DNA of 64,000 nt, taken from Phenylobacterium montanum. GTDB lineage: Bacteria; Pseudomonadota; Alphaproteobacteria; Caulobacterales; Caulobacteraceae. Numbering within the stretch: position 1 is the stretch's first letter; each line of letters opens with the position of its first letter. The notes under the pieces were generated by a model. It had not been told where the DNA came from. It saw only the letters and a program-made list of their open reading frames with translations, and ran no database searches. This document shows, piece by piece, positions 1 through 64,000 of this stretch. The DNA lies in contig NZ_CP073078.1 in NCBI RefSeq assembly GCF_018135625.1, positions 558,001 to 622,000 of the forward strand. The letters run 5' to 3'. The translations under genes and the position numbers were made by a program.

Positions 1-1
1 C

Positions 2-1123
2 AACCCGGACCTGAAGGCGGCCCGCGCCAAGGCCAAGGTGGCCGACGCCCAGGTGTTCGACGCCGGGCTGCTGCCCGATCCCTCCATCACCCTGGGCGCC
101 GACCAGCTGATCTCCGGCCCCGACACGACCAACGCCTTCACCGGCCAGGTGGCGGTGGAGCTGAACGCCCTGCGCGAGCGCGGGGTGTCGCTGAAGATCG
201 CCCGACGCGCCCGCGACCAGGTGCGCTACGACCTGGCCTGGCAGGAATGGCAGACAGCGGGCCAAGCGCGGCTGCTGGCGGCGCGCATCGTGGGTCTTGG
301 CCAGGCCCTGGCCCTCGACGAGCAGGCGCGCGACATCGCCCGCCAGACCCTGGCCCAGACCCTGGAGGCGGCGTCGCATGGCGACGTCAAGGCCGACGAC
401 ATCGAGGCCCGCCGCATCGCCGCCGCCGAGGCGAATGACAAGGCGCTGCAGGCCGAGCGCGATTTCGGCGCGGCGCGGCAGGACCTGAACCGGCTCCTGG
501 GCGTGCGCCCCGACACGGTGATCCGCATCTCTGCGCCCGCACCTGCTGAGGGGGCGCTGGACGCCGAGGCCCTGTTCGCCAAGGCCCGCGCCTCCCGGCT
601 GGATCTGCGCGCGCTGGAGGCCGGTTACGACAGCCAGGAGGCGACCACCCGCAAGGCGGTCATGGACCAGTTCCCCAGCCTGCAACTGACCATCAGCCGG
701 GCTCAGGACACCGCCAACAACCAGACCATCGGCCCACAGGTCAACTTCACCCTGCCGGTCTGGAACCGCAATGCGGGCGGGATCGCCATCGCCCGGGCGA
801 CACGCGAGCAGCTCCGCGCGGAATATGCGGCGCGCCTGTTCGCCACGCGGGCCGATATCGCCGATCTGGTGGAGGCCCTGAAGCTGGCGCGCCGTCAGCG
901 CAGCGACATGGCCGCCCAGGTCGCGCCGCTGAAGACCATCGCCGCCGCGACCGAACAGGCCGTCGCGCGCGGTGACATCGCGAGGGCGACCGGCGACACG
1001 GCTCGTCAGAGCGTGGCCGACAAGGAACTGGCCCTCGCGGCCCTCGACCAATCCATCGCCGAGCAGACCGTGGCCCTTGAACTGGCCGTGGGCGCTCCCC
1101 TGACAGGCGACCAGAGCCGATGA
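2..1123 (+). CDS. TolC family outer-membrane efflux channel (5' partial)
   Basis: Outer-membrane channel subunit of a tripartite RND efflux system. The frame is open from the first bases, so the signal peptide and N-terminus lie upstream. About 373 residues are visible, most of a usual 420-480 residue protein. The visible beginning (NPDLKAARAKAKVADAQ) looks like the first periplasmic helix of CusC/TolC proteins. Long Ala/Arg/Gln-rich helical stretches flank a beta section near the middle (QFPSLQLTISR, NFTLPVWNRNAGG), as expected for the duplicated OEP fold. Its TGA overlaps the next ATG by 4 nt (ATGA), so it is translationally coupled to the adaptor and pump genes. The substrate cannot be read from the sequence. 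Confidence 0.92.
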   Translation, partial: NPDLKAARAKAKVADAQVFDAGLLPDPSITLGADQLISGPDTTNAFTGQVAVELNALRERGVSLKIARRARDQVRYDLAWQEWQTAGQARLLAARIVGLGQALALDEQARDIARQTLAQTLEAASHGDVKADDIEARRIAAAEANDKALQAERDFGAARQDLNRLLGVRPDTVIRISAPAPAEGALDAEALFAKARASRLDLRALEAGYDSQEATTRKAVMDQFPSLQLTISRAQDTANNQTIGPQVNFTLPVWNRNAGGIAIARATREQLRAEYAARLFATRADIADLVEALKLARRQRSDMAAQVAPLKTIAAATEQAVARGDIARATGDTARQSVADKELALAALDQSIAEQTVALELAVGAPLTGDQSR

Positions 1124-2169
1124 TGCGACGAACACCTCTGCTGGCCCTCCTGGCCCTGGCCGCCTGCTCCAAGGGCGAGGCCGACAAGGAGCCGACCCCG
1201 ACCGCCCTGGTCACCACCGCCGTGGTCGCCAAGGCCTCGGTCGCCGACACCGTCACCGCCTATGGCGCAGCCGAGTTCAGTCCCAACGGCGAGCATAGCC
1301 TGACCGCGCCGGTCGAGGCGGTGGTGGACAAGGTGCTGGCGCCGCCAGGGACGCGCGTCACCGCCGGTCAGGCGGTGGTCGAGCTGAAGGCCAGCCCCAC
1401 CAGCCAGCTCGACCTGAACAAGGCCAGGGCCGACGCCGACGCCGCCGCCAAGGCCTATGCCCGGGCCCAGCGGCTCAGGGCCGAGGGCCTGGACAGCGAC
1501 GCCGACGTGGAGACCGCCAAGGCGACGGCGGAGGCTGCGGTGCAGAACGCCAAGTCCCTGGCGGCGCGGGGCGGCGCTGGCCTGGTGCTGCGCGCCCCGG
1601 CGGCCGGGGTGGTCGAACAACTGGCCCTGAGCGTCGGCGACCAGGCCGCCCAGGGCGCGACGGTGGCCAAGATCGGGACCCTGAGCAGCCTGCGCGTGCG
1701 CCTGGGCGTCGAACCTTCCGCCGCTGCGAACCTGCGTGCGGGCGCCGAGACGCAGCTCACACCTCTGGCGGGCGGTGAAGAACGGACTGCCAAGGTGGTC
1801 TCGGTGGACCCGCGCCTCGATGCGCAGACCAAGCTCGCCTCGGCCCTGGTCGAGGCCCCGGCCGGCGCCTTCGCCCCCGGTCAGCCGCTGAAGGGCGTGA
1901 TCGCGCTTCGCCAGCAGGCGGGCGTGGTGGTGATCCCGCGCGCCGCGGTGCTGTACGACCAGGAACAGCCCTATGTGTTCGTCGAGCAGAAGTCGGCCGC
2001 GCACCGGCGCGATATCAAGCTGGGCGCCGAGAGCGGTGACGGCGTGGCGGTGCTGAACGGCCTCTCCGCCGGCGAGCGCATCGTGGTCGAGGGCGCTTCG
2101 GCGCTGGACGACGGCATGGCCGTCCGCGAAGGCAAGGCGGCCAAGCCCGCCGCGGACGACGACAAATGA
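1120..2169 (+). CDS. RND efflux periplasmic adaptor, lipoprotein
   Basis: Membrane-fusion (adaptor) subunit linking the inner-membrane pump to the TolC-like channel. The N-terminus is a lipoprotein signal (hydrophobic LLALLALAAC, lipobox Cys16), so the protein should be lipid-anchored facing the periplasm. Next come a biotinyl-lipoyl-like half (VEAVVDKVLAPPGTRVTAGQAV near residues 65-85), an Ala-rich helical hairpin (about 90-140), the second lipoyl half (LRAPAAGVVEQLALSVGDQ) and beta-barrel domains to residue 349. The length is typical of HlyD/AcrA-type adaptors. The gene overlaps both neighbours by 4 nt (ATGA twice), which implies one operon and fixed stoichiometry. No metal-binding N-terminal extension is visible. 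Confidence 0.93.
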   Translation: MMRRTPLLALLALAACSKGEADKEPTPTALVTTAVVAKASVADTVTAYGAAEFSPNGEHSLTAPVEAVVDKVLAPPGTRVTAGQAVVELKASPTSQLDLNKARADADAAAKAYARAQRLRAEGLDSDADVETAKATAEAAVQNAKSLAARGGAGLVLRAPAAGVVEQLALSVGDQAAQGATVAKIGTLSSLRVRLGVEPSAAANLRAGAETQLTPLAGGEERTAKVVSVDPRLDAQTKLASALVEAPAGAFAPGQPLKGVIALRQQAGVVVIPRAAVLYDQEQPYVFVEQKSAAHRRDIKLGAESGDGVAVLNGLSAGERIVVEGASALDDGMAVREGKAAKPAADDDK

Positions 2170-5100
2170 AGGCCTGGCTCACCGGCCACGTGCGCTCTGT
2201 CGTCCTGGCCTTCATCCTTTTGACCGTCGCGGGGCTGGCGGCTGCGCTGAACCTGCCGGTCAGCCTGTTTCCGCATGTGGACTTCGCGCGGGTGGTGGTG
2301 TCGATCGACGCCGGCGACCGCGCGGCCGACCAGACCGAGATCCAGGTCACCCGGCCACTGGAGGAGGCCCTGCGGGGCGTGCCCGGGGTCAGCCATATCC
2401 GCTCCACCACCAGCCGCGGCGCGGCCGACATCGCCCTCAGCTTCGACTGGGGTCACGACATGGTGGCGGCCACCTTGCAGACCGAGGCGGCGGTCAATGC
2501 GGCCATGCCCGACCTGCCGCCTGGCGTGCGCTTCACGGTCAAGCGCATGGACCCGACCGTATTCCCGATCCTGGGCCTGGCGGTCAGTTCTCCAAGCCGC
2601 GATCCGGTCAAGGTGCGCCAGTTCGTCGACCTGCAGCTTCGCCCCCTGGTGGCCTCGGTCCCCGGCGTAGCGGCCGTCGACGTGCTGGGCGGCGGACAGG
2701 CGGAATACCAGGTGCTGATCGACCCGGCGCGGCTGCAGGCGCTGGGTCTTTCGGCCGACGACGTGGTCAAGGCGATCGCCGCCAACAACGTGGTCAATGC
2801 GGTCGGCAAGCTGGAGGATCGCCACCGGCTCTACCTGACCCTGGTGGACACGCGCCTTTCCAGCGCCGCCGACCTCGGCCAGATCGCCGTCAAGACCGGC
2901 GCCACGCCCGGCGCAGGGGTCGTGCCCCTGAGCGCCGTCGCCCAGATCCAGCTCGCCCCGGCGCCGATGTGGACCCGGATCACCGCCCAGGGGCGTGATG
3001 CAGTGCTGGTCAATATCCGCCAGAGCCCCGAGGCCGACAGCGTGGCCCTGGCCAAGGCCGTGCGGGCGCGTCTCGCCGAGCTCTCCAAGCACACTCCGTC
3101 CGACATCAATGTCGCCACCTTCTACGACCAGACCGAACTCGTCACCGGTGCGGCCGGCAGCGTGCGGGACGCGATCTTCCTGGGCGCGCTCCTGGCCGGG
3201 GCGGTGCTGTTCCTGTTCCTGCGCTCCTCGCGGCTCATGCTGATCACCGCGATCATGCTGCCGGCGGTGCTGGCCAGCGCGTGCCTGCTGCTGTTCGTGC
3301 TGCACATGAGCTTCAACATGATGACGCTCGGGGGTCTGGCCGCGGCTGTCGGCCTGGTGGTCGACGACGTGGTGGTGATGCTCGAGCACCTGATGCGCCG
3401 GCTGCAGGAGGCGCCGGAGGCCGAGGCCAAGAGCGGCATCCTAGCCGCCGCTGGCGAGATGGCCCGGCCGCTGATCGGCTCCAGCCTGTCGACCGTGGTG
3501 GTGTTTGCACCCCTGGCCTTCCTGACCGGGGTCACCGGCGGCTTCTTCAAGGCCCTGGCCGTGACCATGAGCGCGGCCCTGATCATCTCGCTGCTCTTCG
3601 CCCTGTTCGTGGCGCCTGTGCTGGCTCAGGCCTGGGTGCGCCGCCAGGACGTGGAGGCGGCCGACGCCGCCGACCGCATGACCCATCCGATCGCCGGCGG
3701 CTATCAACGGGCCATCGGCTGGACGCTGGGGCGGCCTTTGCTGGCGGTCGGCGTTATCGCGGCCATTTTCTTAGGGTTGGGCGGCCTGGCCTACAGCCAG
3801 CTCGGCACGGGCTTCATGCCCAAGATGGACGAGGGCGGCTTCGTCCTCGACTACAAGGCCAAGCCCGGCGCGGCGCTCAGCGACACCGACCGGCTGCTGC
3901 GCCAGGTTGAGGAGATCATCCGCTCGACCCCCGACGTGGACAGCTATTCCCGCCGCACCGGCGCCCAGCTGGGCGGGGGCCTGACCGAGGCCGACGAAGG
4001 CGACTTCTTCATCCACCTGAAGAAAGGCAAGCGCCGCGGGGTCGAGGAGGTGATGGCCGAGATCCGCCAGCGCGTTGGCGCCGAGGTCCCGGGCCTGGAC
4101 GTCGAGATCGCCCAGCTGATGGAAGACCTGATCGGCGACCTGACCGCGGTGCCGCAGCCGATCGAGATCAAGCTGTTCGGCCCCAATCCCGACGCCCTGA
4201 AGACGGCGGCCAAGACCATCGCCCCGGCCATCGGCAAGATCGACGGCGTGGTCGAGGTCGTGGACGGCCTGCGGGTCGCCGGCGACGCCCTGGTGGTCAA
4301 GGTCAACCGTCCCGCAGCCGCGCTGGAGGGCCTGGATCCCGACGCCGTGTCGAAACAGCTCGAAGACCTCGTCGGCGGGCAGGTCGCGACCCAGGTGCAG
4401 AAGGGCGAGCTGCTCTATGGCGTGCGGGTCTGGACTGGCGCTTCGCTGAGGGACCGGGTCGGCGCCATCGCCAATCTGCGCCTTCATGCCCCCGATGGGC
4501 ACGACCTGCCGCTGTCGCGCATCGCCACGGTAGTGGTCGAGCCCGGCCAGCAGCAGATCACCCGCGAGGACCTGCAGCCCTTCGTCGGCGTCACCGCGCG
4601 GCTCGAGCACCGCGACATGGGCTCGGCCATGGCCGAGGTGAAGAAGACCATCGCCGGCCTCGCCCTGCCGGCCGGGGTGCGCATCGAATATGGCGGCCTC
4701 TACGCCCAGCAGCAGAGTTCGTTCGTGGACCTGGCCGTGGTGTTCGCCGCCGCCCTGCTCCTGGTCTCGCTCCTGCTGCTCTACCTGTTCGAGCGCTGGC
4801 GGGTGGTCATCAGCGTCCTGGCGGTGGTGCTGATGGCGGCGGCGGCGGTGTTCGTCGGCCTTTGGGCCACAGGGACCGAGCTGAACATCTCAGCCCTGAT
4901 GGGCCTGACCATGGTGGTGGGGATCATCACCGAGCTGGCCATCTTCTTTTTCGCCGAGGTCGAGCTGGACCAGCACGTGGACGCCAGCCACCTGACAACA
5001 GCGGGCCTGGCGCGGCTGAGGCCGATCCTGATGTCGGCTGTGATCGCGATCTTGGCCCTGTCGCCTCTGGCGCTGGGCCTCGGGCAAGGCTCGGCCATGC

Positions 5101-5207
5101 AGCGGCCCCTGGCCATCGCCATCATCTCCGGCCTCCTGGCCGGCGCGCCCCTGGTGCTGATGGTGCTGCCGGCCCTGTTCGAGGCGCTCAGTCGAAAACG
5201 AGCCTGA
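2166..5207 (+). CDS. RND efflux transporter permease subunit
   Basis: Proton-driven inner-membrane pump of 1013 residues, the normal RND size, with two repeats each holding a periplasmic porter loop and a six-helix bundle. The first membrane helix (VVLAFILLTVAGLAAAL) and the TM4 proton-relay pair D400-D401 (GLVVDDVVVMLEH) are clear. In the second repeat the TM10 position that is Lys in AcrB is Glu923 (GIITELAIFF), as in heavy-metal pumps such as CusA. The pump therefore mixes an HAE-type TM4 with an HME-type TM10, and I do not assign drug or metal export. It is coupled to the adaptor by an ATGA overlap, and the next gene starts at the base after its stop. Confidence 0.95.
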   Translation: MKAWLTGHVRSVVLAFILLTVAGLAAALNLPVSLFPHVDFARVVVSIDAGDRAADQTEIQVTRPLEEALRGVPGVSHIRSTTSRGAADIALSFDWGHDMVAATLQTEAAVNAAMPDLPPGVRFTVKRMDPTVFPILGLAVSSPSRDPVKVRQFVDLQLRPLVASVPGVAAVDVLGGGQAEYQVLIDPARLQALGLSADDVVKAIAANNVVNAVGKLEDRHRLYLTLVDTRLSSAADLGQIAVKTGATPGAGVVPLSAVAQIQLAPAPMWTRITAQGRDAVLVNIRQSPEADSVALAKAVRARLAELSKHTPSDINVATFYDQTELVTGAAGSVRDAIFLGALLAGAVLFLFLRSSRLMLITAIMLPAVLASACLLLFVLHMSFNMMTLGGLAAAVGLVVDDVVVMLEHLMRRLQEAPEAEAKSGILAAAGEMARPLIGSSLSTVVVFAPLAFLTGVTGGFFKALAVTMSAALIISLLFALFVAPVLAQAWVRRQDVEAADAADRMTHPIAGGYQRAIGWTLGRPLLAVGVIAAIFLGLGGLAYSQLGTGFMPKMDEGGFVLDYKAKPGAALSDTDRLLRQVEEIIRSTPDVDSYSRRTGAQLGGGLTEADEGDFFIHLKKGKRRGVEEVMAEIRQRVGAEVPGLDVEIAQLMEDLIGDLTAVPQPIEIKLFGPNPDALKTAAKTIAPAIGKIDGVVEVVDGLRVAGDALVVKVNRPAAALEGLDPDAVSKQLEDLVGGQVATQVQKGELLYGVRVWTGASLRDRVGAIANLRLHAPDGHDLPLSRIATVVVEPGQQQITREDLQPFVGVTARLEHRDMGSAMAEVKKTIAGLALPAGVRIEYGGLYAQQQSSFVDLAVVFAAALLLVSLLLLYLFERWRVVISVLAVVLMAAAAVFVGLWATGTELNISALMGLTMVVGIITELAIFFFAEVELDQHVDASHLTTAGLARLRPILMSAVIAILALSPLALGLGQGSAMQRPLAIAIISGLLAGAPLVLMVLPALFEALSRKRA

Positions 5208-6056
5208 TTGATCCGGGCGGGGTTTGGTGGCGTAGTCCGTTTCGCCATGGCCACGCTGCAACTGCTCGCCGAGAACCTTGGGGTCACCCTCGTCTGCTTC
5301 CTGATCCTCTGGCGGATCGGGGTGGCGATCCGCGACGTGACCTTTGTCGACAGCTGGTGGGCGTTCGGCATGGTGGTGCTGGCCTGGGCCAGCTTCTTCG
5401 AAACCGGGCCGGCGAGCCCGCGTAAGCTGGTGCTGGTCGCGCTCTGCACCGCCTGGGGCCTGAGGCTTGGAACCTATCTCCTGCTGCGCTGGCGCGGCCA
5501 TGGGCCGGACCGGCGCTACAAGACCATGCTGGGCAAGGCCGAGGCCGAGCGAGGCTGGGGCTTCGCCAAGGCCTCGCTGCTCCTTGTGTTCGCTCTGCAG
5601 GCGCCGCTGCAGTTCGTGGTCTGCCTGCCGGTGCAGCTGGGCCAGCTCGATCCGGCGCCGGCGATGCTTGGGCCGCTGGGCTGGGCGGGCGCCGGGTTCG
5701 CGCTCATCGGCCTGATTTTCGAGAGCGTCGGCGACTGGCAGCTCAGCCGCTTCAAGGCCGACCCGACCAACCAGGGCAAGGTCATGGACCGGGGCCTCTG
5801 GCGCTACACCCGCCACCCCAACTATTTCGGGGACGCGTGCCTGTGGTGGGGCCTTTGGCTGATCGCCGCCGAGACTCGCGCCGGCCTCTGGGCCCTGCCA
5901 GGCCCGATCCTGATCACCTTCCTCCTAACCCGCTTCAGCGGCGTGCCCACGGTCGAAGGACGGATGCGCCGTAGCCGGCCCGACTATGAAGCCTATGTCC
6001 GCCGCACCTCCGGGTTCATTCCGTGGCCGCCAAAGAGACTTGTGGCGGAGCCCTGA
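5208..6056 (+). CDS. DUF1295 membrane protein (steroid 5-alpha-reductase-like)
   Basis: Polytopic inner-membrane protein of the DUF1295 family, distantly related to steroid 5-alpha reductases and isoprenylcysteine methyltransferases. The signature is in the C-terminal half: a run rich in RYTRHPNYFGD, which contacts the cofactor in this superfamily, followed by helices and a YVRRTSGFIPWPP tail. About six to seven hydrophobic segments are visible. The start given is a TTG directly after the pump stop codon. An ATG at 5247 (MATLQLLAENLG) is a credible alternative and would remove 13 residues. Its place at the end of the efflux operon suggests co-expression, but its lipid or other substrate is unknown. 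Confidence 0.85.
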   Translation: MIRAGFGGVVRFAMATLQLLAENLGVTLVCFLILWRIGVAIRDVTFVDSWWAFGMVVLAWASFFETGPASPRKLVLVALCTAWGLRLGTYLLLRWRGHGPDRRYKTMLGKAEAERGWGFAKASLLLVFALQAPLQFVVCLPVQLGQLDPAPAMLGPLGWAGAGFALIGLIFESVGDWQLSRFKADPTNQGKVMDRGLWRYTRHPNYFGDACLWWGLWLIAAETRAGLWALPGPILITFLLTRFSGVPTVEGRMRRSRPDYEAYVRRTSGFIPWPPKRLVAEP

Positions 6057-6072
6057 GGTCGCTCACGGGAAA

Positions 6073-7548
6073 TCACCGCACCGCGACGCCGTTCTCAACG
6101 AAAGCCCGGTCCGCCCAGCAGGAATGCGTTCCGCTACAGAGCTTGTGCGGCAGGGCGATGCGGCAGACGGGGCCATCCTCGATGCGGCGGGCGTCCAGCA
6201 GGATGCATTCGGAGCCGCCGGTATTCTCATCGGTCAGGAAGCTGACCAGATAGCCGTCGTCCTCTTGGGTGGACCCGATCCGCGGGACGAAGGGGGCTTC
6301 GCTGGCATAGACGCCTTCGGGCAGGTCGAACCGCCGGGTTTCGCCGGTCTTCAGGTCGTGCTTGACGAAGCCGGTGAACAGGAACCAGCCCGGCTTGCTC
6401 ACGGTGGAATAGGCGTAGCGATAGGGGCGGCCGGCGAAGCGCTGGTTGAACATGCCGAACTCGACGATCTCGTCGCACAGCCGCTCTTCGCGGGTCCGGC
6501 CGATGGCGAGATCGAAGCGCCAGCGGTGCAGCTTGGGGCGGAAGCTGTGCTCGTCGAGATAGGCCATCATGTGCTCGAAGCCGGCGGGCGCGTCCTTGCG
6601 CGGGCGCGGCGTCGGCTCTTCCTGGAAATAGCCGTCCAGCACCACCTCGGTCCCATCCTCATAGGCGTTCAGCCAGTGCAGCACATAGGTCGGCTCGGCC
6701 TCGAACCAGCGCACCTCGCCGTCGCCGCGGCGCGGGACCAGGGCGAAGCGCGAGGGCAGGCCGGGATGCAGGCGCACGGCGTGGATGTTCCGCTGCAGGA
6801 GGTCTGCGTCCCAGAACACCGGCATATCGTTGAGGATCGCCCAGTTCTCGCTGAAGGCCATGTCATGCGGCAGGCGCGGGCCGGGCAGGGGGATCGGCTG
6901 GTAGCGGGCAAGGCGCCCCTCCCGGTCGACCACGCCGAAATGCAGGTGGGGGGCGTGCTTGGAATAGTTGAAGAACAGCAGTTCGCCCGTCGCCTCATCG
7001 ACCTTGGTATGCGCCGAGACCCCGTCGAGCGGTCCCCAGGGGGCGACACCCAGGGTCTCCAGCGTGAACGGGTCGAGCTGATAGGCTTCGCCGCACTGGT
7101 AGAAGGTGGCGATGGCCTTGCCGGCGTGGACCACGATGTCGGTTGAGGCGTTGTCCTTCAGCGCGCCATGGGCGCCATAGCCGGGACGCTTGGCCAGGCT
7201 GGGCGGATCGGCGAGGCCGCCCCACAGCGAGCCTTCGGCCTCCTGTTCGGCCTGGAAACACCGTGTACGGACGAATCGATTGCGATAGCTGGCGCGACCG
7301 TTCTTGAAGCCGATCTGGTGAATCATCGCGTCGCCGTCGAAGGGGTGGTAGCGGCCGAGCGGCTGGTGGATCTGGTTTTCGGTGTTGCGCAGATAGACCC
7401 CGTCGATGTCGGCCGGGATCGCGCCTTGCAGCACCTCCAGGTCCTCGGCGTCGACCTCCTCGTGGAGCGGGGTCCAGGCGCCGTTGAGATAGGGATGGTT
7501 GCTGGGCTGCAGCGTGGTGCGGACCCTTGGCAAGCGGTCTAGCTTCAT
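6073..7548 (-). CDS. Carotenoid oxygenase family protein
   Basis: Iron(II)-dependent oxygenase of the carotenoid/lignostilbene cleavage family, about 491 residues. Four histidines expected to hold the iron sit in recognisable blocks: AHTKVDEATGEL, PHDMAFSENWAILND, LHWLNAYEDGTE and the C-terminal GTHSCW. I chose the ATG at 7548 because GGAG lies 8 nt upstream and the conserved N-terminus (LQPSNHPYLNGAWTPL) follows at once. The frame stays open upstream to 7656 but without family similarity. The gene faces the FMN glutamate-synthase-domain gene across about 117 bp and ends 17 bp from the DUF1295 stop (convergent). The substrate could be a carotenoid, an apocarotenoid or a lignin stilbene. Confidence 0.92.
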   Translation of the reverse strand: MKLDRLPRVRTTLQPSNHPYLNGAWTPLHEEVDAEDLEVLQGAIPADIDGVYLRNTENQIHQPLGRYHPFDGDAMIHQIGFKNGRASYRNRFVRTRCFQAEQEAEGSLWGGLADPPSLAKRPGYGAHGALKDNASTDIVVHAGKAIATFYQCGEAYQLDPFTLETLGVAPWGPLDGVSAHTKVDEATGELLFFNYSKHAPHLHFGVVDREGRLARYQPIPLPGPRLPHDMAFSENWAILNDMPVFWDADLLQRNIHAVRLHPGLPSRFALVPRRGDGEVRWFEAEPTYVLHWLNAYEDGTEVVLDGYFQEEPTPRPRKDAPAGFEHMMAYLDEHSFRPKLHRWRFDLAIGRTREERLCDEIVEFGMFNQRFAGRPYRYAYSTVSKPGWFLFTGFVKHDLKTGETRRFDLPEGVYASEAPFVPRIGSTQEDDGYLVSFLTDENTGGSECILLDARRIEDGPVCRIALPHKLCSGTHSCWADRAFVENGVAVR

Positions 7549-7612
7549 TGCGCTGTCTCCGGATCGGGGCCCGGAAGGGAGGTTAGGCCGGGCCGGCGGC
7601 GGCGCAAGGGCC

Positions 7613-7636
7613 TTGACGTCGGTGCGACGGATCATC
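7613..7636 (+). promoter_or_regulatory. Candidate promoter between carotenoid oxygenase and FMN oxidoreductase genes
   Basis: A perfect -35 TTGACG (7613-7618) lies 48 nt upstream of the ATG at 7666 in the divergent intergenic region. The -10 is poor: GGATCATC, about 10 nt downstream, keeps only part of the GCTANAWC pattern. The -35 is seen; use as a promoter is inferred. Confidence 0.3.
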
Positions 7637-7665
7637 GACGGTCCGGCCAAGCTCAAGGAGGCTCA

Positions 7666-9279
7666 ATGGGCAAGTTCACGCCTAGTCGCTATACGGCCTT
7701 CGCCCTCTGCCTCGCCGGGGCGGTGCTGGGTTTTGCGGTCCTGCCCTGGTGGAGCAAGGGCGTCTATCTGGGGATCGCCGGCGCCGCCTTGAGCGTGCTG
7801 GGCGTGATCGACCTGATCCAGACCCGGCATTCGATCCAGCGCAACTATCCGGTGATCGGCCATATCCGCTGGATCGTCGAACTGGTGCGGCCGGAGCTGC
7901 GCCAATACCTGTTCGAGGCCGACCAAGAGGCTGCGCCCTTCACCCGCAGCCAACGCAGCCTGGTCTACGAGCGGGCCAAGGGGCTGCCGGCCGAGCAGCC
8001 CTTCGGCACCCTGCTGGAGGTCTATCGCAGCGGCTACGAGTTCATCGGCCATTCGACCTGCCCGGCGGCGCATGCGGACCCGGAAAGCTTTCGCGTGACC
8101 ATCGGCGGCGAGCTGTGCGCCAAGCCCTATTCCGCCTCGCTGTTCAACATCTCGGCCATGAGCTTCGGCTCGCTGAGCGCCAACGCCATCCGCGCCCTGA
8201 ATGCGGGGGCCAGGAAGGGCGGCTTCTATCACGACACCGGCGAGGGCAGCATCAGCCCCTATCATCGGGAGATGGGCGGGGACATCGTCTGGGAGGTGGC
8301 CAGCGGTTATTTCGGGTGCCGCACCGAGGACGGCCGCTTCGATCCGGAGAAGTTCCGCGCCCAGGCGACCACCGACCAGGTGAAGATGATCGAGATCAAG
8401 CTCAGCCAAGGGGCCAAGCCGGGTCACGGCGGCATCCTGCCCGCCAAGAAGGTCAGCCGGGAGATCTCCGAGACCCGCGGCGTGCCCATGGGCCGCGACT
8501 GCATCTCGCCGCCGCGCCACAGCGCCTTTTCCACGCCGCTGGAGATGATGGGCTTCATCGCCCAGCTGCGCGAGCTGTCCGGCGGCAAGCCAGTGGGTTT
8601 CAAGCTGTGCCTGGGCCACCCCTGGGAACTTATGGCCATCGTCAAGGCCATGCTGCAGACCGGCGTCCGACCGGACTTCATCGTCGTCGACGGCGGCGAG
8701 GGCGGCACCGGCGCCGCGCCGGAGGAGTTCAGCGACCATGTCGGCGCGCCGATGCGGGAAGGCCTGTTGTTCGTTCACAACACCCTGGTGGGCGCGGGCC
8801 TGCGCGGCCAGATCAAGATCGGCGCGGCCGGGCGGATCGTCAGCGCCTTTGACATCGCCTGCGTGCTGGCGATCGGCGCCGACTGGGCCAATGCGGCGCG
8901 GGGCTTCATGTTCGCCATCGGCTGCGTGCAGTCGCTGAGCTGCCACACCAACCACTGCCCGACCGGGGTGGCGACCCAGGACCCGGGGCGCCAGAAGGCG
9001 CTGGTGGTCACCGACAAGGCCGAGCGGGTCTACAACTTCCACCGCAACACCCTCAAAGCCCTGGCCGACATGCTGGCTGCGGCCGGGGTCGAGCGGCCGG
9101 AAAAGCTGGGGCCGCATCATCTGGTGCGCCGGGTCAGCGCCACCGAGGTCCGACAATTCGCCGATCTGCACACCTTCCTGCCGGCGCGGTCCCTGGTGGA
9201 CGGCGCCTGTCAAGACAGCTTCTATCGCACCAACTGGGACCGGGCGTCGGCCGAGAGCTTCGACCCGGTGATGGCCTGA
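7666..9279 (+). CDS. FMN-binding glutamate synthase family protein, membrane-anchored
   Basis: Stand-alone relative of the FMN/Fe-S synthase domain of glutamate synthase (GltB), 537 residues. One or two hydrophobic helices (about residues 10-45) anchor it to the membrane. The TIM barrel then carries the family blocks ISAMSFGSLSANAI, GGFYHDTGEGSISPYH, GAKPGHGGILPAKKV, DGGEGGTGAAP and the Cys-rich CHTNHCPTGVATQDP. There is no glutaminase domain, so it is not a complete glutamate synthase; the reaction of this subfamily is uncertain. The ATG is preceded by AAGGAGG. It lies upstream of an exported methyltransferase in the same direction, but the 62 bp gap gives no firm sign of co-transcription. 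Confidence 0.92.
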   Translation: MGKFTPSRYTAFALCLAGAVLGFAVLPWWSKGVYLGIAGAALSVLGVIDLIQTRHSIQRNYPVIGHIRWIVELVRPELRQYLFEADQEAAPFTRSQRSLVYERAKGLPAEQPFGTLLEVYRSGYEFIGHSTCPAAHADPESFRVTIGGELCAKPYSASLFNISAMSFGSLSANAIRALNAGARKGGFYHDTGEGSISPYHREMGGDIVWEVASGYFGCRTEDGRFDPEKFRAQATTDQVKMIEIKLSQGAKPGHGGILPAKKVSREISETRGVPMGRDCISPPRHSAFSTPLEMMGFIAQLRELSGGKPVGFKLCLGHPWELMAIVKAMLQTGVRPDFIVVDGGEGGTGAAPEEFSDHVGAPMREGLLFVHNTLVGAGLRGQIKIGAAGRIVSAFDIACVLAIGADWANAARGFMFAIGCVQSLSCHTNHCPTGVATQDPGRQKALVVTDKAERVYNFHRNTLKALADMLAAAGVERPEKLGPHHLVRRVSATEVRQFADLHTFLPARSLVDGACQDSFYRTNWDRASAESFDPVMA

Positions 9280-9341
9280 GCCCTGGCGCCGCAGGCCCGT
9301 CGGCCCAATATGCACGCAAACACAACAAGGGAAGGGCGCCC

Positions 9342-10184
<843 letters not shown>

Positions 10185-10733
10185 TCAAAAGCTTGGCGGG
10201 GTGCAGGCGCTGATGATGCGGCAGGGTTCTTCGCTGACGCATCGGAAGCGGTGGGGGCGGCGGCTGTCGAAATAGTAGGCCTCGCCGGGGCCGAGCACCC
10301 GCCGCTGATCGTCGACAGTGACCTCGATGCGGCCGGCGATCACCACCCCGCCTTCCTCGCCCTCGTGGGTCAGGGGTATGCGGCCGGTGTCGGCGCCCGG
10401 CTCGTAGCATTCGACCAGCATTTGCAGGGCGCGGCCGGAGAGGTTGCGGCCGACCTGGCGATAGGAGATCGACCCCTTGCCGATCTCCACCAGATCGCCG
10501 GCGCGGTAGAAGACCTGGCGGTCGCGGTCGGGCTCCAGGGCGAAGAAGTCGGCCAGGCCGATCGGCACCGCATCCAGGATCCGCTTCAGGGCCCCTACCG
10601 AGGGGTTGGTGCGGCCGGACTCGATCAACGAGACGGTGGAGTTGGTGATACCGGCCTTCTTCGCCAGCACCCGTTGGGACAGGCCCGCCCGTTCGCGCAC
10701 ATAGCGCAGCCGCTCGCCGACCTCGAACTCCAC
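10185..10733 (-). CDS. XRE-family regulator with cupin domain (PuuR-like)
   Basis: DNA-binding repressor or activator of 182 residues. An N-terminal XRE helix-turn-helix (GERLRYVRERAGLSQRVLA, then ITNSTVSLIESGRTNPSV; about residues 5-60) is joined to a C-terminal cupin sensor (HEGEEGGVVIAGRIEVTVDD, then GEAYYFDSRRPHRF). This architecture is that of PuuR, the putrescine-responsive repressor of E. coli. The start is GTG at 10733; no upstream ATG keeps the family pattern. It is transcribed away from the aminotransferase gene, and a perfect palindrome lies 24 nt upstream of its start. I infer control of itself and the aminotransferase by an amine or amino acid; the ligand is not known. Confidence 0.9.
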   Translation of the reverse strand: MEFEVGERLRYVRERAGLSQRVLAKKAGITNSTVSLIESGRTNPSVGALKRILDAVPIGLADFFALEPDRDRQVFYRAGDLVEIGKGSISYRQVGRNLSGRALQMLVECYEPGADTGRIPLTHEGEEGGVVIAGRIEVTVDDQRRVLGPGEAYYFDSRRPHRFRCVSEEPCRIISACTPPSF

Positions 10734-10756
10734 CCGCGCCTCCGACCCCGTGTTGT

Positions 10757-10781
10757 AGGTGTTGAATATATCGCAACACCT
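10757..10781. promoter_or_regulatory. Perfect palindromic operator candidate, PuuR-like regulator/aminotransferase
   Basis: Arms AGGTGTTG (10757-10764) and CAACACCT (10774-10781) are exact inverted repeats with a 9-nt AT-rich spacer. An extra half-site GTGTTG lies just outside at 10750-10755. The site is 24 nt from the regulator's GTG and about 100 nt from the aminotransferase ATG. An autoregulatory operator shared by both genes is inferred. Confidence 0.6.
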
Positions 10782-10881
10782 GGAAAATCGCCCGCGAAAT
10801 TCAAGGCCTTGCAGACGCGAAGAAAACGCCTTGTGGCTGGCGGCGCATCGCGGTCTCCTTCACGCAACAGGAGACTTCCCC

Positions 10882-12204
<1,323 letters not shown>

Positions 12205-12258
12205 CTTCGCCCGGGGAAGCCGGTCTAAGCTCGGTTCCGCGACAGCGAGGGGCCGGGC

Positions 12259-12978
12259 TTGAAGAGCTTTAAGACCATCTACGACCGCGCCGCTGAGCGC
12301 AAAGGCGGCGAGGCGGTGCTGAAAAGCTTCCTGCCGCTGGAGAAAGCGCACGGGAATCCTGCGACTCTCACGGACGATCGGATCCTGGCGCAGATGACCC
12401 AGCGGATATTCTCCGCCGGCTTCGTCTGGAGCGTGATCGAGGCCAAGTGGCCGGGGTTCGAGGAGGCCTTCCTGGGCTTCGATCCGCCGGCCCTCCTGGG
12501 TCAGTTCGACGAGTTCTGGGAAAGGCTCTGCAGCGACAAGCGCATCGTACGCAATCCGCAGAAGATCATGTCGGTGCGTCATAACGCGGGTTTCGTCGTC
12601 GAGCTGGCGCGGCAGCACGGCTCGGCCGGCCGCTTCTTGGCCGAATGGCCGGCGGACGACCAGTTGGGCCTGTTGAAGGTGCTGGCGGATCGGGGATCGC
12701 GCCTTGGCGGGCGCACCGGCTTCTATTTCCTGCGCTTCGTCGGGCGCGACAGCTTCATTCCGTCCAAGGACGTGGTGGCGGCGCTGCGCGACGCCGGCCT
12801 CGACATCGCCGACGAACCGACGTCCAAAAAGGACATGGCCAAGGTCCAGGGCCAGTTCAACGCCTGGCATGACGAGACAGGGCTGCCCTTGACCCACATC
12901 TCACGCATCCTGGCGATGTCGATCGGCGACAACTATTCGCCGGAAACCCTGAGGGAGAGGGCTGGCCGCGATGAGTAG
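12259..12978 (+). CDS. DNA-3-methyladenine glycosylase I-like protein
   Basis: Protein of 239 residues that I place with the DNA-3-methyladenine glycosylase I (Tag-like, COG2818) family. The body shows a helix-rich pattern with [28 protein letters not shown] and [19 protein letters not shown], matching the Tag core (selection of the partner, then 'RxxxKIxAxxxNA'). It lacks the zinc-binding Cys/His ends of E. coli Tag, as shorter relatives do. The start is a TTG at 12259 preceded by GAGGGG. Its 3' end overlaps the next gene by 8 nt (ATGAGTAG), suggesting coupling to an unrelated flavoenzyme. Base-excision repair activity is inferred from family only. Confidence 0.72.
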
Positions 12979-14125
12979 GGCGATCGCGGCGGCGGTCCGC
13001 GACTACCGTGAACTGGCGCGCCGGCGACTGCCGCACTTCCTGTTCGAATATATCGACGGCGGCGCCTATGACGAGATCACTCTGCGCCGCAACATCGAGG
13101 ACCTGCAGGCCATCGCCCTGCGCCAACGGATTCTGTGCGACGTCTCGCGTATCGACCTGACGACCCGCCTGTTCGGCCAGGACATGGCCATGCCGATCGG
13201 GCTCGCGCCAGTGGGCCTGGCCGGCATGAACGCCCGCCGCGGCGAGGTGCAGGCGGCGCGGGCGGCCGAGGCGGCCAAGGTCCCGTTCTGCCTTTCGACC
13301 GTTTCGCTATGCGCCATGGACGAGGTGGCGGGGGCGCTGAAGCGGCCGTTCTGGTTCCAGCTCTACCTGATCAAGGACCGCGGCTTCGTGCGCGACATGC
13401 TGGCCAAGGCCAAGGCGCTGGGGTGTTCGGCCCTGGTGTTCACGGTCGACCTGCCGACGCCGGGCGCCCGCTATCGCGATGTGCGATCCGGCCTGACCGG
13501 CGCGCCCGGGCTGGCGGGGGAAGTTCGGCGGGCCTGGCAGATCGCGCACAAGCCGGGCTGGGCCTGGGACGTGGGCGTCAACGGCCGGCCGCATCAGCTG
13601 GGCAACATCGCCTCGGCCCTGGGGGCCAAGAGCAGCCTGCGCGATTTCCTGGGCTGGATCGGCCAGAACTTCGACGCCTCGGCCAATTGGCGCGACCTGG
13701 AACAGATTCGCCAAGCCTGGGATGGCCCGTTGATCGTCAAGGGAATCCTCGATCCTGGCGACGCCGTGCGGGCCGCAGATCTCGGAGCGGACGGGATCGT
13801 GGTCTCCAACCACGGCGGGCGGCAACTGGACGGGGTGCTCTCCAGCGCCCGGGCTTTGCCGCCAATCACCGAGGCGGTGGGCGGGCGGCTGACCATCCTG
13901 GCCGATGGCGGGGTGCGCTCGGGCCTCGATGTGGTTCGCCTCCTGGCCCTAGGCGCTCAGGGCGTCCTGATCGGCCGGGCCTGGGCCTATGCGCTGGCCG
14001 GAGCAGGGCAGGCCGGCGTATCCCATGTGCTGAGCCTGATGGCGGCCGAGATGCGCGTGGCCATGGCCCTGACCGGTGTGACCAAGATCAACGAGATTGA
14101 CCGAAGCAGCCTGGCGGAGGGCTGA
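12971..14125 (+). CDS. lldD: Alpha-hydroxy-acid oxidizing flavoenzyme (L-lactate dehydrogenase, LldD-type)
   Basis: FMN-dependent oxidation of L-lactate (or a related 2-hydroxy acid) to the keto acid, feeding electrons to the respiratory chain. It has 384 residues and one FMN-dependent dehydrogenase barrel. Clear blocks are [56 protein letters not shown] and the catalytic [10 protein letters not shown] with His281. [21 protein letters not shown] binds FMN phosphate. No membrane helix is obvious, as in other LldD proteins that associate peripherally. The start overlaps the glycosylase stop. LldD is the best match; other hydroxy-acid oxidases cannot be excluded. Confidence 0.9.
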
Positions 14126-14140
14126 TCCTCGCCTGGCGAC

Positions 14141-15136
14141 CTATTGCTGCTGTTGCTGCTGTTGCTGCTGCTGAAGCTGCTGGTCGTAAAGCATGTCCTG
14201 GGTGCGCCGGCGTCGGTCGGCGGTGGTCAGCGACGGCCGGGTCAGCCGCATGTATTCGGGCTCGGCCATGGCGGCCCGGGCCCGCCTGACACTGACCGCG
14301 ACCATCAGTTCGCTGTCGCAGTCGCCCTTGAACACTCCGCGCGAGGGCGGCACGTCGCCGTAGTCACGGCCGACGGCGACCGTCACGTGCCGCTCGCCGG
14401 CCACGACGTTGTTGGTGGGGTCGAAGCCGACCCAGCGCAGGGAGGGCAGGAACACCTCCACCCAAGCGTGGGTGGCGTCCGGGCTGGAGCGATCGCCGCC
14501 CTCCGATCGGTCGGTGAACAGGTAGCCGGAGACATAGCGCGCCGGCACGCCCCAGGCGCGGCAGACGGCGATCATGATGTGGGCGAAGTCCTGGCAGACG
14601 CCGCTGCCGGCCTCCAGCGCGTGATCGATGGGGCTGTCGGCGTCAGTGATCCCGGGCTCGTAATCGAAGGCCTCGTAGAGGGCGCGGCACAGGCCCTCTA
14701 TCGCCGTCAGAGGGTCCTGGCCGCTTGGGTCCTCCAGACCATGGGCGCGCATGAACTCGGCCAGGGCCGGGGTCATCACGGCAAAGCCGGTCGGATGCAG
14801 GAAGTCGAAATATTCGCCCCGCACATGCTCGCTGCGCAGCCGGTCCCATTCACCCGGGTCCAGCTTGTCGGGCAGGGGCGGCGGCGGCTCGGTCTCGACG
14901 GTGGCCCGGGACTCGATCGCCAGGCGGTCGTGCGGCTGGGGCACGTCGAAGTGGTAGACGGCGTTGCCGAAGGCGTCGACATAGCTGAACAACTGGGCCG
15001 CTGGGTCGATCTCGAGCTCGAAACTGATCAGCCTCTGGCGGGCGCTCTTCTGCGGCTGGACCCACAGCTCCATGACGCTGGCGCGCACCGGCTCGGCGTA
15101 GTGGTACTGGGTCAGGTGACGGATTTCGAGCAGCAT
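14141..15136 (-). CDS. Transglutaminase-like cysteine peptidase with poly-Gln tail
   Basis: Transglutaminase-fold protein of 331-332 residues. An N-terminal bacterial transglutaminase beta domain (MLLEIRHLTQYHYAEPVRAS) precedes the catalytic core. The triad is visible: Cys181 in GSGVCQDFAH, His223 in DATHAWVEV, Asp239 in WVGFDPTNN. The family usually works as a peptidase or amidase rather than a cross-linker. The start is ATG 15136, overlapping the alpha-E stop by 3 bases (ATGA), so it is the third gene of the ATP-grasp operon. Oddity: the protein ends with QQL then ten consecutive glutamines, from a CAG/CAA tract just before the stop. This tail is not part of the family fold and could be slippage-prone. 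Confidence 0.93.
   Translation of the reverse strand: MLLEIRHLTQYHYAEPVRASVMELWVQPQKSARQRLISFELEIDPAAQLFSYVDAFGNAVYHFDVPQPHDRLAIESRATVETEPPPPLPDKLDPGEWDRLRSEHVRGEYFDFLHPTGFAVMTPALAEFMRAHGLEDPSGQDPLTAIEGLCRALYEAFDYEPGITDADSPIDHALEAGSGVCQDFAHIMIAVCRAWGVPARYVSGYLFTDRSEGGDRSSPDATHAWVEVFLPSLRWVGFDPTNNVVAGERHVTVAVGRDYGDVPPSRGVFKGDCDSELMVAVSVRRARAAMAEPEYMRLTRPSLTTADRRRRTQDMLYDQQLQQQQQQQQQQ
14144..14173. repeat. CAG/CAA trinucleotide tract with 9-bp period
   Basis: On the + strand TTGCTGCTG is repeated three times (14144-14170) followed by one more CTG. Read on the minus strand this is ten glutamine codons in a CAG-CAG-CAA pattern, ending at the transglutaminase stop. The strict 9-bp period suggests expansion by replication slippage. 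Confidence 0.95.
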
Positions 15137-16080
15137 CAGGCCGGCAGCCTCTGTTCGAGCGGATAGTCGATGAAGGTCTCGTAGATGGCGTGGTGGATGC
15201 GCGAGCACTCCGCCACGACCGCGCCCAGTATGGCGCCGGCGCCCTGGCCCTCGTCCATGTCGGCGAATTCCAAGCGGGCGTTCAGGCGCCCGGCCAGGCG
15301 TTCCGGCGCGGCCTTGCCCTGGAAGGCCGACCGCGGCGCCAGGCGGTCGAGATAGTCCTGAATGCGCGCGGTCGAGAACCGGATCGAGCGCGGGAAGTCC
15401 TCGTCATAGAGCAGGAACTGCAGCACGTGCTGGGGGTCGATCTCGGCGGTGTAGACCTTGAGGTAGGGCTCCAGCGCGCAGGCCATGCGCAGCACCGCCA
15501 TCTGGGCCATGTGCTCGGTGAGGCCCGGCCGGCCGGCGCCGTCGCCAAAGCAGACGTCCAGCAGGCGCGCGATCCTCTGGGCGCGCTCGAGGTGCACGCC
15601 CAACAGCAGGAAGCGCCAGCCCTCGCCATGGCTCATGGTGGCGTCGGCGGCGCCTTTGAACAGGTGCAGGTCGGCGATGATCCCGTGCAGATAGTCCGAG
15701 GATCCCTGGGCGAATTCGTGCTCGGCGGCGGGGTCGGTGATCCGCAGGTAGAGCAGGTTCAGCCGCTCCCAGGTCTCGGTGGTGATCTGGTCGCGCACCT
15801 GGCGGGCGTTTTCCCGCGCCCGGGCCAGGGAATTGACCACCGAACTCAGGTCTTCCCGGTCGAACAACAGGCTGCGCACGGCGCCGAGCGCGGTTTGGCT
15901 CTCGCCCAGGGGCTCGCGGTCCTCGATCGCGGCGAGGGCGATATGGGCGACGATGTCCGAAGCCTCGCTGTCGTCGAGGGTCGCGGTCAGCATCACTTCG
16001 CCGATGCGGCTGAGATGCTCGGCGCGCTCTACGTAGCGGCCGATCCAGTAGAGGCTGTCGGCCACGCGGGCGAGCATCAT
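15136..16080 (-). CDS. Alpha-E domain-containing protein
   Basis: All-helical protein of 314 residues of the alpha-E family. It starts with the family hallmark MMLARVADSLYWIGRYVERAEHLSR, and RENARQVRDQITTETWERLN plus HLERAQRIARLLD continue the helical bundle. No catalytic residues are established for this family. Comparative genomics places it almost always between a circularly permuted ATP-grasp ligase and a transglutaminase, exactly as here. Its ATG overlaps the ATP-grasp stop (ATGA at 16077-16080) and its stop overlaps the transglutaminase ATG, so the three proteins should be made together. A scaffold or peptide-binding role in the ligase complex is inference. Confidence 0.93.
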   Translation of the reverse strand: MMLARVADSLYWIGRYVERAEHLSRIGEVMLTATLDDSEASDIVAHIALAAIEDREPLGESQTALGAVRSLLFDREDLSSVVNSLARARENARQVRDQITTETWERLNLLYLRITDPAAEHEFAQGSSDYLHGIIADLHLFKGAADATMSHGEGWRFLLLGVHLERAQRIARLLDVCFGDGAGRPGLTEHMAQMAVLRMACALEPYLKVYTAEIDPQHVLQFLLYDEDFPRSIRFSTARIQDYLDRLAPRSAFQGKAAPERLAGRLNARLEFADMDEGQGAGAILGAVVAECSRIHHAIYETFIDYPLEQRLPA

Positions 16081-17591
16081 GCGCCATGGTCTCCGTCGGC
16101 CAGCACCCAGGTGTCCTTCGATCCTCCGCCCTGGCTCGAATTGACAACCAGCGAGCCACGCTTCAGCGCGACGCGGGTCAGAGCGCCGGGGGTGACCACC
16201 ACCTTGTTTCCCGAGAGGATGAACGGCCGCAGGTCCACGTGGCGAGGCTCGATGTCGCCGTCCACCAGGCAGGGGGCGGTGGAGAGCTGGATGGTCGGCT
16301 GGGCGATGTAGTTGGACGGGTCGTGCTTCAGGCGCTGGGCGAACTCGTCGCGCTGGGCCTGGGTGGCGTGCGGTCCGATCAGCATGCCGTAGCCGCCCGA
16401 GGCGCCCACCTCCTTGACCACCAGCTTGTCCAGATTGGCCAGGACGTGGCTCAGCTGGGCCGGCTCGCGGCAGAGGTAGGTCTCGACATTGGGCAGGATG
16501 GCGTCCTCGGCGAGATAGTAGCGGATGATCTCGGGCACGTAAGCATAGACCGCCTTGTCGTCGGCGACCCCGGTCCCAGGGGCGTTGGCGATCACCACAT
16601 TGCCGGCGCGGTAGGCGTTGAACAGGCCGGCTATGCCGAGGGAGGAGTCTCGACGGAATGTCAGGGGATCGATGAAGTCGTCGTCGACGCGGCGATAGAT
16701 GACGTCGATGCGTTTCAGGCCCTCGGTCGTGCGCATGTAGACCATGTTCTCATGCACCACGAGGTCACGGCCCTCGATCAGGGGCGCGCCCATCAGGCGG
16801 GCCAGATAGGCGTGCTCGTAGTAGGCCGAGTTGTAGACCCCGGGGGTCATCACCACGACCTGGGGATTGGGCCGCCAGTCCGCAGCGAGGCTCTTCAGGG
16901 TGGCCAGGAGCAGGTCGGGGTAGCGCTCAACCGGGCGCACGCCGGCGGCCCTGTAGGCGTCGGCGAAGGTGCGCTTGGCCGCATCGCGATTGGCCAGCAT
17001 GTAGCTGACTCCGGAGGGAACCCTGAGATTGTCCTCCAGGACCGCGAACTCGCCCTTGCCGTCGCGGATCAGGTCCGAGCCGCAGACATTGACATAGGCG
17101 TTGTGCGGCACGAACAGGCCGCGCATCTCGCGGCGATAGGACGGCGCGCCAAACACCAGTTCGCGCGGCACGATTCCGTCGGCCAGGATCTTCTGGTCGC
17201 CGTAGATGTCGGCCAGGAAGTGGTTCAGGGCCCGAACCCGCTGAATCAGGCCCGCCTCGATGCGCCGCCACTCGGCCGCCGGGATGATCCGAGGCAGAAG
17301 GTCGGTGGGGATGATCCGCTCGGTGGTGTTCTCAGCGCCATAGACGGTGAAGGTGATGCCTTGCAGCAGGAACGACTGCTCCAGGGTCTTCTGCCGCTCG
17401 GCCAGTTCGGCGGGGGTCAGGGTGGCGAGGCGGCTTTCCAGCGCTGCATAGTGTGGGCGGACCGCGCCGTCGGGGGCGAACATCTCGTCGTAGAAGCGGT
17501 CCGGGCGATAGCGCTCGGGTGTCAGCGAGCCTCGGGACGACCCGACGATCCTTAGTCTTTCCACCGCGTCCACGCTCCGCGTCGCTGGCAT
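16077..17591 (-). CDS. Circularly permuted ATP-grasp family protein
   Basis: Predicted ATP-dependent carboxylate-amine (peptide) ligase, 504 residues, of the circularly permuted ATP-grasp type. Family blocks seen: YDEMFAPDGAVRPHY near the N-terminus, FTVYGAENTTERIIPTDLLPRI, NHFLADIYGDQKILADGIVP, VCGSDLIRDGKGEFAVLEDNLRVPSG split across residues 150-180, and the ATP-binding KEVGASGGYGMLIGP. The ATG at 17591 is the first in frame; a slightly later start is possible because the first 30 residues are weakly conserved. It heads a three-gene operon with alpha-E and transglutaminase genes through ATGA overlaps. Its peptide or protein substrate is unknown. Confidence 0.93.
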   Translation of the reverse strand: MPATRSVDAVERLRIVGSSRGSLTPERYRPDRFYDEMFAPDGAVRPHYAALESRLATLTPAELAERQKTLEQSFLLQGITFTVYGAENTTERIIPTDLLPRIIPAAEWRRIEAGLIQRVRALNHFLADIYGDQKILADGIVPRELVFGAPSYRREMRGLFVPHNAYVNVCGSDLIRDGKGEFAVLEDNLRVPSGVSYMLANRDAAKRTFADAYRAAGVRPVERYPDLLLATLKSLAADWRPNPQVVVMTPGVYNSAYYEHAYLARLMGAPLIEGRDLVVHENMVYMRTTEGLKRIDVIYRRVDDDFIDPLTFRRDSSLGIAGLFNAYRAGNVVIANAPGTGVADDKAVYAYVPEIIRYYLAEDAILPNVETYLCREPAQLSHVLANLDKLVVKEVGASGGYGMLIGPHATQAQRDEFAQRLKHDPSNYIAQPTIQLSTAPCLVDGDIEPRHVDLRPFILSGNKVVVTPGALTRVALKRGSLVVNSSQGGGSKDTWVLADGDHGA

Positions 17592-17839
17592 TCCGTACCC
17601 GTCGTCAGCTCATCTACTGATCCGGCAGGCTAGGCGTTCTCGGCACGAAATCATCAAATCGCGAGTGAAGACAATCGAGCTGATGAGCGGCGCCTAAAAA
17701 GTGAGCGGGCGGCGCCCGAAATCGATGGTTGTGGGCGTCAGAGGCGTGGTGACAGCCGCTCGTCGCCCGGCTAAATCCGGAGATAGGGGTGCGAAAACGG
17801 ATTTGTTGAGGTCGCGGTCGCCCCTGACGTGTGATTCTT

Positions 17840-17862
17840 GCTCTAAATCAGACGATTAGAGC
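17840..17862. promoter_or_regulatory. Inverted repeat just upstream of tamA
   Basis: GCTCTAA (17840-17846) and TTAGAGC (17856-17862) are exact inverted repeats around a 9-nt spacer, ending 7 nt before the ATG at 17870. Such a position could hide the ribosome site or bind a regulator. It also resembles palindromes dispersed in alphaproteobacterial intergenic DNA. The 278-bp region 17592-17869 shows no gene and must hold promoters for both divergent operons. Confidence 0.45.
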
Positions 17863-17869
17863 CTGATCC

Positions 17870-19717
17870 ATGCCCTGTAAGGCGGTGCGGGCCGGCCGGC
17901 GGGGAGCTCGCCCGGAGGAGCAGGGTTTGGCGGCTGTGCGGATTGTCGGAGGCGCTTTGGGCGCGGGGCTGGGCCTGGTGGCCGTGCTCGCGGTCGTGCC
18001 GGCAGAGGCTGCGCCGAAGTTCGATGTGCGCGGGGTCGAGGACCGGAGCCTCCGCAATCTGATCCAGGAGGCGATCGGCTCGGCGGCTGCTCCGACCACG
18101 ACGCGGCTGGAGGCGCGCCGGAGGGCGACCGAGGCGGGCGAGCGGGCGATCGCCGTGCTGCGTTCGGAAGGCTATTACGACTACGAGGTCACCCCCGATA
18201 TCGGCGAGGGGGACACGCCCCAGCCCTTCATCAGGGTGACGCAAGGGCCGCGCAGCAAGATCGCCAACCCCCACATCGAATGGATCGACGCCCCGCCGGC
18301 CGCCGAGGTCCAGGCGGCGGCCGAGAAGGCGATGGCGCTTTCGCCCGGCGCGCCGGGACGGGCCGAGGACGTGATCGCCGCCGAGGGGCGCATCGTCGCC
18401 ACCCTGCAGAAGAGCGGTTACGCCGACGCGGACGCCCGGCCTCGGCAGGTGATCGTCGACCACGCCGACCAGACCGTGCAGCCCGCCTATCGCATCGCTG
18501 CGGGTGGGCTGGTGCGCATGGACGGGGTGGAGTTGAAGGGGGCCAGCCGCACGCGCCTCGCCTGGATCCGCAGCCTGGCGCCCTGGAAGGCCGGCCAGGT
18601 CTATCGGCCCAGGGACGTGGCGGTGCTCGAGCGACGGCTGACCGACACCGGCGCCTATGACTCGGTGACTGTGGCGCTGGCGCCGTCTGCTGACGCAAAG
18701 GACGGGCGGCGACCGGTTGTGGTCAGTCTGGCCGATCGGCCCAAGGGCACGCTGGAACTGGGCGCCAGCTATTCGACCACCGAGGGCGCCGGCGTCGACA
18801 GCCGCTGGATCGTCTATAACCGCCTGGGCTTCGCCGACACCCTGACCACCAGCCTGGTGGTGGCGCAACTGGACAGCCGCGCACAGGTCGAGCTGGCCCT
18901 GCCGGACTGGCGACAGCCGGAGCGGACCTTGAAGCTTACCGCGGCGCTCTACCGGGACGACACCACCGCCTATCTGTCCCAGGGCGCGGTCATTTCCGCC
19001 GACCTGACGCGCAAGTACAGCAAGATTTCTTTCCTGACCTACGGCCTCTCGGTCGACGGCTCGGAGACCGACGAGAAGGAGGCGGCGAACCTCGTCACGC
19101 TCAACCGGCGACGGAACCTGGCCACCCTGGCCGGGCTGGTGGCCTTCAATCTCGACAAGTCCAACGATCCCTTGAACCCCACGGCGGGCTGGCGGATCAG
19201 CGCCAGCGCCCAGCCGACCTACGCCGTCGGTGACGGTCCGGTGGCGTTCCTGAAGGCCTGGGTGCAGGGCTCGGCCTACCTGCCCCTGGGCGGCGACAAC
19301 ACCGTGATCGCCAGCCGCGCCAAGATCGGCTCGATCTTCGGCGGGAATATCCCGCTGGTGCCGGCGCCGTCACGCTTCTATGCGGGCGGCGGCGGGTCGG
19401 TGCGCGGCTACGCCTATCAGGCGGTGGGTCCCCGCTATCCCGACAATACCCCGGAGGGCGGGCTGTCGATCGTCGAGGCCTCGGTCGAACTGCGCCAGCA
19501 TATTAAGGGGCCCTGGGGCGTGGCGGCCTTTATCGATGCAGGCGCAGCGGGCAAGCAGGTCAATCCCGACTTCACCCACCCCGATATCGGGATCGGGCTC
19601 GGCCTCCGCTACAACCTGGGCTTCGGCCCGATCCGGGTGGACATCGGCACGCCCCTGGTGCGGCGGAACGGAGACTCTCCGGTCCAGCTGTATCTCAGCA
19701 TCGGACAGAGCTTTTGA
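17870..19717 (+). CDS. tamA: Translocation and assembly module subunit TamA
   Basis: Outer-membrane Omp85-family barrel that works with TamB in envelope assembly and lipid transport between membranes. A signal sequence (VRIVGGALGAGLGL to PAEA-APKF) lies at about residues 23-48. POTRA domains follow to about residue 280, then a 16-strand barrel that includes the VRGY motif (GGGGSVRGYAYQAVG) and ends in Phe (IGQSF). The length of 615 fits TamA. The first ATG gives a 22-residue N-terminal extension before the signal; a GTG at 17936 would remove it but lacks a well-spaced ribosome site. The stop overlaps the tamB TTG by 3 bases (TTGA), so the pair is translationally coupled. Confidence 0.93.
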   Translation: MPCKAVRAGRRGARPEEQGLAAVRIVGGALGAGLGLVAVLAVVPAEAAPKFDVRGVEDRSLRNLIQEAIGSAAAPTTTRLEARRRATEAGERAIAVLRSEGYYDYEVTPDIGEGDTPQPFIRVTQGPRSKIANPHIEWIDAPPAAEVQAAAEKAMALSPGAPGRAEDVIAAEGRIVATLQKSGYADADARPRQVIVDHADQTVQPAYRIAAGGLVRMDGVELKGASRTRLAWIRSLAPWKAGQVYRPRDVAVLERRLTDTGAYDSVTVALAPSADAKDGRRPVVVSLADRPKGTLELGASYSTTEGAGVDSRWIVYNRLGFADTLTTSLVVAQLDSRAQVELALPDWRQPERTLKLTAALYRDDTTAYLSQGAVISADLTRKYSKISFLTYGLSVDGSETDEKEAANLVTLNRRRNLATLAGLVAFNLDKSNDPLNPTAGWRISASAQPTYAVGDGPVAFLKAWVQGSAYLPLGGDNTVIASRAKIGSIFGGNIPLVPAPSRFYAGGGGSVRGYAYQAVGPRYPDNTPEGGLSIVEASVELRQHIKGPWGVAAFIDAGAAGKQVNPDFTHPDIGIGLGLRYNLGFGPIRVDIGTPLVRRNGDSPVQLYLSIGQSF

Positions 19718-22700
19718 GCGGGCCAGCCGACCAGGAACCGACCGCGGCGTCCAAACCGCCGAGGCGTGGACCGAAACCGCACCACTATGCGGCGGCGGTG
19801 ATGAGCCTGATCGCCTTCATCGCCCTGGCCGGGATGGCCCTGGTTCGCTTCGGCGTGCTGACCGACTGGGGTCGCGAGTATGTCGTGAGCCGATTGGATG
19901 GCCTCGATCTGGGCTCGCTCGGCAAGCTGAGGGTGTCGGGGTTGAAGGGCGACCTGTGGACCGCCTTCGACCTGCAGCGGTTGGCGGTCGTCGACAGCCA
20001 GGGGGCGTGGATCGAGGTCAATAACCTGCGTGTCGCCTGGAGCCCCTTGGAGCTGATCGACCGGCGGGCGCACATTGAATTTGCGGCCGCCGACCTGGTG
20101 AAGCTTTCCCACCGCCCGACCCTCGGCGGCGGTGGCGGAGGCGGCGGAAGGCCGCTGGTGGTGAGGATCGACCAGTTGCAGACGCGGCTCGAGACCCTGC
20201 CGGCGGTCAGCGTCGAACGGGGGCTGTTTCAGCTTGCGGGTGATCTGGTCCTCGAGCCGGACGGTGGCGTAGCCGGCGACGTGGCGGCCCAGAACCTGCT
20301 GCACCAAGGCGATGGGTTGACCGCCAGTTTCGACCTCGGCGTCGGACGCAAGGTTCGGTTGGACGCTCACGCCCACGAGGCGCGCGGCGGGGCCATGGCG
20401 GGGGCGCTGGGCCTGGCGACCGGCCTGCCGTTCAGGCTGGATGCTACCGCGGCGGGCGATGTCGACGTCGGCCAGCTGAAACTTGCGGCCCTGGTCGGAA
20501 CCCAGCCGATCGCCGGGGGAGACGGGACCTGGACCCGCAAGGGCGGGGTGGCGCGAGGCTGGGTGTCGCTGACCGCCTCGCGCTGGACCGAAGGCTACCG
20601 GGCGGCGTTCGGCCCGCGGCTCGACTTCGTGGTGCAGCAGGCTCAGGTGAAGGGGTCGCTGAAGCAGATCGACGCCCGGCTCTTTGCGGACAACGCCAGC
20701 TTGTCGGCCAACGGCGTGATCGATGCGGTGAAGGTGCGCGCCAGCGACGGGATAAAGCTTCAGGCCCAGATCGCCGATCTGTCCAAGCTGGTCGCCCAGC
20801 CATCGGTCGGGCCGGCGCGGCTGTCCGGGGAGGTCAAGGGCGCCCTGGGCGACTGGGACTTGCACGGCCAGGTCAGCCTGAGTCGGGTCCAGGCGGCCGG
20901 GTATGGCCTGGAGCGGTTCGGCGGGCCGCTGACCCTGTCCAAGCATCATCGCGAGCTTCGCCTTGCGGTGGCCGGCGAGGGCTACGGCGGCGCAGGGGGC
21001 GGGGTATTGGGCGATCTGGCCGGCCCGCGGCCACGCGCTCAGCTCGATGCGTCCCGGTTGGCGGACGGCCGGCTGATGTTGCGGACGCTGAGCCTGGACG
21101 GCGCCGGGATCAAGCTCACGGCCAGCGGCGGCAAGGGCCTTTTGGGCGACCTCAGTCTGAAGGGCGTAGCGCAACTGCCGAACCTCGGCCTGGTGCGCAG
21201 CGGCGCCAAGGGGCGGGCGGACCTGACCTGGGCGGCGTCGCAGGGTCGCGCCGGGCAGGCCTGGAAAATCGGCTTTACCGGAGATGGCGCGCAGGTGACG
21301 CTCGGTCAGGAGCAACTGGATCACCTGCTGGGCGAAAAGCCGAAGCTGGCCGCTTCGGGGAACTGGTCCAACGGCGCCCTGGCCCTGGAGCAGGTGGAGC
21401 TGACCGGGGCGTCGGCGCGGGCCGGCGGCTCGGGCCAGATCGGCAAGGACGGGGCGATCCGGCTGGTCGGCGACTGGTCGGCTTCCGGGCCGCTGGGGTT
21501 CGGCCCCCTGGAGATCGACGGCAAGGCGCGCGGCTCGGCGATGATCGGCGGAACGCTCGCCGAACCCAGGGCGGATTTGGGCGCCGACCTGGAGCGGCTG
21601 GATCTGCCGCAGTTGGTGCTGACGGGGGTTCGGGCGACACTGAACCTGGGCAAGGGGCCTCAGGGTGTTGCGGGTGTCTTCAACCTGACGGCGGCCGAAG
21701 CCACCGGCCCGGCGCATGCGCGGGGCGGGTTCGAGCTCACCGGTGGCGGATTGTCATTCCACGACCTAGACGCTCAGGCCGGGGGAATCGCAGTCAAGGG
21801 CGCGGTCGGCTTGCATGGCGGCGAAGTCGTCAGCGCCGACCTTGCCGGCAGCGCAGGACCCGGCGCCTTCCTGGCCGCAGGCCACGCCGATGGCCGGATG
21901 ACGCTGAGCGGCGGCCAGGCCGACGAGAGCCTGACAGCCCAGGACCTCACGCTGAAAGGTCAGGCGGGCGTGATCCATAGCCTGGCGCTCAAGGCCGCTG
22001 GACCGGTCGACCAGTTGCCCTACACGGTGGCGGCCGAGGTGCAGACCGACCAGGCGCCGTTCAAGATCAATGGCGGCGGCGTGGCGAACCGATCTGGGCG
22101 GGCCCTGGCGCTGAGCTTCAGCGGGACCGGCCAGCTGCGGCGCCTGACTTTCAAGACCGCCAGCCCGGCCCGGATCAGCCTGGACGGCGATCGCCGTTCG
22201 GCGGACCTGGACCTGGCGCTGAGCGGCGGCCACGCGATTATCCAGGCGCAACAGGATGGCGCGCGCCTCGACGCCAAGGCGGCCATGACGGGGGTGGATC
22301 TCGCAGCCCTGGGCGAGGATCTGGCCGGGCGGTTCGACGCCGATCTCGACCTGAGCGGCGAGGGGCCCCGGCTGGATGGCCGGCTCAAGGCGCACTTGAA
22401 GGGCGCGCGCAGCCGCGACGCGCCGGCCAAGCTGGCGATGAATGGCGAGATCGACGCCGCCTTGGTCGGACCGCAGTTGACCGTCGACGCCGCCGTCACC
22501 GGCTCCAGTTCAAACGACCAGGCCCAAGTGCATGCGGTGTTGCCGGCGGAGGCGGCGGCCCAGCCGTTCCGCTTCGGTGTCGTCGACTCCAAGCCGATCG
22601 CCGGCCAGTTTCAGGTCAATGGGGAGTTGCAGCCGGTCTGGGACCTCTTCTTCGGCGACGGTCGCGAGCTGGGTGGGCGACTGGCCGCCAGGGGCTCCCT

Positions 22701-23898
22701 GGCCGGCACGCTGAAATCGCCTCAGGTGAGCGGCGAGGGCAGCCTGGCCAACGGCCACTTCGAGGACGCCGCCACCGGGCTGAAGCTGCGAGCGATCAAC
22801 GCCGAAGCTGTGTTGTCGGGCGAGACCCTGGACGTGCAGCGGTTCGCCGCCAACGACGCCCACGCCGGAACGCTTATCGGACAGGGGCGGCTGGAGATGG
22901 GCCCGGGCGGCTCCAGCACCCTGACCCTGACCGCGCACGGCTTCCAATTGCTGGACAACGAAACCGCCAAGGCCACGGCCAGCGGCCAGGTGACGGTGGT
23001 GCGGGACGCCAAGGGCCGGGCCAGACTGTCGGGCGGCCTGACGATCGACCGGGCCGACATCTCGGCGGAAACCTCTCGCGCGCCCCCCGGGGTGGTGACC
23101 ATGGACGTGGTCGAGCGCAACCGGCCGTTCTCGATGAACCAGGGCCTGCAGGCGGCGCCTGTCAACGGGCCGTCTCTGGACCTCGATGTCAGCATCACGG
23201 CGCCCCGGCGGATCTATGTCAAAGGCCTGGGTCTGGACGCCGAACTGTCGCTGAATGCGAGGGTGGTGGGCTCGACCAGCAACCCGCAACTAGAGGGTAC
23301 GGCCAGGATCGTGCGCGGCGACTACGATTTCGCCGGCAATCGCTTTGCGATCGACGACCGCGGGGTGGTCTATCTGGCCAGCAGCGCGGACAAGATGCGC
23401 CTGGACCTAACCGCAACCCGCGACAACCCGACGCTGACGGCGATCATCCGCATCCAGGGCACGGCGGCTAAGCCGCAGATAACCCTGACCTCGACTCCGA
23501 CCCTGCCGGACGACGAGGTGCTGTCCCAGGTGTTGTTCGGCCAATCGGCGGCGCAGCTGTCGCCGGTGCAGGCGGCCCAGGTGGCGGCTGCGGTGACCAC
23601 CCTGGCCACCGGCGGCGGCTTCGACGTCATGGGTGGGCTGAAGAACTTCGCTCGGCTGGACCGGCTGGCGCTCGGCGGCGGCGACGCGGCCAGCGGAGTC
23701 ACCGTCTCGGGCGGCAAGTATATCGGCAGCCGGGTCTATCTCGAGGTGACCGGCGGCGGGCGGCAGGGCCCCTCGGCCCAGGTCGAAATCAAGGCGACCC
23801 GGTCGCTGTCATTGATCTCGCAGGTCGGCGGGGAATACGGCGCCAAGCTGACCGTTCGCTGGCGCCACGACTACGGGCGGCCCAAGGCCCAGAAATAG
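19714..23898 (+). CDS. tamB: Translocation/assembly module subunit TamB
   Basis: Inner-membrane-anchored periplasm-spanning protein, partner of TamA. It has 1394 residues, in the range for TamB. One N-terminal helix (AAAVMSLIAFIALAGMALVRFGV) anchors it. The rest is repetitive beta structure rich in Gly/Ala/Leu (a hydrophobic groove for lipid passage in AsmA-like proteins), and the C-terminal DUF490/TamB domain is clear: TATRDNPTLTAIIRIQGTA, LPDDEVLSQVLFGQSAAQLSP and the end VRWRHDYGRPK. The start is a TTG overlapping the tamA stop. A Gly-rich loop (GGGGGGGGR) lies near residues 138-146. Confidence 0.94.
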   Translation: MSGPADQEPTAASKPPRRGPKPHHYAAAVMSLIAFIALAGMALVRFGVLTDWGREYVVSRLDGLDLGSLGKLRVSGLKGDLWTAFDLQRLAVVDSQGAWIEVNNLRVAWSPLELIDRRAHIEFAAADLVKLSHRPTLGGGGGGGGRPLVVRIDQLQTRLETLPAVSVERGLFQLAGDLVLEPDGGVAGDVAAQNLLHQGDGLTASFDLGVGRKVRLDAHAHEARGGAMAGALGLATGLPFRLDATAAGDVDVGQLKLAALVGTQPIAGGDGTWTRKGGVARGWVSLTASRWTEGYRAAFGPRLDFVVQQAQVKGSLKQIDARLFADNASLSANGVIDAVKVRASDGIKLQAQIADLSKLVAQPSVGPARLSGEVKGALGDWDLHGQVSLSRVQAAGYGLERFGGPLTLSKHHRELRLAVAGEGYGGAGGGVLGDLAGPRPRAQLDASRLADGRLMLRTLSLDGAGIKLTASGGKGLLGDLSLKGVAQLPNLGLVRSGAKGRADLTWAASQGRAGQAWKIGFTGDGAQVTLGQEQLDHLLGEKPKLAASGNWSNGALALEQVELTGASARAGGSGQIGKDGAIRLVGDWSASGPLGFGPLEIDGKARGSAMIGGTLAEPRADLGADLERLDLPQLVLTGVRATLNLGKGPQGVAGVFNLTAAEATGPAHARGGFELTGGGLSFHDLDAQAGGIAVKGAVGLHGGEVVSADLAGSAGPGAFLAAGHADGRMTLSGGQADESLTAQDLTLKGQAGVIHSLALKAAGPVDQLPYTVAAEVQTDQAPFKINGGGVANRSGRALALSFSGTGQLRRLTFKTASPARISLDGDRRSADLDLALSGGHAIIQAQQDGARLDAKAAMTGVDLAALGEDLAGRFDADLDLSGEGPRLDGRLKAHLKGARSRDAPAKLAMNGEIDAALVGPQLTVDAAVTGSSSNDQAQVHAVLPAEAAAQPFRFGVVDSKPIAGQFQVNGELQPVWDLFFGDGRELGGRLAARGSLAGTLKSPQVSGEGSLANGHFEDAATGLKLRAINAEAVLSGETLDVQRFAANDAHAGTLIGQGRLEMGPGGSSTLTLTAHGFQLLDNETAKATASGQVTVVRDAKGRARLSGGLTIDRADISAETSRAPPGVVTMDVVERNRPFSMNQGLQAAPVNGPSLDLDVSITAPRRIYVKGLGLDAELSLNARVVGSTSNPQLEGTARIVRGDYDFAGNRFAIDDRGVVYLASSADKMRLDLTATRDNPTLTAIIRIQGTAAKPQITLTSTPTLPDDEVLSQVLFGQSAAQLSPVQAAQVAAAVTTLATGGGFDVMGGLKNFARLDRLALGGGDAASGVTVSGGKYIGSRVYLEVTGGGRQGPSAQVEIKATRSLSLISQVGGEYGAKLTVRWRHDYGRPKAQK

Positions 23899-23914
23899 CC
23901 CGGGCGCCCGGAGA

Positions 23915-24259
23915 TCAGTGCGTGATGCGCGGCCGCAGGTGGTAGTGGCCGTCTTCGAACCCGTCGAAGATCAGCGAGGTATGCGGGTGTGCGACCGGTT
24001 CGCCGGTGTCGTCGGGCAGCAGGTTCTGCTCGGACACATAGGCGGTGTAGGTGCCTTCGTCGTTCTCAGCCAGCAAGTGGTAGAACGGCTGGTCCTTCCG
24101 CGGACGGATGTCCTCGGGGATCGAGGACCACCATTCTTCGGTGTTGGCGAATTCGGGGTCCACGTCGAAGATCACGCCGCGGAAGGGAAAGACCCGGTGG
24201 CGGACGACTTGGCCCAGCGCATATTTGGCGAGTCGGGTGTTCATGACGGGGTAAACCAT
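23915..24259 (-). CDS. hspQ: Heat shock protein HspQ
   Basis: Small HspQ/YccV-type protein that binds hemimethylated DNA and acts as a specificity factor for Lon in enterobacteria. The conserved core is RLAKYALGQVVRHRVFPFRGVIFDVDPEF, then DQPFYHLLAENDEGTYTAYVSEQNLLP. Three ATGs compete: 24265, 24259 and 24244. 24259 has an AGGCGG ribosome site 7 nt upstream, while 24244 gives the N-terminus closest to relatives (MNTRLAKYALGQ). It converges on tamB with a 16-bp gap, and its promoter must lie between 24260 and 24398. I did not find a convincing heat-shock sigma-32 site. Confidence 0.9.
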   Translation of the reverse strand: MVYPVMNTRLAKYALGQVVRHRVFPFRGVIFDVDPEFANTEEWWSSIPEDIRPRKDQPFYHLLAENDEGTYTAYVSEQNLLPDDTGEPVAHPHTSLIFDGFEDGHYHLRPRITH

Positions 24260-24398
24260 ACACATTCCGCCTAACTGGAAAATGAACGGAAGCGACCATA
24301 TCCCGTTTAGGTCACCGCCCTTCCTGCGACAGATTCGACTTGCTACAGTTTGGCCTAGCCCGTCTTGGCGCAGCCCCGCAGAGCCCGGATTTTGATTA

Positions 24399-25517
24399 AT
24401 GTCTGACGCGACCGCGTCCAGAGAGCGTCGCCGGAGCCAGGATCAGAGCTCTTTCTCCCCGGCGGTGATTCGCCCGACAGGCGGGCTCTACGCCGCGCTG
24501 GATCTGGGCACCAACAACTGTCGCCTGCTGGTCGCGACGCCTGCGCGAGGCGGGTTTCGCGTCGTCGACGCCTATTCGCGAATCGTTCGCCTGGGGGAGG
24601 GGCTGTCGCAGACCGGTCGGCTGCAGCCCGCGGCGATGGAGCGGGCGATCGCCGCGCTCGCGGTCTGCGCCGAGCGGTTGAAACGGCGCGGCGCGCCGGA
24701 GCTGAGGGCTATCGCCACCCAGGCCTGCCGTTCCGCCGAGAACGGCGCCGAGTTCATCCAGCGCGTGGCGCGAGAGACCGGCATCGAGCTGCAGATCATC
24801 TCGCCGCGGGAAGAGGCCCGGCTGTCGGTGGCCGGTTGCCTGACCCTTTTGGACGCGACCGCCGATGCAGCCCTGGTGCTGGATGTCGGCGGCGGCTCGA
24901 CGGAGCTGTCTTGGGTGGACCTTCGCGGCCTGAGTGGCGACGCCGGCGGGCGGTTGACCGGCATGCCGCCGATCAAGGCCTGGCTGTCCATTCCGATCGG
25001 CGTGGTCACCCTGGCCGAGCACTTTCCCGAGCAGCGCCCGGGCGAGCAGGGCTGGTATCGCCAGATGGTCGAGGAGGTGAAGGGGCGCATTCAGGATTTC
25101 CCCCATGCCGAGCCTCTGCGCCAGGTCTTTTCCGAGGGGCGAGCCCACCTCGTCGGCACCTCCGGGGCTATCACCAGTCTGGCCGGCATCCATCTTGGAC
25201 TGGCGCGCTATGACCGCGCGCGCGTCGACGGCCTGTGGCTGACGCATGAGGAGTGCGAGGCCACCGCCGAACGCCTGCTGAGCCTGGATCCGGCCGAGCG
25301 CGCCGCTCAGCCCTGCATCGGGCCGGACCGCGCCGACCTGGTGCTGGCAGGGGCGGCGATCCTGCAGGCGGTGCAGGAACTGTGGCCCTGCGCACGGGTG
25401 CGCGTGGCGGACCGTGGCCTGCGCGAAGGCGTGCTCTTGTCGCTGATGGCCGAGGCTTCGGGCCGGCGTCGCCGCCGCCGTCGCCGGGGCAGCGCGGCGG
25501 CCAAGGCGCTTACATGA
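24399..25517 (+). CDS. Ppx/GppA family phosphatase
   Basis: Exopolyphosphatase / pppGpp phosphohydrolase family protein, 372 residues. The actin-like ATPase fold shows ALDLGTNNCRLLVA (phosphate 1), the catalytic Glu region (TQACRSAENGAEFIQRV, then SPREEARL) and phosphate 2 VLDVGGGSTEL. It lacks the C-terminal HD domain of E. coli Ppx/GppA, so it belongs to the short class. The C-terminus is an Arg-rich tail (RRRRRRRRGSAAAKA type) that could bind polyphosphate or RNA. The ATG at 24399 fits family length. Its stop overlaps the rlmE start by 4 nt, a pairing seen in related alphaproteobacteria. Confidence 0.9.
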   Translation: MSDATASRERRRSQDQSSFSPAVIRPTGGLYAALDLGTNNCRLLVATPARGGFRVVDAYSRIVRLGEGLSQTGRLQPAAMERAIAALAVCAERLKRRGAPELRAIATQACRSAENGAEFIQRVARETGIELQIISPREEARLSVAGCLTLLDATADAALVLDVGGGSTELSWVDLRGLSGDAGGRLTGMPPIKAWLSIPIGVVTLAEHFPEQRPGEQGWYRQMVEEVKGRIQDFPHAEPLRQVFSEGRAHLVGTSGAITSLAGIHLGLARYDRARVDGLWLTHEECEATAERLLSLDPAERAAQPCIGPDRADLVLAGAAILQAVQELWPCARVRVADRGLREGVLLSLMAEASGRRRRRRRRGSAAAKALT

Positions 25518-26221
25518 GCGAAGACCCGCCCAAGCGGCGCCTGGTGCGCCCTCCCAGCAGGGGAAACGAAGTCGGCCAGGCCCGCGCCGCCGTGCGCCTG
25601 AAGACGGCCAAGGACCGCACCCCCTCGTCGCAGGCCTGGCTGCAGAGGCAGCTCAACGATCCCTTCGTGGTCGAGGCCAAGGCCAAGGGCTATCGCTCGC
25701 GCGCGGCCTTCAAGCTGACCGAGATCGACGACCGCTTTCACCTGCTGAAAAAGGGCGTGCGGGTGATCGACCTCGGCTGCGCCCCCGGCGGCTGGGTGCA
25801 GGTTGCTCTGGAACGCGGAGCCGCGGCGGTGACGGGGGTGGACCTGCTGCCGGTCGAGCCCCTCCCGCCGGCGCAGCTGTTCGAGATGGACTTCACCGAT
25901 CCCGCCTGCGGCCCGCGCCTGATCGAGGCCCTGGGGGGCGCGCCGGACCTAGTGCTCTCGGACATGGCCCCCAACACCATCGGCCATAAGCGCACCGACC
26001 ATCTGCGGATCATCGGCCTGATCGAGGCCGCCGCCGAGTTCGCCGTCCAGGTCCTGAAGCCCGGCGGCGCCTTCGTCGCCAAGGCCTTCCAGGGCGGGGA
26101 GACGGAGGCTGTGCTGAAGCTGCTGAAGGCCCATTTCGACAGCGTGAAGCACGTCAAACCTAAGGCCAGCCGGGCGGAAAGCTCGGAGCTCTATCTGGTG
26201 GCGACCGGGTTCAAGCGATAG
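25514..26221 (+). CDS. rlmE: 23S rRNA 2'-O-methyltransferase RlmE (FtsJ/RrmJ)
   Basis: SAM-dependent 2'-O-methylation of a uridine in the A-loop of 23S rRNA (U2552 in E. coli). 235 residues. The catalytic K-D-K-E set is visible: Lys in YRSRAAFKL, Asp in LSDMAPNTIGHK, Lys in FVAKAFQGGE and Glu in SSELYLVATG. The SAM motif is VIDLGCAPGGW. An Arg/Lys-rich N-terminal extension (KRRLVRPPSRGNEVGQ) of about 35 residues precedes the core, as in other alphaproteobacterial RlmE. ATG 25514 overlaps the phosphatase stop (ATGA); frames extending further upstream belong to the phosphatase region. Confidence 0.94.
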   Translation: MSEDPPKRRLVRPPSRGNEVGQARAAVRLKTAKDRTPSSQAWLQRQLNDPFVVEAKAKGYRSRAAFKLTEIDDRFHLLKKGVRVIDLGCAPGGWVQVALERGAAAVTGVDLLPVEPLPPAQLFEMDFTDPACGPRLIEALGGAPDLVLSDMAPNTIGHKRTDHLRIIGLIEAAAEFAVQVLKPGGAFVAKAFQGGETEAVLKLLKAHFDSVKHVKPKASRAESSELYLVATGFKR

Positions 26222-26279
26222 GGCCAACCAGCAGCTCGTGGGCGTCCTCGAAGCCCTAGTGACAATCACACCCTTTCCT

Positions 26280-27789
<1,510 letters not shown>

Positions 27790-27795
27790 GTATCC

Positions 27796-27813
27796 GGGGC
27801 TCATCCGAGCCCC
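27796..27813. repeat. Short hairpin after guaB
   Basis: GGGGCTC (27796-27802) and GAGCCCC (27807-27813) form a perfect 7-bp stem with a 4-nt loop, 7 nt after the guaB stop. It is followed by AAAAG, not a T run, so it is not a typical intrinsic terminator on this strand. It may stabilise the 3' end of the message. Confidence 0.5.
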
Positions 27814-27819
27814 AAAAGC

Positions 27820-27905
27820 CGCTCATCCCCGCGAAGGCGGGGTCCAGTTTCATTCGCCAACCTGTGTGGGCTGGCCTCTGGATCCCGCTTTCGCGGGGAC
27901 GAGCG
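27820..27905. repeat. REP-like intergenic palindromic element
   Basis: Two 28-nt arms (27820-27847 and 27878-27905) are inverted repeats with 25 of 28 bases paired, around a 30-nt centre. Each arm is itself palindromic (CCCCGCGAAGGCGGGG; CCCGCTTTCGCGGGG). This is the style of dispersed repeats in Caulobacterales and sphingomonads. It fills the guaB to RsmB-like gene gap. I saw no second copy in this window. Confidence 0.8.
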
Positions 27906-27952
27906 CTATTCTTATCTCATCGCGCCGACCGGGCGCGGAAGGGGACTGAGGT

Positions 27953-29242
27953 TTGCGTGACGGCGGCAGGGTGGCGGCGGCGATCGCGGTCATCCAGGAC
28001 ATGGACGAACGCCACAAGCCAGTGAAACTGGCCCTGAAGGCCTGGGGCGACGCCAGCCGGTTTGCGGGCGCCAAGGACCGCGCCTTCGTCTCCGGCCTGG
28101 TGCTGGACGCCCTGCGCCGCCGTCGTTCCCTGAGCGCGCGGATGGGCGGGGAGGGGCCGCGGGCGGCTGTGCTGGGCGCCCTGGCCTTTTCGTGGAACTG
28201 GCCGACAGCGCGGATCGCAGAAGCCGCGGCCGAGGCCCCACATGGTCCGGGTGCGCTGACGCCGGAGGAAGTGGCGAGTCTGGGTGGAGCCCCGAGCGAG
28301 GTGGCGGCGACCGACTATCCCGACTGGCTGGAGCCGCATCTGGCCCGCGTGTTCGGCGAAAACAGGGCCGCCGAGGCCGCAGCCCTGTCGGCCCGCGCGC
28401 CGATCGACCTCAGGGTCAACCGGCTGAAGACCGATCCGGTGCGCGCACTGAAGGCGCTGGAGCCCCTTAGGGCGCGGCCCACGGGCCTGATGGCCGACGC
28501 CCTGCGCATCGAGGCGCCTGGCCCGGCCGACCGCGCCCCGCCGGTCGAGGCGATCCCTGAATTCGGCAAGGGCTGGTTTGAGGTGCAGGATCTGGGCTCG
28601 CAGGTCGCCGCTGCTGCTGCGGGAGAAATCCGCGGCCAGCAGGTGCTGGACCTCTGCGCTGGGGGCGGTGGCAAGACCCTGGCCCTGGCGGCGGCGATGG
28701 GAAACACCGGCCAGCTCTATGCTTATGACGCCGACGGCCGTCGCCTTGCCGACACGGTGCGGCGGGCCGAGCGCGCCGGCGTGCGTAACCTGCAGGTCCG
28801 CACTCCGTTGAGGCCCGATCCGCTCGCCGACTTGCCGGGCAAGATGGACCTGGTCTTCGTCGACGCCCCTTGCACCGGCTCGGGCACCTGGCGGCGCCAT
28901 CCCGACGCCAAGTGGCGGCTGACCCCGGCGCAGCTGGAAAAGCGCATGGCCGAGCAGGACGCCGTGCTGGAAGAAGCGGCCAAGTACGTCAAGCCTGGCG
29001 GGCGGATCGTCTATGTCACCTGCTCGCTGCTGGCCGAGGAGGACGAGGATCGCGTCGCCGCTTTCCTGCAAGGCCATCCGGGATTTGTGACCATCGACGC
29101 TCTGGAGCAGATTGCGGCTTCCGGCCAAGCCGACATCGCCGCCCTGGCCGAACGCCGAACCGGCGGCCATTTCCTGCGCCTGACCCCACTTTCCGCCTCC
29201 ACCGACGGGTTCTTCGTCGCGGTCCTGAGGCGCGCAGCGTGA
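27953..29242 (+). CDS. RsmB/NOP family class I SAM-dependent RNA methyltransferase
   Basis: RNA m5C methyltransferase of the RsmB/NOP2 family, 429 residues. An N-terminal NusB-like helical part ([22 protein letters not shown]) is followed by the catalytic domain. Seen: SAM motif [18 protein letters not shown], the motif IV Cys in [16 protein letters not shown], and the motif VI catalytic Cys in [11 protein letters not shown]. The exact target base cannot be given; related genes are often named rsmB by similarity. The start is TTG 27953 after a GGAAGGGG site. It sits between guaB and guaA, a conserved arrangement in the order, so co-expression with purine genes is plausible. Confidence 0.9.
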
Positions 29243-29297
29243 CGCCGGCGTATCCGCAGACTATGACCCCGCCCAACTCAGCCGACGAAGGACGCCC

Positions 29298-30863
29298 ATG
29301 ACCGAAGCCCCCCGCCACGACCGCGTCCTGATCGTCGATTTCGGCAGCCAGGTGACCCAGCTGATCGCCCGCCGGGTGCGCGAGAGCGGCGTCTATTGCG
29401 AGATCCACCCCTTCGACAAGGTCGGCGACGACTTCCTGAAGGCCTATGCGCCCAAGGCGGTGATCCTGTCCGGAGGGCCGGCCAGCGCCCATGAGGAGGA
29501 CAGCCCGACCCCGAATCCGACCCTGTTCAAGCTGGGGGTGCCGGTGCTGGGCATCTGCTACGGCGAAATGGCCATCTGCGCGGCCATGGGCGGGACAGTG
29601 GAAGGCGGCCATCACCGCGAATTCGGCCGGGCCGACATCCGCATCGCCACCGAGACGCCGCTGCTGGCCGGTCTGGGCGATGTGGGCGACCTGGAGCCGG
29701 TCTGGATGAGCCACGGCGACGTGATCACCGCCATCCCCGAGGGCTTCCACGTGGTGGCCACCTCGGAGAACTCGCCCTACGCCGCCATCGCCGACGAGGG
29801 CCGGCGGATCTATGGCGTGCAGTTCCACCCCGAGGTGGCGCACACGCCCCGCGGCGCGCTCCTGCTGCGCAACTTCACCCACACCATCGCCGGCCTGTCC
29901 GGCGACTGGACCATGGCCGCCTTCCGCGCCGAGGCGGTGGCCCGCATCCGCGAACAGGTGGGCGAGGGGCGGGTGATCTGCGGCCTGTCCGGCGGGGTCG
30001 ACAGCTCGGTGGCGGCGGTTCTGATCCACGAGGCGATCGGCGACCAGCTGACCTGCGTCTTCGTCGACACCGGCCTGTTGCGGATGAACGAGGCCGAACA
30101 GGTGGTGACCCTGTTCAGAGATCACTATAACATCCCGCTAATCCACGTTGATGCGTCAAAGGAATTCCTCGGCGAGCTGGAGGGCGTCTCCGAGCCGGAG
30201 GCCAAGCGCAAGATCATCGGCAGGGTGTTCGTCGAGACCTTCGACCGCGAGGCGGCCAAGATCGAGGGCGCGGGCTTCTTGGCCCAGGGCACCCTCTATC
30301 CCGACGTGATCGAAAGCGTCTCGGCCCGCGGCGGCCCTTCGGTGGTGATCAAGAGCCATCACAATGTCGGCGGGTTGCCCGAGCACATGAAGCTGAAGCT
30401 GGTCGAGCCCCTGCGTGAGCTGTTCAAGGACGAGGTCCGCGCCCTGGGCGTCGAACTCGGCCTGCCGCCCGCCTTCGTCGGGCGCCACCCGTTCCCTGGG
30501 CCGGGCCTCGCCATCCGCATCCCGGGCGAGATCACCCGCGAGAAGGTGGCGACCCTGCAGCAGGCCGACGCCATCTATCTCGACGAAATCCGCAAGGCCG
30601 GCCTCTATGACAGCATCTGGCAGGCCTTCGCCGTGTTGTTGCCGGTCAAGACCGTAGGCGTCATGGGCGATGCCCGCACCTACGAGGACGTGCTGGCCCT
30701 TCGCGCCGTCACCTCCACCGATGGCATGACCGCCGACTTCTTCGAATTCCCCTGGCCGGTCCTGGCCAGGACGGCGACCCGGATCATCAATGAAGTCAAA
30801 GGTGTGAACCGGGTGGTTTACGACGTCACTTCAAAGCCGCCCGGGACGATCGAGTGGGAGTAG
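29298..30863 (+). CDS. guaA: GMP synthase (glutamine-hydrolysing)
   Basis: Converts XMP to GMP using ATP and glutamine. 521 residues. The N-terminal class I glutaminase has Cys87 in GICYGEM and the His-x-Glu pair in [10 protein letters not shown]. The ATP-pyrophosphatase has its P-loop SGGVDS at 231-236. The C-terminal dimerisation domain ends [17 protein letters not shown], the usual guaA end. The ATG follows GAAGGACGCCC. It is separated from the upstream methyltransferase by 55 bp and ends 4 bp from the convergent SRAP gene. Confidence 0.97.
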
Positions 30864-30867
30864 GCAA

Positions 30868-31572
30868 CTATTCGGCGTTTTCAAAATCGAGGCTTCGGTC
30901 GCGTACTCGGAGATCGTAGTCGCCTGGCGCCGTCTCGGTCACGAGGGCGGCTTTGCCTGGCCCGTCGAGTTTAAGCCACTCGAGTCCTTCCTCGAAGTTC
31001 AGCACTGCAGGTTGCCGATCATGCACTGCGGCGACCTCAGGTCCTGGCGGCCCGGTGATGAAGGCGAAGCTTTCGAGCGGCTCTGATTGATCTGACGGAT
31101 GGCATACATCCCAGATCCCGGCGAGGTAGCGAACCTCGTCGAACGCCTCGTTCGCAGCCCATGTCGCCTCCCAGCGCCGTTTTGGCGTCCCTCTTTTCCA
31201 GCCCGGGGGTTCGTCGTATTCGATAAAGGACGTGATCGGGACAAGAACCCGTCGGCGGCGGTATGCTTCGCGAAAGGCTGGCGCGGTATCGACGGTCTCG
31301 ATGCGGGCGTTGGTGCACATGTTCCGCCACGCTGAGACCGGCCCCTTGTGGAAGAAGGGAACTAGCCACCAGCGTCGCTCAATTGATTCGAGACCTTCGG
31401 CAGGATTTGCTGGATCGAGCGGCCTCAGGAGCGGCGCACGGTTTGTCGGCTTGATTGGCTGGTTGAGAGGCCGGTTGGATCTCGGTTCTCGGCGCACCAC
31501 GGGTGTCCGGCCAGTTCCATGCAGCTTCCACCAATCGTCAACGTTGATCCTGATCTGGAATTCGTTGCACAT
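30868..31572 (-). CDS. SOS response-associated peptidase (SRAP/HMCES/YedK family)
   Basis: SRAP-domain protein of 234 residues that, in the family, forms a covalent thiazolidine link to abasic sites in single-stranded DNA. Catalytic positions are present: Cys2 (MCNEFQ), Asn88 (NARIET), Glu118 (ITSFIEYD) and His184 (VHDRQPAVL). The sequence departs from the usual MCGRY and HDRMPVIL versions, so it is a divergent member. Base composition is visibly less G+C-rich than flanking genes. It is preceded at 13 nt by a small zinc-ribbon gene on the same strand, and a LexA box lies upstream of that pair. SOS control is inferred from the box. Confidence 0.9.
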   Translation of the reverse strand: MCNEFQIRINVDDWWKLHGTGRTPVVRREPRSNRPLNQPIKPTNRAPLLRPLDPANPAEGLESIERRWWLVPFFHKGPVSAWRNMCTNARIETVDTAPAFREAYRRRRVLVPITSFIEYDEPPGWKRGTPKRRWEATWAANEAFDEVRYLAGIWDVCHPSDQSEPLESFAFITGPPGPEVAAVHDRQPAVLNFEEGLEWLKLDGPGKAALVTETAPGDYDLRVRDRSLDFENAE

Positions 31573-31585
31573 GAGGATTCCCGGT

Positions 31586-31873
31586 TCAGAGGCCGATCCA
31601 CGCGGGACTCTTCAATCCGTCCGATTTGCCCCAGAGCCGAACATAACGAGAGCGGCATCGCAAACAACGCAGGCGAGCTGCAATCCACCACAGGCTGTGG
31701 CCACGATGCTTCCAGAAGCGCTGGCTGAGATGTTCGGGGGGCCACGCCGCCTGATGTTGGCAGCTATCGCACTCGATCATAATCGTGACGCCGTGGTCGA
31801 TGAGGACCCATAAAGGCCAACCCCGGATGTCCTCTGCAATCTGGTAGGGAGGTCGAGCGTTTGGTTCCGGCAT
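31586..31873 (-). CDS. Small zinc-ribbon-like hypothetical protein
   Basis: Protein of 95 residues with two CxxC pairs, Cys35/Cys38 (IECDSCQH) and Cys70/Cys73 (RLRCLRCRSRYVRLW), which could hold one zinc ion. Between them lies a Trp/His-rich helix (AAWPPEHLSQRFWKHRGHS). Similar short proteins are recurrent hypotheticals in alphaproteobacteria, but no function is known to me. It begins at ATG 31873, lies 13 nt upstream of the SRAP gene on the same strand, and has the LexA box GTTC-N7-GTTC 31-45 nt before its start. I infer a DNA-damage-induced two-gene operon; a nucleic-acid-binding role for the ribbon is a guess. Confidence 0.8.
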   Translation of the reverse strand: MPEPNARPPYQIAEDIRGWPLWVLIDHGVTIMIECDSCQHQAAWPPEHLSQRFWKHRGHSLWWIAARLRCLRCRSRYVRLWGKSDGLKSPAWIGL

Positions 31874-31903
31874 GCCTCGCCTCCACGAATTCGGCCGCCC
31901 AAT

Positions 31904-31918
31904 GTTCTCATAATGTTC
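31904..31918. promoter_or_regulatory. LexA (SOS) box
   Basis: GTTC (31904-31907), spacer TCATAAT, GTTC (31915-31918). This exactly matches the alphaproteobacterial LexA operator GTTC-N7-GTTC. It lies upstream of the zinc-ribbon/SRAP pair on the minus strand and of the 2'-5' RNA ligase-like gene on the plus strand, so it could repress both directions. Confidence 0.8.
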
Positions 31919-32011
31919 TCTTGGGCCAAAGTAAAATCCGAGCCAGGGCGCGAGTGAAACACGCTAATGTCCTGCCGCCAGCGCGCCTCGACGGCTGATG
32001 GGATCTGCGGC

Positions 32012-32602
32012 ATGTCGGAAAAATCGGCGTTTCCAATGGGGATGCGTTCCGAGCCGATGGCCGCCACCGGCCGACTATCGTTTGAAATATTGCCAGACAG
32101 CGCCGGCGTCGAGCAGATCGGGGACGCCGCGCGGCGGCTGAGGGCGGAGAACCGCCTGAGGGGCCGTGCGCTGGAGGCCGGTCGCTTTCACATCACCCTG
32201 CATCACGTCGACGACTATGTCGGCCTGCCGGCGGATGTGGTTGAAAAGATGTCCCGGGCTGCGGAGACGGTGACAGCGGCCCCGTTCGAGGTCGAGTTCG
32301 ACTATGCGGCCAGCTTTTCAGGCCGGCCTGGAAACCGGCCGTTCGTATTAGGAGGCGGCGAGGGGCTGAAGGCCCTAATCGCCTTCCGTAACAATCTGGC
32401 CGACGCGATCCGGCGCACTGGCGTCGGGCGCAAGCCCTCGGCCCAGTTCGTTCCGCATGTCACGCTGCTCTACGATCAACTGGTCATTCAGCAACGGCCG
32501 GTCGAGCCGATCCGCTGGACCGTGCGCGAACTCGTCCTGGTGCACAGCCTCCTTGGCCGAACACAGCACCTCCCGCTCGCCCGGTGGCCATTGAAGGGCT
32601 GA
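32012..32602 (+). CDS. 2'-5' RNA ligase / LigT-like phosphoesterase
   Basis: 2H phosphoesterase-superfamily protein with both HxT motifs, His60 (FHITLHHVDD) and His149 (PHVTLLYD), and an Arg/Lys-rich body ending RTQHLPLARWPLKG. Relatives act as 2'-5' RNA ligases or cyclic phosphodiesterases; the substrate is open. The start is uncertain: ATG 31967, 32012, 32042 and 32057 are in frame. 32057 gives the N-terminus closest to the family (GRLSFEILPD); 32012 has GGGA 8-9 nt upstream. It is divergent from the zinc-ribbon/SRAP operon with a LexA box between, which hints at shared damage control. Confidence 0.85.
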   Translation: MSEKSAFPMGMRSEPMAATGRLSFEILPDSAGVEQIGDAARRLRAENRLRGRALEAGRFHITLHHVDDYVGLPADVVEKMSRAAETVTAAPFEVEFDYAASFSGRPGNRPFVLGGGEGLKALIAFRNNLADAIRRTGVGRKPSAQFVPHVTLLYDQLVIQQRPVEPIRWTVRELVLVHSLLGRTQHLPLARWPLKG

Positions 32603-32604
32603 GA

Positions 32605-33177
32605 TCAGCCAGCGCCTTTGTCCGGCTCGCTGATGCGCGTGTCTTCGGCGATCCAGTTGTCTTCCCAGGTCTTGCCCCCGTCTGTGGAGAAGGACTGGGT
32701 GAAGCGGCAGAAGGTCGGGGTAATGTCTGACCAGACCCCGCGGACCAGGATCGCCCGGCCGTCATAGGTCTCCTGGTCATAGAACTCGCCGCGGCCGTTG
32801 CGAAACTCGCCGACGGAGGGCGCCCCGAAGCCGCCGCCGCGGCCGCTGGCGAAGTTCAGGCTCCACTGACGGGCGCTCGGATCGTACAGACGCACGCTGA
32901 GGCCCTCGATATGGCCGCCGGGTCCATCGGCTTCGAGTTCGACCAGATTGGCCCGCCCGCCCCAGATCGGCTTGACGGTCGAGACGCCCTCGTAGGTTTG
33001 CCAGGTCGCCGATCCGCTGAGGGGGTGCTCAAGCTTCTTCAGATGGGTCTTCCAGACCCCGATCTCGAAGTCGAAATCGTGGCTGCCGTCTCGCGGCGCA
33101 GGGGCTTCGGCGCGCGCGGGAAAGCCGCTGCAACCCAAGGCCAGAACAATGCTCATCGCCAAGCCTAACCGCGTCAT
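32605..33177 (-). CDS. Secreted DUF1579-like protein
   Basis: Exported protein of 190 residues. A Sec signal (MTRLGLAMSIVLALGCSGFPARA-EAPAP) precedes one beta-rich domain that begins HDFDFEIGVWKTHLKKLEHPLSGS. The pattern of HDFxxxxGxW, then YEGVSTVKPIWGG, RLYDPSARQWSLNFAS and an end like ISEPDKGAG, fits the DUF1579/lipocalin-like group of unknown function. ATG 33177 is preferred because GGGAGGA lies just upstream and the signal follows; an open frame continues to 33603 without similarity. It converges on the LigT-like gene with 2 bp between stops and lies downstream of the PQQ dehydrogenase gene. Confidence 0.75.
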   Translation of the reverse strand: MTRLGLAMSIVLALGCSGFPARAEAPAPRDGSHDFDFEIGVWKTHLKKLEHPLSGSATWQTYEGVSTVKPIWGGRANLVELEADGPGGHIEGLSVRLYDPSARQWSLNFASGRGGGFGAPSVGEFRNGRGEFYDQETYDGRAILVRGVWSDITPTFCRFTQSFSTDGGKTWEDNWIAEDTRISEPDKGAG

Positions 33178-33275
33178 GCCGTCCTCCCGGAAAGGCCGGA
33201 AGGGTTGCCGGATCGCCCTCGCGCTCAATGTCCAATCGCCGGAAATCGCGCCAGCCACTTGGCCGGAGGAGTGAG

Positions 33276-35240
33276 CTATTGCGGCAGGGCGAAGGCGACG
33301 ACCTCGTCCGCCGTCTTCGTCCTCGACTTGCTGTGGCGGCCCGAGGCGATCAGCACGTACTGGCGGCCCTTCCAGACGTAGGTCATGGGCGTGGCCTGGC
33401 CGCCGCCGGGCAGGCGGCCTTTCCACAGTTCCCGGCCGCTGGCGGCGTCGTAGGCGCGAAGATAGTTGTCCAGGCTCGCGCCCAGAAAGACCAGGCCCGA
33501 GGCGGTGGCGAGAGGGCCGCCGAAATTGGGCGTGCCGACGCCGCGCAGCAGGAACTGGGTTCCAGGGGCCAGGTCCCGCGTCGTGCCGATCGGAACCTCC
33601 CACAGGATCTTGCCGGTGCGCATGTCGATGGCGTGCAACTGGCCCCAGGGCGGCGGGTTGCAGGGCAGGCCGATTTTCGACGTCACCAGAACCCGACGCA
33701 TGCCGAAGGGCGCGCCGCGCATGGGGGAAATCTCCGCGTCAGGCTCAGCCGCCTTGGCCGCCGCCACCTTGTCGGCCGGGATCAGGGTGACCAGGTGCAT
33801 GGCGCTGGAGGTGTTCACATAGGCGACCTGCCGCGCCTCGTCGAAGGCCAGGCCGCCCCAGTTGGAGCCGCCGCCGGTGAACGGGTATTCGATCGTCCCT
33901 TGCGTCGAGGGCGGCGTGAACAGGCCCTCGTGGCGGGCCGTCTCGATCTGACGGCGGCACTGGGCCTTCTCCCAGGGGAACAGGCCAAACGCATCGTCGG
34001 GCTTGATCGTGCTGGGCGACAGAGGCTTGGGCGCGACCGGGAAGGGCTGGGTTGGAGAGAGAACCTCGCCCGGCGCCGCGCCTTGCGGAACGGGCCTCTC
34101 TTCGACCGGGATCACCGGCCGGCCGTCCTCGCGACCGAGGGTGAACAGCAAACCCTGCTTGGTCGGCTGCAGCACGGCGGGGCGGGGCGCGCCGTTCCAG
34201 GCCACCATGGCCAGGGTCGGCTGGGCCGGATTGTCGTAGTCCCAGACGTCGTGATGCACGGTCTTGAACGCCCAGGCTTTGCGGCCGGTCTGGATGTCCA
34301 GGGCCACGACGGAATCGGCGTCGCCGTCGTCCCCCTTGCGCAGGCCGCCCCAGAAGTCGGGACTGGGGCTGGTGGTCGGCAGGAAGACCAGGCCGCGCGC
34401 TTCGTCGACCGACATCGGCGCCCAGACATTGGCCGCGCCCGCGACCACCTCCTTGGGCGCGCTGGCCAGCGGGTCCCAGGTCCAGAGCGGTGCGCCGGTG
34501 CGGGCGTCAAAGGCGCGCACCGCGCCCGAGACTTCCTGGACGCGCTGGTTGTCGTCGATCGACGAGCCGACCACCACCACGCCGCGGGCGACGACCGGTG
34601 GCGAGGTGATCTGCATCTCCCCGTCTCGGTTCAGCTTCACGCCCTTGGCCACATCGACGGCGCCGCCCTGGCCGAACCCGGGGCAGGCGCGTCCTGTGGC
34701 GGCGTCCAGGGCGACGAGGCGCCGGTCGTTGGTGTTCAGGAATATCCGCTCGGCGCAGGGCTCGCCCGTCCGCGGCTCCGGGTCGCGCCAGTAGGCGACA
34801 CCCCGGCAGTTGGTCTCGTTGGGATAGTGGACCTTGGGGTCGATCCTGGGGTCATAGGCCCATATCCGCTGACCCGTGCCTGGATCGACGGCGAACACCT
34901 CGTTGAACGGCGAACAGACATAGACCCGCCCGCCGGCCATGATGGGCGTGTTCTCGAACGCGGAATGGCCGATGTCGGCGGCGTGCGAGACAAGATCGCC
35001 GGTGGAGAACCGCCAGGCGGGTTTCAGCGCTGCGACGTTCTGCGGCGTGATCTGGCGGGCGGGCGAGAACCGCTGGCCGCCCTGGTCGCCGCCATAGACG
35101 GGCCAATCGCGGTCGGGTTCAGGCGCAAGCCGCGCGGGCCTTGGCGTGCAGGCCGCGAGCGCAACCGCACCGGCCAAGACCATGGCCAATCGGGCGGATC
35201 GGCCCAGCGCTCTACGTCGCAAGTCCTCGAACGTCGCCAT
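33276..35240 (-). CDS. PQQ-dependent dehydrogenase, lipoprotein form
   Basis: Quinoprotein dehydrogenase of about 654 residues that oxidises a sugar or alcohol in the periplasm and passes electrons to ubiquinone or a cytochrome. It has an eight-bladed propeller with repeats such as DWPVYGGDQGGQRFSPARQIT, AAFDARTGAPLWTWDP, VVALDIQTGRKAWAFKTVHHD and GGGSNWGGLAFDEARQVAYV. The N-terminus is a lipoprotein signal (LAGAVALAACTPRP), not the five helices of E. coli Gcd, so the enzyme is lipid-anchored. Start at ATG 35240 or 35246 (two adjacent ATGs). It resembles glucose/quinate-type enzymes most, but the substrate is not certain. PQQ synthesis genes are not in the window. Confidence 0.88.
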   Translation of the reverse strand: MATFEDLRRRALGRSARLAMVLAGAVALAACTPRPARLAPEPDRDWPVYGGDQGGQRFSPARQITPQNVAALKPAWRFSTGDLVSHAADIGHSAFENTPIMAGGRVYVCSPFNEVFAVDPGTGQRIWAYDPRIDPKVHYPNETNCRGVAYWRDPEPRTGEPCAERIFLNTNDRRLVALDAATGRACPGFGQGGAVDVAKGVKLNRDGEMQITSPPVVARGVVVVGSSIDDNQRVQEVSGAVRAFDARTGAPLWTWDPLASAPKEVVAGAANVWAPMSVDEARGLVFLPTTSPSPDFWGGLRKGDDGDADSVVALDIQTGRKAWAFKTVHHDVWDYDNPAQPTLAMVAWNGAPRPAVLQPTKQGLLFTLGREDGRPVIPVEERPVPQGAAPGEVLSPTQPFPVAPKPLSPSTIKPDDAFGLFPWEKAQCRRQIETARHEGLFTPPSTQGTIEYPFTGGGSNWGGLAFDEARQVAYVNTSSAMHLVTLIPADKVAAAKAAEPDAEISPMRGAPFGMRRVLVTSKIGLPCNPPPWGQLHAIDMRTGKILWEVPIGTTRDLAPGTQFLLRGVGTPNFGGPLATASGLVFLGASLDNYLRAYDAASGRELWKGRLPGGGQATPMTYVWKGRQYVLIASGRHSKSRTKTADEVVAFALPQ

Positions 35241-35445
35241 GGCCATCGCCCGCACCTTCGGATCCCTCGCCCATAGCGCGTGCGGGCGTCCAGCGCAAAG
35301 CCTCGACCACGGCGGCCGGCAACATGCCTGTCCCCAAGCTGACGAAGTTGTTACCAGCAATATGCGCCGCAAAACGGGGCAGTTGCGAGCTTCACTGGAG
35401 TTTTCGTGAAAAACGGCCCGGACAAATAGGAACCAAACAGGTCCC

Positions 35446-35469
35446 AGGCGCCCTTATCAACCGGCGCCT
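35446..35469. promoter_or_regulatory. Hairpin in leader of the glycosyltransferase/trehalose cluster
   Basis: AGGCGCC (35446-35452) and GGCGCCT (35463-35469) form a 7-bp stem with a 10-nt loop about 50 nt before the ATG at 35520. The 279-bp region between the divergent genes has no open gene and should hold both promoters. An AGGAGG ribosome site at 35507-35512 serves the ATG with 7-nt spacing. Confidence 0.4.
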
Positions 35470-35519
35470 TTGAGATCAATTCATAAAGGGGTCGTGTTGT
35501 GTGTTCAGGAGGTTAGGTG

Positions 35520-36608
35520 ATGCGCATAGCTCAGGTCGCGCCGTTGTATGAGTCTGTTCCGCCAAAGCTTTACGGCGGCACCGAACGCGTGGTCGCCTAT
35601 CTCTGCGACGCCCTGGTTGATCTCGGGCACGAAGTGACCCTGTTCGCTGCGGCGGACGCCGATACCCGCGCCGTTCTTGCGCCCATGCGCGACCGGGCCA
35701 TCCGTCTGGACCCGGCGCCTTGGAAATCGGATCTCGCAGCGCACATGTCGATGCTGGACCGGCTGCGCCAGGCGCAGGACCGGTTCGACATCATCCATTT
35801 CCACACCGAATTGCTGCACTTTCCGATGTTCGAGGAGGTAGCGGGGCGCACCCTGACCACGTTGCATCTGCGCATGGACGCCAAAGACCTGGGGGGCGCC
35901 TATCGCCGTTGGGCGAAGTTCCCCCTGGTGTCCATTTCCAACGCCCAGCGCACCTATATGCCCTTCGCCAACTGGGCCGGCACCGTCTATCACGGCCTGG
36001 CCCCTGACTGCTGCCGCTTCAGCCCCGAACCTAGGGGATATTTGGCTTTCCTCGGCCGCATGTCGCGCGAAAAGCGGCCCGATCGGGCGATCGAGATCGC
36101 CAAGGCGCTGGGCATGCCGCTGAAGATGGCCGCCAAGATCGGTGTGGATGACGAAATCTATTTCCGCACCGAGATCGAACCCTTGCTGGACCACCCCCTG
36201 ATCGAGTTCGTGGGCGAAATCGACGAGGCGCAAAAGTCCGATTTCCTTGGCGGCGCGGAGGCGCTGCTGTTTCCGATCGACTGGCCCGAACCGTTCGGCC
36301 TGGTGATGATCGAGGCCATGGCCTGTGGCACGCCCGTGATCGCGTTCGATTGCGGCTCGGCGCCCGAGGTGGTCGATCATGGCGTCACGGGATTTGTGGT
36401 CCGTGACGTGCGCGGCGCCATGGAGGCGGTCCGCGCAGCCAGGCGGCTGGACCGGCGCGAAATTCGAAAGCGGTTCGACCGGCGTTTCTCGGCCGCGGCG
36501 ATGGCGCGCGGATACCTCGATCTCTACGCCGAGCGGCTCGCGCGCCAGCCATTCGCCCCCGAGGCCAGCGCTCCCTCCGCCAAGGCCCCGCTCGTCAGGA
36601 TTGCATAG
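35520..36608 (+). CDS. Glycosyltransferase family 4 protein
   Basis: GT-B glycosyltransferase of 362 residues. N-terminal acceptor region MRIAQVAPLYESVPPKLYGGTERVV contains the glycine loop of GT4 enzymes; the donor domain has GRMSREKRPDRAIEIAKAL and the E-x7-E motif in EPFGLVMIEAMACGTPVIAFD. The ATG at 35520 has a near-perfect AGGAGG site 7 nt away; a GTG at 35517 is also in frame. It begins a same-direction run with a glycoside hydrolase and otsB/otsA. Donor and acceptor are unknown; the neighbours suggest an alpha-glucan or compatible-solute pathway. Confidence 0.92.
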   Translation: MRIAQVAPLYESVPPKLYGGTERVVAYLCDALVDLGHEVTLFAAADADTRAVLAPMRDRAIRLDPAPWKSDLAAHMSMLDRLRQAQDRFDIIHFHTELLHFPMFEEVAGRTLTTLHLRMDAKDLGGAYRRWAKFPLVSISNAQRTYMPFANWAGTVYHGLAPDCCRFSPEPRGYLAFLGRMSREKRPDRAIEIAKALGMPLKMAAKIGVDDEIYFRTEIEPLLDHPLIEFVGEIDEAQKSDFLGGAEALLFPIDWPEPFGLVMIEAMACGTPVIAFDCGSAPEVVDHGVTGFVVRDVRGAMEAVRAARRLDRREIRKRFDRRFSAAAMARGYLDLYAERLARQPFAPEASAPSAKAPLVRIA

Positions 36609-36618
36609 ACGACGCCCG

Positions 36619-38763
36619 ATGGACGATCACTCCGGCCATGTCGGCACGGTCGAAGAGAGCGCGGTCACCACCAGCGCCGAACTGCTGTCGCTCAAGGACG
36701 GCGGTGTCTTTCTGGTGGCCGACAGCCAGGGGGACATTGTCGGCGCCGCCGACGGCATGTTCGACAACGACACGCGCATCCTCTCGCAATTCGTGTTCCT
36801 GGTGGGCGATGTGAAGCCGGCGCCGCTGTCGCACGGCCTGTCAAAGGACAACGCCGTCTTCACCTGTCACGGCGCCAACCGCACCCTGCCGCCGGTCGGG
36901 GAGCGCAACACGCCGCGCGGCGTGGTTCACATAGAGCGCAAGCGGACCCTTTGGCGGGGGCGGATGTTCGAGCGGATCCGCTGCACCAATTTCGGCCTGG
37001 ACGAGGTCATGCTGCCGATCTCGTTCGACTATGCGGCCGACTTCGCCGACATGTTCGAGGTGCGCGGCGTCAAGCGTCCGGCGCGGGGGCAGCTATTCCC
37101 GACAGACACCGACGGCCGGCGGGCCGTGTTCGGCTACCAGGGCCTGGACGGTGAGACGCGGCGCAGCGCGTTGGTTTTTTCCGAGCCCCCATGGCGAATG
37201 ACCACACATCGCGCGGACTTCATGTTCTCTCTGCCGTCCGAGGGGCGCCTGGACCTGCATATCGAGGCGGGCCAACTTGTCGACGAGGTTCCGTCGGCCG
37301 AGCGGTTCGCCGCAGCGGTTTCAGGCGCCAGACGCGCCATCGTCGAGCGGCGGAGGCGGGGCGCCGGCCTGGTTTGCTCCGACCACGCCTTCGCCGCCTG
37401 GATCGAGCAGTCCAGGGCCGACATCTCCCTCTTGACCACGGACCTGGAGACCGGGGCCTATCCCTTCGCCGGCATACCCTGGTTCTCGACCCCGTTCGGC
37501 CGTGACGGCATCCTGACCAGCTGGCAGATGCTTTGGCTGGATCCGTCCCTGGCCAAGGGCGTGCTGACCTATCTCGCCAAACGGCAGGCCACGGCCATGT
37601 CGCGCTTTCAGGACAGCGAGCCGGGCAAGATCATGCACGAGACCCGCAAGGGCGAGATGGCCGCCCTGGGCGAGGTGCCGTTCGGCCTCTACTACGGTGG
37701 GGTCGACACCACCCCGTTGTTCGTCGCCCTGGCCGGGGCCTATCTGCAGCGCACCGACGACGTGGCCCTGATCGATGCGATCTGGCCGGCGGTATGCAAG
37801 GCCATGGCCTGGATCGAGACCTATGGCGATTCCAACGGCGACGGCCTGATCGACTACCAGCGCGGGGCCGAATCCGGCCTGACCAACCAGGGCTGGAAGG
37901 ACAGCGAGGATTCGGTTTTCCACGCCGATGGCCGGTTGCCGCAGGGGCCCGTGGCCCTGGTCGAGGTGCAGGGCTACGCCTATGCGGCCTACCGGGCCAT
38001 GGCCCAGATGGCCGAACGCCTGGCCGAGGACGACCCGGAAGTGTGGAACCGCAAGGCCGAGGTGCTCCGAGAACGGGTCGAGGAGCGGTTCTGGATGGCG
38101 GAGCACGGCTACTACGGCATTGCGATCGACGGGGAGGGCGAGCTCTGCGCCACCGAAACCAGCAACGCCGGCCACCTGTTGTTCTCCGGCCTGCCGGACA
38201 TGCACCGGGCGGGACAGGTGATCCGCCGCCTGCGCTCGCCTGATTTCGACAGCGGCTGGGGGTTGCGCACGGTGGCCGTCGGGGCGTCGCGCTACAATCC
38301 GATGAGCTATCACAACGGCTCGGTCTGGCCGCACGACACCAGCCTCTGCATCGCCGGCATGGCCCGCTATGGCGAGCGGCTGGGTCCGGTGAAGCTTCTG
38401 GACGACCTCCTGCAGGCGTCGCAGACCTTCAACCTGCGCATGCCCGAACTGTTCTGCGGTTTTGCGCGCGAGATGGGCGAGCCGCCGATCGCCTATCCCG
38501 TGGCCTGCGTACCCCAGGCCTGGGCGGCGGCCTCGGTGTTCCTGATCCTCCAGGCATGCCTCGGCATCAATATCAGTGCGGCGCGCCGCGAGGTGCGGCT
38601 GATCCGCCCCATGCTGCCCATGGGCGTCGAGGGGCTGACACTCCAGGGAATCGAAATCGGCGACGCCAGGGTCAGCCTCAGCCTGCGCCGGCACGAAGGC
38701 GGGGTGTCCGTCACGCCTGAGGCGGGCTCGGACCGCTCGATCGCCGTGGTGCTGCAGAGTTGA
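36619..38763 (+). CDS. Amylo-alpha-1,6-glucosidase-like / glycogen debranching-type hydrolase
   Basis: Glycoside hydrolase of 714 residues. An N-terminal glycogen-debranching-type beta domain (DGGVFLVADSQGDIVGAADG, NDTRILSQFVFLVGD, to about 230) is joined to an (alpha/alpha)6 toroid. Catalytic region candidates are WFSTPFGRDGILTSWQMLW (Asp in GRDG) and YDSNGDGLIDYQRG-type loops, with YHNGSVWPHDTSLC further on. This layout matches proteins annotated as amylo-alpha-1,6-glucosidase or trehalose/maltooligosyl-type hydrolases. ATG 36619 lies 10 nt after the glycosyltransferase stop; its own stop overlaps the otsB TTG (TTGA), so these genes are coupled. Exact substrate not established. Confidence 0.87.
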   Translation: MDDHSGHVGTVEESAVTTSAELLSLKDGGVFLVADSQGDIVGAADGMFDNDTRILSQFVFLVGDVKPAPLSHGLSKDNAVFTCHGANRTLPPVGERNTPRGVVHIERKRTLWRGRMFERIRCTNFGLDEVMLPISFDYAADFADMFEVRGVKRPARGQLFPTDTDGRRAVFGYQGLDGETRRSALVFSEPPWRMTTHRADFMFSLPSEGRLDLHIEAGQLVDEVPSAERFAAAVSGARRAIVERRRRGAGLVCSDHAFAAWIEQSRADISLLTTDLETGAYPFAGIPWFSTPFGRDGILTSWQMLWLDPSLAKGVLTYLAKRQATAMSRFQDSEPGKIMHETRKGEMAALGEVPFGLYYGGVDTTPLFVALAGAYLQRTDDVALIDAIWPAVCKAMAWIETYGDSNGDGLIDYQRGAESGLTNQGWKDSEDSVFHADGRLPQGPVALVEVQGYAYAAYRAMAQMAERLAEDDPEVWNRKAEVLRERVEERFWMAEHGYYGIAIDGEGELCATETSNAGHLLFSGLPDMHRAGQVIRRLRSPDFDSGWGLRTVAVGASRYNPMSYHNGSVWPHDTSLCIAGMARYGERLGPVKLLDDLLQASQTFNLRMPELFCGFAREMGEPPIAYPVACVPQAWAAASVFLILQACLGINISAARREVRLIRPMLPMGVEGLTLQGIEIGDARVSLSLRRHEGGVSVTPEAGSDRSIAVVLQS

Positions 38764-39497
38764 CCCGCACGCTGCTCACGCCCCCGCCGCCCCTGGACGT
38801 CTCGCGCACGGCCCTGTTCGCGGATCTTGACGGCACGCTCGCCGAGATCAGGCCGCGGCCCGAAGACGTGGGTCCCGATCCCGCACGCGCCAAGATTCTG
38901 GCCGAGCTGGGCGAGCGCCTCGACGGAGCGCTTGCTATCGTCAGTGGCCGGTCGCTGGATGAGCTCGACCGGATACTGGGCGGCGTCCCGCCAGCCGTGT
39001 CTGCGACCCACGGCCTCGTCCGGCGCGGAGCCGATGGAGGCGTCGTATCGATCGAGACTGAGCCGATCCCCGATTGGGTGCTCGAGCGACTGAGGAAGGC
39101 CTGTCAGCAGCGCGCGGGGCTGCTTCTGGAGAACAAGCGGGTCTCCGCAGCGCTGCATTTTCGCGCCGCGCCGAATTTGGCCGAGTTCTGCGTCGAGCTG
39201 GCTGAAGTCCTGGCTCGAGAAAGCGGCATGACCGTGCAGCCTGGCGACATGGTGGTCGAGCTTCGTCCGCCAGGCGCGACCAAGGCCGAAGCCGTGACCG
39301 CCTTCATGGCCGAGGCGCCGTTCGCTGGCCGCAGGCCGATCTTCGTCGGCGACGATCTGACGGACGAGGATGGCTTCGCCGGCGCCGAGCGGCTGGGCGG
39401 GCACGGCGTGATTGTGGGGCCGCGCCGGCCGACCCGCGCCCGCTACGCCCTCGCGGACGTCGAGGCGGTGCTGGCGTGGCTATCGCCCGAAGCTTGA
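38760..39497 (+). CDS. otsB: Trehalose-6-phosphate phosphatase
   Basis: HAD-superfamily phosphatase that releases trehalose from trehalose-6-phosphate. 245 residues. Motif I is FADLDGTLAEI (nucleophile Asp22, acid/base Asp24), motif II VSGRSLDEL, and motif IV FVGDDLTDEDGF. The TTG start overlaps the preceding TGA by 3 bases. It lies upstream of otsA rather than after it, the reverse of the E. coli order of enzyme action but seen in other proteobacteria. Together with OtsA it forms the complete OtsBA trehalose pathway, typical of osmotic, desiccation or stationary-phase protection. Confidence 0.93.
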   Translation: MTRTLLTPPPPLDVSRTALFADLDGTLAEIRPRPEDVGPDPARAKILAELGERLDGALAIVSGRSLDELDRILGGVPPAVSATHGLVRRGADGGVVSIETEPIPDWVLERLRKACQQRAGLLLENKRVSAALHFRAAPNLAEFCVELAEVLARESGMTVQPGDMVVELRPPGATKAEAVTAFMAEAPFAGRRPIFVGDDLTDEDGFAGAERLGGHGVIVGPRRPTRARYALADVEAVLAWLSPEA

Positions 39498-39557
39498 ACC
39501 CCAAGCAATTTCCCGTGTTGGCCGCGTTGAGGCGGAACCTCTCCACCCGCGTGCGGC

Positions 39558-40985
39558 TTGTCTCAGCAGCGGCCAATTCAGGTCTTGGCGGGAGACTCAG
39601 CGATCAGCCGGCTCATTGTGGTGTCCAATCGGGTCAGTCCGCCGGACGGGAGCGACCAGGCGGGCGGGCTCGCAGTCGCTCTGGCGGCGGCCTTGCGGGA
39701 ATATTCTGGCTTCTGGTTCGGTTGGAGTGGCGAGACCACGCCGACCTTCACCGGCGCGCTGAACCATCACTCGACGGATGGTGTCGCCACGGTCACCCTC
39801 GACCTGGAGGAGACCGACTATCAAGAATACTACAACGGTTACGCCAACGGCACGCTGTGGCCGCTGTTCCACTATCGCATCGACCTGACCGCCTATGACC
39901 GCTCGTTCGGCCAGGGCTACGAGCGGGTCAACCGGCGATTCGCCGCCGCCCTGGCGCCGCTAGTCAGGCCGGGTGACCTGATCTGGGTGCACGACTATCA
40001 TCTCATCCCGCTCGGGCGCTGCCTGCGCGACCTGGGGATCAAGAACCGGATCGGCTTCTTCCTGCACATCCCCTGGCCGGCGCCGCAGCTCCTGACCACT
40101 CTGCCGCGGCATTGGGCGCTGGTGGAGTCGCTGTTCGCCTATGATCTGGTGGGTTTCCAGACCGACGAATGGCTGCGGGCGTTCGAAGCCTATGTGCTCG
40201 ACGAACTTTCCGGCCTTCGTAAGGACGACGGCGTTCTCCACGCTTTCGGGCGCGACCTGCAGGCCAAGGCGTTCCCGATTGGGCTCGACCTGAAAGACTT
40301 CGTGGCGCTGTCGCGCTCCCCAGCGGCGGACCGCGCCTACGATCGCATGGCCGCGCACAGCGTGTTCCGCTCAATGATCGTCGGGGTCGAGCGGCTGGAC
40401 TACGCCAAGGGGCTGGAAGAACGCCTGGCCGGCTTCGCCCAGTTTCTGGCCGACAATCCGGGCATGGCCCGCCAGGTGCTCTACCTGCAGATCGCGCCCA
40501 CCTCGCGGGAAGGCGTCGAGGCCTATCAGGACCTGAGGGCCCGCATCTCGGCCATGGCTGGACGGATCAACGCCGATCATTCCGACATGGACTGGGCGCC
40601 GGTGCAGTACGTGAACCGCAACTTTTCGCGGGCCGAGTTGGCCGGGATCTATCGCGCGGCCAAGGTGGGATTGGTCACCCCGCTGCGCGACGGCATGAAC
40701 CTGGTGGCCAAGGAATATGTCGCCGCCCAGGACCCGGACGATCCGGGCGTGCTGGTGCTGTCACGTTTCGCCGGCGCCGCACGGCAGATGACCGAGGCCC
40801 TGATCGTCAATCCCTTCAGCCGCGAGGAGCTGGCCGAGGCTCTCCGGCGCGCTCTGGGCATGGAGCAGGACGAGCGTCGCCGGCGCTGGGAGTCGCTGAT
40901 GGACGGGTTGCGGCGTTCGGACATCGCGGCCTGGCGCGACAGTTTCGTTTCGGCCCTGGAGGCCCCTAGCCGCGAGGCGGCCTGA
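39558..40985 (+). CDS. otsA: Trehalose-6-phosphate synthase
   Basis: GT20 enzyme joining UDP-glucose and glucose-6-phosphate. 475 residues as given. Conserved blocks: SRLIVVSNRV, GGLAVALAAAL, YNGYANGTLWPLFHYR, WVHDYHLIPLGR, HIPWPAPQL, GVERLDYAKGLEERL and PLRDGMNLVAKEYVAAQ. The start is unsure: TTG 39558 has no obvious ribosome site, TTG 39585 would give MAGDSAISRLIVV closer to family length, and no ATG exists before the conserved core. otsB ends 60 bp upstream. Stress-sigma control would be expected but no EcfG-type -10 was found near. Confidence 0.94.
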   Translation: MSQQRPIQVLAGDSAISRLIVVSNRVSPPDGSDQAGGLAVALAAALREYSGFWFGWSGETTPTFTGALNHHSTDGVATVTLDLEETDYQEYYNGYANGTLWPLFHYRIDLTAYDRSFGQGYERVNRRFAAALAPLVRPGDLIWVHDYHLIPLGRCLRDLGIKNRIGFFLHIPWPAPQLLTTLPRHWALVESLFAYDLVGFQTDEWLRAFEAYVLDELSGLRKDDGVLHAFGRDLQAKAFPIGLDLKDFVALSRSPAADRAYDRMAAHSVFRSMIVGVERLDYAKGLEERLAGFAQFLADNPGMARQVLYLQIAPTSREGVEAYQDLRARISAMAGRINADHSDMDWAPVQYVNRNFSRAELAGIYRAAKVGLVTPLRDGMNLVAKEYVAAQDPDDPGVLVLSRFAGAARQMTEALIVNPFSREELAEALRRALGMEQDERRRRWESLMDGLRRSDIAAWRDSFVSALEAPSREAA

Positions 40986-41048
40986 AGCGGGGCTAGGCGA
41001 CTCCCGCGCAGGGCTCTACAGCCTACCTGGCCAGCCCAGGAGCCCGCC

Positions 41049-41408
41049 ATGAGCAAGCCCGTCACCGTCTATGGCATCAAGGCCTGCGACACCATGAAGA
41101 AGGCCCGCGACTGGCTGGACGGCCATGGCGTGGCCTATGCCTTCCAAGACTACAAGGCGGTTGGCGTCGAGCGGGCGAAGCTGGAGGCCTGGGCTGACGC
41201 CGTCGGATGGGAGGTTCTGCTGAACCGGGCGGGCACGACTTTCCGCAAGCTGCCGGACGCTGACCGGCAGAACATCGATCGCAACAAGGCGATCGGCTTG
41301 ATGCTGGCCCAGCCATCGATGATCAAGCGCCCGGTGATCGAGCGGGAAGGCGGCCTTCTGGTCGGGTTCAAGCCGGACCAGTACGCAAAGGCGTTCGGCG
41401 AGCGCTAG
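41049..41408 (+). CDS. ArsC/Spx family reductase (YffB-like)
   Basis: Thioredoxin-fold protein of 119 residues of the ArsC family, YffB/Spx-like. The N-terminus VTVYGIKACDTMKKARDWLD carries a single Cys13 (the family's CxxC is reduced to one Cys). The rest (LNRAGTTFRKLPDADRQN, then IKRPVIEREGGLLVGF) matches YffB. Such proteins lack arsenate reductase activity evidence in general; a glutathione-linked thiol role is possible. The ATG is preceded by AGGAGCCCGCC. It stands as a single gene, 63 bp after otsA. Confidence 0.9.
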   Translation: MSKPVTVYGIKACDTMKKARDWLDGHGVAYAFQDYKAVGVERAKLEAWADAVGWEVLLNRAGTTFRKLPDADRQNIDRNKAIGLMLAQPSMIKRPVIEREGGLLVGFKPDQYAKAFGER

Positions 41409-41561
41409 ATATTCCTGCCGGCCGCCTTCGAGCGCGGGCCACCTGGGGATTACTAAGATTTCATGGGCTTTTCTGCATCCGAACGGGCATCACCAGGGCA
41501 CTTCCCATCAGATGAAGCAGCGATCAGGCTGTGTTCGACTCGGGAATGAGGGGCAAGGGTG

Positions 41562-41960
41562 ATGGGCGAATTGGCGAACGTGCTTGTGCCGCTGGCGGGC
41601 GTCGCGATGATCGTGGCGGTGATCGTCGGGCCGATCTGGATCATTTCCTATTTCAAGAGCCGCGAGCGACAGCGACTGCACGACACCCTGCGGCTGATGG
41701 TCGAGAAGGGACAGCCGGTGTCGTCCGAATTACTGGACACGCTGAACACCGGCCGGCCGCGCACGCCGCCGAACGACATGCGCCGTGGTGTCTGGCTGGT
41801 GGCCATCGCCCTGGCCCTTGGAGCCGCGGGCCTGATCGGTGGCCTGACCGGCGATGGCGACATGGTCGGCTTCCTCTGTGGTCTGGCGGCGTTCCCCGGC
41901 TTCATCGGCCTCGGCTATGTGGTCATGGCCATCCTCAATCGTGACAAACCCAAGGCCTGA
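41562..41960 (+). CDS. DUF6249-like small membrane protein
   Basis: Small inner-membrane protein of 132 residues with an N-terminal helix (VLVPLAGVAMIVAVIVGPIWIISYF), a short cytosolic Arg/Leu-rich loop (SRERQRLHDTLRLMVEKGQP) and two more helices (VWLVAIALALGAAGLIGGL and MVGFLCGLAAFPGFIGLGYV). It resembles the DUF6249 group, often encoded beside ECF sigma factors. ATG 41562 directly follows GGGGCAAGGGTG; a GTG at 41559 is also in frame. It lies 26 bp upstream of the sigma gene, so both are probably one operon. Function unknown; an accessory to the sigma system is inferred. Confidence 0.8.
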   Translation: MGELANVLVPLAGVAMIVAVIVGPIWIISYFKSRERQRLHDTLRLMVEKGQPVSSELLDTLNTGRPRTPPNDMRRGVWLVAIALALGAAGLIGGLTGDGDMVGFLCGLAAFPGFIGLGYVVMAILNRDKPKA

Positions 41961-41986
41961 ATTGGCGCGCTGACAGGAGAGCGCCC

Positions 41987-42574
41987 ATGAGCGGCGCACG
42001 AGCGCGGCCGACCATTCTGGCTTCGAGCCATGACGTGGAATTGGCGGCGCTGGCATCGGCAGGGGACAGACCCGCGTTCGGCGAGTTGGTGCGCCGGCAC
42101 GGCTCGGCTGTGCGCGGCCTATTGCGCCGCATGGGCGCCGATTCCGGCCTGGCCGACGACGTGGCCCAGGACGCCTTCCTGGCCGCCTTCGAACAGATCT
42201 CCGAGTTCCGCGGGGAAGGCCCGTTCCAGATCTGGGTGAAGCGGATCGCGGCCCGCCAGTACGTCAAGCGCCGCCGGCGCGAGGCGCGAATCGACCTGAT
42301 GGCGGAGACGCCGGAACCTGATGGCGAAGCCTTCGATGGTGGAGCCGGCGTGGCCAGCCGACTGGACCTGGACGAGGCATTGCAATGCCTGACCATGGCC
42401 GAGCGCCTCTGCGTCAGCCTCTGCTACGGCGGCGGACTTTCGCACGCCGAGGCGGCGGACGCCTTAAATGCGCCACTGGGAACGGTCAAATCCCATGTCA
42501 AACGTGGTCTGGATAAACTCCGTGCGCGCCTCAGCGCCGGCGAGGACGGGGCGGGGAGCCAGTTGCATGGCTGA
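41987..42574 (+). CDS. ECF-type RNA polymerase sigma factor
   Basis: Sigma-70 family group 4 (ECF) factor of 195 residues. Region 2 (DRPAFGELVRRHGSAVRGLLRRM, then LADDVAQDAFLAAFEQISEFRGEGPFQIWVKRIAARQYVKRRRRE in parts) and region 4 (LTMAERLCVSLCYGGGLSHAEAADAL, GTVKSHVKRGLDKLR) are complete. The ATG has CAGGAGAGCGCCC upstream. Its stop lies 8 nt inside the next small membrane-protein gene, the usual arrangement of sigma/anti-sigma pairs. Target promoters are unknown. Confidence 0.92.
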   Translation: MSGARARPTILASSHDVELAALASAGDRPAFGELVRRHGSAVRGLLRRMGADSGLADDVAQDAFLAAFEQISEFRGEGPFQIWVKRIAARQYVKRRRREARIDLMAETPEPDGEAFDGGAGVASRLDLDEALQCLTMAERLCVSLCYGGGLSHAEAADALNAPLGTVKSHVKRGLDKLRARLSAGEDGAGSQLHG

Positions 42575-42947
42575 TCTGGAATTCGACGGCCGATTGGACC
42601 GGCTGTTCGCCGAGGCCCCGGCCTTCGGCGACGCGGAGGCCTTCGCCCGAAAGGTGCAGAACCGCCTGGATCGCGCCTGGGCGCTGCGGCGGCTGCTGAT
42701 CGGCGGCCTCGGCGTGTTCGGCGGGCTGATCGCCGTGGTGCAGCTGGCCGCCTCGGGCGTGATCGGCCGCGCCCAGGTGCTGTCGACCCAGTCGGCGCGG
42801 GTGATGTCCCTGGCCATGGCCAACCACGTGCCGACCCACCTGTTCGGCGACAGCATGCCTTTCGGCCAGGACTTTATCTGGGTCGCCATCGGCCTGGCGG
42901 CGGTGGCGTTCGGCTTCGCCGTGCTGCGGACGATCGGCGACCTGTGA
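42567..42947 (+). CDS. Small membrane protein, candidate anti-sigma factor
   Basis: Protein of 126 residues overlapping the sigma gene by 8 nt. A short acidic N-terminal part (MADLEFDGRLDRLFAEAPAFGDAEAF) is followed by two hydrophobic helices (LLIGGLGVFGGLIAVVQLAA and FIWVAIGLAAVAFGFAVLRTI). The size, location and topology fit a membrane-bound anti-sigma factor, but no zinc (ZAS) motif is visible, so the assignment is from context only. ATG 42567 has GGGGAG 10 nt upstream. I see no transposon or phage features here. Confidence 0.75.
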   Translation: MADLEFDGRLDRLFAEAPAFGDAEAFARKVQNRLDRAWALRRLLIGGLGVFGGLIAVVQLAASGVIGRAQVLSTQSARVMSLAMANHVPTHLFGDSMPFGQDFIWVAIGLAAVAFGFAVLRTIGDL

Positions 42948-42978
42948 GCGGGCCTGTACGGATTGTCCAAGCGGCGCG

Positions 42979-43005
42979 TTGCGGCGGCGCGTCTCACGCT
43001 ATAGG
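42979..43005 (+). promoter_or_regulatory. Sigma-73-type promoter for the TPR/bamB/der operon
   Basis: TTGCGG (42979-42984), 13-nt spacer, GCTATAGG (42998-43005). It fits the Caulobacter housekeeping consensus TTGACG-N10..14-GCTANAWC well in the -10. The GTG at 43051 is about 40 nt downstream of the expected start of transcription. Confidence 0.55.
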
Positions 43006-43050
43006 TTCCCGGCCTCTGAATCCTCACTGCCGGACCCGGAGTCCTTATTA

Positions 43051-43806
43051 GTGGTCGATGTGTTTGAAGAGGTCGAAGAGCAGCTTCGCTCCGACCGCTA
43101 TAGATCTCTGGCGCGAACCTGGGTTCCGTGGGTCCTGGGCGGGCTGGGCCTCGCCCTTGCCCTGGCTCTTGCCTATTGGGGCTACACCTACTGGCGCGAG
43201 CAGGGGGCGCAGAAGGCCTCGACCGCCTATGCCGCGGGCCTGGAGGCCCTGCAGAAGGGCGATGAAAAGGGCGCCGCCGCCCAATTCGCGAAGGCAGGCG
43301 AGGGCGGTTCGGCGATCTATCGCACCCTTTCCCTGATGCAGCAGGCCGGCGTGAAAATGACCGACAACGACGCCAAGGGCGCCGTCGTCCTGTTCGACCA
43401 GGCCGCCCAGGTATCGCCCGACCCCATGCTGGCTGACGCCGCGCGGCTGAAGGCGGCCTACGCCCTGTTCGACACCGCCAGCGACGCGGACGTGCAAGCG
43501 CGGCTGACCCCTCTGGCCGAAAATGGGCGCCCCTTCCGGCCCCTGGCCTATGAAGCTCTGGCGATGCTGAAGCTGAAGGAGGGCAAGACCGCCGAAGCCC
43601 GCGCCGACTTCAAGGTCATCACCACCATGCTGGACGCGCCGCAGGATCTGCAGAAGCGCGCCCAAGCCGCCATCGTGCTGATCGACGGCGGAACCGCCTC
43701 GGCGATCCCGAATGCGGTCAAGGCTGCGAACGCGCTTCCGCCGGGCCTCGCCCTGCCACCTGCCGCCCCTGCCCAACAGTCTCCAGAGGCGGGAGCCGCC
43801 CAATGA
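43051..43806 (+). CDS. YfgM-like tetratricopeptide membrane protein
   Basis: Membrane-anchored TPR protein of 251 residues encoded upstream of bamB and der, the position of yfgM in many Gram-negatives. The N-terminus VVDVFEEVEEQLRSDRYRSLARTWVPW leads into one helix (VLGGLGLALALALAYWGY). TPR-like helices follow (YAAGLEALQKGDEKGAAAQFAKA, ALAMLKLKEGKTAEARADF). The start is GTG 43051; an upstream ATG exists at 42979 but precedes the promoter-like sequence. YfgM interacts with the SecYEG periplasmic chaperone network in E. coli. The stop overlaps the bamB ATG by 4 nt. Confidence 0.86.
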   Translation: MVDVFEEVEEQLRSDRYRSLARTWVPWVLGGLGLALALALAYWGYTYWREQGAQKASTAYAAGLEALQKGDEKGAAAQFAKAGEGGSAIYRTLSLMQQAGVKMTDNDAKGAVVLFDQAAQVSPDPMLADAARLKAAYALFDTASDADVQARLTPLAENGRPFRPLAYEALAMLKLKEGKTAEARADFKVITTMLDAPQDLQKRAQAAIVLIDGGTASAIPNAVKAANALPPGLALPPAAPAQQSPEAGAAQ

Positions 43807-45146
43807 AGATCGATCATCGCTTCGGCCTCGTCGCCCTTCTGGCGGCGGGCGTAGCCCTGTCCGGCTGCAGCCACTTCCACAATCCGTTCGCGGGCGGCGG
43901 GTCCAAGAGCAAGTATCACGGCAAGGGCGAGCGGATCCCGATCATCGCCTTCGATCAGTCGCTGAAGATCTCGGACACCTTGAAGGGCCAGGACTTCTAC
44001 CTGCCGCCGCCGGCCGCCCAGCAGGCCTGGCCGGAACCGGGCGGCGTGGTCGACCAGGCGATCGAAAACGTCGACGCCGGCAAGGACTTCGCGGTCGCCT
44101 GGAAGGCCAAGATCGGCGCTGGCTCCGAGCGCAAGACCTACATCACCGCCCCGCCCGTCGCCGCCGACGGCAAGATCTTCGTCATGGATGGCGCGGCCCG
44201 GGTCTCGGCCTACGACGCCGCCAGCGGCCGTGAGGTCTGGCGCGCCGACATGGCCCGGCGCGGCAAGCGCAACAAGGAAGGCTTCGGCGGCGGCCTGGCC
44301 TATGCGGACGGACGGGTGTTCGTCAGCTCCGGCTATCGGTTCGTCGCCGCGGTCGACGCCGCGAGCGGCAAAGAGATCTGGCGCCAGGAGACCGAGGCGC
44401 CCGTGCATGCGGCCCCGACCGTTTCGGGCGGTCGCGTGATCGTGGAATCGGTAGACGACAACCTGCTGACCTTCGACGCTGCAACGGGCGCGACCGGCTG
44501 GACCTACCAGGCCCTCAGCGAACCGGCGAGGATCTTGGCGGCCACCAGCCCGGCGGTGTCGGGCGACGCAGTGGTGGCCTCTTTTGCGTCGGGCGAACTG
44601 GTGGCCCTGCAGGCCGCGAACGGCACCGGCCTGTGGAGCCTGGTGCTGTCCAAGTCGAACCGCAACAGCGCCCTGTCCGAAATCCGCGACATTCCCGGGC
44701 GGCCGGTGATCTATCGCGGCGACGTGTTCGCGGTCAGCCACTCGGGCGTGTTCACCGACGTCGAGCTGCGCACCGGCGCCCAGCGCTGGGAGCTGCCGGT
44801 GACCTCGGTCTCCACCCCCTGGCCGGCGGGCGACGTGGTCTACGTCACCGACACGGCGGGCGAGGTGATCTGCGCCTCGCGCGATTCCGGGCAGATCTAC
44901 TGGATCGCCGACATGAACAAGGGCGCGAAAAAGAAGAAAGACCGCGGCCTGTGGTCGGGCCCGATCCTGGCCAACAATCGAGTTGTGGTGGTCTCGACCA
45001 CCGGCGAGGCCGTCGCCCTGAACGCCAAGACCGGGGCCGCAGAGCGCAGGTTGAAGATCGGCTCGCCCGCCTTGCTCAATCCGATCGCGGTCGGCGGCAA
45101 CCTCTATGTGGTCAGCCAGGCGGCTGAGCTGATCGCAATACGGTGA
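43803..45146 (+). CDS. bamB: Outer membrane assembly lipoprotein BamB
   Basis: Beta-propeller lipoprotein of the BAM complex. 447 residues. The lipobox is [10 protein letters not shown] (Cys22), placing it on the inner leaflet of the outer membrane. PQQ-like repeats follow: [70 protein letters not shown] Lys-rich loop (GAKKKKDRG) is unusual in the family. ATG 43803 overlaps the TPR gene's stop (ATGA). It is adjacent to der, as in E. coli (yfgM-bamB-der). Confidence 0.94.
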
Positions 45147-45165
45147 GGCAGGGAAGGATCAGGCC

Positions 45166-46761
45166 ATGACGTTGAAGCTGGCCATCGTCGGCCGGCCTAA
45201 CGTCGGCAAGTCGACGCTGTTCAACCGGCTGGCCGGCAAGAAGCTGGCCATTGTCGATGACCGGCCGGGCGTGACCCGCGACCGGCGCTACGGCGCAGGC
45301 CGGCTGGGCGACCTCGACCTGACCCTGATCGACACCGCCGGCTTCGAAGACGTCTCCGACGAGAGCCTGGAAGCGCGGATGCGCGCCCAGACCGAGCAGG
45401 CGCTGGACGAATGCGACCTGGCCCTGTTCGTCATGGACGCCCGCGAGGGCCTGACGCCGCTGGACCAGGTGTTCGTCGAACTGCTGCGCAAGCGCGACAA
45501 GCCGGTGATCGTCTGCGCCAACAAGGCCGAAGGCCGGGCCGGGGAGGCGGGAGCCAACGAGGCCTTTGCGCTGGGCCTGGGCGAGCCGATCCCGATCTCG
45601 GCCGAGCACGGCGAGGGCATGGCGGACCTGTACGCCGCCATCCTGGCCCTGGCGCCGTCGGACCTCGACGACATCGAGGAAGACGACGCCGGCAAGCCGA
45701 TCAACATCGCCATCGTCGGACGCCCCAACGCCGGCAAGTCGACCCTGGTCAACCGGCTTGTCGGTGAAGACCGGCTGCTGACCGGACCGGAAGCCGGCAT
45801 CACCCGCGACGCCATCCCGGTCGACTGGACCTGGGATGAGCGCAAGATCCGCCTGGTGGACACCGCGGGCCTGCGCCGCAAAGCCCGGGTGCAGGAGAAA
45901 CTGGAAAAGCTCTCCACCCACGACTCCATCCGCGCCATCACCTTCGCCGAGGTGGTGATCCTGGTGATGGACGCCACCCATCCGTTCGAGATTCAGGACC
46001 TGCAGATCGCCGACCTGGTGGAGCGGGAAGGGCGGGCGCTGGTGTTCGTGCTGGCCAAGTGGGACCTGATCGAAGACCCGCAGGCCCGCCTGAAAGCCTT
46101 CATCGAGCATGCCGAACGCATGCTGCCCCAGGTGCGCGGCGCGCCCGTGGTGGCGCTGTCGGCCGAGACCGGCCGCGGCGTCGAGCGGCTGATGCCGGCG
46201 GTCTTGAAGGCCCACGCCGATTGGTCGACCAAGATCAAGACCCGCGACCTCAACGACTGGCTGGCCATGGCGGTGCAACGGCATCCGCCGCCGGCGGTGA
46301 ATGGCCGCCGGATCAAGCCGAAATACATGGCCCAGACCAAGGCCCGCCCGCCGACCTTCGTCCTGTTCGCCTCCCGCGCCGACCAGCTGCCCGACAGCTA
46401 TCGTCGCTACCTCATCAACTCCATGCGCGAGAGCTTCGACCTGCCAGGGGTGCCGATCCGGGTGACGGTGAAGTCGAACCGTAACCCCTATGCCGAGGGC
46501 GAGGACGGAGCGCCGGCGGCGCGTGCGGCGCCGGCCTTCGTGCGCAAGGCCATGGGCGAGCGGAAGTTGGAGGCCAAGGCTCCCCGGTCGGCCAAGCCCG
46601 CCAAGCCGACCAAGGCGTCCGGAAACCCAGGCGGCAGTTCGACCGGCGTCAAGCTGGGCGGCAAATCCAAGGCCAGCAAGTCTGCTGGGCGGCCTATGAA
46701 GACCAAGCCGGCGGGCCGGCCCGGCGTCAGGTCGCCGCGCGGGACGCCTTCCAAGCGCTGA
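45166..46761 (+). CDS. der: Ribosome biogenesis GTPase Der
   Basis: Double Era-like GTPase needed for 50S ribosome assembly. 531 residues. The first G domain begins [20 protein letters not shown], with DTAGF and NKAEG; the second has [27 protein letters not shown] and [10 protein letters not shown]. The KH-like C-terminal domain runs [21 protein letters not shown] to about residue 450. A Lys/Ala/Pro-rich tail of about 80 residues follows and is longer than in E. coli. Its last 35 bases overlap the convergent SDR gene. The ATG lies 20 bp after the bamB stop. Confidence 0.95.
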
Positions 46762-47476
46762 ACAGCACCGGCTCGCTCGGCAGGCCAGGCTCGCTCAGGG
46801 CCAGCTCCACCATCATCGGGCCGATCTCGGCCGGCCCGGGCAGGGTCTCGGGATCTTCGCCCGGGAAGGCTTCGGCGCGCATCTTGGTGCGCATGGCGCC
46901 CGGGTCGACCAGGATGGCGCGGATCTTGGTGTGCTCGATCTCGTCGGCCCAGCAGCGCACAAGAGTGACCATGCCGGCCTTGGTCGCTGCATAGGCGCCC
47001 CAGAAGGCGCGGGGGCGCGGAACCGCGCCGGTGGTCAGGAACAGGGCCCGGCCAGCCTCGGACTGGCGTAGCAAAGGCTCCATCGACCGGATCAGGCGAT
47101 AGCTCGAGGTGAGGTTGACCGACACCACTCGGTCCCACTGTTGTGGGTCCAGGTGCGAGACCGGCCATAGCCCGCCCAGCATGGCGCCCGCGTGGACCAG
47201 CACGTCCAACCTGCCATGACGCTGGTGGATGGCCAGGCCCAGCTGGTCGATGCCGTCGCCGTCGATCAGGTCCAGTGGGACCAGGGTCGCCGGGGCGCCG
47301 CTCAGGGCGCGAATCTCGTCGTCCAGCTCTTCCAGGCCGCCCTGGGTGCGGGCGGTGGCGATGACGTGGGCGCCGGCGCCGGCCAGGGCCAGGGCGGTCG
47401 CTCGGCCGATGCCGCGGGTGGCGCCGGTGACGAGCGCGATGCGCCCGGCAAGGGGACGAGAGTCTTGGTCGGCCAC
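46727..47476 (-). CDS. SDR family NAD(P)-dependent oxidoreductase
   Basis: Classical short-chain dehydrogenase, 249 residues. The nucleotide motif is [18 protein letters not shown] (TGATRGIG at 17-24), the NNAG-equivalent position reads [11 protein letters not shown] (H in place of the usual NN pair), and the catalytic Tyr/Lys pair is in [14 protein letters not shown]. The stop overlaps der by 35 bp on the other strand. It is preceded by the symporter gene with a 9-bp gap, so it may be in the purF-linked run. Substrate unknown. Confidence 0.9.
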
Positions 47477-47485
47477 AGGGTCTTC

Positions 47486-48502
47486 CTAATTCACGCTCAG
47501 AGCGCCGGATTCGCTGACCTCGGCGCGTTCGGCGTACTTCTGCGCCAGGAAGGCGCAGGCCATCAACTGAATCTGGTGAAAGATCATCAGCGGCAGCACG
47601 ATCAGCCCTACCTGGCCGGCCGGAAACAGGATCGAGGCCATGGGCACGCCGCTGGCCAGGCTCTTCTTGGAGCCGCAGAAGACGATGGTGATCTGGTCGG
47701 GGCGGGAGAACCCCATGGCGCGTGATCCGAAGGCGGTAGCGGCCAGCACAACGCCCAGTATGACCAGGCAGGCCGCCGCCAGGACCGCGATCTCCAGCGT
47801 TGAAACCTGGCGCCAGATGCCGCGCGTCACCGCCTCGCTGAAGGCCGTATAGACGATCAGGACGATCGAGCCGCGGTCGAACAGGCCGAGCATGGCCTTG
47901 CGCCGGTCGACCCACTCTCCGATCCAGGGCCGCGCCAGTTGGCCGGCGACGAAAGGGGCCAACAGCTGGGCGACGATGGCCCAGACCGAGTCCAGCGAGA
48001 ACCCGCCGTGCGAACGCAGCAGCAGACTGGCGAGAAGCGGGCTCAGCACGATGCCGAACAGGTTCGAGGCCGAGGCGGCGCAGACCGCGGCCGCGACATT
48101 GCCCCGGGCGATCGAGGTGAAGGCGATGGAAGACTGTACTGTCGAGGGCAGGCAGCAGAGGAAGGTCACACCAGCCAAGATCGGCGCGCTGAGCAGGCTC
48201 GGCGGGGCCAGGCCGGCGAGGAGGCCGAGGGCAGGAAACAGGACGAAGGTGGCCGCCAGGACGGTCAGGTGCAGCCGCCAGTGGGCCAGGCCAGCGATCA
48301 CCGCGTTGCGCGACAACCGCGCGCCATGAAGAAAGAACAGCAGCCCGATGGCGACCTTGGTCACCCAGCCCAGCGCCAAGGCGGCCTCGCCGCGGACGGG
48401 CAAAAGGCTCGCCACCCCGACCGTCGCCATTAGCGCGAGGATGTAGCCGTCCAGCCTGAGCCGGCGCATCAGGCCGCGAACGGCCGCCACAGCGCCGGCC
48501 AC
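47486..48502 (-). CDS. Bile acid:sodium symporter family protein
   Basis: Ten-helix secondary transporter of the BASS family, 338 residues; hydrophobic segments run across the whole protein (MATVGVASLLPV, VAIGLLFFLHGARLS, VLFPALGLLAGL, ILAGVTFLCCLPSTVQSS, VLIVYTAF and others). GARLSRN and FLCCLPSTVQSS are family hallmarks near the ion sites. The start could be GTG 48502 or ATG 48469 (MRRLRLDGYILAL); I give the longer form. It lies 4 bp after purF on the same strand. Substrate in bacteria is commonly unknown (organic anions or pantoate-like acids). Confidence 0.9.
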   Translation of the reverse strand: MAGAVAAVRGLMRRLRLDGYILALMATVGVASLLPVRGEAALALGWVTKVAIGLLFFLHGARLSRNAVIAGLAHWRLHLTVLAATFVLFPALGLLAGLAPPSLLSAPILAGVTFLCCLPSTVQSSIAFTSIARGNVAAAVCAASASNLFGIVLSPLLASLLLRSHGGFSLDSVWAIVAQLLAPFVAGQLARPWIGEWVDRRKAMLGLFDRGSIVLIVYTAFSEAVTRGIWRQVSTLEIAVLAAACLVILGVVLAATAFGSRAMGFSRPDQITIVFCGSKKSLASGVPMASILFPAGQVGLIVLPLMIFHQIQLMACAFLAQKYAERAEVSESGALSVN

Positions 48503-48506
48503 GGTG

Positions 48507-50000
48507 TCAGGCGCTGACGAGGAAGGACAATTGCCGCTCGACCAGGTCGTTGCGGCCCTCGGCGATCTCGCGGTCCAAGAGGCGCGTCGGATAGTCGCCG
48601 GTGAAGTAGTGGTCGGTGAACTGGGGCCGCTCGGCGTCGCGCTGGCCGGCGTCCATCGCCCAGTAGAGGCCCTCGACCGACAGGAAGCCCAGGGAGTCGA
48701 CCTCGAGGAAGCTGGCCATCTCCTCCAGCGAATGCCGCGCGGCCAGGAGCTTGTCGCGATCGGGCATGTCGATGCCGTAGAAGTCCGGATACATGATCGG
48801 CGGTGAAGCGGAGCGCAGATGCACCTCGGTCGCGCCCGCCTCGCGCACCATGCGCACGATCTTCAGCGAGGTGGTGCCCCGCACGATGGAGTCGTCGATC
48901 AGCACCACACGCTTGCCCTCGAGCACCGCTCGGTTGGGGCTGTGCTTCATGCGCACGCCAAGCTCGCGCACGCCCTGGGTCGGCTGGATGAAGGTGCGGC
49001 CCACATAGTGGTTGCGGATGATGCCCATCTCGAACGCCAGGCCGCTGGCCTGGGCGTAGCCCAGGGCCGCCGGCACGCCGGAATCCGGCACCGGCACCAC
49101 CACGTCGGCCGGAGTCGGCTTCTCCTCAAACAGCCTTCGGCCCATGCGCTTGCGCACCTGATAGACCGAGCGGCCGTTCACCACGCTGTCGGGGCGGGCG
49201 AAATAGACATATTCGAACACGCAGGGGCGCGCCTGGGCGGCGGGGAAGGGGCGCATGCTCTGGATGCCCTTGTCGGAGCAGACCACCATCTCGCCATGCT
49301 CGATGTCGCGCACGAAGCGCGCGCCGATCATGTCGAGGGCGCAGGTCTCCGACGCCAGCACGGGCTTTCCGTCCAGTTCACCCAGCACCAGCGGGCGGAT
49401 GCCCAGGGGATCGCGCACCCCGATCAGCTTCTTGTTGGTCAGGGCCACCAGGGCGTAACCGCCCTCGATCTGGGCCAGGGCGTCGATGAAGCGGTCGACC
49501 ACCCGCGCTTTTCGGGATCGCGCAATCAGGTGGAGGATCACCTCGGAGTCGGAAGTCGACTGGAAGATGGCGCCTTCAGAGACCAGCCGCTCGCGCAGGG
49601 TCAGGAAGTTGGTCAGGTTGCCGTTGTGAGCCAGGGCGATGCCGCCAGCCTCCAGGTCGGCGAACATCGGCTGGACGTTGCGGATGAAGCTGCCGCCGGC
49701 GGTGGAGTAGCGCGTGTGGCCGATCGCCGAGGCGCCCGGCAGCCTGTCCACAAGGTCGGCCCCGGCGAAGGCGTCGCCCACATGGCCCATATGCTTTTCA
49801 TAGTGGAACCGCTGGCCGTCGAACGAGGCGATACCGCAGGCCTCTTGCCCGCGGTGCTGCAGGGCGTGGAGGCCGAGGGCGGTGACGGCGCTGGCCTGTT
49901 CGACGCTGAACACGCCGAACACGCCGCATTCCAGCCGGGGCCGGTCATCGTCAGGATCGCGCCAGGGATGGGCGAGGGGCATGGAGGTCTCTTGGCTCAA
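48507..50000 (-). CDS. purF: Amidophosphoribosyltransferase
   Basis: First committed enzyme of purine synthesis: PRPP plus glutamine to phosphoribosylamine. 497 residues. The N-terminal glutaminase nucleophile is Cys25 (LECGVFGVF) after a short propeptide, with LHALQHRGQEACGI. The PRPP site is VVLIDDSIVRGTTS, and PDSGVPAALGYA precedes it. The start is a TTG overlapping the cvpA stop (TTGA); ATG 49982 is a possible later start with weaker coupling. Position next to cvpA matches the conserved cvpA-purF pair. Confidence 0.95.
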   Translation of the reverse strand: MSQETSMPLAHPWRDPDDDRPRLECGVFGVFSVEQASAVTALGLHALQHRGQEACGIASFDGQRFHYEKHMGHVGDAFAGADLVDRLPGASAIGHTRYSTAGGSFIRNVQPMFADLEAGGIALAHNGNLTNFLTLRERLVSEGAIFQSTSDSEVILHLIARSRKARVVDRFIDALAQIEGGYALVALTNKKLIGVRDPLGIRPLVLGELDGKPVLASETCALDMIGARFVRDIEHGEMVVCSDKGIQSMRPFPAAQARPCVFEYVYFARPDSVVNGRSVYQVRKRMGRRLFEEKPTPADVVVPVPDSGVPAALGYAQASGLAFEMGIIRNHYVGRTFIQPTQGVRELGVRMKHSPNRAVLEGKRVVLIDDSIVRGTTSLKIVRMVREAGATEVHLRSASPPIMYPDFYGIDMPDRDKLLAARHSLEEMASFLEVDSLGFLSVEGLYWAMDAGQRDAERPQFTDHYFTGDYPTRLLDREIAEGRNDLVERQLSFLVSA

Positions 50001-50623
50001 GGGGATTTCTCCACCACGTCGTCTAGGCCCTTCCGAGCGGCGTGATGATAACCGGAATCGGAAGATTGTTCGCTGTCAGAGGTTTGCGACCCATCGCCGC
50101 CCTTCACCGCGCTGGTGATGGCGGGGGTCAGCTGATGGGCCATGGACAGGCCCTTGGGCGCCAGGGTCTTGAGCGCAGTGGCGCAGACCTCGGCCAGGGG
50201 ATGCAGTTTGGCCTTGGAAATCCAGTCCGGCACCTGCTCGGGCGGGGTCGCAGCATGGAACAGCAGGGTCATCAGCCCGAGGGCGACCAGCCCCCGCACC
50301 AGGCCGAACGCGCCGCCCACCAGCCGGTCCGCGGTCCCCAGCACCTGGGTCTGGTGCACGCTGCGCGTCGCGGCCGCTGCGATCACCCGCAGCAGCAGGT
50401 AGGCGGCCAGGAACACCACCACCACGGCTACGGCGTTGCCGGCCCAGGCGGGATGGATTGCGGCCTTGGCCATGGGCGCGGTGAAGCGCAGGGCGAACAG
50501 GGCGATGAACACCGCCCCCACGAAGGCCACGACCGTCGTCACCTCGCGCAGGGCGCCGCGGATCAGGCCGACCAGGGTGGAGACGCCGAGGATCACCAGA
50601 GCGATGAAGTCGAACAGGGTCAC
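49997..50623 (-). CDS. cvpA: CvpA family membrane protein
   Basis: Inner-membrane protein of 208 residues named for colicin V production in E. coli. Four helices are visible (FIALVILGVSTLVGLIRGAL, VVAFVGAVFIALFALRF, AVAVVVVFLAAYLLLRVIAAA, GAFGLVRGLVALGLMTLLFHAA). The C-terminal 80 residues are polar, Ser/Asp/Lys-rich and longer than in E. coli. It starts at GTG 50623 and overlaps the purF start. A role in membrane homeostasis is known only loosely. Confidence 0.93.
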   Translation of the reverse strand: MTLFDFIALVILGVSTLVGLIRGALREVTTVVAFVGAVFIALFALRFTAPMAKAAIHPAWAGNAVAVVVVFLAAYLLLRVIAAAATRSVHQTQVLGTADRLVGGAFGLVRGLVALGLMTLLFHAATPPEQVPDWISKAKLHPLAEVCATALKTLAPKGLSMAHQLTPAITSAVKGGDGSQTSDSEQSSDSGYHHAARKGLDDVVEKSP

Positions 50624-50675
50624 GGCCGCACCTCGCCTGGGGAAATCCCTTCAGGCTGATCGGTCGGCAGGTTGC

Positions 50676-52043
50676 TCAATCCCAGACATCCTCGCCGATG
50701 CGGCGCACCGCATCGGCCAAACGGGCCACGCTCGTCATCGCGAAGGGCGAAGCCTCGGCAGGTCCAGCCGGCGCCAGGGCGCGGCCGAAGCCGAGTTTCG
50801 CCGCCTCCTTCAGCCGCGATTCCATGCGGCTGACCGGGCGAACCTCGCCCGAAAGGCTGACTTCGCCGAACACCACGCAGTCCTGCGGCAGGGCCACATC
50901 CAGGGCCGAAGAGGCCAGGGCGGCGGCGGCGGCGAGGTCCGCGGCCGGTTCGCTGATCCTCAGGCCGCCGGCGACGTTCAAATAAACGTCACGGGCGCCG
51001 AATCCAAGCCCGCATCGGGACTCCAGCACCGCCAGCACCATGGCCAGGCGGCCAGAATCCCATCCCACCACGGCCCGGCGGGGCGTCCCGTACGCGCTGG
51101 GCGCGACGAGAGCCTGGAACTCGACCAGGACGGGCCGGGATCCTTCGATGCCGGCGAACACCGCCGCGCCCGCGGCTCGCTCGCCGCCTTCGTTGAGAAA
51201 CAGGGCCGAAGGGTTCTTGACCTCGCGCAGACCCGCATCGCCCATCTCGAACACGCCGATCTCGTCGGTGGCGCCGAACCGGTTCTTGGCCGCGCGCAGA
51301 ATGCGGAAGGGATAGCCGCGCTCGCCTTCGAAACTCAGCACCGCATCGACCATGTGCTCGACCACCCGAGGGCCGGCGATCTGGCCGTCCTTGGTCACAT
51401 GGCCGACCATGACAATGGCGATGCCTCGTTTCTTGGCCAGCCGCACCAGTTCGCCAGCGGCGGCGCGGACCTGGGTGACGGAGCCCGGCCCCGCCTCGTG
51501 CGCATCGCTCCACAGGGTCTGGATAGAATCGACCACTACAAGATCAAACGCCTCGCGCTTCAGGCCATCCAGAATGTCGCGGACAGCCGTCTCGGCCGCC
51601 AGCTTCACCGGCGCGTGGGCCAGACCCATGCGCGCCGCCCGGCCGCGGATCTGCTCGATCGCCTCCTCGCCGGAGATGTAGGCGCACCGGCTGCCATTGG
51701 CGGCCGCGGTGGCGCAGACCTGCAGGAGCAGGGTCGACTTGCCGACGCCTGGATCGCCGCTGAGCAGGATGGCCGAACCTGGCACCACCCCGCCGCCGCA
51801 TACCCGGTCGAATTCCTCCACCCCCGTGGTGATGCGCGGCGGGGCGGGGGCTTCGCTGAGCAGGGTCTCGAAGGTCAGGCCGCGGGCCTTCGCGCCCTTG
51901 GCCGGGGCCAACGCCCCCGGGGGGCGGCTCTGCACTTCTTCAACCAGGCTGTTCCACGCGCCACAAGCCACGCACTGGCCAGCCCACTTGGCGTGGACCG
52001 CCCCGCAGGACTGACAGACATAGGTTGCGCCGTCGCGAGCCAT
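50676..52043 (-). CDS. radA: DNA repair protein RadA
   Basis: RecA-like ATPase helping branch migration in recombination repair. 455 residues. N-terminal zinc finger YVCQSCGAVHAKWAGQCVACGAWNSL in two CxxC pairs, Walker A in LLSGDPGVGKSTLLLQV, the RadA-specific KNRFG (AAKNRFGATDE), and a C-terminal Lon-type domain (LGFGARDVYLNVAGGLRISEPAADLA, then GEVSLSGEVRP). Its ATG is near the divergent promoter region 52044-52211. It heads the minus-strand run radA-cvpA-purF; a 52-bp gap separates it from cvpA. No LexA box was found upstream. Confidence 0.96.
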   Translation of the reverse strand: MARDGATYVCQSCGAVHAKWAGQCVACGAWNSLVEEVQSRPPGALAPAKGAKARGLTFETLLSEAPAPPRITTGVEEFDRVCGGGVVPGSAILLSGDPGVGKSTLLLQVCATAAANGSRCAYISGEEAIEQIRGRAARMGLAHAPVKLAAETAVRDILDGLKREAFDLVVVDSIQTLWSDAHEAGPGSVTQVRAAAGELVRLAKKRGIAIVMVGHVTKDGQIAGPRVVEHMVDAVLSFEGERGYPFRILRAAKNRFGATDEIGVFEMGDAGLREVKNPSALFLNEGGERAAGAAVFAGIEGSRPVLVEFQALVAPSAYGTPRRAVVGWDSGRLAMVLAVLESRCGLGFGARDVYLNVAGGLRISEPAADLAAAAALASSALDVALPQDCVVFGEVSLSGEVRPVSRMESRLKEAAKLGFGRALAPAGPAEASPFAMTSVARLADAVRRIGEDVWD

Positions 52044-52211
52044 GAAGGGGCGTCATGTGGGGTGAGAGGGACAGGGATGCAATCTGTCCTGAGTCGGACG
52101 CTCCAGCCCGGTTCAACTGACTTCGGATAACGTGAATCTTTCGGGTGTCAGCTGTCACAGGATGTGCCTAATCTTTGCCCTAGAGGGGGATCTCGAAAAG
52201 GGGGACAACCT

Positions 52212-53432
52212 ATGAGCCTCACCCAACCCAGTTCGGTCGGGTCGTCCGACCTGGTCAGCCGCGTCAAAGGCATCCTGACCGATCCCAGAAACGAATGGGA
52301 CAAGATCGCGGGCGAAACCGCCACGGTCGGCGGGCTATATGCCGGCTACGCCGTGATCCTGGCCGCCATCCCGCCGCTCGCCCGCCTGATCCACGGTGTG
52401 GTGTTCGGCTACGGCATGTTCGGCGTTTCCTACCGGCCGTCGATCTTCTTCATGGCGAGCCAGGCGGTGCTGACCTATGCGTTCAGCCTGGTCATGCTCT
52501 ATCTGATCGCGCTGGTGATCGACGGTCTGGCCGGCAATTTCGGTGGTGAAAAGAACCCGATCCAAGCCTTCAAGGTGTCCGTCTACAGCTATACGGCCGC
52601 CTGGGTGAGCGGCGTGTTCTTGGCGTTGCCGTTCCTCGGCGTCGTCACATTGCTGGGCGGCCTCTACAGCCTCTACCTACTCTACCTCGGCTTGCCCAAG
52701 CTGATGAAGGCCCCGCAAGACCAGGCGCTGGGCTACACGGCGGTCTCGGTCGTGGTCGCCATCGTGCTCTACATCGTCGCCGGCGTCGTGGTCGGCATGG
52801 TGACCATGCCCTTCGCCCTGATGGGCGGCGGCCTGCCGCATGGCGGCCAACTGACCGGCTCCATGCACCTGCCGGGCGGCGCCTCGGTCGACATGGACAA
52901 GCTGAACGCCGCCGCCAAGCAGGCGGAGATCGCCAGCGCCGCCATCAAGGCGCAGGAGAACGGTCAACCGCCGCCCGCAGGCGCGATCAAGGCCGTGGCC
53001 CCGGACGCGCTGAAGGCCCTGTTGCCCGACAGCGTCGCCGGCTATCCACGGACCGACCTGTCCGCCGAGAGCAGCGCCGCCGGTGGCTTTTCCGCCTCCC
53101 ATGCCGACGCCACCTATACGCAGGGCGACAGCCGCATCACGCTCAAGGTCTCCGACCTGGGGACCGCGGCGGGCCTGGCGGCCATGGGCGGCGCCTTCAA
53201 CGTCGAAGCCTCGCACGAAACCGCGACCGGCTATGAGAAGACCGGCAAGGTCGATGGGCGCATGACCACCGAGAACTTCGACCGCTCCAGCAAGCATGGC
53301 AGCTACTCGGTGATCGTGGCCGACCGATTCGTGGTCGAGGCCGAGGGCGATCATGTCTCCATCGACCAGCTCAAGGGGGCCGTCTCGGCGGTAGGCTTCG
53401 GTCGCCTGGAAGGCATGGGCCACAGCGGCTGA
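52212..53432 (+). CDS. Yip1 family membrane protein with extracytoplasmic domain
   Basis: Protein of 406 residues. The N-terminal Yip1 domain has about five helices (TATVGGLYAGYAVILAAIPPLAR, FMASQAVLTYAFSLVMLYLIAL, AAWVSGVFLALPFLGVVTLLGG, VVVAIVLYIVAGVVVGMV). A Gln/Ala-rich linker with AIKAVAPDALKALLPDS leads to a soluble C-terminal domain of about 140 residues (TYTQGDSRITLKVSDLGTAAG, SYSVIVADRFVVEAEGDHVSIDQLK). The domain pair is unusual for plain Yip1 proteins. ATG 52212 has AAAGGGGGACAAC upstream; an earlier in-frame start at 52164 lies within leader DNA. Function unknown. Confidence 0.85.
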   Translation: MSLTQPSSVGSSDLVSRVKGILTDPRNEWDKIAGETATVGGLYAGYAVILAAIPPLARLIHGVVFGYGMFGVSYRPSIFFMASQAVLTYAFSLVMLYLIALVIDGLAGNFGGEKNPIQAFKVSVYSYTAAWVSGVFLALPFLGVVTLLGGLYSLYLLYLGLPKLMKAPQDQALGYTAVSVVVAIVLYIVAGVVVGMVTMPFALMGGGLPHGGQLTGSMHLPGGASVDMDKLNAAAKQAEIASAAIKAQENGQPPPAGAIKAVAPDALKALLPDSVAGYPRTDLSAESSAAGGFSASHADATYTQGDSRITLKVSDLGTAAGLAAMGGAFNVEASHETATGYEKTGKVDGRMTTENFDRSSKHGSYSVIVADRFVVEAEGDHVSIDQLKGAVSAVGFGRLEGMGHSG

Positions 53433-53488
53433 CCGGATCGCGCGAGAAGGTTCGACCGGGCGGGCCGTGACCGCTATGGCTTGACGCC

Positions 53489-54793
53489 ATGGGGGACAGC
53501 GAGTCGACAACCGAACCCGAAGCGCGCGCCGGCGGGCGGCTCGCGGCCCTCCTGAAGCCGTTTCCGATCCTGCACGCCGGCAACGCCGGGGTGAACATGC
53601 TCTACACCCTGGGCCAGACCCTGGTGTTCGCCCGGGCCCTGGACGCGCGGCTGTTTTCGCAGACCATCTTCGTCGCCACGCTCAGCCTCTATCTCCTGCC
53701 GGTGAACCAGGCGGTCGCGCGGGCCAATTTCGTCGTCGTGCGGCGAGAGGTGGTCGGCGGGGCGGGCGCGCGGGGCTTGCCTCAGGTAGGCCTAGCCTTT
53801 CATGTCAGCCAGGCGCTGATGCTGGCGGCCGGCGTTCTTGGGCCGCTTCTGGCCGCGCCGCAGGGCCTCCAGGCCTATATGGCGCTGGCCGCCTTCTCGA
53901 CCTTCAACACCCTGTCCAATCTGTGGTTCTTCGAGCTGCAGATGGCCATGCTGGCGGTGGAGCGGCCGATCGGCTTCGAGGTGGCGAGCCTGCTGCGCCG
54001 CATCGCCAACGCCGTCACCCTGGCCTGGCTATGGTTCAGCCACGACTTTCTGGCGTTCGCCGTCCTGATCCTGGCCCAGGCGGTGATCTCCCAGGCCTGG
54101 CTGATGCGAAGGGTCGGGCGCGACAGCGACTTGTTCGCCTGGCCGCGCGGGTTGTCCGCCGCGGTCCTGGCGGAACACCTGAGCCAGCTCTGGACCTCGG
54201 TGCAGGCGACCTTCGCCGAGTGGCTGACCCTCAATGGCCCCTACGCCCTGTTCACCCTGCGCTTCGGGGTCGGCCCGGCGCTGATCGCCCTGGATGCAGG
54301 CATGAAGCTCTTGCGCGTCGGCCTGACCGTCACCCGCAACTTCAGCGAAATCGCTCTGCCCAGCGTCTCGCGCGCTGTCCTGGAGCGACGAGGCCACGCC
54401 GCAGCACGGACAGTAGCGGTTGTGCTGGCCCTGAGCGCGGCGCCAGTGGCGGTGTTGGCCGCCGCCTTGGTGTTGCAGGAACATTGGCTGTTCTCAGCCC
54501 TTCTGGCCAAGAACAACGTCATGCCCGCGGGCGCCGGCCCCGCCTTCGCCCTGGCGCTGATCGCCGGGGTGGGATTTCAGGCCGGATCGCATCTCGTCGG
54601 TCATGTAGGCCGGGCGCGGGAAGTCCGGGTTTTCACGGTCTGCGCAGCGATCAGCTTCATTGGTCTCGCCGCGGACCTCCTCCTGGCTCGGCCGAACCTT
54701 CTGGGCGCACTCTGGGCCGTCGCGATCGGGGTGGCGGTCACAGCCTTGGCGGGCCTCTGGACGATCGTGCGGACCCTGCGATCGGCGCGCTAG
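53489..54793 (+). CDS. Polysaccharide flippase-like membrane protein
   Basis: Polytopic protein of 434 residues with 12 or so hydrophobic segments, resembling Wzx-type oligosaccharide-lipid flippases (MOP superfamily). N-terminal part GNAGVNMLYTLGQTLVFARALDARLFSQTIF and conserved charged breaks between helices (RRIANAVTLAWLWF, GRDSDLFAWPRG) are seen. No enzyme motifs. The ATG at 53489 lies 56 bp after the Yip1 gene. It converges on the polysaccharide deacetylase gene, their stops sharing CTAG (54790-54793). A role in surface-polysaccharide export is inferred from fold and neighbour. Confidence 0.78.
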   Translation: MGDSESTTEPEARAGGRLAALLKPFPILHAGNAGVNMLYTLGQTLVFARALDARLFSQTIFVATLSLYLLPVNQAVARANFVVVRREVVGGAGARGLPQVGLAFHVSQALMLAAGVLGPLLAAPQGLQAYMALAAFSTFNTLSNLWFFELQMAMLAVERPIGFEVASLLRRIANAVTLAWLWFSHDFLAFAVLILAQAVISQAWLMRRVGRDSDLFAWPRGLSAAVLAEHLSQLWTSVQATFAEWLTLNGPYALFTLRFGVGPALIALDAGMKLLRVGLTVTRNFSEIALPSVSRAVLERRGHAAARTVAVVLALSAAPVAVLAAALVLQEHWLFSALLAKNNVMPAGAGPAFALALIAGVGFQAGSHLVGHVGRAREVRVFTVCAAISFIGLAADLLLARPNLLGALWAVAIGVAVTALAGLWTIVRTLRSAR

Positions 54794-55557
54794 GCGGTGA
54801 GGCGCGCGGCCCCCTCGGCCATGGTCACGACCTCCAGGCCCAGTTCGCGAACCTTGCCTACGACCGCCTCGAAGGCTGCGGGCGTGCAGCCGTAGGGGGA
54901 GGGGGCTTCGGCGACGTCGTGGGTGTAGAGGATCAGCCAGGCGCCCTCCGCCATCGCCCGCTCCAGCCAGGTGATCCCGGTCCGGGCAGCGGCCGCGCCT
55001 TCGATCGCCACAGCGGGGGCCTGGTTGAGGTCCGATCCCTTCGACATCAGGCCCGCGTGGGTGGCCCGGAGCAGGTTGAAATGCGGGGCCAGGGCCGCCT
55101 TGGCCCCCGCAGAAAGGTCGCCGAATGGATAGGCGAAGGTCGTCGGAGCCGACAGCCCATGCTGCTCGAAGGCTTCCCGATTGCGCGCGGTCTCGGCGAC
55201 AGCCTCCGCCGGCCCGATCACCGCGCAGTTCCTGTGACCGTGTGTGTGGCAGGCGATCTCGTGCCCCTGGGCGGCCAGGGCCCGGACGGCGGACCAGTCG
55301 GCATAGGGTGCGAGGGGCCCATCCATGCCGTCCATGTAGCCGCCGCAGGCGAAATAGGTCCCGCGAAAGCCGGCGGCCTCCAGGCGTGCGCCGGCGAAGG
55401 TGGCGGCGGTGGCCGGCGCGTCGTCGAAGGTGAAGGACACCATCGCCCGAGGCGGCGCCTTGCAGGCTGGGCGCCGTGCAGCCAGGCGGGCCGTTTCGCG
55501 CCCTAGCTTGCCCACCAGGGTGTGGCGCCTTTCGAACTCGGCCGAATCTCGGGTCAT
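54790..55557 (-). CDS. Polysaccharide deacetylase family protein
   Basis: NodB-homology (CE4) protein of 255 residues. Motif 1 FTFDDAPATAATF has the first Asp pair, motif 2 CHTHGHRNC has the metal-binding His residues, and the later blocks TFAYPFGDLSAGA and LILYTHDVAEAPSP hold the remaining catalytic residues. No signal peptide is apparent at the ATG 55557, so it may be cytosolic or use another start. It removes acetyl groups from a surface or cell-wall polysaccharide in family members. It is convergent with the flippase and may serve the same polymer. Confidence 0.9.
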   Translation of the reverse strand: MTRDSAEFERRHTLVGKLGRETARLAARRPACKAPPRAMVSFTFDDAPATAATFAGARLEAAGFRGTYFACGGYMDGMDGPLAPYADWSAVRALAAQGHEIACHTHGHRNCAVIGPAEAVAETARNREAFEQHGLSAPTTFAYPFGDLSAGAKAALAPHFNLLRATHAGLMSKGSDLNQAPAVAIEGAAAARTGITWLERAMAEGAWLILYTHDVAEAPSPYGCTPAAFEAVVGKVRELGLEVVTMAEGAARLTA

Positions 55558-55652
55558 GGCCCCCAGTCATAGTCGAGTTCCCCGCTCACCGCATTTGCCA
55601 GGGCGCGCCGGCGGTGAGATGGTTTCAGAAAAAGCGGTATGAGGGACGCGCC

Positions 55653-56843
55653 ATGGCCTATGTGGAAGACCGGATCGTGCACGACGCCGACTCCCACCTG
55701 ATGGAGCTGGACGACTGCCTGGACGATTTCTTCGATCCCAGGCTCAAGGGGCGCTATCACGATCTGCCCTACTACCGGCACAAGGTCGGCGACCTGCGCT
55801 GGGCGCAGAAGGCGAGGGCGGAACAAGCCGATCCAGGCTTCCGCGCCGATGCCGACGCCAACATCCTCTTGCGAAAGAACTACCAGGCCCTGGGCTCGTT
55901 TCTGCCCGAGGACCGGCCGCGGGCGCTGGACCTCCTGGGCTTCGCCAGCCAGCTGGTCTTCACCACCTTCTGCCTCGGCAATTTCGGCCTCGATCACAGC
56001 GATGACCTGGAGCTGGCCTATGCCGCCGCCCAGGCGCACAACCGGATGATGACCGCCTTCTGCTCGGTGGACCGGCGGCTTCTGCCCACGGCTTACGTCC
56101 CGCTGGAGGATTTCGGGCTGGCCCGCGCCTGCGCCGTCGAGGCCATCGCCCTGGGCGCCAAGGCGCTCATGGTCCCGTCGATCTGCCCGCGCCGGCATTC
56201 GCCTAGCCATGTCGGCCTGGATCCGGTCTGGGCCATGGCCCAGGAGGCCGGATTGCCGATCCTGTTCCATGTCGGCGGCGAGCAGAAGATCAACCCAGCC
56301 TATTTCGACAACGGCAAGCCGCGGGTGAAGGATTTCCACGGCGGCGAAGAAAACTTCACCTCGGTCAGCTTCATGCCGATCCCCTATTCGGTGATGCAGA
56401 CCCTGGCCGCCCTGATCCTGGACGGCGTGCTGGACCGCTTCCCGAGGCTGAAGTTCGGCGCCATCGAGCTCGGCGCCTCCTGGGTCCCCGGCTGGATGCG
56501 GTTCATGGATTCCGCCGCCGCCGCATTTATCAAGAACGAGGACCGGCTGAAGGCCCTGTCGGCGCCGCCCAGCGAGATTGTCCGCCGCCAGGTGCGCGTC
56601 ACGCCGTATCCGCACGAGGACGCCGCCTGGATCATCGCCAATGCCGGGGAGGAGGTGGCCCTGTTCTCCTCCGACTTCCCGCACGTCGAGGGCGGACGGA
56701 ACCCCCTGAAGCGGTTCGACGACTCCCTGGCCGCGGCCTCCGAACGCGCTCGCCAGCGCTTTTATTGCGACAACTTCGTCGACCTGATGGGCGAGGGGCT
56801 GGCGGCCGATCTGCGCTATCCGGCCAAGGCCTCGGCCGCATGA
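55653..56843 (+). CDS. Amidohydrolase family metal-dependent hydrolase
   Basis: Amidohydrolase_2 (ACMSD-like TIM barrel) enzyme of 396 residues. Metal-binding and catalytic blocks: VHDADSHLMELDD near the N-terminus, LFHVGGEQK, GAIELGASWVPGWM and the C-terminal FSSDFPHVEGGRNP. ATG 55653 has GAGGGA 6 nt upstream; an in-frame open stretch to 55476 lacks similarity. Such proteins decarboxylate or hydrolyse aromatic or amino-carboxylic acids; the substrate here is unknown. It overlaps the MaoC-like gene by 4 nt (ATGA), pointing to a shared catabolic step. Confidence 0.88.
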   Translation: MAYVEDRIVHDADSHLMELDDCLDDFFDPRLKGRYHDLPYYRHKVGDLRWAQKARAEQADPGFRADADANILLRKNYQALGSFLPEDRPRALDLLGFASQLVFTTFCLGNFGLDHSDDLELAYAAAQAHNRMMTAFCSVDRRLLPTAYVPLEDFGLARACAVEAIALGAKALMVPSICPRRHSPSHVGLDPVWAMAQEAGLPILFHVGGEQKINPAYFDNGKPRVKDFHGGEENFTSVSFMPIPYSVMQTLAALILDGVLDRFPRLKFGAIELGASWVPGWMRFMDSAAAAFIKNEDRLKALSAPPSEIVRRQVRVTPYPHEDAAWIIANAGEEVALFSSDFPHVEGGRNPLKRFDDSLAAASERARQRFYCDNFVDLMGEGLAADLRYPAKASAA

Positions 56844-57670
56844 GCCAGGATATCTCGGCCTGGATCGGTCGGCGCGAGACCACTGAGGCCGTGCTGGATC
56901 CCTGGCCGGCGAGGGCGCTGGAGGCCAGCCTCGACATAGCGCGGCCGGACCAGGCGATCGGCGAGGAACTGCCGCCGCTGTGGCACTGGCTCTATTTCCT
57001 CGAGGCCGCTCCGCGCAGCCAGATCGGGTCGGATGGCCACCCCAGGCGTGGCGGGTTCATGCCCCCGATCGAACTGCCCCGGCGCATGTTCGCCGGCGGC
57101 CGCTCGCGTTTCGAACGGCCTCTGACGCTCGGCCGGCCCGCCAGCCAGACCCGCGAGATCCTGAAGGTCGATCACAAGACCAGCGGCTCGGGCGAGCTGA
57201 TCTTCGTCACCGTCGGGCACGACTATCGCCAAGACGGCGCCCTCTGCATCCACGAGGAACGGGATTTCGTCTATCTGGCGCCGCAGCCCGCCGCGCCGCC
57301 GCCTGTCGCCGAGCCGGCCCAGCCGGGCCGCTGGCGCATCGCCCTGACACCGGACCCGGTGCTGCTGTTTCGCTATTCGGCCCTGACCTTCAACGGCCAC
57401 CGCATCCACTATGACGAGGCCTACGCGCAAGGTGAGGAGAACCTGGCCGAGCGGGTGGTGCATGGCCCCTTGACCGCGACTCTGCTCGCAGAACTGGTGC
57501 GGCTTGAGGCGCGCCGCCGGGTCCGCGCCTTCGAATTTCGCGCGCGCAGGCCCTTCTTCGTCGGCCAGGCCATGACTGTCGACGGCGATCTCGGCGACGA
57601 CGGAACGGTCAGCCTGACGGCGCGCTCCGAAGGCGGTGGGCTGATGACCGCGAAGGCCGAGGTCGAATAG
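56840..57670 (+). CDS. MaoC/FAS1-like acyl dehydratase (HTD2-type)
   Basis: Hot-dog-fold hydratase of 276 residues, similar to mesaconyl-C4-CoA hydratase or fungal HTD2-like double hot-dog proteins. An N-terminal MaoC-like half (WHWLYFLEAAPRSQIGSDGHPRRGGFMPPIELPRRMF) is followed by a C-terminal hot-dog with the motif FRYSALTFNGHRIHYDEAYA (the catalytic N-x-H-x-x-H-type region) and VVHGPLTATLLAELV. ATG 56840 overlaps the amidohydrolase stop. The pair suggests a degradation route via CoA thioesters. Exact substrate unknown. Confidence 0.85.
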   Translation: MSQDISAWIGRRETTEAVLDPWPARALEASLDIARPDQAIGEELPPLWHWLYFLEAAPRSQIGSDGHPRRGGFMPPIELPRRMFAGGRSRFERPLTLGRPASQTREILKVDHKTSGSGELIFVTVGHDYRQDGALCIHEERDFVYLAPQPAAPPPVAEPAQPGRWRIALTPDPVLLFRYSALTFNGHRIHYDEAYAQGEENLAERVVHGPLTATLLAELVRLEARRRVRAFEFRARRPFFVGQAMTVDGDLGDDGTVSLTARSEGGGLMTAKAEVE

Positions 57671-57672
57671 GC

Positions 57673-57729
57673 GTTCCGCAATCTGAAATCACAGAATCCA
57701 TGACGTGAATGCGATTTCGGGTTCCGCAA
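57673..57729. promoter_or_regulatory. Direct repeat GTTCCGCAA in promoter of FAD oxidoreductase gene
   Basis: GTTCCGCAA occurs at 57673-57681 and 57721-57729, start to start 48 bp apart, in the 116-bp gap before the ATG at 57787. The half-site resembles IclR-family operators, which are usually palindromic; here only half-sites are seen. A regulator-binding role is inferred. Confidence 0.35.
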
Positions 57730-57786
57730 ATCAATGGTCTCTGCATCAATGCGTCCCGCTTGGGCAAGTGACCGCGGGAGGCGGAG

Positions 57787-59721
57787 ATGACGCGCAAACG
57801 GGACCGTGAGCTGGGCTTGGGTCGGCCGATCGAACGGCGCGATTTTCTCCAAGGCGCTCTGATCGCTAGCGGCGCCGCCTTGACCGGCGGCCTTTCACCG
57901 GCCTTAGCCCGCGCCGCGGCGATGGAGGCGGCGCCTCAGGATGCCGTCGGCTACTATCCGCCCACGAAACTCGGTCTGCGCGGCAGCCATCCGGGGTCGT
58001 TCGAAGGCGCCCACGCCCTGCGTGACGGCGACTTCTGGGATCACAACAAGGACATCATCGATACCGATGAGACCTATGACCTCGTGGTGGTCGGCGGCGG
58101 CATCAGCGGGCTGTCGACGGCGCACTTCTTCCGCGAGGCGGCGCCTAAGGGCGCGAAGATCCTGATTCTGGAGAATCACGACGACTTCGGCGGCCACGCC
58201 AAGCGCAACGAGTTCCACCTGGGCGGCCGCATGCAACTGCTCAACGGCGGCACCTGGGCGATTGAAAGTCCGACCCCCTACCAGGGCGCGGCCGCCGACC
58301 TGATGAAGACCCTGGGCTGCGATCCCGAGGCCCTGATCAAGACCTGCAACGACAACAGCGTCTATCAGGGCCTCAAGCCCGCGGTGTTCTTCGACAAGGA
58401 GACCTTCGGCGCCGACAAGATGGTGGTCGGCCTCGGCCGCAGCGCCGCCCCGGCCAAGCTTGCTGAAGTCCTGGCCCAGGCCCCTCTCTCGGACGCGGTC
58501 AAGGCCGACATCGTCCGCATCGAGACCGGGACCGACGATCCCATGCCGGGCCTGACCTCCGACGAGAAGAAGGACCGCCTCTCGCGCATGTCCTATCAGG
58601 ACTATCTGGTGAACGTGCTGAAGGCCGACCCTGGCGTCGTGCCCTACTACCGCCACCAGACCGACGGCCTGTGGGGCTGTGGCATCGACGCGATCTCGGC
58701 CATCGACTGCTGGGGCGTCGGCATGTCCGGCTTTGCGGGGCTGAAGCTGGCGCCGGGCGCGATGCGGCGCATGGGCTACACCCCGGCTGGCTTCGTCACC
58801 ACGGGTGGGTCGCCCGATTTCCACTATCCGGACGGCAACGCTTCGGTCGCGCGGATGCTGGTGCGCCACCTGATCCCGGCGGCTCTGAGCGGTAGCGACG
58901 CCCAGGACATCGTCACCGCCAAGGCCGACTATTCCCAACTCGACCGGCCGGGAGCGCCGGTGCGCATCCGTCTCTCCAGCATCGTCGTGCGCGCTCGCAA
59001 TATCGGCGATCCGGCCAACTCCAAGGGAGTCGAGGTCGCCTATTTCCGGGGCGGCAAGGTCTGGCGGGTCCGCGGCAAGCACTGTGTGCTGGCCAGCTGG
59101 AACATGATGATCCCCTATCTGTGCCCCGAATTGCCCGAGGGGCAGAAGGCCGCCCTGCACAAGCTGATCAAGACGCCGCTGGTCTACACCAGCGTCGGCC
59201 TGCGCAATTGGACCGCCTTTCAGGCCCTGGGGGTGCAGCACGTCTATTCGCCGGGCTGCTACCACTCATCCTTCAGCCTGAACCCGGTCGTGAATATCGG
59301 CGGCTACCAGTGCCCGCGCTCGCCCGACGAGCCGATTCTGGTGCGGATGGAGCGGACCCCGGCCATGCCGGGCCTGAACGAGCGCGAGCAGCACCAGGCC
59401 GGACGCGGCGAACTTCTGGCCACACCGTTCGAGACCTTCGAGCGCAACATCCGCGAGCAGCTCGGCCGGGCCCTGGGGCCCGGCGGATTTGATCCCGCGC
59501 GGGATATTGAGGCGATCATCGTCAACCGCTGGCCGCACGGCTATGCGCCTGAATACAACGCCCTTGTCGATGGCGACACGCCGCCCGACCAGATGCCCAA
59601 CGTCCTGGGCCGCGCCCGCTTCGGCCGCATAGCCATCGCCAATTCCGACTCCGGCATGGCCGCCTATACCGACGTGGCCATGAACCAGGGCTATCGAGCG
59701 GTGCACGAGCTCCTGAGCTGA
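57787..59721 (+). CDS. Tat-exported FAD-dependent oxidoreductase, spermidine dehydrogenase-like
   Basis: Flavoprotein of 644 residues. The N-terminus has a twin-arginine signal (IERRDFLQGALIASGAALTGG, RR at 17-18), so it is exported folded. FAD dinucleotide motif VVVGGGISGLSTAHFF begins at about residue 100; the end GRIAIANSDSGMAAYTDVAMNQGYRAV is the second FAD-binding block typical of amine oxidases. The best match is the spermidine dehydrogenase (SpdH) group, which oxidises polyamines; the substrate is not proven here. ATG 57787 has GGGAGGCGGAG upstream. It converges on the TonB receptor, with a strong terminator hairpin between. Nearby PuuA-like gene supports an amine role. Confidence 0.88.
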   Translation: MTRKRDRELGLGRPIERRDFLQGALIASGAALTGGLSPALARAAAMEAAPQDAVGYYPPTKLGLRGSHPGSFEGAHALRDGDFWDHNKDIIDTDETYDLVVVGGGISGLSTAHFFREAAPKGAKILILENHDDFGGHAKRNEFHLGGRMQLLNGGTWAIESPTPYQGAAADLMKTLGCDPEALIKTCNDNSVYQGLKPAVFFDKETFGADKMVVGLGRSAAPAKLAEVLAQAPLSDAVKADIVRIETGTDDPMPGLTSDEKKDRLSRMSYQDYLVNVLKADPGVVPYYRHQTDGLWGCGIDAISAIDCWGVGMSGFAGLKLAPGAMRRMGYTPAGFVTTGGSPDFHYPDGNASVARMLVRHLIPAALSGSDAQDIVTAKADYSQLDRPGAPVRIRLSSIVVRARNIGDPANSKGVEVAYFRGGKVWRVRGKHCVLASWNMMIPYLCPELPEGQKAALHKLIKTPLVYTSVGLRNWTAFQALGVQHVYSPGCYHSSFSLNPVVNIGGYQCPRSPDEPILVRMERTPAMPGLNEREQHQAGRGELLATPFETFERNIREQLGRALGPGGFDPARDIEAIIVNRWPHGYAPEYNALVDGDTPPDQMPNVLGRARFGRIAIANSDSGMAAYTDVAMNQGYRAVHELLS

Positions 59722-59734
59722 CACCCAAGCAAAA

Positions 59735-59762
59735 GGGCCTTCCTCCGTCGGGAGGAAGGCCC
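59735..59762 (-). terminator. Strong intrinsic terminator between FAD oxidoreductase and TonB receptor
   Basis: GGGCCTTCCTCC (59735-59746) and GGAGGAAGGCCC (59751-59762) pair perfectly over 12 bp with a GTCG loop. On the minus strand the stem is followed by TTTTGCTT, so it terminates the TonB receptor gene; on the plus strand the following bases (ATCTGCTC) are weaker. Confidence 0.85.
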
Positions 59763-59788
59763 ATCTGCTCGGCGGCTGGCGCCTCGGT

Positions 59789-62317
59789 TCAGAACTTGCG
59801 GTTCAGCTCGATGCCGAAGGTGCGCGGGCGCAGGGTGGTGGCTTCATAGAGCGCCGTTGTGTTGTCCTGGTGCTGCAGATTAAGCTGTGGGTGGTCGTTG
59901 AACAGATTGTTGACGTAGAAAGCCAGGTCCCACTTGTCGACCGTCATGCCCGCGCGCGCCGACATTTGGCTATAGGCGGGATTGGGAACCAGTCCGGAAT
60001 CATAGAAGTCGGGATTGGCCGGGTCTTCCGTCGGGATCGGCTTGTTGCGGTGGCTGTTGTATTCGTAATCCGCCCGCACGAAGGCGTCGTGGTCGTTGAT
60101 CGTCAGGTTGTACTGGGCGCCAAGGGTGACGGTCCACGGGACGACATCCAGCACGTCGCCCTTGGCCGCGAGTTGGGACCCGGACACGTGCTCGATCGCA
60201 TTGCCGGTATAGTGGGCGTCGGTATAGCCCACGCTCAGTTCCAGGTCGAAATCCGGCGTAACCTGCCACTGTCCCTGCAGGTCAAAGCCCTGGCTGACGG
60301 CGTTGCCGGCGTTGGCGGTGAACTGGATGCCACAGGTCGGGACATAGATGGCCTGCTGAATGTTCTTCCACTCGATGTAGTAGACGCTGCCTGAGACCTG
60401 CAGCTTGCGATCGAAGAAACGGTCCTTGGACCCGATCTCGTAGTTTGTGACCGTGTCGGAATTATATTCGGTCGGGAAGGTGCCTCCGCACGCCGCCGCG
60501 GGGAGGGGCGGCGTTGCGCCGCCGATCCGGTACCCCTTTGAGAAAGTCGCATAGGCCATGTCGTCCGAGTTGAACTGGTAGGACAGGCTTACCTTCGGAG
60601 TGAACGGCGTCTCGTCCTTTCCGCCTTTGACAGAGTTGAAGGGGTGCCCGTTGATGACCACGATTCCGTCGGAGCAGTTGTCGGGGATCGAAACACCACC
60701 GGCGCCGCAAAGCAGGTCCTGAGAGCCGCCGTTGATGTTATGGTAGTCGAAGTGGGTCCAGGCATAGCGCAGGCCCACATTCAGCTTCAGCGCGTCGGTG
60801 ATCTTGTAGGTGGCGTCGGCAAACAGGGCCACCTGACGATCGTGAGCCTTGGTGTCGTTGATGTAGTCGTCGCCATTGGGCAGCAGGGTGTCGCCCCAGG
60901 CGGTCAGAATGTCTTCGCCCCACAGGTACTCGGAGAGAGCGTTCAACTGCTGATCGCGGATCTCTTCAGTGCTGCGCTGGCTGTTGTGGGCGTAGAACAC
61001 ACCGGCGGTCCAGGTCAGGCGCGCGCCCGGAGTATTCGACTGCAGGCGGACTTCCTGGGTGAAGTTCTCCTGGGTGTTGGTGATCCAGTTGGTCGAAACA
61101 TAGGGCCCGAAACCCGGCAGGTTGAGGCCGTTAGCGTTGAGCAGATTGCCCGTAATGCAGCCCACCTGGCCGTAGTTGGAACCGGTGCAACCGGCAGGCG
61201 TGGCGCCCTGAGGATCGGTGGGAGCGGGAATGGTGTTTCCGCCCTCGTCGGTCGTGGTGGCCGTGGTGAAGTGCTCGAAATAGGAGAGGTTGTACAGCGT
61301 ACCGCTGTAGCCATTCACCCGTTCGCGGCGGTTGTAGTACGAGGTGTTGGCGATCAGCTTCACCGGGCCGAGGTCCCAGTCGATCTTCACAGCCGGCAGA
61401 TAGAACCGGTCCTTGTCGGCCATCCGGTCCGGCGTGCCGCTGTTGTACTGGCCATTCCCCGGATTGGAGGTCGAAACCCAGTATTCGTCGTGATTGTGCT
61501 GGTCACGCTTCTCGTAGTTCATCGAGGGCGTGATCGACAGGTTCGGCGTCACCGCCCAGGTCAGGGCGCCGCGCAGCACATAGGTGTCTGTGCGGTTAGC
61601 GTTCTTGTCGACGCCGCCGACATTGTTGTTGTCGGTGCGATCGACCCAGCCGCCGTCATGGCGGCCCCAGGCGCTCAGACGGAAGCCCAGCTTGTCCTGT
61701 ACGATCGGGCCGCCATAGGCGCCGCCGAACTCGTAGCTGGGTGCGCCGGTCTCGGTCTGCGCGCCCTCGGCGTGGATCATGCCGCTGAAGTCGCTCAGGC
61801 TCGGCTGGGTGGTGATGTAGCGGACCGTGCCGCCTTCCGAGCCGGCGCCGAACAGGGTGCCCTGAGGCCCCCGCAGCACCTCGACGCGCTGCAGGTCGAA
61901 CACGGCGGGCAGGGTGTTGTTGGCGTTCAGGCCCAGGGCGCGCATCTGGATCGGGGTGTCGTCGATATAGATGCCGGTGGTGCCCGAACCTGCGGTGGAC
62001 TCGATGCCCCGGATCGAAACGTCGTGGCGGTCTTCGTTGAAGGTGACGCCGGGGGTGAATTTGGCGAGGTCGGCGAAAGATTTGACCCCCTGGATGTCCA
62101 TCTTGGCCGCCGTGAACGCGCTGACGCTCAGGGGGACCTTGCTCAGCGCCTGGGATTGACGCGTGGCGGTGACGATAATTTCCGTGGTGTCTTGAGGCTT
62201 GGCCTTGGCAGGCGCCGGTGCGGCGGTCTGGGCGAAGGCCGCGGCGCCGCAGACCATCGGGGCGGCGAAGGCGGTGGTCGCCAGCAACAGGCGGCGTAGG
62301 GCGGAATTTCGAGGCAT
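59789..62317 (-). CDS. TonB-dependent receptor
   Basis: Outer-membrane 22-strand receptor, 842 residues from ATG 62317. A signal peptide (RRLLLATTAFAAPMVCGAAAFAQ) is followed by a TonB-box-like DTTEIIVTATRQS, a plug (VPLSVSAFTAAKMDIQGVKSFADLAKFTPGVTF in parts, RVEVLRGPQGTLFGAGSEGGTVRY) and the barrel ending in LNRKF. It is not obviously a siderophore receptor; neighbours suggest an amine or carotenoid-type ligand but this is unproven. ATG 62317 has AAGGAGGGG (62327-62335) upstream. A sigma-73-type promoter and TGTGATC sites lie just upstream, and a strong terminator ends the gene. Confidence 0.93.
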   Translation of the reverse strand: MPRNSALRRLLLATTAFAAPMVCGAAAFAQTAAPAPAKAKPQDTTEIIVTATRQSQALSKVPLSVSAFTAAKMDIQGVKSFADLAKFTPGVTFNEDRHDVSIRGIESTAGSGTTGIYIDDTPIQMRALGLNANNTLPAVFDLQRVEVLRGPQGTLFGAGSEGGTVRYITTQPSLSDFSGMIHAEGAQTETGAPSYEFGGAYGGPIVQDKLGFRLSAWGRHDGGWVDRTDNNNVGGVDKNANRTDTYVLRGALTWAVTPNLSITPSMNYEKRDQHNHDEYWVSTSNPGNGQYNSGTPDRMADKDRFYLPAVKIDWDLGPVKLIANTSYYNRRERVNGYSGTLYNLSYFEHFTTATTTDEGGNTIPAPTDPQGATPAGCTGSNYGQVGCITGNLLNANGLNLPGFGPYVSTNWITNTQENFTQEVRLQSNTPGARLTWTAGVFYAHNSQRSTEEIRDQQLNALSEYLWGEDILTAWGDTLLPNGDDYINDTKAHDRQVALFADATYKITDALKLNVGLRYAWTHFDYHNINGGSQDLLCGAGGVSIPDNCSDGIVVINGHPFNSVKGGKDETPFTPKVSLSYQFNSDDMAYATFSKGYRIGGATPPLPAAACGGTFPTEYNSDTVTNYEIGSKDRFFDRKLQVSGSVYYIEWKNIQQAIYVPTCGIQFTANAGNAVSQGFDLQGQWQVTPDFDLELSVGYTDAHYTGNAIEHVSGSQLAAKGDVLDVVPWTVTLGAQYNLTINDHDAFVRADYEYNSHRNKPIPTEDPANPDFYDSGLVPNPAYSQMSARAGMTVDKWDLAFYVNNLFNDHPQLNLQHQDNTTALYEATTLRPRTFGIELNRKF

Positions 62318-62351
62318 GCGTGGAGTCCCCTCCTTATGGCGGGGTGACGTT

Positions 62352-62375
62352 GGTATGGCTCCGGCCATCGGTCAA
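62352..62375 (-). promoter_or_regulatory. Promoter of the TonB receptor gene
   Basis: On the minus strand TTGACC (62375-62370), a 10-nt spacer and GCCATACC (62359-62352) fit the sigma-73 pattern TTGACG-N10..14-GCTANAWC. The start codon is about 30 nt downstream of the expected start site. Confidence 0.55.
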
Positions 62376-62380
62376 GTCTC

Positions 62381-62408
62381 TGTGATCACATATTTTGCGA
62401 CTGTGATC
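62381..62408. promoter_or_regulatory. TGTGATCACA palindrome and second TGTGATC upstream of the TonB receptor
   Basis: The palindrome TGTGATCACA (62381-62390) lies 5 nt upstream of the receptor's -35 box. A second TGTGATC (62402-62408) starts exactly 21 bp further on, two helical turns. The layout is that of an activator or repressor site pair. The 411-bp region 62318-62729 has no convincing gene. Confidence 0.5.
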
Positions 62409-62712
62409 TCTGCGCCAACTGGCGCCGGGCTGCTGTTCAGGCTATGATGCATTTCTCCGCAGGCTGAACAGGATCTCCGGGGCCGGCCGTCAACGCCGCC
62501 CCTTGCATGCGCCAAGACGCACCATCGAGACGCTCCGCACGCGCGCCGCTCAAGGCGGTGGCCCGTCAGGCGTCGTCAGCTTCGGATTTCGCAACAGTCG
62601 GCTCGATATGTCGAATCTGGCGGCGCCAGCACCGCTGCGCGCCCGACGATTAGCGCCCAAAATCCACTTCAGCATACCGCTCGCGACGCTCCTTGCGTTG
62701 CAAAAACAAATA

Positions 62713-62725
62713 AATTCAGTGAATT
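62713..62725. promoter_or_regulatory. AATTCA-G-TGAATT palindrome before the PuuA-like gene
   Basis: Perfect 13-bp palindrome (62713-62725) ending 4 nt before the ATG at 62730, inside an AT-rich patch. It occupies the ribosome-site region and no strong Shine-Dalgarno is visible, so a regulator bound here could block translation or transcription. Inferred. Confidence 0.4.
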
Positions 62726-62729
62726 GAAA

Positions 62730-64000
62730 ATGGCCAAGAAAAAGAACCGCGTCGCCGAAGAGACGACGCCCATCACCAATGTCGCGGAAGCTAAGGCTTG
62801 GGCCTACGCCCGCGGGGTGACCGAAGTCGAGTGCCTTGTCCCGGACCTCGCCGGCGTCGCCCGCGGCAAGATCATGCCCGCCTCCAAGTTCTTCGAGGAC
62901 ACGGCGATGGCGCTGCCCTCGTCGATCTTCATGCAGACTATCTCGGGGGAATATCCCGAAGAAAACGGCGACTTCCGCTTCGATCCCTCAGACGGCGATC
63001 TGGAGCTGAGGCCCGACTTCTCCAGCCTGTGCGACGTGCCCTGGGCGCCGGAGCCGACCGCGCAGGTGATCCACGACGCCTACTACCGCGATGGCCGACC
63101 GGTCGAGATCGCGCCGCGCCAGGTGCTGAGGCGGGTGCTGGATCTATACCGCAACAAGGGCTGGGAGCCGGTGGTGGCGCCCGAGCTGGAATTCTACCTG
63201 GTCAAGCGCAACACCGACCCCGACTATCCGCTGGAGCCGCCGATCGGCCGCTCCGGGCGGGCGGAGGCCGGCCGCCGCTCCTATTCGATCTCGGCGGTCA
63301 ACGAGTTCGACGCCATCTTCGAAGACATCTACGCCTTCGCCGAGGCCCAGGCGCTGGAGGTCGACACCCTGATCCATGAGGAAGGCGCAGCGCAGATGGA
63401 GATCAACCTGCGCCACGGCGATCCGCTGGTGCTGGCCGACCAGGTGTTCCTGCTCAAGCGCACGATCCGGGAAGCCGCCCTAGCGCACGACATCTACGCC
63501 ACCTTCATGGCCAAGCCGATCGCACACGAGCCGGGCTCGGCCATGCACGTTCACCAGTCGGTGCTGTCGCAGGAGACCGGCAAGAACATCTTCAGTGACG
63601 AGGAGGGGAGGCCGACCCAGGCTTTCTTCAACTTCCTGGGCGGGCACCAGCGCTATGTCCCGGCGGTGACCTGCATCCTGGCGCCCTACGTCAATTCCTA
63701 TCGGCGCCTGGTCAAGGGCGCCTCGGCGCCGGTGAACGTGCAGTGGGGCTATGACAATCGCACCACAGGCCTGCGAATCCCGCCGTCGTCGCCGTCCAAC
63801 CGGCGGATTGAGAACCGGGTGCCGTCGTCGGACGCCAATCCCTACCTGGCTCTGGCGGCCTCCCTGGCCTGCGGCTATCTGGGTCTGGTCGAGGCGCTGT
63901 CGCCCAGCGAACCGGTGAACGGCATGGCCGAAACCGACGAATTCGACCTGCCGGCCGGCTTGCTGGAAGCGGTCAACCTGTTCGAAGAGACCGAGGAACT
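62730..64000 (+). CDS. Glutamine synthetase family protein, PuuA-like (3' partial)
   Basis: Type I-like glutamine synthetase relative of the gamma-glutamylputrescine/gamma-glutamylpolyamine synthetase group; about 423 codons visible, the last 30-40 lie beyond the window. N-terminal part VECLVPDLAGVARGKIMPASKF is typical of PuuA-like enzymes. ATP/metal blocks: APELEFYL, HEEGAAQMEINLRHGD, HVHQSV and RIENRVPSSDANPYLALAA. No adenylylation Tyr loop of GlnA is evident. ATG 62730 has only a weak ribosome site. Beside a SpdH-like oxidase this suggests glutamylation of polyamines or amines, but substrate is inferred. Confidence 0.9.
   Translation, partial: MAKKKNRVAEETTPITNVAEAKAWAYARGVTEVECLVPDLAGVARGKIMPASKFFEDTAMALPSSIFMQTISGEYPEENGDFRFDPSDGDLELRPDFSSLCDVPWAPEPTAQVIHDAYYRDGRPVEIAPRQVLRRVLDLYRNKGWEPVVAPELEFYLVKRNTDPDYPLEPPIGRSGRAEAGRRSYSISAVNEFDAIFEDIYAFAEAQALEVDTLIHEEGAAQMEINLRHGDPLVLADQVFLLKRTIREAALAHDIYATFMAKPIAHEPGSAMHVHQSVLSQETGKNIFSDEEGRPTQAFFNFLGGHQRYVPAVTCILAPYVNSYRRLVKGASAPVNVQWGYDNRTTGLRIPPSSPSNRRIENRVPSSDANPYLALAASLACGYLGLVEALSPSEPVNGMAETDEFDLPAGLLEAVNLFEETEE

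Follow-up and report, generated by a model that had tools for sequence, protein, structure and literature searches.

A zinc-ribbon protein recurrently encoded beside SRAP and behind putative LexA boxes in the Caulobacteraceae

The window, a 64,000-nucleotide stretch of the Phenylobacterium montanum genome (5.65 Mb, two contigs), contains at positions 30868-32602 a small locus of three genes and one putative LexA (SOS) box (Table 1). A zinc-ribbon-like protein, here called ZR, and an SRAP protein are encoded on the same strand, with the ZR stop codon 13 bp ahead of the SRAP start, and a LigT-like gene runs in the opposite direction. The box precedes the ZR ATG by 30 bp and the LigT-like gene by at least 48 bp; which start codon the latter uses, 31967, 32012 or a later one, is uncertain. 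The pair, the divergent reading frame and the exact box are all found where an earlier note on this DNA had placed them. An Rfam scan of the window returned no match, and a search for sigma-70-type promoters across 31850-32080 found none.

Table 1. Features of the locus, in positions of the window.
Feature	Position	Strand	Basis
SRAP (HMCES/YedK-like), 234 aa, gene 2 of 2 in the leftward unit	30868..31572	-	PF02586, catalytic residues
ZR, zinc-ribbon-like protein of 95 aa with four cysteines, gene 1 of 2 in the leftward unit	31586..31873	-	C35, C38, C70, C73
Putative LexA (SOS) box GTTCTCATAATGTTC	31904..31918	.	exact GTTCN7GTTC match
LigT/ThpR-like 2H phosphoesterase, divergent from ZR	31967..32602	+	PF13563, PF02834

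SRAP proteins protect abasic sites against breakage, and to our knowledge their loading, regulation and release in bacteria are largely open questions. The SRAP of the window matches PF02586 (E 5.9e-26; 91.8 bits against a cut-off of 27.1) and PHROG 1599 (E 3.2e-28), and a sequence search from it retrieves the YedK and HMCES structures. Its N-terminus is MCNEF. The cysteine C2 (after Met1 removal) is present in 39 of 39 aligned SRAPs, and N88, E118 and H184 are kept in 39, 39 and 38 of them. These four residues correspond to C2, N75, E105 and H160 of the YedK active site, the roles of which have been described (PMC9436759). Since all four are present, the protein is expected to be catalytically competent, and cross-linking to abasic sites in single-stranded DNA is predicted. 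It resembles HMCES and YedK in its SRAP fold family as judged by sequence, its Cys2 nucleophile, its Asn/Glu/His triad and its SOS setting, but differs in being a divergent 'MCN' type on a long tree branch and in having a zinc-ribbon partner. Distant SRAPs occur on four plasmids, in one case (L105) with a possible zinc ribbon adjoining, and in three phage records; no close SRAP was found in the viral contigs searched.

The ZR has two cysteine pairs, C35-x2-C38 and C70-x2-C73, which are invariant in an alignment of 34 members; W44 and R67 are nearly so. A scan of Pfam and NCBIfam gave no match over cut-off. Its scores for the known zinc-ribbon families zf_Tbcl (18.2 bits against 24), DUF951 (17.1 against 25) and the TFIIS ribbon (13 against 21) all lie under the curated cut-offs. 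An AlphaFold2 model of the protein has a mean pLDDT of 83, and a PDB fold search with it gave no significant match (best E 0.33). Weak fold matches to the zinc domains of HypA and MCM fell short of significance and were discarded. A scan of genome contigs with the single window protein returned one relative only, and a plasmid search with this protein and with a class-wide member returned no ZR match. By its sequence, the window ZR belongs to a putative SOS zinc-ribbon family that is absent from Pfam and NCBIfam, and of which no description was found in a literature search that covered few subscription journals.

Pairing of the two genes was assessed with a seven-member ZR profile, which gave 46 places in 36 of 390 Caulobacteraceae genomes, the surroundings of which were scanned with a custom SRAP profile. 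Among the 45 ZR-seeded loci counted, SRAP is in the fetched region of 36 and within 600 bp in 32, proportions that are biased because some loci are near copies (L092/L093/L151 and L143/L149) and because the seeds of the profile were partly SRAP-linked, favouring SRAP-linked subfamilies. Neither SRAP nor ZR is present at the control loci, these being 16 other LexA-box loci of the window's genome and the 36 LigT loci that lie outside the window. Within the Caulobacteraceae, the link between the zinc ribbon and SRAP proposed earlier is therefore upheld by 36 of the 45 loci. An adjacent SRAP is missing at two complete type-1 ZR loci, L088 and L090, and no ZR-SRAP fusions were found when looked for.

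The arrangement of the genes varies. The order box-ZR-SRAP of the window recurs in L035, a locus in a Caulobacteraceae MAG with a ZR 64% identical to the window member; the same locus was also found as G053, which belongs to the genus of the window's genome. Elsewhere in the window's genome, L104 has the order box-X-ZR-ZR-SRAP, with a ZR identity of 47% and with X a 78-aa protein that starts directly behind the box. The four genes stand in this order in L097 too, a locus from another genus, where the X protein is 47% identical to that of L104 over 64 columns. Other loci have convergent SRAP and ZR genes, a box-ZR unit facing SRAP, or both genes in the same operon. All four SRAP loci found by a Pfam search of the window's genome have a ZR beside them, and an additional ZR at 3992784 faces an SRAP-like ORF (L101). 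In a tree of 83 SRAPs the label for ZR pairing changes at least 6 times. One divergent clade is ZR-paired in 30 of 34 cases and the window clade in 3 of 3, while SRAPs of the canonical MCG type are paired in none of the 27 sampled. The tree keeps the window clade apart from the large paired clade with good support, the deep joins being unsure on account of long branches. Because the arrangements differ and the label changes so many times, the link is best seen as recurrent rather than as one inherited block.

Two further observations concern these regions. On the 96-kb second contig (G000:C2:1-4100; L003, L102) an SRAP gene and a convergent zinc ribbon are flanked by genes resembling imuA and dinB types. 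In several genomes, proteins of the X type (L104:6690-6923; L279-L288), with the motif FEGxxAWFExE, begin immediately after an SOS box; comparison of X with curated families gave no match above cut-off.

The pairing theme is not wholly new. Two Zn-ribbon-like domains have been reported in SRAP-Ku neighbourhoods (Aravind et al. 2013, PMC3765255). Likened to these by description only, the present loci share with them a DNA-damage context in which SRAP adjoins predicted zinc-ribbon proteins, and differ in having no Ku among the genes inspected. Given that report from Ku operons, the description of a zinc-ribbon partner of SRAP as 'undescribed' in the earlier note was too strong.

GTTCN7GTTC is the established Caulobacter LexA consensus (PMC12700426). 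The bare pattern is not rare. The window has 3 matches where 1.45 are expected, a count attained by 14 of 100 shuffles, and the genome has 142 matches against 94 for the reversed pattern, so that the box might be thought a chance match among ordinary constitutive neighbours. This is very improbable, however, in view of the proximity of the box to the ZR start, its spacer, which is A/T at 6 of 7 positions, and its presence ahead of ZR and SRAP in L035 and L104 also. Of the 45 loci, 18 have the pattern no more than 300 bp ahead of ZR or SRAP, compared with 0 for the reversed pattern. Position, spacer and recurrence in relatives thus make the window box credible. Among the first 100 of the 142 genomic matches listed, spacer composition is bimodal, with peaks at 2 A/T and 6 A/T, and 17 have 6 or 7 A/T.

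The same box precedes lexA (L195), imuA (L190) and a SplB-like radical SAM gene (L181) in the window's genome, these names having been assigned by eye from the sequences. The lexA box, GTTCTCTAGGTGTTC, is 31 bp ahead of the start and has a less A/T-rich spacer, that of imuA is 14 bp upstream of the gene, and the spacers before imuA and the SplB-like gene are A/T-rich. At the level of sequence, the lexA and imuA boxes suggest that the LexA of this organism uses GTTCN7GTTC. Because these three genes have the box, control of the ZR-SRAP pair by LexA, as the earlier note had claimed, is likely, and box position and recurrence in relatives agree with it. The locus is like the Caulobacter LexA regulon in consensus, spacer type and promoter position, and in having lexA and imuA boxed in the same genome. 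It is unlike it in that the main texts read do not describe the ZR family as belonging to the regulon; the text of the Caulobacter LexA study (PMC12700426) makes no mention of SRAP or zinc.

Other reading frames are associated with such boxes. Paralogous ORFs of 217-277 aa (RLTMALEARL / RQTLALEARL) start right at A/T-rich SOS boxes in L182, L186, L190, L192 and L194 of the window's genome and at L088:9574-10263, being multi-copy in one genome. A small helical ORF (MLTQKIDGALDAILACM...) lies behind the identical box GTTCTATATTTGTTC at both L184 and L185 of the window's genome, and a homologue of it directly precedes a zinc ribbon in L088 (8203-8538).

ZR relatives are not confined to the Caulobacteraceae. 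A 34-member profile gave matches in 41 of 220 alphaproteobacterial genomes. In the 29 loci outside the Caulobacteraceae (L290-L318), 17 have the exact box in the 250 bp ahead of the ZR domain (control 0) and 1 has SRAP nearby. The class-wide members have the core motif FCWCNRCxHNA...RCSxCGSKDVATRPAWP, show homology to the window type when profiles are compared (probability 97.3, E 2.2e-11), and are covered by no family among the curated ones tested. Several of these loci share neighbours that resemble, by eye, DUF2794 and YfgM-like genes. The check proposed in the earlier note, whether the zinc-ribbon gene is usually found without SRAP, gives a split result: in Caulobacteraceae ZR is mostly with SRAP, but its relatives in the class are mostly without SRAP and with the box. 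With an adjacent SRAP in so few of the outside loci, ZR cannot need SRAP everywhere. The presence of boxes without SRAP argues that the primary association of the family is with LexA, SRAP being a lineage-specific partner.

It is possible, though somewhat doubtful, that ZR is an independent SOS effector, acting for example in replication, in transcription or with a translesion polymerase, and that it lies beside SRAP in the Caulobacteraceae only since the two LexA targets move and settle as a pair, with no direct mechanism between them. The class-wide counts and the homology of the two types fit this, as does L090, where a box and ZR are present without an adjacent SRAP. A common regulator alone fails, however, to explain why the genes are adjacent at 32 of 45 loci, in varied orientations and with separate SRAP clades, and convergent SRAP and ZR genes are unable to share one promoter.

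The LigT-like protein matches PF13563 (E 1.4e-13) and PF02834 (E 4.4e-12), and its HxTL motifs, HITL (H75) and HVTL (H164), have histidines that are invariant in the alignment. A profile of its homologues retrieves solved RNA 2',3'-cyclic phosphodiesterases. The score against TIGR02258, the ThpR equivalog, is 42.8 bits, under the cut-off of 65.7. In Deinococcus the cinA-ligT-recA operon is damage-induced (PMC5552922). The window protein is like the LigT/ThpR 2H superfamily in having both HxTx motifs and a damage-controlled relative in Deinococcus, and is unlike Deinococcus ligT/ThpR in falling under the equivalog cut-off, in its different regulator and in lacking recA linkage here.

The earlier note had treated LigT as part of one locus with the zinc ribbon and SRAP, and the divergent genes on both sides of one box would suit a single module with a shared bidirectional LexA box, combining lesion protection with the repair of damaged RNA ends. 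The Deinococcus operon is in keeping with such a module, as are the 11 of 74 LigT homologues with a GTTCN7GTTC box of their own in the preceding 300 bp (control 0). One of these, in L204, is GTTCTTGTTATGTTC, 26 bp before the ATG and identical to two functional C. crescentus boxes. Even so, SRAP or ZR is near LigT at only 1 of 37 LigT loci, namely the window's own, which rules LigT out as an obligate part of a ZR-SRAP module. The closest LigT orthologues (L198-L203, 48-57% identity) are without a box, and the third-position GC (GC3) of LigT is unlike that of SRAP and ZR. The three-gene module is therefore unlikely, and co-regulation with the neighbouring pair is the most that can be ascribed to LigT; that the box serves LigT as well as ZR-SRAP is plausible. 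Box-bearing LigT-like 2H phosphoesterases away from SRAP and ZR are present at L204:1394-1435 and L207:2091-2153, and more at L260, L262, L271, L272, L274, L275, L277 and L278. These homologues with their own boxes suggest that RNA-end processing is recurrently tied to the SOS response.

The base composition of the locus differs from its flanks, as had been noted before. The GC content at 31001-32000 is 0.603; no other 1-kb segment of the window is lower, though 60001-61000 nearly equals it (0.605). GC3 is 0.67 for SRAP and ZR and 0.77 for LigT, against 0.81-0.91 for the neighbours measured. The flanking genes tested are all missing from the neighbourhood of the homologous pairs in L035 and L104. 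There is an integrase-like ORF near L104, and recombinase- and excisionase-like ORFs near L097 (names by eye). The low GC3 and the changing neighbours suggest that the ZR-SRAP pair was acquired by transfer, and mobility fits. Of the transferred repair or defence module envisaged earlier, transfer is consistent with the composition and the other contexts, whereas an anti-phage defence role finds no support and was rejected, a PADLOC scan of the ZR, SRAP and LigT proteins giving no match. A second low-GC stretch, at 60001-63000 of the window, has a GC content of 0.605-0.648 and a changed skew.

The best of the readings, to which we give a probability of about 0.5, is a small SOS locus in which ZR acts directly beside SRAP. 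LexA bound at 31904-31918 would repress a leftward promoter from which ZR and, after it, SRAP would be read as one unit, and DNA damage would release this unit through RecA-triggered cleavage of LexA. With its N-terminal Cys2, SRAP would then attach to abasic sites of single-stranded DNA, shielding them as YedK and HMCES do. As the first product of the presumed shared transcript, ZR would most likely be beside SRAP at single-stranded gaps. It may be a small nucleic-acid- or protein-binding adaptor that places or releases SRAP, or that links SRAP to the translesion machinery. Expression of the divergent LigT, a putative RNA-end phosphodiesterase of the kind that recurs on its own behind SOS boxes, may be raised through this box as well.

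More broadly, we tentatively regard the ZR family as an overlooked LexA-controlled SOS component across the Alphaproteobacteria, which may have been repeatedly recruited as the partner of SRAP in the Caulobacteraceae. Having no curated profile and being recurrently found beside SRAP and behind a LexA box, the family is a directly testable candidate. The LexA-box relatives without SRAP in many alphaproteobacterial families suggest an SOS component that is open to knockout in ordinary laboratory species.
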